In this document: positions 1 through 39,382 of the stretch, in pieces
Layout: every line of letters begins with the position of its first letter
Numbering within the stretch: the stretch's first letter is position 1
DNA from: an uncultured Flavobacterium sp.
Lineage (GTDB): Bacteria; Bacteroidota; Bacteroidia; Flavobacteriales; Flavobacteriaceae
Assembly: GCA_947631175.1 (NCBI GenBank)
Contig: CANRKI010000010.1
Coordinates: 1 to 39,382 of the forward strand
Direction: 5' to 3'
Length of the DNA stretch: 39,382 bases
Translations under genes and position numbers: made by a program
The notes under the pieces: model-generated
Told to the model about the DNA's origin: nothing
Seen by the model: the letters and a program-made list of their open reading frames with translations, nothing else
Database searches by the model: none

Positions 1-1704
1 GATTGTTGCTGGTGCATCGATCATGACGTCGCGGCCTGAGTTGTTTTTAGGGAATGCGATGAAGTCACGAATGGTTTCTTGCCCGCCTAAAATGGCTACT
101 AAACGGTCTAAACCAAAGGCTAAACCGCCGTGTGGTGGTGCGCCGTATTGGAAAGCGTTCATTAAAAAGCCGAATTGTTCTTGTGCTTGTTCTGGTGTGA
201 AGCCAAGGTATTTGAACATTAGGGCTTGAGTTTCTTTATCGTGAATACGAATTGAACCTCCACCAATTTCGTTTCCGTTTAAAACCATGTCGTAAGCATT
301 TGCACGTACTTTACCAGGATCTGTTTCTAATAAGTGCATATCTTCTGGTTTAGGTGATGTGAATGGGTGGTGCATTGCGTGGAAGCGCTCTGACTCTTCG
401 TCCCATTCTAATAAAGGGAAATCAACAACCCAAAGTGGTGCAAATTCGTCTGGTTTACGTAATCCCATGCGGTTACCTAATTCCATACGTAAAGTACTTA
501 ATTGTGCACGCGTTTTGTTTGCTGGTCCCGAAAGAACTAGAATTAAATCGCCTGCTTGTGCCTCAGTAATTTGTGCCCAGTTTGCAAGGTCTGCTTGATC
601 GTAAAATTTGTCTACGGATGATTTGTATGTTCCGTCTGCTTCGCATTTAACATATACCATGCCTGATGCGCCAACTTGTGGGCGTTTTACCCATTCGATT
701 AAGGCATCGATTTCTTTACGTGTGTATGTTGCAGCACCTGGAACGGCGATACCAACTACTAATTCTGCTGCGTTGAAAACAGGGAATTCTTTATGTTGTG
801 CTACGGCATTAAGTTCACCAAACTTCATTCCGAAACGGATGTCTGGCTTGTCGTTTCCGTAGGTACGCATTGCGTAATCGTATGTAATACGTGGGAATTG
901 TTCGACCTCTAATCCATGAACTTCTTTAAGTAAATGGCGAGTTAAACCTTCGAACATGTTTAAAATATCTTCTTGCTCTACGAAAGCCATTTCGCAGTCA
1001 ATTTGTGTAAATTCGGGTTGACGGTCAGCGCGTAAATCTTCGTCGCGGAAACATTTTACGATTTGGAAATATTTATCCATACCACCTACCATTAACAATT
1101 GCTTGAATGTTTGTGGCGATTGTGGTAAAGCGTAAAATTGACCTGGATTCATACGAGATGGCACCACAAAGTCACGTGCTCCTTCTGGAGTTGATTTGAT
1201 TAAATAGGGTGTTTCGACCTCGCAAAACCCTTGGTTAGATAGGTAATTACGAACTTGTTGTGCTACTTTATGACGGAAAAGTAAGCTGTTTTTAACTGGG
1301 TTACGACGAATATCAAGGTAACGATATTTCATGCGTAAATCTTCACCACCGTCAGTATTATCTTCGATAGTGAAAGGCGGAGTAACCGATTCGTTTAAAA
1401 TAGTTAATTCTGTAACTAAAATTTCGATTTCTCCTGTTGGAATATTAGTATTTTTAGATTCACGTTCAATTACAGTACCTTTAACCTGAATTACAAATTC
1501 GCGACCAAGGGTTTTAGCCAATTCAAAAACAGCTTTATCGGTACGAGCTTCGTCAAAAATTAATTGAGTGATTCCGTAACGATCACGTAAATCTACCCAA
1601 ATCATAAATCCTTTATCTCGTGATTTTTGTACCCAACCTGCTAGGGTAACTTCTGTATTGATGTGTGAAGCGTTTAACTCTCCACAAGTATGACTTCTGT
1701 ACAT
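1..1704 (-). CDS. aspS: Aspartate--tRNA ligase, C-terminus truncated by window start (absent from ORF track because it has no stop in the window)
   Basis: Reverse-strand translation from ATG at 1704: [50 protein letters not shown]...[21 protein letters not shown]...[21 protein letters not shown]; class II aaRS motifs of AspRS. Confidence 0.97.
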
Positions 1705-1726
1705 GGTGTTTTTAAAATTTATAAAT

Positions 1727-1735
1727 GCAAATTTA
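1727..1735 (-). promoter_or_regulatory. Bacteroidota-type -7 box TAAATTTGC upstream of aspS
   Basis: gcaaattta on + strand = TAAATTTGC on -, matching TAnnTTTG, about 23 nt upstream of the ATG. Confidence 0.55.
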
Positions 1736-1872
1736 GAAGTTTTATTTGTTTTTAGTGTATGAAGTGTAAATGAAATTGCTTTTAAAGCAGACTTATTTGC
1801 GACAAAGCTTTTAAAAGACGGAATATACTGAGGTTTTTTATTTTATAGGTTTTAATATTTTAGAAATGAATC

Positions 1873-1880
1873 TATTTTTG
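1873..1880 (+). promoter_or_regulatory. -7 box TATTTTTG upstream of the ORF at 1908
   Basis: Matches TAnnTTTG, 27 nt before the ATG. Confidence 0.45.
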
Positions 1881-1907
1881 TAACTTACTTGATAGAATTT
1901 TTAAGTT

Positions 1908-2474
1908 ATGAATGAACTTATTTTATTAACGGATTTTTGGAAAAATCAATCGATTGAGAATTACTTAAATTGTAAAGATTATTTTTATAGAAGTAAAAGT
2001 TTTGATCCTTTTGAAAAATATATAGAGAAAGTTATTTTAGATATTGACAACCAAGATTATGCTTTTGTTTTAGATGCGTTTAAAGAAACAAGGCAGCTGA
2101 GTTTATTTTTGCTAGATAAAATTTCGTTTAGTTATAAGATGCTTGACAATGTGGCAGAAGCTGTAAAATATTTTACTAAAGCTAATGAGGTTGTGCAAGT
2201 TATTTTGCAAACGGGTGATGGAACGCGAGAAAAACCGTATCAAATAATTTATGGTAGTGATAGTAAAGAATTACTTTTGTATTTAAATGAAAGCTACAGT
2301 CGTCATAGCATTGTGGATTTTGAGGGTTTAAAATTAGAAACCGTTATTACTACAACTGGAAAAGAATATTTTTTTGATGTAACTGATCTTTTACTATGTA
2401 AAGAAAACGCGGTACAAGATAAAGTGGATGATATGATTAAATGGTTTGATAAAAACACAAACCGTCCGGTATAA
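1908..2474 (+). CDS. Hypothetical protein (188 aa); GDGTREKPYQIIY segment weakly recalls DUF4919-type proteins
   Basis: Uninterrupted ORF with promoter-like box upstream and terminator downstream; family not confidently recognised. Confidence 0.7.
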   Translation: MNELILLTDFWKNQSIENYLNCKDYFYRSKSFDPFEKYIEKVILDIDNQDYAFVLDAFKETRQLSLFLLDKISFSYKMLDNVAEAVKYFTKANEVVQVILQTGDGTREKPYQIIYGSDSKELLLYLNESYSRHSIVDFEGLKLETVITTTGKEYFFDVTDLLLCKENAVQDKVDDMIKWFDKNTNRPV

Positions 2475-2505
2475 AAAAAGCCATTCTTAGCAGAATGGCT
2501 TTTTA
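2475..2505. terminator. Bidirectional intrinsic terminator between convergent ORF and mscL
   Basis: AAAAAGCCATTC-ttagca-GAATGGCTTTTT. Confidence 0.85.
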
Positions 2506-2507
2506 AA

Positions 2508-2897
2508 TTATTTTTGTTGATTTTTTAATAAATCTCTAATTTGCACTAATAATTCTTCTTGAGTTGGTCCTGCTGGAGCTGCTGGAGCCTCAACTGGTTT
2601 TTCTTTTTTCATTTTATTAATTCCTTTAATCATCATAAATAATACAAAAGCGATGATTAAAAAATTAATAACAGCTGATAAAAACATACCGTACTTAACT
2701 CCTCCAAAAATAGTTAAATCTTCAATTTTACTTAAATTGGCAGCTTCTAAAGCTGGTGTTAAAATTAAAGGTGTTATTACATCCTCGATAAACGAACTAA
2801 CGATTTTACCAAATGCACCACCAATGATTACACCGACAGCCATGTCTACTACATTTCCTTTTACAGCAAACTCTTTAAATTCTTGAATAAATCCCAT
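2508..2897 (-). CDS. mscL: Large-conductance mechanosensitive channel
   Basis: MGFIQEFKEFAVKGNVVDMAVGVIIGGAFGKIVSSFIEDVITPL is the classic MscL N-terminus. Confidence 0.97.
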   Translation of the reverse strand: MGFIQEFKEFAVKGNVVDMAVGVIIGGAFGKIVSSFIEDVITPLILTPALEAANLSKIEDLTIFGGVKYGMFLSAVINFLIIAFVLFMMIKGINKMKKEKPVEAPAAPAGPTQEELLVQIRDLLKNQQK

Positions 2898-2918
2898 ACT
2901 TTGTTTTATTATTTATTA

Positions 2919-5354
2919 TTACTCTTTATAAAATACTCTTTTTACGCGTTGTGAAATACTGGTTAAAATTTCATACGGAATAGTTTGTACAACATTCGCG
3001 ATTTCTGTCACTGGTAATTGTGCTCCAAAAATAGTGACAATATCACCTTCTTTGCAAGAAATATCTGTAATATCAATCATCATCGCATCCATACAAATAC
3101 TTCCTAAAATGGTTGCTTTTTTTCCGTTTACCAAAACATATCCTTTTTGATTGCCCCAAGAACGCGGAATTCCATCAGCATAACCAATTGGAATTGTTGC
3201 TATTTTCATAGCTTTATCAGTAACAAAACGCCTGCTATATCCAACACTCTCTCCTACGCCAACGACTCTAATTTGTAAGATTATCGTTTTTAGAGTTCCA
3301 ACATTTTCTAGCTGATTGTTTTCTTCTTTATCATTTCCAACACCATACAAACCTATTCCTAAACGTACCATATTGTATTGATATTGCGAAAAATTATAAA
3401 TTCCTGAGGTATTTAAAATATGACGGATGGGATTGATTTGAAGTTCAGAAATGATTTTACTTGACCAATCATCAAATTTTTTGATTTGAGAAAGAGTAAA
3501 ATCGTTGTATTCTGGCATATCACTCGAAGACAAATGCGAAAAAATACTTGCAACTTTTACCCAGTTATTTTGTCTCAGCATCTCAATCGCCTCTGTAAGC
3601 TGTTCAGATTCAAAACCTAAACGATGCATACCGGTATCTAATTTTAAGTGAATAGGATATTCGCTCGCATTTCGAGATTTCACAAAATCAATAAATCCTT
3701 GTAAAGAACGTAACGAATAAATTTCGGGTTCCAAATCATAAGCAAGCATTGTTGCGTACGTACTTGGCTCTGGATTCATCACAATTATAGAAGTTGTAAT
3801 TCCTGCTCTTCTAAGTTCTACCCCTTCGTCTGCATAAGCAACTCCTAAATAATCTACATGATGATACTGTAGTTCTTTAGCTATTTCATAACTACCAGCT
3901 CCATAACCAAAAGCTTTAACCATCACCATAATTTTAGTTTCTGGCTTTAATCTACTTTTATAAAAATTAAGATTATGTGCTACAGCGTTTAGATTTATTT
4001 CTAGGACCGTTTCGTGCGTTTTTTGCTCTAATAAAACAACTATTTCATCAAATTTAAAACTGCGTGCTCCTTTAATTAAAATGGTTTCGCCTTGAAAACT
4101 ATTTGCTGAAAATTGGTTTAAAAATTCATGAGTAGACTCATATCCGAAAAAATTTGGTACATCTTTTAAATAAAAAGAAATTTTTGGTCCAATACCAATA
4201 ATACGAGTAATTTGGTTTGATTGCACCAATTTAGCAACCTTATTATAAAGCGTTTGAGCATCAAAACCACTTTGAAAAATATCGGATAGAATAACCGTTT
4301 TTTTGCCTTTAGATTTGTGTTGATCTAAAAAATCTAATGCTATCTTTAAAGATTGATAGTCCGAGTTATACGTGTCATCAATAATTGTGCAATCGTTTAT
4401 TCCGTCTTTAACTTGTAATCTTAACTCAATAGGATACAAATTAGTAATACGAGTTTGAATGGTTTCAAAGTCATATTCTAAATACAACAATGTAGCGATA
4501 CAAGTACATGTATTTTGAATTGACGCATTATCTTGAAACGGAATTTGCACTTCAAAACTTTCATTTTTAAAAGAAACTAAATAATGATTTGCTTTTATTT
4601 TTTTAAGATAAACATCAGAATCTTGATTCTCTAAACTCCAAGTAAATGTTTTTGTTTTATTAGAAATGTGCTTTAAAATTTCGTCTTGATTTTGTAAAAT
4701 CAAAACCTCAACATTTTTAAAAAGTTTAAGTTTTTCGATTACTTTTTGATCCACATTCTCAAAACCTTCTTGATGTACATTGCCAATATGTGTAAAAACA
4801 CCTATTGTAGGTTGAATCATTTTTTCGAGTGCTTCCATTTCGTTTGGCAACGAAATTCCGGCTTCGAAAATTCCGAATGTATGATTGTCGTTTATTCCAA
4901 TCACCGAAAGCGGAACCCCAACTTGAGAATTGTAACTTTTAGGACTTCGAATAATATTAAATTCTTTATTCATTAAAAAGTTAAGCCATTCTTTTACAAT
5001 CGTTTTACCATTACTCCCCGTTATTCCAATAACAGGAAAATGATATAAGTTACGATAATATGTAGCAAAAAGTTGTAAAGCAACCAAAGCATTTTTTACA
5101 ACTAAAAAATTTGCGTTTTCAGGTAAATTAGTCGGAATTTTTTCAACCACAAAATTCATCACACCTTTATCATAAAGTTGCGAAATATATTGGTGCCCGT
5201 CGTGATTTGTTCCTTTAATGGCAAAAAATAAAGTAGTCGCATTATTTTGTAATGAGCGGCTATCTATAGAGATATGATCAATAAATTGGTTGGGCACTAG
5301 CTCGGTCCAATTCGCCTGGATTGCTTGTGCCACTTGCGAAAGTGCAACACTCAT
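2919..5354 (-). CDS. Bifunctional UDP-N-acetylmuramoyl-tripeptide:D-Ala-D-Ala ligase / alanine racemase (MurF-Alr fusion)
   Basis: N-terminal MurF ATP-binding GITGSNGKTIVKEWL; C-terminal Alr with PLP-lysine region NLNAVAHNLNFYKSRLKPETKIMVMVKAFGYGAGSYEIA and RLGIGLYG. Confidence 0.95.
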   Translation of the reverse strand: MSVALSQVAQAIQANWTELVPNQFIDHISIDSRSLQNNATTLFFAIKGTNHDGHQYISQLYDKGVMNFVVEKIPTNLPENANFLVVKNALVALQLFATYYRNLYHFPVIGITGSNGKTIVKEWLNFLMNKEFNIIRSPKSYNSQVGVPLSVIGINDNHTFGIFEAGISLPNEMEALEKMIQPTIGVFTHIGNVHQEGFENVDQKVIEKLKLFKNVEVLILQNQDEILKHISNKTKTFTWSLENQDSDVYLKKIKANHYLVSFKNESFEVQIPFQDNASIQNTCTCIATLLYLEYDFETIQTRITNLYPIELRLQVKDGINDCTIIDDTYNSDYQSLKIALDFLDQHKSKGKKTVILSDIFQSGFDAQTLYNKVAKLVQSNQITRIIGIGPKISFYLKDVPNFFGYESTHEFLNQFSANSFQGETILIKGARSFKFDEIVVLLEQKTHETVLEINLNAVAHNLNFYKSRLKPETKIMVMVKAFGYGAGSYEIAKELQYHHVDYLGVAYADEGVELRRAGITTSIIVMNPEPSTYATMLAYDLEPEIYSLRSLQGFIDFVKSRNASEYPIHLKLDTGMHRLGFESEQLTEAIEMLRQNNWVKVASIFSHLSSSDMPEYNDFTLSQIKKFDDWSSKIISELQINPIRHILNTSGIYNFSQYQYNMVRLGIGLYGVGNDKEENNQLENVGTLKTIILQIRVVGVGESVGYSRRFVTDKAMKIATIPIGYADGIPRSWGNQKGYVLVNGKKATILGSICMDAMMIDITDISCKEGDIVTIFGAQLPVTEIANVVQTIPYEILTSISQRVKRVFYKE

Positions 5355-5414
5355 TTTATATTTTTTTAAAGTACAAAGTTAGTTTAAATACGAAAGTATC
5401 GTTTTAAAAATACA

Positions 5415-5452
5415 AAAATCCTTTCTTATTATTTATTTAAGAAAGGATTTTA
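5415..5452 (-). terminator. Intrinsic terminator downstream of tdk
   Basis: AAAATCCTTTCTTA ... TAAGAAAGGATTTTA hairpin. Confidence 0.8.
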
Positions 5453-5473
5453 ATTTATTGAAAGTTATAAAAT

Positions 5474-6064
5474 TTATTTTTCGCTGTTTGTGTGTGTTGC
5501 TTTGTAGTATGCAGCTCTGCTTAAAGGTTCATACTCCTCGGTTTCACCAAGTAAAACTTGCTGTTCGCCAGCGGCCTTTCTAAAACTATAATTAGCTAAG
5601 TTACCTGTTCGCGTACAAACGGCATGAACTTTAGTTACATATTCTGCTGTTGCCATTAAATTTGGCATCGGACCAAACGGATTGCCTTTAAAATCCATGT
5701 CTAAACCAGCAACAATAACTCGAATGCCCGAATTTGCTAAATCGTTACAAACCGATACAATTTCAGCATCAAAAAACTGCGCTTCGTCAATTCCTACAAC
5801 ATCACAACCTTGAGCTAAAATACGAATCGTCTCGGCAGACGGTACAGGAGTAGATCGGATTTGGGTATCGTTATGCGATACCACCATCTCATCGCTATAT
5901 CGCGTATCGATAGCGGGTTTAAAAATTTCGACTTTTTGTTTAGCAAATTGAGCACGACGTAGTCTGCGAATTAATTCTTCTGTTTTACCCGAAAACATTG
6001 ATCCACAAATAACCTCGATCCACCCAAATTTTTCTGTATGATTTACTGGATTCTCTAGAAACAT
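5474..6064 (-). CDS. tdk: Thymidine kinase; start reassigned to the internal ATG at 6064
   Basis: [19 protein letters not shown]-loop, GIDEAQFF, CxxC-like VCTRTG. The ORF-track start (TTG at 6124) overlaps a -7 box (TACATTTGC, 6121-6129 on -). Confidence 0.95.
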
Positions 6065-6120
6065 TTCCCTTAAAATTTCTTGTTTTAACCTAGCCCAAAA
6101 AAGCTGTAATTGGACATAGA

Positions 6121-6129
6121 GCAAATGTA
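6121..6129 (-). promoter_or_regulatory. -7 box TACATTTGC upstream of tdk
   Basis: Matches TAnnTTTG on the minus strand and supports a downstream tdk start. Confidence 0.45.
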
Positions 6130-6335
6130 TCTAAAATAAAATGGTTTATAAAACCTTAATTAAAAAACTTATCAATAAAAAAAATAAAACACTGAAAAAC
6201 AAAAAATTATACATTAAATTTTGGTATTTATTCACGTTTTAAATCAAATATGGAATAAAATATTCGAATCTGAAAAATTTAATTTCTTTTAATGAATCCC
6301 TTATAAAAAATAGGGCGAATGACAATTTTTCTAAT

Positions 6336-6343
6336 TAGATTTG
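6336..6343 (+). promoter_or_regulatory. -7 box TAGATTTG upstream of the 6397 ORF
   Basis: TAnnTTTG match lying inside the longest ORF's 5' extension, implying the downstream ATG at 6397 is the real start. Confidence 0.5.
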
Positions 6344-6396
6344 TAAACTTGTTACACAAAAATATTTCAACACTTTTATATCAATCCAAACTAGTT

Positions 6397-7464
6397 ATGA
6401 AGAAAAAATTGGAAGCCGAATTAATTAGTATAGCCCATAGGGTTTTAAAAATTCACAATCGTGAAGAAGTTATTCAATTACAAAAAGAGGCTTTAAATCT
6501 TTATGAAAAACTTTCGATTTTACGTTTTTACGAGGAGCATTTTGAGCCTAGCCAACCTACAATTGGGAAGACGGCTTTAGAAACAGCCATCGAAAATAAA
6601 GCTGATTTTGATATTGTGATTCAAAAAAACAATATTGAAATTATTGAGGAGATAAAAACAGAAACGACTACTGCTGTGCCACAAAGTGTTGAAAATACAG
6701 AAACTGTAAGTCAAATTGTAGCAACAGAACCTGTTTTAGAACAAAATATTGATATAACATCTGTTATAGAAGAAACCAAAACTGAAGAAGTTGTTTTGGA
6801 AGAAAAACTTGAAGAAGTTACCACAGATGAAGTTCAAATCACTTTTGAGGAATTAGAAGCAAACGGATTAGTACAAAATCCGAGCGAACCACTTTCTTTA
6901 CAAATACTAGATGAGATAGAAAATGAAGAGAAAGCGGTTGAAACTGTTAATGAACAAAGTAACCAAAAAGTTACAAAAGCAACACGTACAGAATCTGAAC
7001 AAGAGGCTTTTAATTATTTAAACAATTTATTTTCAGGAATTGACGACTCTTTTTCCACTCCTACTGCTAAAAAAGAGGAATCAGTTCAATCAACTTTCGA
7101 AAATATTATTGGCCAACGTTTTCAAGAAATTGACTTTGTAAAAGCAGAAGATGCAACAAGTAAAAAAGAAGAAAAACCGAAAAAAGAAAAGGTAAAAAAA
7201 GAGAAAAAAGACCAATCGGTTTCTGAAATGTACAGCAATACAATCACTTTAGGTTTAAATGATAGAATTGCTTTTCAGATGCATTTGTTTAACGATAGTG
7301 ATCAGGACTTAAACCGTGTAATTTCTCAATTAAACACCATGAACAATATTGATGAAGCACATGACTTTATCGCAAACATGGTAAAACCGGATTATAACAA
7401 TTGGCAAGGAAAAGAAGAATTTGAAAACAGATTTATGATCCTAGTTGAAAAAAGATTCTCATAA
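6397..7464 (+). CDS. Conserved hypothetical protein with acidic/Lys-rich low-complexity middle and a structured-looking C-terminus
   Basis: Start at MKKKLEAELISIAHRVLKIH; C-terminal IAFQMHLFNDSDQDLNRVISQLNTMNNIDEAHDFIANMVKPDYNNWQGKEEFENRFM. Stop TAA directly abuts rsmI ATG. Confidence 0.8.
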   Translation: MKKKLEAELISIAHRVLKIHNREEVIQLQKEALNLYEKLSILRFYEEHFEPSQPTIGKTALETAIENKADFDIVIQKNNIEIIEEIKTETTTAVPQSVENTETVSQIVATEPVLEQNIDITSVIEETKTEEVVLEEKLEEVTTDEVQITFEELEANGLVQNPSEPLSLQILDEIENEEKAVETVNEQSNQKVTKATRTESEQEAFNYLNNLFSGIDDSFSTPTAKKEESVQSTFENIIGQRFQEIDFVKAEDATSKKEEKPKKEKVKKEKKDQSVSEMYSNTITLGLNDRIAFQMHLFNDSDQDLNRVISQLNTMNNIDEAHDFIANMVKPDYNNWQGKEEFENRFMILVEKRFS

Positions 7465-8163
7465 ATGAGTAAATTATATTTAGTACCTACGCCTATCGGT
7501 AATTTAGACGACATGACTTTTAGAGCAATTAAAGTTTTAAAAGAAGTTGATTTAATTTTAGCCGAAGACACGCGTAATAGTGGTAAACTTTTAAAACATT
7601 TCGAAATCAATACCCAAATGATTTCGCACCACATGCATAACGAACACCATACTGTCGAAGGGCTTGTAAAACGTATACAAGCTGGCGAAGTTATGGCATT
7701 AATTACAGATGCAGGAACACCTGCCATCTCGGATCCTGGTTTTTTATTATCTCGCGCTTGCGTAGAAAATAATATTCCTATTGATTGTTTACCAGGCGCA
7801 ACAGCTTTTGTTCCTGCGCTAGTAAACTCAGGATTGCCAAATGATAAATTTATTTTTGAAGGTTTTTTACCTGATAAAAAAGGACGCCAAACCCGCTTTT
7901 TAACTTTGGCCGAAGAAACCAGAACCATGATTTTGTATGTATCACCTCATAAATTGGTAAAAACATTAGGGGAATTTGTACAATATTTTGGCGCAGAACG
8001 TCCAGTATCTGTTTCCAGAGAAATAACTAAACTTCACGAAGAAACCGTGAGAGGAACGGCTGCCGAAGTTTTAAAACACTTTGAAAACAAACCGCCTAAA
8101 GGCGAAATTGTTGTAATTGTGGGAGGTAAACCAACGAATAAAAAAAATAATGAGCAAGACTAA
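7465..8163 (+). CDS. rsmI: 16S rRNA (cytidine(1402)-2'-O)-methyltransferase
   Basis: MSKLYLVPTPIGNLDDMTFRAIKVLKEVDLILAEDTRNSGKLLKHF ... ITDAGTPAISDPGFLLSRAC. Confidence 0.96.
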   Translation: MSKLYLVPTPIGNLDDMTFRAIKVLKEVDLILAEDTRNSGKLLKHFEINTQMISHHMHNEHHTVEGLVKRIQAGEVMALITDAGTPAISDPGFLLSRACVENNIPIDCLPGATAFVPALVNSGLPNDKFIFEGFLPDKKGRQTRFLTLAEETRTMILYVSPHKLVKTLGEFVQYFGAERPVSVSREITKLHEETVRGTAAEVLKHFENKPPKGEIVVIVGGKPTNKKNNEQD

Positions 8164-8578
8164 TCACGTAAAAACAAAATGGTTAGGCAAAATGCGATTT
8201 GAGTCAACCAATCCAGGCGGAAATTTATTTATTGATGCTGGTCCAGAAAATGGTGGTGACGGAAATGGCTACAGACCTAAAATGTTAATGCTTTCTGCCC
8301 TTGCAGGATGCTCGGGATTAGATATTGCCCATCTTATTCCCAAAATGAAATTACAAGTAGCCGATTTTTCTATTGATGTAGATGGTGAATTAACCGATAC
8401 AGATCCGGCTACCTATCAAAAAGTTGTGATTTCATACAAATTTTACGGAGACAACTTAGAACCCGAAAAATTAAAACGTGCGGTAAATTTATCAGTAGAT
8501 AAATATTGTGGCGTTTTAGAAATGTTTAGAAAATTTGCAGAAGTAGAAATCGAAATTCTATTTAATCCGCAAGGTTAA
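8150..8578 (+). CDS. OsmC family protein
   Basis: ATG at 8150 (MSKTNHVKTKWLGKMRFES) overlaps the rsmI 3' end; LSALAGCSGLDIAHLIPKM...VDKYCGVLEMFRKFAEVEIEI fits the OsmC/Ohr fold. Confidence 0.88.
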   Translation: MSKTNHVKTKWLGKMRFESTNPGGNLFIDAGPENGGDGNGYRPKMLMLSALAGCSGLDIAHLIPKMKLQVADFSIDVDGELTDTDPATYQKVVISYKFYGDNLEPEKLKRAVNLSVDKYCGVLEMFRKFAEVEIEILFNPQG

Positions 8579-8611
8579 TCTATAAAAAAAAGTTATCTTT
8601 ATATTTTTAAC

Positions 8612-8645
8612 AAAAGTTAGAACCCATCACGTTCTAACTTTTTTT
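8612..8645 (+). terminator. Intrinsic terminator after the OsmC gene
   Basis: AAAAGTTAGAAC-ccatcac-GTTCTAACTTTTTTT. Confidence 0.8.
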
Positions 8646-8667
8646 ATCCCTATAAATTATTTACTAT

Positions 8668-10365
8668 ATGCGTTGGACTTTTAAACCCAAACCCGATTCT
8701 GAAAAAATTAATACGCTTGCCGAGAGTTTGAGTGTCGATAAATTAATTGCCACACTTTTAGTACAACGCGGTATTGAGACTTTTGATCAGGCCAAAGATT
8801 TTTTTCGTCCAAGTTTAGACAAATTACACGATCCTTATTTAATGAAAGATATGGATAAAGCAGTCGATCGTGTATTAAAAGCCTTACAAAACAAAGAACG
8901 CATAATGGTTTTTGGGGATTATGATGTTGACGGAACCACATCCGTAGCTTTAATGTCCTCTTTCTTACAAAAACTTTCCGAAAATATTTGCACTTATATT
9001 CCTGACCGTTATGGTGAGGGATATGGTATCTCATACCAAGGTATTGATTACGCAAATGATAACGAAGTCAGTTTAATTATCGCTTTAGATTGTGGCATTA
9101 AATCAATAGATCATATTGCCTATGCAAAAAAACTAAATATCGATTTCATTATTTGTGACCACCATCGTCCAGCAGACCAAGTTCCGGATGCAGCTGCTGT
9201 TTTGGATCCCAAGCAAAACGATTGTAATTATCCGTATAAAGAGCTTTGCGGATGTGGTGTTGGCTTTAAATTAATTCAAGCGTTAGCTCCACATTTTAAT
9301 TTATCCATAAACGATCTGATCCCGTATCTCGATCTAGTGGCTACGGCAATTGGTGCCGACATAGTACCAATAACAGGTGAAAACCGAATTTTAGCCACTT
9401 TTGGTATGCAGGTTATAAATAATAACCCCAGACCAGGGATTAAAGCTATTTTAAAAGGACAAAAAAAGTTATACACCATAACCGATATTGTTTTTACAGT
9501 TGCCCCACGAATTAACGCAGCCGGGCGAATGAAACACGGAATTTATGCGGTTGAATTATTAACCATTTTTAATGAATTAGAGGCCGAAATTGCCGCACGA
9601 GAAATTGACTTTTTTAACGAAGAACGTCGCACCAAAGACCAAAGCATCACCAAAGAAGCGCTAGAGCAAATTATTCATTTAAACGAAGAATATTTATACT
9701 CAACCGTAGTTTACGATCCAACTTGGCACAAAGGCGTTATTGGCATTGTGGCCTCACGTTTAACCGAAACGTACTACCGCCCTACTTTGGTTTTTACAAA
9801 AAGTGGCGACAAATTAGCTGCTTCGGCTCGATCGGTTAAAAACTTTGATGTCTACAACGCACTCGAGGCTTGTTCTGACCATATCATTCAATTCGGTGGA
9901 CACATGTATGCTGCTGGATTAACAATAGATGAAAGTAAATATCCCGATTTTAAAGAAGCTTTTGAAAAAGTGGTCCGAGAAACCATGAAAGACGAATGGC
10001 GTGAACCGGAAATCGAGATTGATGCCGAGATTAATTTATCCGAAATTACGCCAAAAACCATTCGCATTTTAAAACAGTTTGAACCATTTGGTCCCGAAAA
10101 TTTACATCCTATTTTTGTAAGTAAAAACCTAACCGATACAGGAATGGTAAAACAGATTGGTAAAAATCAAGAACACCTTTCGGCCGAGGTCACACAAAAC
10201 GGAATACATAAATACAGAGCCATTGGTTTTGGCATGGCCAACCATTACAACACCTTAAAAAACAATTACCCGTTTAACGCGGTATACTCGATCGACGAAA
10301 ACGAATTTAAAGGCAATACCAGTTTACAGCTTCGTTTACGCGACATACAAATTATTGATTCTTAG
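8668..10365 (+). CDS. recJ: Single-stranded-DNA-specific exonuclease RecJ
   Basis: DHH motifs: VFGDYDVDGTTSVALM, ICDHHRP, GGHMYAAGLTI. Confidence 0.96.
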   Translation: MRWTFKPKPDSEKINTLAESLSVDKLIATLLVQRGIETFDQAKDFFRPSLDKLHDPYLMKDMDKAVDRVLKALQNKERIMVFGDYDVDGTTSVALMSSFLQKLSENICTYIPDRYGEGYGISYQGIDYANDNEVSLIIALDCGIKSIDHIAYAKKLNIDFIICDHHRPADQVPDAAAVLDPKQNDCNYPYKELCGCGVGFKLIQALAPHFNLSINDLIPYLDLVATAIGADIVPITGENRILATFGMQVINNNPRPGIKAILKGQKKLYTITDIVFTVAPRINAAGRMKHGIYAVELLTIFNELEAEIAAREIDFFNEERRTKDQSITKEALEQIIHLNEEYLYSTVVYDPTWHKGVIGIVASRLTETYYRPTLVFTKSGDKLAASARSVKNFDVYNALEACSDHIIQFGGHMYAAGLTIDESKYPDFKEAFEKVVRETMKDEWREPEIEIDAEINLSEITPKTIRILKQFEPFGPENLHPIFVSKNLTDTGMVKQIGKNQEHLSAEVTQNGIHKYRAIGFGMANHYNTLKNNYPFNAVYSIDENEFKGNTSLQLRLRDIQIIDS

Positions 10366-10370
10366 AACTT

Positions 10371-10473
10371 AATTAGGTACATTATTACCCTGTATCTTAA
10401 TCAAATTCATATTTTATAGTAAACTGCTTTCATACTTTTTGGAAGCAGTTTTAATTTTAAGATACACCTAATT
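10371..10473. repeat. Nested inverted repeat between recJ and the alpha/beta hydrolase gene (includes the recJ terminator hairpin)
   Basis: Outer arms AATTAGGT[acattattaccct]GTATCTTAA versus TTAAGATACACCTAATT; inner AAACTGCTT ... AAGCAGTTT (10421-10452). Confidence 0.6.
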
Positions 10474-10512
10474 CATTTCATTTTTTTGTAACTTGTAAAA
10501 AACCATAAAAAA

Positions 10513-11385
10513 ATGAAACCAAGCTTTTCTTATTACATTGTCACTAATTTTATTAAATTAAAAGGAATTAAAAACATTTTTAATCAAGAACCTATTGATT
10601 ACAAATCTCTCCGAAAAGATGATGTTTACAATCCAAAAAATAAACTTCTGGTAAAAAATCATAATCTGATTCAAATTAAAAAAAGTAAAATACATCAATT
10701 TACAAAGTCCACTTCAAAACAACTTGTCATTTATATACATGGCGGTGCATTTGTTTCGGGGCCTGCAAAACACCATTGGGATACAATTGCTAAGATTTTT
10801 AAGGATACCGATCAAAATATTTGGTTTATTGATTATCCAAAAGCGCCAGAAACCCGCATTCAAGAAGTTTCGGATAACATTAAAACTATCTACAAAACCG
10901 CTTTAGAACAGTTTGATAAGGATCAGATCTCCATCATTGGGGATTCGGCAGGTGGAACATTAATCATCAAACTAATTCAGCAAATAGAAAAAGAAAGCTA
11001 TCCAAAACAAATTATTTTAATTTCTCCTGTTTTAGATGCCAGTTTAAGTAACGAAAAGATAAAAAGCATCGAACCGAATGATATTATGTTAGCTATTAAA
11101 GGGGTTAAAAGTGCTAAAAAAATAAGTTTAGGGAGTGATGATTTAACGAGTCATGAAATTTCGCCAATAAATGGAGTCAAAAAACAGTTCCCAAAAACAA
11201 CGTTATTTATTGGAACTTTCGATATTACCTCTATCGATCAAATGCTTTTTGCAGAGCTTTTAAAAAACAATAACACAGCATTACAGGTAATTAAAAAAAA
11301 CAAAATGCCGCATATTTGGCCGCTTTTACCCATAATGAAAGAATCAAAATTAGCTCTAAATCAAATTTTAGATTTATTAAAATAA
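10513..11385 (+). CDS. Alpha/beta hydrolase (HSL-like esterase/lipase)
   Basis: VIYIHGGAFVSGP (HGG oxyanion motif) and ISIIGDSAGGTLI (GDSAGG nucleophile elbow). Confidence 0.88.
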   Translation: MKPSFSYYIVTNFIKLKGIKNIFNQEPIDYKSLRKDDVYNPKNKLLVKNHNLIQIKKSKIHQFTKSTSKQLVIYIHGGAFVSGPAKHHWDTIAKIFKDTDQNIWFIDYPKAPETRIQEVSDNIKTIYKTALEQFDKDQISIIGDSAGGTLIIKLIQQIEKESYPKQIILISPVLDASLSNEKIKSIEPNDIMLAIKGVKSAKKISLGSDDLTSHEISPINGVKKQFPKTTLFIGTFDITSIDQMLFAELLKNNNTALQVIKKNKMPHIWPLLPIMKESKLALNQILDLLK

Positions 11386-11443
11386 ACACGTCGCTTACAC
11401 TAAATACTCCATCCTCGAGTCGTTAACGTTATTTAATTTATCG

Positions 11444-11710
11444 ATTTTATTTTTTGGGCGTTTCCCGCCTTTTAGTGGGCGGGTCGCGTTTTACGCACTC
11501 GCAATTTTTTCACGTTGTTACAAAATGTGCTCAAACAATGCTCCACCCGCTAACGCGCTTCGCCATAAGTTAAACATTTGGCAGCGCGCGTTAGCGGGTG
11601 GAGCGGCATCCTTTTTTGTATAACGCAAAGCGTTAAAAAAAAAGATAAAGCGTAAAACGCGACGGTTTGGTAAATTTTTAATTTACTAAACCGGAACGCC
11701 CAGAATAAAA
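11444..11710. repeat. Nested-palindrome interspersed element, copy A
   Basis: Ends TTTTATTTTTTGGGCGTT ... GGAACGCCCAGAATAAAAAAA form terminal inverted repeats; subterminal 13-bp perfect IR (11484-11496 / 11650-11662); central 19-bp perfect IR (11540-11558 / 11586-11604); minor hairpin TAACGC-aaa-GCGTTA (11621-11635). Closely similar to copy B. Confidence 0.9.
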
Positions 11711-11737
11711 AAAGCTAAAGAAAAATCTTTAGCCTTT
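11707..11737 (-). terminator. Terminator of the NlpE-like gene, abutting copy A
   Basis: AAAAAGCTAAAG-aaaaat-CTTTAGCCTTTT. Confidence 0.75.
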
Positions 11738-11741
11738 TAGT

Positions 11742-12194
11742 TTATAGTTTTGTGAATCGGTAATGCTCTTTTAAGCTGCTTGTGATTGGTGTGCCATCAG
11801 AATTTAGATGAATTAATCCGTTCTCAACAACTTTAAGTTTAATGTCTGTTTCTTTACCTTTTAGGTGAACCACTCTTCCGTTGTCGTGCCACATAAATTC
11901 GCCAGCATCTTCAATTTTAGAATCGCGTTCTAAATATTCGCTAGTAATTTTAAAGGTTTTATCGGTGTTTAAAGTGATGTTTGTCTTAATTCCAGGACAA
12001 TCGGCACATGGTAAAGTTGCTTGGTAAGTTCCGTCCCAATCTAACGAATTTTCTGACGTGTGCTCGTCTATAATTGGATCATTAACAATTACGGTGTCTG
12101 TTTGCGTCTCGATTACTGGCGTTTCGGTTGTTTTTGGTTTACAACTTACTAGTGCTAGTGAAAATAAAAATAGGGAAATATATACTTTTTTCAT
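11742..12194 (-). CDS. Copper resistance protein NlpE-like lipoprotein
   Basis: Lipobox LALVSC; GTYQATLPCADCPGIKTNITLNTDKTFKITSEYL is the NlpE N-terminal signature (CxxC). Confidence 0.88.
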   Translation of the reverse strand: MKKVYISLFLFSLALVSCKPKTTETPVIETQTDTVIVNDPIIDEHTSENSLDWDGTYQATLPCADCPGIKTNITLNTDKTFKITSEYLERDSKIEDAGEFMWHDNGRVVHLKGKETDIKLKVVENGLIHLNSDGTPITSSLKEHYRFTKL

Positions 12195-12264
12195 CTTGAT
12201 TATTTTTTATACAATTAAAACAACCTTTTTTGGTGATTATTTTAAATTAACAAAAATTTATCTT

Positions 12265-13077
12265 TTAATTTGTTTCGATTACATGCTTAACAATAGCGAT
12301 TACTTTAGGCATGGCTACGTCTGCGGCGTGTAAAACCTCCTCGTGAGATACGGGAACCTCAAGATGCGGACCGCCAAGATCAGTAATCACCGAGAGAGCA
12401 AAAACGCGTAATCCCATGTGGCGAGCAACAATTACCTCGGGAACGGTGCTCATGCCCACGGTATCGGCGCCCATGTTTTTAATCATACCATATTCGGCAG
12501 GAGGCTCGAAGGTTGGACCTTGCAATGCCAAATAAACACCTTGATGTACGTGAATGTTTTGATTTTGACAATAATTTATTGCCGAGTTTAAAAAATGTTT
12601 GTCATAAGGTTGCGACATATCAACAAAACGAGGTCCCCATTGGTCAATATTTTCACCACGTAATGGATGCTCTGGCATCATGTTGATGTGATCGCGAATT
12701 AACATAACATCTCCTACTTTAAAATTTAGGTTTACACCACCCGAAGCATTGGATAAAATGACGTTTTTAATACCTAAAACACCAAATACTCGCATTGGCA
12801 AGGTTACTTCTTGCATTGAGTAGCCTTCGTAATAGTGAAAACGACCGCTCATTATTAGTACCGATTTTCCGGCTAAGGTTCCGTAAATTAAATCTCCGCC
12901 ATGTCCTTGCACAGTTACTTTAGGAAAGTTTGGGATCTGGTCGTACGGAATAACTATTTTGTTTTGAACCTCATCGACAATTTTTTTTAATCCGCTACCA
13001 AGTACAATTACAAATTCTGGTAGGTTGGGGAATATGTCTTTTAAATATTGTGCGGTTTGCTCTACTTTAATTTTCAT
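12265..13077 (-). CDS. Purine-nucleoside phosphorylase (trimeric PNP family)
   Basis: FVIVLGSGLKKIVDEV, IMSGRFHYYEGYSMQEVTLPMRVFGVLGI, LQGPTFEPPAEYGMIKNMGADTVGMSTVPEVIVARHMGLRVFALSVITDLGG. Confidence 0.95.
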   Translation of the reverse strand: MKIKVEQTAQYLKDIFPNLPEFVIVLGSGLKKIVDEVQNKIVIPYDQIPNFPKVTVQGHGGDLIYGTLAGKSVLIMSGRFHYYEGYSMQEVTLPMRVFGVLGIKNVILSNASGGVNLNFKVGDVMLIRDHINMMPEHPLRGENIDQWGPRFVDMSQPYDKHFLNSAINYCQNQNIHVHQGVYLALQGPTFEPPAEYGMIKNMGADTVGMSTVPEVIVARHMGLRVFALSVITDLGGPHLEVPVSHEEVLHAADVAMPKVIAIVKHVIETN

Positions 13078-13181
13078 GAAATATTCTTTTTAACCTAATA
13101 ATAAAAACAATTGATGACTAAATTACAGATTATATATTTATTACACATGATATATGTAATAGTTTTTCAATTCTGCATTTT

Positions 13182-13218
13182 TATCGTTTATTTGTAACAA
13201 ATCATCTAATAAACGATA
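13182..13218. repeat. 11-bp perfect inverted repeat upstream of the orphan ORF at 13282
   Basis: TATCGTTTATT (13182-13192) ... AATAAACGATA (13208-13218), 15-nt spacer. Confidence 0.6.
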
Positions 13219-13281
13219 TATAACTTTAATTATCAATGCGTTCAGTGTAAATTCGCTTCATAAAAATAAAAAAGCATTATT

Positions 13282-13605
13282 ATGGAAGCATTAATCAAAC
13301 ATAAAAATCCTTTAATTGAGAAAAATATTTCAATTTGTTATGACAATGCAGAGTTTAATCTACATATCGATAAATTAAATAGAATTTCGTGGTGCTTTAA
13401 AGATAATAGTAATATAGAAATTAAAGATACAAATCCTGTATTTATTAAACAGTTAACAAAAGACAAGTTTATTATTGAATGGATTAATTCAAATAAAATA
13501 GTTATTAACAAACATATTGATTTAGAAAACAATAGTATAATATGCAATTGGTATAGTGGCAGCGGCTCGTATACATTTAGTGGAAAAATTAAAAATTTAC
13601 TGTAA
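13282..13605 (+). CDS. Hypothetical protein (107 aa), AT-rich orphan
   Basis: Intact ORF MEALIKHKNPLIEKNISICYDNAEFNLHIDKLNRISWCFKD...; no family confidently recognised. Confidence 0.6.
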   Translation: MEALIKHKNPLIEKNISICYDNAEFNLHIDKLNRISWCFKDNSNIEIKDTNPVFIKQLTKDKFIIEWINSNKIVINKHIDLENNSIICNWYSGSGSYTFSGKIKNLL

Positions 13606-13611
13606 TACACA

Positions 13612-13670
13612 ATTTATAAAACACAAAACTCACTAATTTTTTTAATTAGTGAGTTTTGTGTTTTATAAAT
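13612..13670. terminator. Very long perfect hairpin (27-bp stem, 5-nt loop), terminator-like
   Basis: ATTTATAAAACACAAAACTCACTAATT-ttttt-AATTAGTGAGTTTTGTGTTTTATAAAT. Confidence 0.8.
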
Positions 13671-13806
13671 ATGCACAAAAAATGTAATTATATTACGTAT
13701 TCTTTAAAAATATAATTCATATGCAAAAACAATAATATTTATTTTATCATAAAGTTGAAAAAGAAGATAATAATTAAATAAACTAAAAAAAAACTTGCAT
13801 TTTTAC

Positions 13807-13815
13807 TAAATTTGC
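13807..13815 (+). promoter_or_regulatory. -7 box TAAATTTGC upstream of asd
   Basis: TAnnTTTG consensus match, about 40 nt before the ATG. Confidence 0.55.
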
Positions 13816-13854
13816 AGATATTATACATTAATATTTTTAACATATATTTTATTT

Positions 13855-14844
13855 ATGAAAGTAGCCGTTGTAGGTGCCACTGGTATGGTTGGCGAAGTGA
13901 TGTTGCAAGTACTTGCTGAAAGGAATTTTCCTGTGACTGAATTAATTCCTGTTGCATCAGAGAAATCTGTAGGTAAGGAAATTGAGTTTAAGGGAAGCAA
14001 GTATAAGGTTGTAGGATTGCAAACAGCGGTTGAAATGAAGCCGGATGTTGCTTTATTTTCGGCTGGAGGAACGGCTTCTTTAGAATGGGCTCCAAAATTT
14101 GCTGAAGCTGGAATTACAGTTATTGATAATTCATCGGCTTGGCGTATGGATCATACAAAAAAATTAGTTGTACCAGAAATTAACGCTTCAGAATTAACAA
14201 AAGAAGATAAAATTATAGCTAACCCAAACTGTTCGACTATCCAAATGGTTATGGCATTGGCTCCGCTTCATAAAAAATATGATATTAAACGTGTTGTTGT
14301 TTCAACGTACCAATCTATTACGGGTACTGGAGTTAAAGCAGTACAACAATTAGAAAATGAATATAAAGGAATTGAAGGTGAGATGGCATACAAATACCAA
14401 ATTCACCGCAACGCAATTCCGCAATGTGACGTTTTTGAAGATAACGGTTACACGAAAGAAGAAATGAAATTAGTTCGTGAAACACAAAAAATATTAAACG
14501 ATATGACAATTGCTGTTACAGCAACTGCAATTCGAATTCCGGTTGTAGGTGGTCACTCTGAAGCTGTAAATGTGGAGTTTGAAAACGATTTTGATGTAAA
14601 CGAAGTACGCGAAATTTTATCTAACACTCCAGGAGTAATTGTTAAAGATGATATCGCAAAATTTGAATATCCAATGCCTTTGGATGCTCAAGGTAAAAAC
14701 GAAGTTTTTGTTGGTCGTATTCGTAGAGATGGTAGCCAGCCAAACACGTTAAACCTATGGATTGTAGCTGATAACTTACGTAAAGGTGCAGCAACTAACA
14801 CCATCCAAATTGCTGAATATTTAGTTGCAAACAACTTATTATAA
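13855..14844 (+). CDS. asd: Aspartate-semialdehyde dehydrogenase
   Basis: MKVAVVGATGMVGEVMLQVLAERNFP; active-site IIANPNCSTIQMVMAL; IPVVGGHSEAVNVEF. Confidence 0.97.
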   Translation: MKVAVVGATGMVGEVMLQVLAERNFPVTELIPVASEKSVGKEIEFKGSKYKVVGLQTAVEMKPDVALFSAGGTASLEWAPKFAEAGITVIDNSSAWRMDHTKKLVVPEINASELTKEDKIIANPNCSTIQMVMALAPLHKKYDIKRVVVSTYQSITGTGVKAVQQLENEYKGIEGEMAYKYQIHRNAIPQCDVFEDNGYTKEEMKLVRETQKILNDMTIAVTATAIRIPVVGGHSEAVNVEFENDFDVNEVREILSNTPGVIVKDDIAKFEYPMPLDAQGKNEVFVGRIRRDGSQPNTLNLWIVADNLRKGAATNTIQIAEYLVANNLL

Positions 14845-14860
14845 TACAACACATTAAATA

Positions 14861-14898
14861 AAAGAAGTTTCTATGTTATTAGAGACTTCTTCTTTTTT
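14861..14898 (+). terminator. Terminator after asd
   Basis: AGAAGTTTCT-atgttatt-AGAGACTTCTTCTTTTTT (one G:U pair). Confidence 0.75.
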
Positions 14899-14904
14899 CA
14901 ATAT

Positions 14905-16071
14905 ATGACATTACCTAAACTTTGGACTAGTAATTTTTTACTGAGTTGTTTTGCTAGTTTTTTAATGGTATTTGCTTTTTACTTAATTGGATCGGTAATG
15001 CCATTTTATATTGTTGAACAGTTTAAAACAGATGACAGTGAAACCGGATTAATTTTAGCGAGTTACATAACTGCTGCTCTTGCAATTAGACCGTTTTCTG
15101 GATATTTAGCAGATACTTTTCCACGAAAAAAAATGTTAATCGCCTCATTGGTTATTTTCACCTTGTTATTTGTGGGCTACATGCAATCTAAAACGTTATT
15201 TTTTTTAATTGTGTTTCGAGTATTACATGGTTTTGCTTGGAGTTTGAGCACCACGGCTAGTAGTACTTTAACGATTGATATTATTCCGTCGGAACGTCGT
15301 GGTGAAGGTGTAGGATATTTTGGACTAACATCTACTCTAGCCATGTCAATCGGCCCTATGCTAGGTTTATTTTTATATGATCACTATCCGGTCGAAATAA
15401 ACTTTTACTCAGCAATTTTCTTTTCTGTCCTTGCTTTAATTCTGACTTTATTCATAAACGCACCTGAACGTGAAGCGACAGAAAGTGAACCAATTTCACT
15501 TGATCGATTCATTTTAATAAAAGCAATACCAATTGGTATAAATTTATTAGGAATTGCAATATGTTACGGCGCTTTATTTGCGTTTGCCGCTTTATACGGT
15601 AAAAGTTTACATATTGAAAATACAGGAATGTTTTTTATGTTTATGGCTTTAGGAATGACTTTTTCCAGACTTTTTGCCGGAAAATTAATCGACAAAGGTT
15701 ATATCCATCAATTAATGTCTTACTCATTAATTTTATTGACCTTAAGTTTACTTATTTTTGGATTTGCACAAAACCTATACATGTTTTTTGGATCTGCCTT
15801 TTTTATTGGAATTAGTTATGGTGTTTTAAGCCCTACATTCCAAAATTTATTTATAAATATGGCAAAACCCTCAAAAAGAGGAACAGCAAATTCAACTTTT
15901 TTTACATTTTACGACTTAGGTATTGGACTCGGAATGGTTATAGCAGGTAAAGTCGCTAACTTGGTAAATTACAGTTCTGTATTTATTATCGGATCTGTTT
16001 TATGTGTTTTGACTTTACTTTTTTACATTTTTGTATCTAAAACAATTTACAATAAAAATAAAGTAATATAA
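14905..16071 (+). CDS. Major facilitator superfamily transporter
   Basis: Many hydrophobic TM segments; RPFSGYLADTFPRKKMLIAS matches the MFS loop 2-3 motif. Confidence 0.92.
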   Translation: MTLPKLWTSNFLLSCFASFLMVFAFYLIGSVMPFYIVEQFKTDDSETGLILASYITAALAIRPFSGYLADTFPRKKMLIASLVIFTLLFVGYMQSKTLFFLIVFRVLHGFAWSLSTTASSTLTIDIIPSERRGEGVGYFGLTSTLAMSIGPMLGLFLYDHYPVEINFYSAIFFSVLALILTLFINAPEREATESEPISLDRFILIKAIPIGINLLGIAICYGALFAFAALYGKSLHIENTGMFFMFMALGMTFSRLFAGKLIDKGYIHQLMSYSLILLTLSLLIFGFAQNLYMFFGSAFFIGISYGVLSPTFQNLFINMAKPSKRGTANSTFFTFYDLGIGLGMVIAGKVANLVNYSSVFIIGSVLCVLTLLFYIFVSKTIYNKNKVI

Positions 16072-16107
16072 AAAAAGGCGTTCTTGTATTTCAAGAGCGC
16101 CTTTTTT
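16071..16107 (+). terminator. Terminator after the MFS gene
   Basis: AAAAAAGGCGTTCTTGtatttCAAGAGCGCCTTTTTT. Confidence 0.8.
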
Positions 16108-16341
16108 ATTTAATTTTCAATCATCTTTTTTGTTTAGTGTAGCTACAAATGTTACTAAAGTTTCTTAAAATTGTAAAAAACTAATAATAAGAGAAACTAC
16201 CTCTTCCTATCATTCTGTTTTAAATATTTAAGAATATACAGTTTTATCGCTTTACGAAACTCAATATTATTGATAGAAAAACTCAATATCAATTAATAAA
16301 AAAAACACCTCTGATAATATCAAAAGTGTTTTTTAATAAAT

Positions 16342-16911
16342 CTACTTTTTATATCCCCACGGATTTGGAGGAGTTTCAACAGCTTCTGTTAAATCAAAAA
16401 CAACAGTGAATTTTCTGTCAGAACCTACTTTCATTAAATTATAACTAAAATTTAGATCATTTAACGTTAACCACCAAATGTTAGAAAAAGCGTAATCAAT
16501 CATATTATACGTGTAAGCATCGGCTGGAAAAAATTGTATATCTGATTTTCCAACATTAGGTGCAGTACCACCGTATTGCGTAACCTCGTCTTCCGATCCA
16601 TCTTTATGGCGATGGTCATGTTTTAAGGTTAATATTCCTTTTTTATTTTTAGTGATTACCCATGTTCTTGAATGGTCATTCCCTACATGAAACGGAATTC
16701 TGATTTCATTTTTATTACATGAAATTACATGCATTACTAATTTTTCGCCTACAAAACCATCTCCTTCTTTTCCGCCCGCTGTAATTGTTCCTTCGTACGA
16801 GTTACCGCAATGCTTTAATAAGTTATTCCAAAAAACTTCAGACGGTTTTTTATCTTGAGCAAAACTAAAACTCTGAACAAACACAACCAAAATAAGTAAT
16901 ACACTTTTCAT
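16342..16911 (-). CDS. Secreted hypothetical protein; start reassigned to MKSVLLILVVFVQSFSFAQ
   Basis: Sec-type signal peptide beginning at 16911; body SEVFWNNLLKHCGNSYEGTITAGGKEGDGFVGEKLVMHVISCNKNEIRIPFHVGNDHSRTW. Confidence 0.85.
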   Translation of the reverse strand: MKSVLLILVVFVQSFSFAQDKKPSEVFWNNLLKHCGNSYEGTITAGGKEGDGFVGEKLVMHVISCNKNEIRIPFHVGNDHSRTWVITKNKKGILTLKHDHRHKDGSEDEVTQYGGTAPNVGKSDIQFFPADAYTYNMIDYAFSNIWWLTLNDLNFSYNLMKVGSDRKFTVVFDLTEAVETPPNPWGYKK

Positions 16912-17026
16912 AATTAATCTTTTATTTATTTTTCGCAAGATATCATTAATCATAAATTTTACAAACAACTTTTTATTAATCCAATCATTTTTAAGAATTA
17001 TTTAGAATCAATTAAATTTAAATAGC

Positions 17027-17034
17027 TATTTTTG
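17027..17034 (+). promoter_or_regulatory. -7 box TATTTTTG 6 nt upstream of the ATG at 17041
   Basis: TAnnTTTG match; spacing suggests a very short or absent leader. Confidence 0.45.
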
Positions 17035-17040
17035 TATTTG

Positions 17041-17391
17041 ATGAAGAGTTTAAAAATAATAAAGCAATATATTATTTTAACAACAACGCTATTTATAGTA
17101 TTGTTGCAACCTCTGCATTCCTTTCAGCATTATTACAATGAGGTTTTAAGCGAATGCTCATCACACGATCACAAAAAACATACAACAGACGAGCACAATC
17201 AAAATCATGAAGATGATTGTCCTATTTGTGATTTTACTTACCAACCGTATGTAGCGACAGATACATTTAGTTTTGAACCCTTTTCTTTTTCAAAACTAAC
17301 GAAACCATACGTATACCAAACTTCTGAATACATTTCAGAAAGCCTTTTCCACAATTATTTACGTGGACCTCCTGCGCAATTTTTAGTTTAA
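17041..17391 (+). CDS. Small membrane-anchored/secreted His-rich protein with CPIC motif and RGPPAQFLV C-terminus
   Basis: MKSLKIIKQYIILTTTLFIVLLQPLHSFQHYYNEV...SSHDHKKHTTDEHNQNHEDDCPICDF...LRGPPAQFLV. Confidence 0.8.
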   Translation: MKSLKIIKQYIILTTTLFIVLLQPLHSFQHYYNEVLSECSSHDHKKHTTDEHNQNHEDDCPICDFTYQPYVATDTFSFEPFSFSKLTKPYVYQTSEYISESLFHNYLRGPPAQFLV

Positions 17392-17458
17392 TCTTTTATT
17401 TCTACAGAAAAATCTTAGATTTTCTCTGTCCACTTTCATTTACACTAAAAATACAAAC

Positions 17459-19816
17459 ATGCGAATCCTATTTGTTGCTGTTGCATTATGCATAGCATCT
17501 ATTGGTATGGCGCAAAATAAAATTTCGGGAACTGTTCGTAATGCAAAAAACGAAACGTTACCTGGCGCGCACGTACATTTATCTAACCAAAGTTTAGCAA
17601 CAGATCCGTTAGGAAATTTTGAATTTAATCGAATCTCTGATAACACACACCGTTTAATTGTGAGTTATATTGGATATGTTACTAAAGATACAGTACTTAA
17701 TGTGTACGAAAACCTTCGTATAAATATTATTTTGCAAGAAGATAAAAGTGCCTTGCAAGAAGTTGTGATTACCACCAATCAAGCTAAAAAAACGAGTAAT
17801 ACAACAAACGTTTCTCAGCAAAAAGTACTGGCAAACTACGGAGGCTCGTTTGCTACATCATTAGAAAACGTAGCTGGAATTAATGCTTCGCAGATTGGTG
17901 CCGGACAATCCAAACCTATAATTCGTGGGTTAAGTGCCAACCGAGTTGCTGTTACCGAGAACGGAATTAAACAAGAAGGACAACAATGGGGAGCCGATCA
18001 TGGTTTAGAGATTGATGCGTTTAATACCGAAAAAGTAGAAATTATTAAAGGTGTTGGAACCATTGCATACGGAAGTGACGCGATGGGCGGAGTTATTGCT
18101 ATTGATAATTCGGCTATTCCTAGTGATTCATTAACCGGGAATATATCTTTATTAGGAAAATCTGTAAACGATGGTTTAGGAGTGAATTTAAATTTAAAAC
18201 AGCGATTCAACAAAATCTATTTTAAAGCCAATGCTACTATTTTAGATTATGCAGATTATAAAATTCCAACAAAAAACATATCGTATTTAAATTATAACAT
18301 GCCGGTTCACAAAAACCGATTAAAAAACTCGGCGGGTGTAGAACGTAATTTTGCAGGAACATTAGGTTATAAAAGTGAAAAACTACACAGCTTTATACAA
18401 GTATCTAACAATTATATAAAATCAGGTTTTTTTCCGGGTGCGCACGGAATCCCAAATGTAAACGCTGTTGCTCACGATGGAGATTACAGAAATATCGAAT
18501 TCCCATATCAATCGGTAAACCATTTAAAAGTAATTTCTGACAATACATACAAAACAAATAAAGGAGAATTTAATTTTAAAGTTGCTTTTCAAAACAACCA
18601 TCGTCAAGAGTGGAGTAAATTTCACACCCATTACAGCAACCAAACCGCTCCTACAAACAATCCGGATTTAGAGCTCGATTTTAAACTTATAACTATAGAC
18701 CAACAACTTAGTTATAAACACAAATGGGATGAAAAAAATCAAACGAAATTTGGAATTCAATACCAATATCAAAACAATAAAAGTGGTGGTTATAGCTACT
18801 TACTTCCAAAATTTAACCGAAAAGCATTAGGCGTTTTTGCTACACACGAATATCAACTATCTAATAAATTAAAAACAGAATTTGGTGTTCGAGCAGATTG
18901 GGCCGATTTAAAAATAAATGCCTATTACGATACTATTTTATATCAATATTTAATTAATTCGGGCAGAAACGAAGCGCTAGCAAATTATTACGCACAACGC
19001 ACGCCAGAACTTGATAAAGACTTTAACGCATTCAACTTTGCATTAGGTTTAAATTATGCTTTAGCTCCTAATTGGAATTGGAATTTTACTGCGGCGTCTA
19101 ACTTTAGATTTCCAACAGCAATAGAATTAGCCTCTAACGGAATTCACCACGGCGCTTTTCGTCACGAACAAGGAGATGCCAATTTAGATCCCGAAAAAGG
19201 TTGGGCATTTGATACGGTTTTAAGTCATGAGATCGATGGATTTTCGGTAAGTTTAAGTCCGTATGTCTATTATTTTACCAACTATATTTATTTAAAACCA
19301 AGCGGGCAATTTTCGATTTTACCACATGGCGGACAAATTTACACCTACACACAAAGCAAAGCATTACTAGCAGGTTTTGAGCTAGAACTTACAAAAACGT
19401 TTTGGAATAAGTTAACCGTTAATTCGGTTTTCGAATACATCAGAAACCAACAACTAAACAGCAATAAAAATTTAAATTACGCATTACCTTTTACGCCAGC
19501 AAACAACGTTTTTATTAAAGTTGACTACGCGTTTAACAATGTAAATTATTTTAAAAACAATAAAATTTATATTTCGGCTAAACACGGATTAGAGCAAAAT
19601 CGAATTGCGCAAAACGAAGAATTTACACCAAGTTTCACCACTTTTGGAGCTGGACTTTCAAGTCAAATACAGCTTAAAAAATTTAAAATAAATGCGCAAT
19701 TAACCACAACCAATTTATTCAACGAAAAATATTACAACCACAGTAGTTATTATCGTGCAGTCGAAATTCCAGAATTAGGAAGAAACATACAACTTTTACT
19801 AAGTATTCCATTTTAA
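17459..19816 (+). CDS. TonB-dependent outer-membrane receptor with N-terminal CarboxypepD_reg-like domain
   Basis: Signal peptide; ISGTVRNAKNETLPGAHVHLSNQSLATDPLGNFEF; plug NVAGINASQIGAGQSKPIIRGLSANRVAVTENGIKQEGQQWGADHGLEIDAFNTEKVEIIKGVGTIAYGSDAMGGVI; terminal beta strand ending in F. Confidence 0.95.
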   Translation: MRILFVAVALCIASIGMAQNKISGTVRNAKNETLPGAHVHLSNQSLATDPLGNFEFNRISDNTHRLIVSYIGYVTKDTVLNVYENLRINIILQEDKSALQEVVITTNQAKKTSNTTNVSQQKVLANYGGSFATSLENVAGINASQIGAGQSKPIIRGLSANRVAVTENGIKQEGQQWGADHGLEIDAFNTEKVEIIKGVGTIAYGSDAMGGVIAIDNSAIPSDSLTGNISLLGKSVNDGLGVNLNLKQRFNKIYFKANATILDYADYKIPTKNISYLNYNMPVHKNRLKNSAGVERNFAGTLGYKSEKLHSFIQVSNNYIKSGFFPGAHGIPNVNAVAHDGDYRNIEFPYQSVNHLKVISDNTYKTNKGEFNFKVAFQNNHRQEWSKFHTHYSNQTAPTNNPDLELDFKLITIDQQLSYKHKWDEKNQTKFGIQYQYQNNKSGGYSYLLPKFNRKALGVFATHEYQLSNKLKTEFGVRADWADLKINAYYDTILYQYLINSGRNEALANYYAQRTPELDKDFNAFNFALGLNYALAPNWNWNFTAASNFRFPTAIELASNGIHHGAFRHEQGDANLDPEKGWAFDTVLSHEIDGFSVSLSPYVYYFTNYIYLKPSGQFSILPHGGQIYTYTQSKALLAGFELELTKTFWNKLTVNSVFEYIRNQQLNSNKNLNYALPFTPANNVFIKVDYAFNNVNYFKNNKIYISAKHGLEQNRIAQNEEFTPSFTTFGAGLSSQIQLKKFKINAQLTTTNLFNEKYYNHSSYYRAVEIPELGRNIQLLLSIPF

Positions 19817-19818
19817 AA

Positions 19819-20163
19819 TTGAAAGCTACAAAAAAACATATAGTTACTTTATTACTTGCCATCTTTTGGATTCCGCAGGTAAATAATGCTATACATTATT
19901 TTGTAGTGCATCATCATTATAACAATTCTTATTCTGATAAAACCGAGGTTCACAAACTATCAAACGATCACATTTGTAAACAACATATTTTTGTTCAAGC
20001 AGCATTACTTGTGCCCGAATTAATAAACTTTACTTGTATTCGTACGGATTTTAATATAAAAAAGGACTTCTTATTTATTCAGAAAAAATATTTTAAAACC
20101 TTATTTAATTTTTACACACGAGGTCCACCTCAGCAACTTTTAGCTCAAAAATCATCAATCTAA
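19819..20163 (+). CDS. Small His-rich hydrophobic protein, RGPPQQLL C-terminal motif (likely TTG start)
   Basis: MKATKKHIVTLLLAIFWIPQVNNAIHYFVVHHHYNN...LFNFYTRGPPQQLLAQKSSI; starts 3 nt after the TBDR stop. Confidence 0.75.
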   Translation: MKATKKHIVTLLLAIFWIPQVNNAIHYFVVHHHYNNSYSDKTEVHKLSNDHICKQHIFVQAALLVPELINFTCIRTDFNIKKDFLFIQKKYFKTLFNFYTRGPPQQLLAQKSSI

Positions 20164-20198
20164 AAAAGTAAAATTTAAATAAATTAAAATAATTCAAA

Positions 20199-20666
20199 AT
20201 GAAAAAATTAGCTTTATATATCAGCATCTTATCAACAACTTTATTTGTATCATGTTCTAGCGACGATAACGCTGTTGACACACAAAAACCAGAAATTACT
20301 TTACTTGAACCAGGAGATCACGAAGGTTTTTTACCTGGTAGTGAAATACACATCGAAGGTTTAATTACAGATAACGAAGCATTAGCCTCGTATAAAATTG
20401 AAATTCATGCTGCCGAAGACGGGCACACACACGGAAGAAGAAGTACAAATTACTTTCAGTACGAACAAACTTTTCAAATTACAGAAAACACAAAAGTTTA
20501 CGAATTACACCGTCATGTGGAAATTCCAGAAAATATTAACGGAGAAACACTTACAAACGGACATTATCATTTAGGAATATTTGCTTTAGATAAAGCAGGA
20601 AACCAACAACAGGTTTTTACAGAAATATATATTGGTAACGATGCTGAAGAACATACACATGGTTAA
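20199..20666 (+). CDS. DUF4625-like lipoprotein, His-rich
   Basis: Lipobox TLFVSC; KPEITLLEPGDHEGFLPGSEIHIEGLITDNEALASYKIEIHAAEDGHTHG ... DAEEHTHG. Confidence 0.85.
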   Translation: MKKLALYISILSTTLFVSCSSDDNAVDTQKPEITLLEPGDHEGFLPGSEIHIEGLITDNEALASYKIEIHAAEDGHTHGRRSTNYFQYEQTFQITENTKVYELHRHVEIPENINGETLTNGHYHLGIFALDKAGNQQQVFTEIYIGNDAEEHTHG

Positions 20667-20702
20667 TAAAAAAGGGTTTAGCAATTGCTAAACCCTTTTT
20701 TT
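20667..20702. terminator. Bidirectional terminator between convergent lipoprotein genes
   Basis: AAAAAGGGTTTAGC-aatt-GCTAAACCCTTTTT. Confidence 0.85.
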
Positions 20703-21082
20703 TATCTTTTAAATACAAATGTTTCGTCATATTCAGAATCATATAATCTTAATGTAGATCCTGTTAATTCCGTTATTTGTAAATCACCTGATTCAATTGT
20801 AATAATATTACCTTCTTGTGTCCAAGTAAAAGTATCTTGATCATCTATTGCACAACTTGTATTATAAATTACATATTTATAAACATTATTCGCGTTAAAT
20901 TCAATATAATCTTTTTTAGTAGCGCACTCATGATCGTGTAACTCTGTGCCTCCATCGTAAATACTTGCATGATGATGCCATTTACCTAAAATTGACGCAC
21001 TACCTTTATCATCGTCACTACTACAAGACGTTACTAACGATAACGAAAGAATTGACACGAATAGAAATAAAATTTTTTCATT
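20702..21082 (-). pseudogene. Lipocalin-like lipoprotein gene with apparent 1-nt frameshift at its 5' end (intact frame 20702-21058)
   Basis: The intact frame begins only at a GTG in mid-signal peptide (VSILSLSLVTSCSSDDD). ATG at 21082 is one base out of frame; one extra A in the A6 tract would give MKKILFLFVSILSLSLVTSC. Confidence 0.6.
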
Positions 21083-21208
21083 TTTTTATGTTTTTAATTA
21101 ATTTTAACAAAAATAAAAAAAATATAACAAATTATACGTTAATATAAAAAATATTTTATTCAGAATAAAATAACAAAAACCATTAAAAAGAACATTTACC
21201 ATATCCAT

Positions 21209-21478
21209 TTTATTTTTTGGGCGTTCCCCGCCTTTTTAGTGAGCGCCTCGTGTTTTACTCACTTGCAATTTTTTCACGTTGTTACAAAATGTGCTTAAAC
21301 AATGCTACAACCCGCTAACGCGCTTCGCCATAAGTTAAACATTTGGCAGCGCGCGTTAGCGGGTGTAGCGGCATCCTTTTTTGTATAACGCGGAGCGTTT
21401 ACAAAAAAGATAAAGCGAAAAACGCGACGGTTTGGTAAATTTTTAATTTACATAAACCGTAACGCCCAAAATAAAAAA
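21209..21478. repeat. Nested-palindrome interspersed element, copy B
   Basis: Closely similar to copy A, same orientation; core 21219-21467. Central IR GCTACAACCCGCTAACGCGC (21304-21323) / GCGCGTTAGCGGGTGTAGC (21351-21369); ends GGGCGTT ... AACGCCC. Confidence 0.9.
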
Positions 21479-21506
21479 AACTCGACCGTTACTTGTCGAG
21501 TTTTGT
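21478..21506 (-). terminator. Terminator hairpin of the S9 peptidase gene, abutting copy B
   Basis: AAACTCGACcgttacttGTCGAGTTTT. Confidence 0.7.
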
Positions 21507-21509
21507 GTT

Positions 21510-23402
21510 TTATAGTGTTTCTTTTAACCATTTAAAAAATTCACCCTGCCAAATCATAGCATTTTGTGGTTTAATCACCCAGTGATTTTCGTCTGGTAAA
21601 TACACAAATCGTGATTTAATTCCTTGTAATTGTGCTGCCTGAAAAGCTTCTTGCCCTTGACCAATTGGCACACGATAGTCTTTACCACCATGAAATACCA
21701 AAATTGGTGTGTTCCAGTTTGCAACTAAATTTTTAGGGTTAAATTGTGCGTATGTTTTTTGAGCTACTGCATTGTTTTTGTCCCAATATGCGCCACCTGC
21801 ATCCCAATTTGTAAAGAAAACTTCCTCGGTTGTTCCGTACATAGATTCAAGGTTAAAAACACCGCAATGCGAGATAAAGGTTTTAAAACGGTTGTTGTGA
21901 ATTCCGGCTAAGTAATAAACCGAATAGCCACCGTAACTAGCGCCAATTGCGCCTAAACGCGATTTGTCCACATATTTTTCTTTGGCAACATCGTCAATTG
22001 CAGAAAGATAATCGTTCATTACTTGTCCGCCCCAATCTTTAGATATTGCTTCGTTCCACTCTACTCCGTGACCTGGCATTCCGCGGCGGTTTGGCGCTAC
22101 AATAATGTATCCTTGTGAGGCCATAACTTGAAAATTCCAACGGAATGAGTAAAAGTAACTTAATGCAGATTGTGGTCCGCCTTGGCAATATAATAGAGTT
22201 GGATATTTTTTGTTAGGATCAAAATTTGGAGGATAAATTACGTGAACTAACATGTCTTTTCCATCTGTTGTTTTTACCCAACGTTCTTCGGAAGTTACTA
22301 AATCTAAAGTTTTATATGTCTCGTTATTAACTTTAGTAACTTGATTCCACTTTTTAGATTTTAAGTTGTACGAATATACTTCGCTCGCTTGGTTAAAATC
22401 GGTACGGGTTACAAAAACATCGTTCCCTACAGTATCAACAATTCCGGTTACGTCAAATTTACCTGTTGTAATTTGTTTTACGTTTACCGCAATACGTTTT
22501 GCCCCCGGAAAGTTAACCTCGAACAAATGCTGTGCTCCTTTTACTGGGGCAACAAAGTAAATTTTAGTTCCATCTGCCGACCATTTGTAGCTAGAAACTG
22601 TTCCGTCCCAACCCGCAGTAAGGTTCATATCGATACCTTTGTAGCGTACGATTAAGTCATTTTTATCGGCTTCGTATCCATCGCGCTTCATTTGTAGCCA
22701 AGTTAATTCGCCGTTTGGAGAAAATGTAGGATGTGTATCGTACCCTGGATTGGTTGAAGTAAGATTTGTGGTTTGTTTTGTCGCTAAATCGTATTGATAT
22801 AAATCGGTATTTGTGCTAGTAGCGTATTCTGTTCCGATTTTCTTTTTAGCTACATAAACTACAGATTTATGGTCCGGAGCCCAAACATAATCTTCGCTAC
22901 CACCAAAAGGTTTTTGCGGAGAGTCGAAAGGTTCGTTTAATAAAAGGTCTACAATATTTCCGTTATTTTGCTCCACAAAAACGTGGTTGTGTGTTCCGTC
23001 ATTATAAGTATCCCAATGTCTGTAATCTAGGGCATCGTATATTTGAACTGTCGATTCTTTAAGCTCTGGGTAATAATCAGAACCTAAAACTTTGTTTATT
23101 TTAACCTCTTTATGCGTAAGCAAATCACCATTTGGAGCTTTGTATGGATCTGCAATTAAGTCTTTATAATCTTCAATTTCAGTAGGTTTTCCACCTTTTA
23201 AAGCTACAATGTACGTTTTCGAATTTACTTTGTTAGCAGCAACATCGGGAGTTCCTACTTTATAAACTAAATTTTTTCCATCTTTTGTGATCCCAACAGG
23301 CGATACTCTTCCTAACTTCCATAAAAGGTCGGGATTCATTACGTTTTGAGCCGTCATGTTTAGCCCCATTAAGGTTAAGGTTAAAATAATTATTTTTTTC
23401 AT
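21510..23402 (-). CDS. S9 family peptidase (acylaminoacyl-/dipeptidyl-peptidase-like), secreted
   Basis: Signal peptide; WD-like N-terminal blades; catalytic GASYGGYSVYYLAGI, HGGKDYRVP, DENHW. Confidence 0.94.
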   Translation of the reverse strand: MKKIIILTLTLMGLNMTAQNVMNPDLLWKLGRVSPVGITKDGKNLVYKVGTPDVAANKVNSKTYIVALKGGKPTEIEDYKDLIADPYKAPNGDLLTHKEVKINKVLGSDYYPELKESTVQIYDALDYRHWDTYNDGTHNHVFVEQNNGNIVDLLLNEPFDSPQKPFGGSEDYVWAPDHKSVVYVAKKKIGTEYATSTNTDLYQYDLATKQTTNLTSTNPGYDTHPTFSPNGELTWLQMKRDGYEADKNDLIVRYKGIDMNLTAGWDGTVSSYKWSADGTKIYFVAPVKGAQHLFEVNFPGAKRIAVNVKQITTGKFDVTGIVDTVGNDVFVTRTDFNQASEVYSYNLKSKKWNQVTKVNNETYKTLDLVTSEERWVKTTDGKDMLVHVIYPPNFDPNKKYPTLLYCQGGPQSALSYFYSFRWNFQVMASQGYIIVAPNRRGMPGHGVEWNEAISKDWGGQVMNDYLSAIDDVAKEKYVDKSRLGAIGASYGGYSVYYLAGIHNNRFKTFISHCGVFNLESMYGTTEEVFFTNWDAGGAYWDKNNAVAQKTYAQFNPKNLVANWNTPILVFHGGKDYRVPIGQGQEAFQAAQLQGIKSRFVYLPDENHWVIKPQNAMIWQGEFFKWLKETL

Positions 23403-23747
23403 GTTTTGATAAATATTGTGTTTTGTAAAGTTATAAAAATGAAATGAATTTAAACGTGCGATGAAACAAAGCTCTTTAATCGCACTTTTTTTAACGTATT
23501 GATGCTTTTTTGTGTTTTTATTATTAGTGTATTTTTAAAAAAAAAACTAATTTCACGAATTCAAAAATATTTGATCGATTACAAAATGTTAATCGATGTA
23601 AATCACTAACAAAAAAATATTTTCGTTTGATAATTCATTAATTCATTGTCTATATTTTAAGTTATAAAAAAACTTAAATGTATAAAAAATAACATAATGA
23701 TTATCAGCGATATAAAACATGTAATTAATTAACTAATTTAAACACTA

Positions 23748-24467
23748 ATGTCTGATTTTCATATAGCAGATTTAATTAATCCAGAATTTTATATAAACCT
23801 TGAAATAGGAGGTGTTCCAGTTGGAATTTACGTAGTATTGTTTATTATTTTTGCCGAAACTGGCTTGTTTGCAGGTTTCTTTTTACCAGGAGATAGTTTA
23901 TTATTTCTTTCTGGAATTTACTCGACTGAGTTAATGAATACTATTTATGTAATAGACTCTGGAAGTAAAGGAATGGATGATTTTTTAAACGTTACAGCTG
24001 TTGCAACTTTAGTAGCTTTAGCAGGAGTTCTAGGAAATACTTTTGGATACTGGTTTGGAAAAAAATCGGGAACTTATTTATATACCAGAAAAGATACCTT
24101 TATTTTTAAAAAGAAATACCTTTTAGAATCTAAAGTTTTTTACGAAAAACACGGTGGTAGAGCCATTATTATTGCGCGTTTTTTACCTGTAATCCGAACT
24201 TTTGCACCAATTATTGCAGGGATCGTTCAAATGGAAAGAAAGCGTTTTATGGCTTATAACATAGTAAGTTCGTTTTTATGGGCGTTTTCATTAATTTTTG
24301 CAGGACATTATTTAAACGAAATCTTCAAAGCTCAATTTGGTATCAACCTAAAAGATTTTATCGAAGTAATCATTATAATTATCGTAGTAATCACAACTAT
24401 TCCTTTTGTTGTAAACTACTTTAAACGAAAAAAAGAAAAAGCTCAAGAGCAACAAAACCAACAATAA
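23748..24467 (+). CDS. DedA family membrane protein
   Basis: ETGLFAGFFLPGDSLLFLSG; GNTFGYWFGKKSG; KHGGRAIIIARFLPVIRTFAPIIAGIVQM. Confidence 0.94.
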   Translation: MSDFHIADLINPEFYINLEIGGVPVGIYVVLFIIFAETGLFAGFFLPGDSLLFLSGIYSTELMNTIYVIDSGSKGMDDFLNVTAVATLVALAGVLGNTFGYWFGKKSGTYLYTRKDTFIFKKKYLLESKVFYEKHGGRAIIIARFLPVIRTFAPIIAGIVQMERKRFMAYNIVSSFLWAFSLIFAGHYLNEIFKAQFGINLKDFIEVIIIIIVVITTIPFVVNYFKRKKEKAQEQQNQQ

Positions 24468-24473
24468 CAAACT

Positions 24474-24501
24474 AAAAGTCAGGATTTTTCCTGACTTTTT
24501 T
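24474..24501 (+). terminator. Terminator after the DedA gene
   Basis: AAAAGTCAGG-attttt-CCTGACTTTTTT. Confidence 0.85.
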
Positions 24502-24539
24502 GTTTTGTATCAATTTATAAAATCTTTCGTTTTTTAAAT

Positions 24540-24547
24540 TATATTTG
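24540..24547 (+). promoter_or_regulatory. -7 box TATATTTG upstream of mtgA
   Basis: TAnnTTTG match 19 nt before the ATG. Confidence 0.5.
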
Positions 24548-24566
24548 AGGCCACTATTTATACCTT

Positions 24567-25298
24567 ATGAAATTTAATTTTTTTAAAAGAAAAGAAAAAG
24601 ACAATACCCCAAAAACCTTATTTCAAAAACTTAAATCTTGGGTTTTAAAAATCATAAAATGGTTTTTTATTTTAAGTATTGGTTCTGTAATTTTTTTCAG
24701 ATTTATTCCTGTACCATGTACACCATTAATGTTTTCTCGCGCTTTTGATAACATGATTGCTGGTGAAGATATTATTTGGAGTCACGATTGGGTTGCGATT
24801 GAAAATATTTCGCCCAACTTACAAAAAGCAGTTATCGCCAGCGAAGACAACCTGTTTTTAACCCACAATGGTTTTGATGTTGATGCCATTAAAAAAGCAA
24901 TAAAAACCAATAAAAAAGGTAAACGTATTGTTGGCGGAAGTACCATTTCGCAACAAACTGCAAAAAATGTGTTTTTATGGCAAGGACGTAGCTTTATACG
25001 AAAAGGTTTTGAAGCTTATTTTACCGTTTTAATCGAAATTTTTTGGAGTAAAGAACGTATTATGGAAGTATACTTAAATTCCATAGAAATGGGAAAAGGC
25101 GTTTATGGTGCACAAGCTGCGGCTAAACATTGGTACGGAAAATCGGCCGCTAATTTAACCAAAAACGAAGCCGCTGGTATTGCTGCAATTCTTCCAAATC
25201 CGCGAAAGTACAAAGCCAGCAACTCTTCTGCATACATAAACAGACGAAAAGCAAAAATTCAAAAATTAATGTATTACGTTGGCCCACTTAAATATTAA
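24567..25298 (+). CDS. mtgA: Monofunctional biosynthetic peptidoglycan transglycosylase
   Basis: GT51 motifs AVIASEDNLFLTHNGFD, GGSTISQQTAKNVFLWQGRSFIRKGFEAYFTVLIE, KERIMEVYLNSIEMGKGVYGAQAAAKHWYGK. Confidence 0.96.
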   Translation: MKFNFFKRKEKDNTPKTLFQKLKSWVLKIIKWFFILSIGSVIFFRFIPVPCTPLMFSRAFDNMIAGEDIIWSHDWVAIENISPNLQKAVIASEDNLFLTHNGFDVDAIKKAIKTNKKGKRIVGGSTISQQTAKNVFLWQGRSFIRKGFEAYFTVLIEIFWSKERIMEVYLNSIEMGKGVYGAQAAAKHWYGKSAANLTKNEAAGIAAILPNPRKYKASNSSAYINRRKAKIQKLMYYVGPLKY

Positions 25299-25361
25299 TT
25301 TATTCTAAATTATGTAACAATCTAAACACATTGTATACTAATCAATAAAAACTATTAAGTT

Positions 25362-26156
25362 ATGAATGCACATGAAATTGATTACATCATTTATGGTGAA
25401 GAAATGCAATATGTTGAAATTGAATTAGACCCACAAGAAGTTGTTGTTGCCGAGGCTGGTAGCTTTATGATGATGGAAAACGGAATCCAGATGGAAACTA
25501 TTTTTGGTGACGGTTCAAATCAAAATTCAGGGCTTTTTGGTAAACTACTTTCGGCAGGAAAACGTATGCTTACCGGCGAAAGCTTGTTTATGACAGCATA
25601 TGAAAATAGAGACTTTCAAAAACGAAAAGTTTCTTTCGCATCTCCATATCCAGGTAAAATTATTCCTATTGACTTGCAAGAATTTAACGGAAAATTCATC
25701 TGTCAAAAAGATGCTTTTTTATGCGCTGCAAAAGGAGTTTCTGTAGGAATTGAATTCAACAGAAAATTAGGAACTGGACTTTTTGGTGGCGAAGGTTTTA
25801 TCATGCAAAAACTAGAAGGCGACGGAATGAGCTTTATTCATGCCGGCGGAACCTTAGCTCGTAAGGATTTAAAACCAGGCGAAATTTTAAAAATAGATAC
25901 TGGATGTTTAGTAGGTTTTACACAAACCGTAAACTACGACATACAATTTGTAGGCGGAATTAAAAATACCTTTTTTGGTGGCGAAGGCGTGTTTTTTGCA
26001 ACCTTACAAGGTCCCGGAACCGTTTACATCCAATCTTTACCATTTAGCCGTTTAGCCGACAGAATCATTGCTCACGCACCAAGTATGGGCGGAAGTTCTA
26101 AAGGAGAAGGAAGTGTTCTGGGTGGTTTAGGAAGATTGTTAGACGGAGATAATTAA
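25362..26156 (+). CDS. TIGR00266/AIM24 family protein
   Basis: [30 protein letters not shown]...[23 protein letters not shown]. Confidence 0.92.
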
Positions 26157-26196
26157 TATTTTGTATATTTATCCAGTCTAAACAATTTTTAAAAAA

Positions 26197-26628
26197 ATGA
26201 AAGTCAAAAGCAAACGAGATCCCTTTATTGTTATTATAATCTTGGGCTTTATTGTTTTTTTTAGTTCGGTTGTTGCCTCAGAAATTAAACTTTACGGTTG
26301 GAATTCTGTAATGATCATGGATGCAATTATCATCTTCATCATGCTTTCATTTTTAATATGTTGTTATTTTATTACATATGTAGTAAACCATAAATTTATT
26401 AGTTACCGTATCGCTTTTTTTTACGGCGAAATTCCGCTCGATAAAATTCGAAGTATCGAAGTAGGAACAACCATGTGGGCCGGATTTAAACCTGCTTTTG
26501 CTCGTAAAGGACTTATAATTCGATACAACAAATACGACGAAATTTATATTAGCCCTCGAAAGCAAGATAAATTTATAGCCGAAATTAAAAAGCATAGACC
26601 AGATATTCAATTTATTTATGCGAACTAA
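26197..26628 (+). CDS. PH-domain-like membrane protein (two TM plus bacterial PH domain)
   Basis: Two hydrophobic helices then FFYGEIPLDKIRSIEVGTTMWAGFKPAFARKGLIIRYNKYDEIYISPRKQDKFIAEIKK. Confidence 0.85.
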   Translation: MKVKSKRDPFIVIIILGFIVFFSSVVASEIKLYGWNSVMIMDAIIIFIMLSFLICCYFITYVVNHKFISYRIAFFYGEIPLDKIRSIEVGTTMWAGFKPAFARKGLIIRYNKYDEIYISPRKQDKFIAEIKKHRPDIQFIYAN

Positions 26629-26632
26629 ATAC

Positions 26633-26670
26633 AAAATCTCAATTAGAAAATTCTAATTGAGATTTTTTTT
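26633..26670 (+). terminator. Terminator after the PH-domain gene
   Basis: AAAATCTCAATTAGAAaaTTCTAATTGAGATTTTTTTT. Confidence 0.85.
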
Positions 26671-26870
26671 GTTTCATTAATAACATTAACACTTATTCAA
26701 TATTATCAACAAAAAAACAAGATCATTTTAAAAATAAATTATCAATAATAAATTTCACGAATTCATTTACTAAAGGTATTTCTTGTTAAAAAAAATCAGA
26801 AAGATAGCACTTCAAAAAAATGGTTAAATTTTTGATATTTAACAACTTACTAATCAAAAAAAATTTAATT

Positions 26871-27824
26871 ATGAAAAAGATATTCTATCTGTTTTTTGCT
26901 ACAACTTTAGCAATTAGTTGTAACTCAGACGATGATTCTGGCTCACAAACAGTAACCGCACCTTCGGTAACATCATTTAACAACTTAATCAATCAAGCCA
27001 AAAACAGTCGTACACAAACCCAGCAATTTAATTTAACCGCAGGTGGCCAAATTATTTACACTTCGCCAAAAGGAGTTATTTTAACAATAGATCAATCTTG
27101 TTTAGTACTAAACGGACAAGAAGTAACCGGAAATGTAACTTTAAAATACACCGAAGTTTTTGACACTGCAGACATGGCTTTAACTAGCATATCGACCATG
27201 GGATTCAATTCATTAGGCGACAAAGCATTGCTTAAATCAGGCGGTGCATTTAACATCGAATTGTATAAAAACAATGCCTTAATCCAAACAACATGTAACT
27301 ATTCATTACAAGTTCCTGTAAATCTAACTGGCGGTTACGATACCGAAATGGTTTTATGGAACGGCGAAATTAACGACGACGGACAAGTGGAATGGACCCA
27401 AAACGAAGATGGCGCAATTGAGCGTGGAAACAATAGTTACTATGCTTGGTTAGGCGATTTTGGTTGGGTAAACATCGATCGCTTTTTTAACGACCCAAGA
27501 CCCAAAACCACTGTAATGGTTAAAGTTCCGCAGCTTTATAGTCCGCAAAATTCCAACATGTTTTTTGCCTTTAACGACGTTCCAAACAGCATCGGTACAA
27601 TGGATGTTTTTACCGGCGCAACAAATTCTTACAGCGAACATTATGGCTACGTTCCTATTGGAATCGAAATTCACCTAATTTTCATTACCGAACAAAACGG
27701 ATCGTTTAAATATGGCATCAAATCAGGAATTGTAACCGCTAGCGGCAACTTCGAATTCACCGAAAACGAATTGACTACGGCAACAGAACTAGAAATAACA
27801 GAAGCAATCGAAAATTTATTTTAA
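26871..27824 (+). CDS. Hypothetical lipoprotein; start reassigned to MKKIFYLFFATTLAISCNSDDD
   Basis: Lipobox AISC plus SDDD linker typical of Bacteroidota surface lipoproteins; no further family recognised. Confidence 0.8.
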   Translation: MKKIFYLFFATTLAISCNSDDDSGSQTVTAPSVTSFNNLINQAKNSRTQTQQFNLTAGGQIIYTSPKGVILTIDQSCLVLNGQEVTGNVTLKYTEVFDTADMALTSISTMGFNSLGDKALLKSGGAFNIELYKNNALIQTTCNYSLQVPVNLTGGYDTEMVLWNGEINDDGQVEWTQNEDGAIERGNNSYYAWLGDFGWVNIDRFFNDPRPKTTVMVKVPQLYSPQNSNMFFAFNDVPNSIGTMDVFTGATNSYSEHYGYVPIGIEIHLIFITEQNGSFKYGIKSGIVTASGNFEFTENELTTATELEITEAIENLF

Positions 27825-27840
27825 GAAGCAAAAACGCTTG

Positions 27841-27931
27841 GGTATAAAATAAAACCGTGTTCCTGCTTTCGCCTTTATCTTGTTTTTCACGTTGTTACAA
27901 ACAAGGATATCGGCTCTATCAGGGCTAAAAG
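27841..27931. repeat. Probable truncated/diverged relative of the palindromic element (copy C)
   Basis: Shares 19-nt TTTTTCACGTTGTTACAAA with copy A; then AAGGATatcGGCTCTatc resembles the reverse complement of copy A's right arm (AAGGATGCCGCTCCACCC). Confidence 0.5.
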
Positions 27932-27940
27932 CAAATCATA

Positions 27941-27971
27941 AAAAAAGACCGAAATAAAATTTCGGTCTTTT
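27941..27971 (-). terminator. Terminator of the alcohol dehydrogenase gene
   Basis: AAAAGACCGAAATaaaATTTCGGTCTTTT. Confidence 0.85.
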
Positions 27972-27974
27972 CAT

Positions 27975-29021
27975 TTATTCTTTCAACGATTTCATATCAA
28001 TCACAAATCGGTATTTAACATCCGACTTAATCATTCGTTCATAAGCTGTATTAATTTCCTGAATGGCAATCACCTCAACCTCAGAAACGATATTGTGTTC
28101 TCCACAAAAATCTAACATTTCTTGTGTTTCTTTAATTCCACCAATTAACGAACCAGCTACACTTCGGCGTTTGTTAATTAATATTCCACCATGAATATCT
28201 AGAGGTTCAATTGCACCAACAATACACATTGTTTTATCCAATTTCAATAAATTTAAATATTGATTAACATCGTGCTTTACAGGAACGGTATTCAATAAAA
28301 AATCAAACGAATACGTGTGAGCTTTCATCTGTTCTTTATCTGTAGATAATAAAACCTCATCGGCTCCCAAAAGTTTTGCATCAGCTCCCTTTTTTTCGGA
28401 TGTTGTAATCATTACTACATGTGCTCCCATTGCTTTTGCAAATTTAACCCCCATGTGTCCTAATCCGCCTAAACCAATAACACCAACTTTATCACCAGCT
28501 TTAACGTTCCAATGGCGCAAAGGTGACCAAGTTGTTATACCAGCACATAAAAGTGGTGCAGCACCTTTTACATCAATATTTTCTGGAATATTTAAAACAA
28601 AGTTTTCCTCAACAACAATATTTTCAGAATACCCACCATAGGTAACGCCACCATATTTACTACGCAAACTGTTATACGTTCCGGTAAATCCGTTTTCGCA
28701 ATATTGTTCTAAACCTTCATCGCACGAGTGGCAATGTTGGCAACTCTCAACCATACACCCTACTCCAACTAATTGTCCAACTTTAAATTTGGTCACGCTA
28801 GGCCCAACCTCTAGCACACGACCAATAATTTCGTGCCCAGGAATTACTGGGTAATTTGGCTGTCCCCATTCGGCACGAGCTGTGTGGATATCACTGTGGC
28901 AAACACCACAATACTCAATATCAATAAAAACATCAAAGGCATCTAACTTTCTACGTTCAATTGTAAGTGGTTTTAAATCTTCGGTTGCTGTAAATGCAGC
29001 ATATGCTTTTGTACTCATCAC
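27975..29021 (-). CDS. Zinc-dependent NAD(P)-dependent alcohol dehydrogenase (YahK/CAD-like)
   Basis: CGVCHSDIHTARAEWG, GHEIIGRVLEVG, GVGCMVESCQHCHSCDEGLEQYC, GVIGLGGLGHMGVKFAKAMGAHV. Confidence 0.95.
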   Translation of the reverse strand: MMSTKAYAAFTATEDLKPLTIERRKLDAFDVFIDIEYCGVCHSDIHTARAEWGQPNYPVIPGHEIIGRVLEVGPSVTKFKVGQLVGVGCMVESCQHCHSCDEGLEQYCENGFTGTYNSLRSKYGGVTYGGYSENIVVEENFVLNIPENIDVKGAAPLLCAGITTWSPLRHWNVKAGDKVGVIGLGGLGHMGVKFAKAMGAHVVMITTSEKKGADAKLLGADEVLLSTDKEQMKAHTYSFDFLLNTVPVKHDVNQYLNLLKLDKTMCIVGAIEPLDIHGGILINKRRSVAGSLIGGIKETQEMLDFCGEHNIVSEVEVIAIQEINTAYERMIKSDVKYRFVIDMKSLKE

Positions 29022-29058
29022 CTAATTTTATTTTGGTTTCTATAAATTTAAAAAAAAC

Positions 29059-29089
29059 AAAAGCTCAAACATAAAAGTTTGAGCTTTTT
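29059..29089 (-). terminator. Terminator of the prolyl oligopeptidase gene
   Basis: AAAAGCTCAAACataaaaGTTTGAGCTTTTT. Confidence 0.8.
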
Positions 29090-29092
29090 AAA

Positions 29093-31213
29093 TTATTTTT
29101 TAACATCTAACTTTTTAATCCCCATATTATAAAGGGTAAAAGCCTGAATGTCTACATTCTCCTGAATCGTTTCTGCAACCGATTTTCCTGCTCCGTGACC
29201 AGCATTAACTGCAATACGAATCATCACCGGATTATTTCCTGCTTGTTTATCTTGTAATTCGGCAGCGAATTTAAAACTGTGTGCCGGAACCACGCGGTCA
29301 TCATGATCACCAGTTGTTACTAAAGTTGCTGGATATTTTGTTCCTTTTTTAACGTTGTGAACTGGCGAGTAACCTTTAATGTATTCAAACATTTCTTTAT
29401 TATCTTCACTTGTTCCATAATCGTATGCCCAACCAGCTCCAGCTGTAAATGTGTGATAACGTAACATATCTAAAACGCCAACTGCTGGTAAAGCAACTTT
29501 AAATAAATCTGGACGTTGCGTCATTGTTGCTCCAACTAACAATCCTCCGTTAGATCCTCCACGAATTGCTAAATAATTTTTAGAGGTGTATTTGTTGTCG
29601 ATTAAATATTCTGCGGCAGCAATAAAATCGTCAAATACGTTTTGTTTTTGCAATTGCGTTCCTGCTACGTGCCATTTTTTACCATATTCGCCACCACCAC
29701 GTAAATTAGCAACAGCATAAACACCACCATTTTCCATCCATAATGCGTTTGCAATCGAGAAAGATGGAGTTAAACTAACATTAAAACCACCATAAGCGTA
29801 TAGCATTGTAGGGTTTTTACCGTTTAGTTTTGTTCCTTTTTTATATGAGATAATCATAGGAACTTTCGTTCCGTCTTTACTTGTGTAAAATACTTGCTTT
29901 GTTTCGTACTCTGACGATTTAAAATCTAACTTAGGTTGTTGGTATACTTCTGACTTTCCTGTTGCAGGATCAAATTTGTAAGTAGAACCTGGCGTAATAT
30001 AATTTGTAAATGAGAAATAAAGTTCTTTATCCTTTTTCTCACCACCAAAACCACCAGCTGTTCCAACACCAGGTAACTCGATTGTACGAATTAACTTTCC
30101 GTTGTAATCGTATTGTTTTACTTCAGAAATTGCATCTTTCATGTAATGTGTAAAAATATATCCCGATCCAGTACTAGGCGAAAGTACATTTTCTGTTTCA
30201 GCAATTAAATCTTTCCAATTTTTTTGTTGTGGATTTTTTGCATCAACAATTACAATTTTATTGTTTGGCGCATTAAAATCTGTCGAGATAATTAGGTTAC
30301 CATCTTTGCTATCTAAAACTCCTGCATTGTTATTAAAATTATCAACTATAGTAACAATTTTAGCATCTGCGTTGTTTAAATCTTTAACATAAAGTTCGTT
30401 ACCATACGTTGTATTTGCAGCAGTAATAACCAAATAATTATTATCGTCAGTAACATAACCACCTACGTAACGGCGTTTTTCATTTAATCCAAAAATTACT
30501 TGATCGGTTTTTTGCGACGTTCCTAACTTGTGGTAATATAATTTGTGTTGATCTGTTTTAGCAGAAAGCTCACTTCCTACAGGTTTGTCGTAGCTAGAGT
30601 AATAAAAACCTTCGTTTTTATACCACGATGTTCCCGAAAATTTCACATCAACCAATGTTTCGCCAATTTGTTTTTTGGTTACCACATCTAAAATAATCAC
30701 TTTTCTCCAGTCAGAACCACCTTCTGAGATAGAATAAGCAACTTTAGAACCGTCTTCAGAGAATGAAACTGATGCCAAAGACGTAGATCCATCTTTAGAG
30801 AATGTATTTGGATCTAAAAACACCTCTTCATTACCAGCTGCATCAATTCGGTATAAAACCGATTGGTTTTGCAACCCATTATTTTTATAGTAATACGTAT
30901 AATTTCCGCGTTTAAAAGGCGCTCCAATTTTTTCGTAGTTCCAAAGTTTTTCTAGGCGTTGTTTTAGCGCATCACGGTATTCAATTTGGTCTAAATAGCT
31001 GTAAGTAACCTTGTTTTGTGTTTTAACCCACGCCTCTGTTTCAGCAGATCTGTCGTCCTCTAACCAACGGTAAGGATCGTTAATTTTTGTACCAAAATAA
31101 GTATCGGTATGTTCAATTTTTTTGGTAACTGGATACGCCATTTTTTTATTTTTATTTTGTGCCGATAATCCTAAACTACAGATTATTGCCAAAGCAGTTG
31201 CTTGATATTTCAT
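29093..31213 (-). CDS. Prolyl oligopeptidase family (S9A) secreted serine peptidase
   Basis: DPYRWLEDDRSAETEAWVKTQN; NLRGGGEYGKKWHVAGT; AIRGGSNGGLLVGATMTQRPDLFKVALP; GDHDDRVVPAHSFKFAAELQ. Confidence 0.96.
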   Translation of the reverse strand: MKYQATALAIICSLGLSAQNKNKKMAYPVTKKIEHTDTYFGTKINDPYRWLEDDRSAETEAWVKTQNKVTYSYLDQIEYRDALKQRLEKLWNYEKIGAPFKRGNYTYYYKNNGLQNQSVLYRIDAAGNEEVFLDPNTFSKDGSTSLASVSFSEDGSKVAYSISEGGSDWRKVIILDVVTKKQIGETLVDVKFSGTSWYKNEGFYYSSYDKPVGSELSAKTDQHKLYYHKLGTSQKTDQVIFGLNEKRRYVGGYVTDDNNYLVITAANTTYGNELYVKDLNNADAKIVTIVDNFNNNAGVLDSKDGNLIISTDFNAPNNKIVIVDAKNPQQKNWKDLIAETENVLSPSTGSGYIFTHYMKDAISEVKQYDYNGKLIRTIELPGVGTAGGFGGEKKDKELYFSFTNYITPGSTYKFDPATGKSEVYQQPKLDFKSSEYETKQVFYTSKDGTKVPMIISYKKGTKLNGKNPTMLYAYGGFNVSLTPSFSIANALWMENGGVYAVANLRGGGEYGKKWHVAGTQLQKQNVFDDFIAAAEYLIDNKYTSKNYLAIRGGSNGGLLVGATMTQRPDLFKVALPAVGVLDMLRYHTFTAGAGWAYDYGTSEDNKEMFEYIKGYSPVHNVKKGTKYPATLVTTGDHDDRVVPAHSFKFAAELQDKQAGNNPVMIRIAVNAGHGAGKSVAETIQENVDIQAFTLYNMGIKKLDVKK

Positions 31214-31290
31214 ACGAGTGTTTTAAATTTTTCAGGTTTTGAAGTTATTAAAAAGAAATAACATAATAAAATAGTTTATGAATTTGCGTG

Positions 31291-31358
31291 TTTGGGCGTT
31301 CCGGTTTTACATAAATTAAAAATTTATGAAACCGTCGCGTTTTTTGCTTTATCTTTTA
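31291..31358. repeat. Truncated, inverted copy of the palindromic element's right end (copy D)
   Basis: TTTGGGCGTTCCGGTTTTACATAAATTAAAAATTTATGAAACCGTCGCGTTTTTTGCTTTATCTTTT aligns to the reverse complement of the copy A/B 3' ends, then diverges. Confidence 0.8.
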
Positions 31359-31425
31359 TTTAAATAATTAAATAAATGGATATCCTTACAAGCATAACAC
31401 ACCTTAGAAAAATCCGATCAACATT

Positions 31426-33198
31426 TTAGTTAACAAGCAACTTAGTTGTAAAACTATTTGTAACATCTTTTATACGTAGCAAATACGTACCCGAACTTAA
31501 ATCCGAAATATGTACTTTATTAATAAAACCCCCAATTAGTTTTTGAGTATTTATTTTTTGCCCTAAAACCGTATAAATCTCTAAAATAGAACCCTCTTTA
31601 ATATCTCCCACAATAGTAAACGTTCCATTTTTTACTGGATTAGGGAAAATTTGAAACCTAACTTCTGAAACATCCGAAAGCGATAGAGCATCTTCTGGAG
31701 CAAATTTTGCTATATAGCTGTTAGAATGCTTAACGGAGATATGATTGTTAGGATTTCTACTAAAAATTTCCTGATAACTACCTATAGTAGCAATATTTTG
31801 AAAACTGTAAGTATCGCCCGTTATATAGAAAGTATCATCATTTAAAACTGAAATATTACTGTACGTTTCAGTTCCTTCACCACCAAAATAAGTACCCCAA
31901 ACTAAATTCCCAGTATCAGAGAACTCCATTACCACTTGATTTGCATTATCTAATTGTACATTTTGAGACATATTTGGTGTATTAAAAAAACTTACGCTAC
32001 TTGAAAAATAACTAAAATATAATGCATCATTTTTATGAATAAAGCTAGAAGTGGGCTCTAAAAACTCCATATCGCTGCCTCCAATATATGTCCCCCATAT
32101 AGGTACCATATTCTTAGTAAACTTTCCTAAATAAAGGTCTACATTACCTCCATAGCTAGACTGATAGGATTGATTTAATAAATTAGAATCTACTAAAGCT
32201 CTAGATCCCACAAATCCTAATGCATAAATATTATTATCTGTATTAATTAAATGGCTTATATTTAAATTATCATCTAAATAGGTACTGTAATTTCTTTGTC
32301 CTGTAGCGGCATTAAATTTAGAGACTATTGCTTTAGAAGGCGTTTGCTGATATGCATCCGTTGTCGCATAATTTGTAAATGTAGTTACATTAACGCCTTT
32401 TTGACAACTTAAAACCAATTCGTTACTATTATATACTATATCAGATATAAATAAATTATCTCCATAATAAGTAGTCCATTGTAATTGTCCTTGATTATTT
32501 AACCTAAAAATATACCCGTTCGGTGAAAGATTACCTCTGTTATCAATAACAGTAATAAAATTAGGCTGAAAAGTATTAGGAGATGTTATGCCCTATGCTA
32601 TATAGCTATGACTAGCACCGTAGATATTAAAATTTTCATCCAAACAAATTTTAGTGTTACTATCTGTTGGCAAATAAGTAAGCCAATTGGTTGTAAAATC
32701 GGAGTTTAATTTAACTAATATACCGTAAACTAAACCGGGATTAGATGGACTAGTGAACCAAGCATTTGGAGTTGCTAAATTAGTTAAACGAGACGACCCT
32801 GATATATATAAATTATTTGTAAGATCTATTTTTAAATTGAATATTTCGAAAGGCACATAAACTGCTTGTAACAAAGTACCCTGAGGAGAAAATTTAGCAA
32901 TTATACTTTGATTACTATTGCTATTTTGAACCAAATTAGCATTGTATAAAAAATTTGAACTTTGTGTGGTAATAAATTGATTATAATAATTTTCATTTTG
33001 TAGAGCTTGTAAAGTGCCTCCCAATATAGGTCCTGCAACAATAAAATTACCCTCAACGTCTAAAGCACTATGAATAAGCCTAGTCCCTTCACCCCCAAAA
33101 TATGTTGCCCAATTTTTTGTGTATTCATTAAAGGGTTGAGCATAAGCAGATGTATATAATACAACACTTAAAAAAGTAAAAAGTTTTTTCATAAACAT
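31426..33198 (-). pseudogene. T9SS type A sorting domain-containing secreted protein (repeat-rich), interrupted by a single in-frame TAG at 32593-32595
   Basis: ORFs 32593-33198 (signal peptide MKKLFTFLSVVLYTSAYAQ, NWATYFGGEGT) and 31426-32418 (FQIFPNPVKNGTFTIVGD...LLRIKDVTNSFTTKLLVN C-terminal domain) are in the same frame; the 174-nt gap translates with no other stop (GITSPNTFQPNFITVIDNRGNLSPNGYIFRLNNQGQLQWTTYYGDNLFISDIVYNSNE). Confidence 0.85.
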
Positions 33199-33489
33199 AT
33201 TAAATAAAAAGTTAATTTTTTCATATTATTATTAAATTTTTAAATACAATAATAAAAAAACAAATATATTTTCAATTAACGCGTTAAGGATTGATAAGTT
33301 ATCAAAATTATTCAACAAAAATGTAGCTAAAAGGGACTTGAAAAACTTATTCTTTCTATTAATAATACACATTATAGAATCTTAAATAAAAAAATTAAAA
33401 CTAAATATTACACTAAGCGTTTTGCTTTATTTGAATATTTAGTAAATAGTTTTAATTTTACGACTCACATATTAAACTCACTATTAAAA

Positions 33490-34686
33490 ATGAATTTAAA
33501 TATCAAACCATTATTTTTAGCATCTGCTCTATTTTTTGGGGTTTCGGCTACTACATTTGCACAAGATAATCTTGTAAATTCTTTAAAATTAAACGCAAGC
33601 GAAAAAAGTAAAGAAGCTTTTACTTTTACAGATGTTATTAATTTAGAGAACACGTCGATAAAAAATCAAGGATCGTCTGGAACTTGTTGGTCGTATTCGG
33701 CAAACTCGTTTTTAGAGTCTGAAATGATTCGAATGGGAAAAAAACCGGTAGAATTATCTCAAATTTTTTCGGCTAGAAATGCGTATTTAGAAAAAGCTCG
33801 TATGTATGTGCGTATGCACGGTGCGGTTGCTTTAGGTGAAGGTGGACAATTTCATGACGTAATTAATATGTATCGCAAATATGGTGCGGTGCCACAATCG
33901 GTTTATACAGGTTTAAATTACGGAACGGATAAAAATAAGTTTTCGGAAATGTCGGCTATTTTAGACGGTATGTTGGCAGCAATTATTAAAAACCCAAACG
34001 GAAAATTAACTCCTAACTGGGACAAAGCGTATGCAGCTGTTTTGGATTCGTACCTAGGAGAAGTGCCTAAAAAATTTAAACACAACGGTAAAGAATATAC
34101 ACCAGAAACGTTTGCGAAAGAGGTTGTAGGAATTAATCCTGATGATTACATCGAGATTTCGTCGTTTATGGAATATCCATATTATTCAAAATTCACTTTA
34201 TTAGTTCCAGACAACTGGGCTTTTGATCAGGTTTACAACGTAAAAGTAAACGAGTTAACAGAAACGGTTGACCACGCACTTAAAAACGGATATACTGTGG
34301 CTTGGGCTGGAGATGTTTCGGAAAAAACATTTAGCTGGAAAAATGGTGTTGCTTTTGTTGCTGAGAAAGAATTTGATGCAATGAACGCTGATGAGAAAAA
34401 AGAGTTATTTAATGGTCCTAAAAAAGAGGCGGAAGTTACAGAAGAGATGCGCCAGCAAGCTTTTGATAACTACACAACGCAAGATGACCACGGAATGCAT
34501 ATTGTAGGTGTTGCTAAAGACCAAGGAGGAAAAGAATATTATATTATTAAAAACTCGTGGGGAGCAACAAACGATTACAAAGGTTATATGTACATGACTA
34601 AGGAATATGTAAAATATAAAACAACTGCGATTATGTTGCATAAAAAAGCAGTTCCTAACGCAATTAGCAAAAAATTAAAATTATAA
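33490..34686 (+). CDS. C1 family (bleomycin hydrolase/aminopeptidase C-like) cysteine peptidase with signal peptide
   Basis: Signal peptide ending TFAQ; IKNQGSSGTCWSYSANSFLESEM (catalytic Cys); DDHGMHIVGVAKD (His); IIKNSWGATNDYKGYMYMT (Asn). Confidence 0.94.
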   Translation: MNLNIKPLFLASALFFGVSATTFAQDNLVNSLKLNASEKSKEAFTFTDVINLENTSIKNQGSSGTCWSYSANSFLESEMIRMGKKPVELSQIFSARNAYLEKARMYVRMHGAVALGEGGQFHDVINMYRKYGAVPQSVYTGLNYGTDKNKFSEMSAILDGMLAAIIKNPNGKLTPNWDKAYAAVLDSYLGEVPKKFKHNGKEYTPETFAKEVVGINPDDYIEISSFMEYPYYSKFTLLVPDNWAFDQVYNVKVNELTETVDHALKNGYTVAWAGDVSEKTFSWKNGVAFVAEKEFDAMNADEKKELFNGPKKEAEVTEEMRQQAFDNYTTQDDHGMHIVGVAKDQGGKEYYIIKNSWGATNDYKGYMYMTKEYVKYKTTAIMLHKKAVPNAISKKLKL

Positions 34687-34692
34687 TATCTT

Positions 34693-34723
34693 GAAGCACT
34701 CTTTTTTAGAGTGCTTTTTTTTT
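34693..34723 (+). terminator. Terminator after the C1 peptidase gene
   Basis: GAAGCACTCttttttaGAGTGCTTTTTTTTT. Confidence 0.85.
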
Positions 34724-34734
34724 GAAGTTATTCG

Positions 34735-34742
34735 TAACTTTG
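34735..34742 (+). promoter_or_regulatory. -7 box TAACTTTG only 4 nt upstream of the histidine kinase ATG
   Basis: TAnnTTTG match immediately 5' of ATG 34747. Confidence 0.45.
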
Positions 34743-34746
34743 TGGT

Positions 34747-37170
34747 ATGAGTTCGAGTAAGCTAAAAAAAATTCCGTTTAAAATAATTTCAGGATACTTA
34801 ATTATACTAATCATTATTTTAAGTGCCGGTTGGAAATTGTATACAGAAAATGCTTTGTTTTTTAAAATAGAGGAAAACAAAACTTTTGACGAATCTAAAC
34901 TAACTACGTTAAGTAGTTTACAACATAAAATTGCAAAGGTAGAACGCTTTGCGCGTAATACTATTTACTCGACCCAAGCTCGTGATATTATTGAGTTAAA
35001 TACTAAAATTGATACTTTAATTTTAGAAATTGCAGCAACCAAAACACAACTAAAACAGTTTGAAGAGGTGGTTTTATTAGACACGGTTTCGAACTTATTA
35101 CTTCAAAAATCATCTAATGTCGCCTCGTTACAAAATTTACGTAGTAAACAAGAAACAGAGAAAGATGTAAATTTTGCAATTGTAAATTTAAAACAACTTG
35201 AGGAACATTATCGAAAATTAAAAATTGAGGATTTTGTAAAGGAACCTAACAAATTAGGCAAATACGAAAGTAAGGTTATTACTGATTTTGTGGAATACAT
35301 GAATCAAAATATTCCCGATGACAGTACCAATACAATTAGTCAGAAAAAGATGGATTCGATTTTAGTAAGCTCGAAAAACTTACTTAATCAAGTTAAAATT
35401 ACAACCGAGGCAAAACGTAAGGCTTACGAACAAGAGGAGAAAAAATTACTGCGAAACGAAAAAGCGATTTCAGAAAAAATTCAGAAAATTTTTATTACCG
35501 TTGAGGAGGCAATTATTAACAAAAATACCCAAAGTCGAGTTTTAAAAGAAGAGAGCTTTCAAAAATTAAACAATCAAATTTCTATATATGCTATCATTGC
35601 TTTAGCTACTACAATATTTTTTATTGTTCTTAATATTATAGACTTTATTAAAACACAACGCTATAAACGAGAGTTGGAGAAAGCGAACGACAAAGCAAAT
35701 TATCTATTAAAAGGTCGCGAGCAGCTTATCTCGACTGTTTCACACGATTTAAAATCGCCAATTGCCGCTATTGGTGGTTATGGCGAAATATTGCGTAAAA
35801 CAAGTTTAAATCCTAAGCAAGAGTATTATGTGGATAATATTATCAAATCATCTGATTATTTAACCAATTTAGCTAACGATTTGGCTTCGCTTACTTTAAT
35901 TGAAGCCGGAAAAATTAAACTCGAAAATTCGCCTTTCTCATTAAATCAATTGTTGGTTGATACCGCGCAAAATATACAAGCAATTTACGCTACAAAACCA
36001 ATAAACTTGATTTTTGATTTTGATGAAACATTAGAAAAAAATATAATTACAGATCCGTACAGAGTACGACAAATTGCAACCAACTTAATTGGTAATGCCT
36101 TTAAATTTACCGCAAAAGGAAACATTACCATAGGAACAACGTTACTCGCTAACAACCAAGTATTGTTCTATGTAAAAGATACTGGAATTGGAATTAAAAA
36201 AGAAAATTTAGATGTTGTTTTTAAAGAATTTACACAAGCTGATAATACCATAGAAAAACGATTTGGGGGTACTGGTTTAGGTTTAACAATATCTAGAAAA
36301 GTAGCCGAAATTTTAGGTGGTTCTATTGATTTAGAAAGCGAATATGGTAAAGGAAGTTGTTTTTTAGTTACTATTAAATTTTTAGAAATTGTTGAAAACA
36401 CAGCTAAAAAACCCGAGGTTGCTTCGCAATTTAACTTTCAACATTTAAAAGCTGTCATTGTAGATGATGATCAACAGATATTGACTTTGTTGAAAGAAAT
36501 TTTAGAGAAAGAACACATTATTGTTTATCCTTTCTCTAATGTTGCTGATGCACTTGATAAAATAAATGGGATACAACCTCAGTTTATTTTTACAGATATA
36601 CAAATGCCCAATCAAACGGGTTTTGATTTGGTGAAACAAATTCGAGAAAATAATGAAAGTAGCAACATTCCGGTAATTGCGCTAACGGGTAACACCGATG
36701 CCGAAAAAACAAAATACCAAAATGCTGGATTTAATGCCTTACTTAGTAAACCGTTTAGTATTAGTTCTATTTTAAATACAATCGAAAAATTAATTCAAAA
36801 CCCGGATTCGTTTATTGTTAACAACAAACATTTAGATGGCAAACCACTTGCTTATAATTTAAAATCGATTGCTGAATTTTTAAACAATGATAAAAAGTTA
36901 ATTTATGATTTCTTAGAAAAATCAAAACAAAACAATTTGGTGTATTTAAATGATTTAAAACAATTTTACAAAACTAAAGACCAGCAAGCTATTAAGGGTT
37001 TAGCACACAAAATGGCCTCTATTTTTAAACAATTAGAACATAAAGAGATTACTAATTTGTTGGTTTTGATAGAAAACGAAACTGATTTTAAAGTACTTAA
37101 AAAACAAGTTTCTGAATTAGAAGATAAAATAAATAGTTTTTTTAACGAGATATTACAAAAAATGGGATAG
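34747..37170 (+). CDS. Hybrid sensor histidine kinase (TM sensor, HisKA, HATPase_c, REC, HPt)
   Basis: STVSHDLKSPIAAIGGYGEIL (H-box); NLIGNAFKFTAKG; DTGIGI; GGTGLGLTISRKVAEILGG; VIVDDDQQILTLL...FTDIQMPNQTGFDL (REC); C-terminal GLAHKMASIFKQL (HPt). Confidence 0.95.
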   Translation: MSSSKLKKIPFKIISGYLIILIIILSAGWKLYTENALFFKIEENKTFDESKLTTLSSLQHKIAKVERFARNTIYSTQARDIIELNTKIDTLILEIAATKTQLKQFEEVVLLDTVSNLLLQKSSNVASLQNLRSKQETEKDVNFAIVNLKQLEEHYRKLKIEDFVKEPNKLGKYESKVITDFVEYMNQNIPDDSTNTISQKKMDSILVSSKNLLNQVKITTEAKRKAYEQEEKKLLRNEKAISEKIQKIFITVEEAIINKNTQSRVLKEESFQKLNNQISIYAIIALATTIFFIVLNIIDFIKTQRYKRELEKANDKANYLLKGREQLISTVSHDLKSPIAAIGGYGEILRKTSLNPKQEYYVDNIIKSSDYLTNLANDLASLTLIEAGKIKLENSPFSLNQLLVDTAQNIQAIYATKPINLIFDFDETLEKNIITDPYRVRQIATNLIGNAFKFTAKGNITIGTTLLANNQVLFYVKDTGIGIKKENLDVVFKEFTQADNTIEKRFGGTGLGLTISRKVAEILGGSIDLESEYGKGSCFLVTIKFLEIVENTAKKPEVASQFNFQHLKAVIVDDDQQILTLLKEILEKEHIIVYPFSNVADALDKINGIQPQFIFTDIQMPNQTGFDLVKQIRENNESSNIPVIALTGNTDAEKTKYQNAGFNALLSKPFSISSILNTIEKLIQNPDSFIVNNKHLDGKPLAYNLKSIAEFLNNDKKLIYDFLEKSKQNNLVYLNDLKQFYKTKDQQAIKGLAHKMASIFKQLEHKEITNLLVLIENETDFKVLKKQVSELEDKINSFFNEILQKMG

Positions 37171-37187
37171 CTATAAGTCTATCCCAT
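37162..37187. terminator. Hairpin spanning the adjoining stop codons of the convergent kinase/regulator genes; possible bidirectional terminator
   Basis: ATGGGATAG-ctataagt-CTATCCCAT, with T-rich sequence on both sides. Confidence 0.55.
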
Positions 37188-38520
37188 ATTCTTTTAATTT
37201 ATTATATAAAGTTTTACGCGTAATGTTTAAAAGCTCTGCCGCTTTTGTTTTGTTGTAATCTGTATCACGTAAAGCTTGTAAAATTTGTTCTTTTTCGTTT
37301 TCTTTTAATGAATACGAATGTCGAACCACAACTGTTCCTTCTGTTTTAGTTTCAATTGGATTACTAATTTCAAGAGGCAAATCAATAACTTTAATGATAT
37401 TATCTTGTGCTAACAGGGTTGCTTTTTTAATAACGTTTTGTAACTCACGTAAATTTCCCGGCCAATCGTATTTAAAAAACAACTGAATCACTTCGGGCGA
37501 AAAACCTATTACGTTTTTATTTAATTGCGTATTTACTTTATCTAAAAAATATTCGGCAAATAAAATAATATCGTCAGAACGATCTTTTAAACTAGGTGAA
37601 GTTATCGAGAACTCGTTTAAACGATGGTATAAATCTTCTCTAAAATCTCCGTTAGCAATCGCTTCGCGTAAGTTTTCGTTAGTAGCTGCGATGATACGAA
37701 TATCAACCGGAATGTCGTCGTTGCCACCAACAGGCTTAATTTTACGCTCTTGTATAGCTCTTAAAAGCTGAATTTGATGCTCATAAGAAAGATTTCCTAT
37801 TTCATCTAAAAAAATAGTTCCGCCATTTGCGGCCTCAAAGTATCCTACTTTATCATTTATCGCTCCAGTAAAAGATCCTTTTTTGTGACCAAAAAACTCA
37901 CTTGATGCTAAATCTTTAGGAATCGCACCACAATCAACCGCTAAAAAGGTTTGCTCTTTTCGATTGGATTTTAAATGAATTCTTTTTGCTAAAACCTCTT
38001 TTCCTGTACCACTTTGCCCTTCTATCAAAACTGAAAAATCAGTTGGACCAACTAAGTTTATATACTGATTTAATCGTTTAGATGCCTCTGAATTTCCTTC
38101 TATAAATTCAACTTCTGATTGAGGTTTGTAATTTGTTTTATTTTTATGAGAAGAATTGTTTAACTCCTTATTTAAATGATTTTTAATAATAGCAAGCACT
38201 TCATCGGGTTGTAACGGTTTGGTTACATAATCCGCTGCACCAAGCTTCATGGCCTCAACGGCGGTTGAAATATCAGCATAGCTTGTCATTATCACAATTG
38301 GAACTTTAAATTCGTCTTTAAACTCTTCCAATAAGCTTAAACCAGTTACATCAGGTAATCTGAGGTCAGATAAAATTAAATCGGCCTTAAAATCCTTTAA
38401 AATAAGCAATGCGGCTTGTTTGCTTTGTACGGATTGGACGTTGTAGCCGTTTCGAATTAAAAAATTCTGTAACATTCGACCAAACATCAAATCATCTTCT
38501 ATTACTAGAATTTTTTGCAT
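37171..38520 (-). CDS. Sigma-54-dependent NtrC-family response regulator
   Basis: REC (VIEDDLMFGRML...LILSDLRLPDVTGLSLL); AAA+ (GQSGTGKEVLAKRIH, GSFTGA, ATNENLREAI, YDWPGNLRELQNVI); Fis-type HTH NKTKAAELLNITRKTLYNKLKEYGIDL. Confidence 0.97.
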   Translation of the reverse strand: MQKILVIEDDLMFGRMLQNFLIRNGYNVQSVQSKQAALLILKDFKADLILSDLRLPDVTGLSLLEEFKDEFKVPIVIMTSYADISTAVEAMKLGAADYVTKPLQPDEVLAIIKNHLNKELNNSSHKNKTNYKPQSEVEFIEGNSEASKRLNQYINLVGPTDFSVLIEGQSGTGKEVLAKRIHLKSNRKEQTFLAVDCGAIPKDLASSEFFGHKKGSFTGAINDKVGYFEAANGGTIFLDEIGNLSYEHQIQLLRAIQERKIKPVGGNDDIPVDIRIIAATNENLREAIANGDFREDLYHRLNEFSITSPSLKDRSDDIILFAEYFLDKVNTQLNKNVIGFSPEVIQLFFKYDWPGNLRELQNVIKKATLLAQDNIIKVIDLPLEISNPIETKTEGTVVVRHSYSLKENEKEQILQALRDTDYNKTKAAELLNITRKTLYNKLKEYGIDL

Positions 38521-38547
38521 AGCTTCTTAACTTTTTAAATATCAATA

Positions 38548-38555
38548 CAAAAGTA
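38548..38555 (-). promoter_or_regulatory. -7 box TACTTTTG upstream of the sigma-54 regulator gene
   Basis: caaaagta on +; TAnnTTTG on -, about 28 nt before the ATG. Confidence 0.5.
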
Positions 38556-38589
38556 AACATTTAATAATTAACTGAAGTTTACATAAATA

Positions 38590-38622
38590 AAAAAGAGACT
38601 TTTAATTAAAGTCTCTTTTTTC
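38590..38622. terminator. Terminator-like hairpin upstream of the regulator gene
   Basis: AAAAGAGACTTTaattAAAGTCTCTTTTTT. Confidence 0.75.
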
Positions 38623-38810
38623 CCACTATAAATACCAAACGATTACTTCATGAGTAATTGTTATCTTTTTTGTATATCAAATAATTACTATATCCTATAA
38701 ATAAGTAAAAACCATACCAAAGTTGCAAACGCATTAAACAGGTAATATAAATATCAAAAAAAGATAAAATGTGTAATTAATACACATAAAAACGAGTAAT
38801 TTTTATACAA

Positions 38811-38842
38811 AAAAAAAGAGAAGTTACACACTTCTCTTTTTT
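38811..38842 (-). terminator. Terminator of accC
   Basis: AAAAAAAAGAGAAGTtacacACTTCTCTTTTTT. Confidence 0.8.
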
Positions 38843-38845
38843 ATA

Positions 38846-39382
38846 TTATTTTTCATTCATAGTAAATGTATCCATAAATGCTGTAGTATAATTACCAGCA
38901 ACATAGTTTGGATCGTCCATTAACTGTCTGTGGAATGGGATAGTTGTTTTAACACCTTCAATGTAAAATTCATCTAATGCACGTTTCATTTTAGCGATAG
39001 CTTCTTCACGTGTTTGCGCAGTTGTAATTAACTTAGCAATCATAGAATCGTAATTAGAAGGAATTGTGTATCCTGAATAAACGTGAGTATCTAAACGTAC
39101 ACCGTGTCCACCTGGAGCATGCAATTGCGTAATTTTACCTGGTGATGGTCTAAAATCGTTATAAGGATCCTCAGCGTTGATACGACATTCAATAGCGTGT
39201 AATTTTGGTAGATAATTTTTACCAGAAATTGGCACACCTGCAGCTACTAATATTTGTTCACGAATTAAATCATAATCAATAACTTGTTCTGTAATTGGGT
39301 GTTCTACTTGGATACGAGTATTCATTTCCATAAAGTAGAAATTTTTATCTTTATCAACTAAAAATTCAATTGTTCCTGCACC
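38846..39382 (-). CDS. accC: Acetyl-CoA carboxylase biotin carboxylase subunit, N-terminus truncated by window end
   Basis: [49 protein letters not shown]...[22 protein letters not shown]; frame stays open to the window edge. Confidence 0.95.

Follow-up and report, generated by a model that had tools for sequence, protein, structure and literature searches.

Paired intergenic repeats of a Flavobacterium genome consist of full-length Flavo-1 units that may act as folded DNA

Terminators are targets of Group IIC introns, and the attC sites of integrons are recognised by structure, in a strand-specific manner, as a folded single strand. RAYT genes of the Bacteroidetes subclass 2.6 have atypical flanking secondary structures, which are copied elsewhere in the genomes (PMC6006769). 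A superfamily of CGTC-tagged REPs, palindromic and without a dedicated transposase, has been reported also from Bacteroidetes (PMC3733652). Flavo-1 RNA was described by Weinberg et al. in 2010 (PMC2864571); it has been handled as an abundant sRNA family (PMC2864571, PMC9029176), and a review ranks it among the most abundant 'sRNA' families. In F. psychrophilum, Flavo-1 matches lie sense or antisense to transcribed regions indistinctly and many lie outside them, while some 5' transcribed regions coincide with such matches (PMC9723704).

Within the window (the whole stretch of DNA analysed, 39,382 nucleotides [nt]), a non-coding element named copy A occupies positions 11456-11701. The first-pass annotation had described it as a set of concentric palindromes, and a direct check of the sequence found each of the named inverted repeats at or very near its reported place. 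The outer repeat is formed by GGGCGTT (11456-11462) and GGAACGCCC (11693-11701), and it is flanked by TTTTATTTTTT (11445-11455) and AATAAAAAAA (about 11704-11713). The subterminal repeat pairs TCGCGTTTTACGC (11484-11496) with GCGTAAAACGCGA (11650-11662), the central stem of 19 bp (11540-11558 with 11586-11604) encloses a 27-nt loop, and a satellite hairpin is present at 11621-11635. Copy A is also GC-richer than its surroundings, as first noted (46% versus 29% and 37% in the flanking kilobases), and it is explained by no ORF: none of at least 80 aa covers it. Folded as RNA it reached -127 kcal/mol (z = -13.2), and folded as DNA it gave z = -11.0; in both cases, 0 of 200 shuffles were as good.

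The concentric arrangement is, however, only one of two possible pairings of these repeats, and the family shows two independent modules. Copy A is composed of two units of ~101-114 nt joined 5' end to 5' end. Unit A1 (11456-11556), which reads in the Flavo-1 direction on the minus strand as 5' GCGTTAGCGG...GGGAAACGCCC 3', scored 112.5 bits with our covariance model R1. Unit A2 (11588-11701, plus strand; R1 51.8 bits) has the same fold in the opposite orientation, with its 5' end facing that of A1. Each module is closed by its own end-to-end stem, P0 (GCGTT 11458-11462 with AACGC 11552-11556 in A1; GCGTT 11588-11592 with AACGC 11695-11699 in A2); the terminal, subterminal and central repeats thus each relate one module to the other. 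The 19-bp central stem (11540-11604) arises because both modules carry an identical end sequence in opposite orientation; it is not a separate feature, and solitary units lack it. The P1 hairpin lies at 11464-11483 in A1 (CCCGCC/GGCGGG) and at 11663-11693 in A2 (CGGTTTGGTAAATT/AATTTACTAAACCG), the latter having been listed earlier as a satellite hairpin. The GGGCG end of A2 is abutted by the T-run of an intrinsic terminator (11702-11738, minus strand) that belongs to the minus-strand gene at 11742-12194.

When the genome (2.86 Mb, 233 contigs) was searched with copy A, dozens of partial matches were obtained, mostly covering half of copy A. Their side-by-side comparison revealed a self-contained unit of about 100-130 nt (range about 80-167 nt) with three helices and, in the Flavo-1 direction, the consensus GCGTTAGGGATTG-nAGC...variable hairpin...GC-nnnAAGCCCGA-(P1 hairpin)-nnAACGCCC. 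It folds into a closed three-way junction made of the 5-bp end stem P0, the P1 hairpin and a long P2-P3 arm. The covariance model R1 detected 142 units and a pattern search about 18 more, which represent further subfamilies; the genome thus holds at least about 160. Most are solitary; two units with their 5' (GCGTT) ends facing make up copies A and B as well as some ten further pairs.

The fold is strongly supported by covariation. Among the initial 20 units, 95.9% of cells were paired in the three-way-junction model versus 34-54% when partners were slid, and among 96 distinct units the corresponding values were 97.9% and 32-52%. In the latter set, two-sided (double compensatory) changes occurred at 23 of 25 pairs, and the covariation score was 0.594 compared with 0.023-0.110 for slid partners. 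P0 pairs were formed in 99.4% of cases, with double changes at four of the five positions (GCGTT/AACGC, GCATT/AATGC, GCAAT/ATTGC, GCGTG/CACGC, GTGTT/AACAC, GCGTA/TACGC and others). The first-pass annotation had called for a host-genome copy count and a covariance model, allowing that the genome might hold only these copies or that they might not covary; neither was the case. Its statement that such repeats occur in other Flavobacteriaceae was also borne out: units of this dispersed, structured, non-coding repeat are found in many Flavobacteriaceae and in other Bacteroidota. An enlarged P1 loop, which contains unrelated sequence within a TTTGCAT/ATGCAA-type stem, was seen in Chryseobacterium, Epilithonimonas and Sphingobacterium (loci L327, L332, L333 and L335).

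The long arm of the unit is the core of Rfam Flavo-1 (RF01705), listed as 'Gene; sRNA' with function unknown. The earlier statement that the repeat has no established function was right, though its core had already been catalogued. Unit A2 overlaps a Flavo-1 match (11576-11668) of 31.7 bits, which is under the gathering score of 42, and copy A is divergent within the family; sibling units of the same genome scored 42-56 bits, units of other genera 50-66 bits, and the second unit of locus L005 51.9 bits. Sixteen loci of the source genome yielded 15 Flavo-1 matches that exceed the threshold, and a match of this kind was present on 12 of the 13 unit-bearing contigs sampled (from Mesonia, Flavobacterium, Lutibacter, Ancylomarina, Sphingobacterium, Epilithonimonas and others). 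At the family level, the units belong to Flavo-1. Matches per genome ranged across the genus from zero in some to at least 60 in many. Besides Flavo-1, Rfam families gave just weak chance matches to copy A. The family is thus already known; new are the complete unit with defined ends, the near-absence of G-U pairs, the predominance of two-sided over one-sided changes, the polarity behind gene ends and the absence at two orthologous sites.

The window contains further copies. Copy B (21219-21467) is a second paired arrangement like copy A, consisting of unit B1 (21219-21321, minus strand; R1 71.1 bits) and unit B2 (21353-21467, plus strand; R1 45.4 bits). The GGGCG end of B2 is abutted by the T-run of the terminator (21468-21503, minus strand) of an S9 peptidase gene (21510-23402, minus strand). 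A window-wide Rfam scan detected a Flavo-1 relative at 27855-27930 on the minus strand (49.9 bits, over the gathering score), located in a convergent gap directly behind the terminator of a minus-strand dehydrogenase gene. A decayed or partial unit lies at about 31294-31400 (minus strand, 28.8 bits). Separately, an inverted repeat of 27 bp without mismatches, enclosing a loop of 5 nt, was seen at 13612-13670, just behind a small ORF.

Position relative to genes was analysed for the 92 units with flanks, out of at least about 160. No ORF of 90 aa or longer is overlapped by any of the 92. On the GGGCG side, the neighbouring gene is directed toward the unit in 64 cases and away from it in 23, with a median stop-to-unit distance of 41.5 nt; on the opposite side the gene points at the unit in 53 cases versus 29, with a median distance of 189 nt. 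The GGGCG-side distances are bimodal, clustering at 0-10 and 32-63 nt. Intrinsic terminators reading toward the GGGCG end were recognised at 45 of 92 units, mostly 6-13 nt from the hairpin, compared with 16 of 92 at the other unit end and 9 of 368 random positions; in roughly half of the units, the GGGCG end lacks a recognisable terminator. The same polarity was found in other species (29 versus 17, median 53). The polarity of the unit is fixed: its GGGCG end is anchored immediately downstream of the stop codon or terminator of a gene. Since each terminator in a convergent gap can hold its own unit, back-to-back pairs result. About a quarter of the GGGCG-side units start 0-10 nt past the stop codon, too close for an intervening terminator.

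Units adjoin apparent rRNA operons in the source genome and in G023, a relative; G028 and G012 probably show the same arrangement, with copies placed at contig ends as well (loci L255, L257, L261, L268, L270, L271 and L273; L171-L173 and L164-L166). The flanks shared there seem to be rRNA-operon duplicates. Near-identical copies in relatives that share 5'-side flanks alone had first suggested a LINE-like element with one sharp and one variable end; this idea was withdrawn because several such copies adjoin apparent rRNA operons, and these have kilobases in common in any case. In several units, a part of them beside rRNA operons, the GCGTT end is followed by 7-nt tandem repeats of the AATTACG type (L270 192-236, L273 1-84, and L263).

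In a presence/absence comparison made between species, the copy B units behind the S9 peptidase gene and the units behind a Suf-type protein gene were missing at the orthologous places in all same-genus genomes compared (0 of 21 and 0 of 24, respectively). The unit-free orthologous sites inspected do contain the terminators. Other units are old and vertically kept: the same flanks were found in Mesonia and Salegentibacter, and across several Lutibacter. Flanking direct repeats were no commoner than in shuffled pairs, and no target-site duplication, transposition event or partner enzyme was found; these negatives, like the old copies, weigh against a mobile element.

These data bear on whether the unit is primarily a functional DNA site, a BIME-like element or insulator located behind genes, where it would bind a protein, take up supercoils or prevent read-through, having spread and then been retained by selection. 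Such a role would fit the strong association with gene 3' ends and convergent gaps, the long persistence at some loci and the adjacency to rRNA operons in several species. Selection for a site is harder to reconcile with its absence from all related species at both tested positions, with a copy number that lies between 0 and more than 60 among genomes of a single genus, and with the lack of a conserved partner gene. We regard this explanation as unlikely.

Base-pair statistics were used to compare folding as DNA and as RNA. Paired cells numbered 2337; among them were 2268 Watson-Crick, 20 G-U (0.9%) and 24 A-C cells, with 20 of the A-C cells in one bulge-adjacent pair. Changed cells comprised 525 two-sided and 16 one-sided cases, counts that overstate the number of events, the copies being related and not independent. 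As the sole control for G-U content, 6S-Flavo RNA aligned from 25 same-genus genomes showed G-U in about 5% of cells, and 19 one-sided versus 51 two-sided changes with its terminal helix left out. Outside the bulge pair, G-U exceeded A-C by 20 to 4 (p about 0.0008 in a binomial test that ignores relatedness), and when three units were folded both ways, the Flavo-1 strand was better relative to shuffles. From this asymmetry and the strand folding z-scores, one strand seems to fold rather than both strands as a cruciform. The scarcity of G-U together with the two-sided changes points, by indirect steps, to DNA-level folding of one strand. These patterns suggest that the unit works as folded DNA just after gene ends, not as RNA. 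G-U depletion could also stem from hairpin-templated arm repair without a function of single-stranded DNA (ssDNA).

The first-pass annotation had offered a structured RNA as one option, and the Rfam class of Flavo-1 implies the same, an sRNA or a 3'-UTR element. The very strong covariation speaks for such an RNA, and some F. psychrophilum 5' transcribed regions do coincide with matches. Yet 6S-Flavo RNA from the same genomes has a far higher share of G-U pairs, many of the units are located past terminators and antisense to the GGGCG-side gene, and the published transcript mapping found matches without strand preference, many of them untranscribed (PMC9723704). The RNA option is disfavoured accordingly, and we consider it quite improbable.

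The first-pass annotation had alternatively proposed a MITE- or REP-like mobile unit. Its dispersed and structured nature stands; a REP element with a TnpA_REP/RAYT partner, and a target-site duplication, do not. No match to a Y1 transposase was detected in the unit-rich source genome, and among 60 relatives, 34 have Y1 genes. In the relatives, a unit was nearby at 2 of 40 loci whose Y1 match was RAYT-type or otherwise weak, and at none of 20 IS200-type loci, about chance level for Y1 genes; at these 20 loci, no sharing of ends between the unit and IS200/IS605 TnpA elements was seen. Other hairpins, often GATAGCGCGGATTTGCAATCCGTGCCC, are found at the RAYT flanks inspected, including those of RAYTs resembling Bacteroidetes subclass 2.6. 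Within the genus, a distinct and abundant hairpin repeat, GATAGCGCGGATTTGCAATCCGTGCCCAC, flanks RAYT genes (L064, L070, L072, L097 and others). Mobilisation by a subclass 2.6 RAYT or an IS200-type TnpA is therefore very unlikely, despite the Y1 genes of relatives, the copied flanking structures known for subclass 2.6 (PMC6006769) and the resemblance of the tail-to-tail pairs to REP dimers.

Autonomous copies were also sought. The two nearest wide pairs of units hold ordinary or short ORFs and no transposase; in one of them, a Suf-type protein gene adjoins the second unit. For a gene inside the arm, pattern matches outside the model proved to be further units and one chance match. No parental transposon with the unit's ends was noticed among the retrieved loci. 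Least probable of all is that an old repeat without present function or mobility keeps its pairing by hairpin-templated (quasi-palindrome) mutation in replication, for although two-sided changes almost without intermediates and the lack of a partner enzyme agree with such arm-to-arm correction, it leaves unexplained the fixed orientation and distance to gene ends and the conserved unpaired letters of the core.

With a probability of about one half, we favour the reading that copy A arose by two separate insertions of a dispersed, non-autonomous DNA element that corresponds to full-length Flavo-1 and of which a single strand folds and acts at the DNA level. Starting from the computed family, its fold, nearly Watson-Crick-only covariation, polarity and position, absence at orthologous sites and the missing RAYT link, we infer folding of ssDNA, transposition-like spread and an enzyme acting in trans. 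One specific strand, when single-stranded, would fold into the closed three-way junction (P0, P1, P2-P3) and would be recognised by this enzyme. The GGGCG end would then be attached immediately downstream of a stop codon or intrinsic terminator whose gene reads toward the unit, perhaps when hairpins are single-stranded at the replication fork. Convergent genes could each acquire one unit in this way, yielding a back-to-back pair. A wider proposal, that Flavo-1 is a class of ssDNA-folding mobile DNA of Bacteroidota rather than RNA, inserted with polarity behind terminators and stop codons by a new recombination enzyme, is tentative and rather doubtful.

Since its description in 2010, Flavo-1 has remained an orphan among 'structured RNA' families (PMC2864571). 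Demonstrating defined ends, almost purely Watson-Crick covariation and a constant position behind gene ends would shift it from RNA catalogues to DNA elements, and missing G-U pairs would be a general warning sign for other covariation-based 'RNA' families. The complete unit makes the nature of Flavo-1 a testable question.

Comparison with known systems places the unit as follows. The end motifs of the unit are in reverse order (GCGTT...AACGC) relative to the RYYYAAC...GTTRRRY order of integron attC sites, and no cassette arrangement as in integrons was seen. Group IIC introns show insertion guided by a DNA stem-loop (PMC10190682), and about half of the units have a Group IIC-like placement behind terminator stem-loops in fixed orientation. 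Unlike these introns, the unit contains no reverse transcriptase, and the window-wide Rfam scan gave no match to group II intron families. CGTC-tagged REPs are single hairpins of 20-40 bp with an unpaired CGTC tag at one end (PMC3733652); the unit, a three-way junction of about 100 nt, is set apart from them by these descriptions. With REPs and REPINs that have a RAYT, it shares dispersion, extragenic location, folded DNA, inverted dimers and high copy number. It is several times longer, its three helices differ from the REP hallmark of a single 20-40 bp hairpin with a GTAG or CGTC tag, no RAYT was detected in the source genome, and the RAYTs of relatives carry other repeats. Flavo-1 (RF01705) has the same long-arm core (...GAUUGnAGCG.../...AGCGnAAGCCC) with a variable hairpin, but its 76-nt Rfam model has 3-nt basal pairing without P0 or P1 and does not match the CTCGC...GAGCTC-type arm of unit A1. 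The full unit adds to this model the P1 hairpin and the P0 stem, which ties both ends together.
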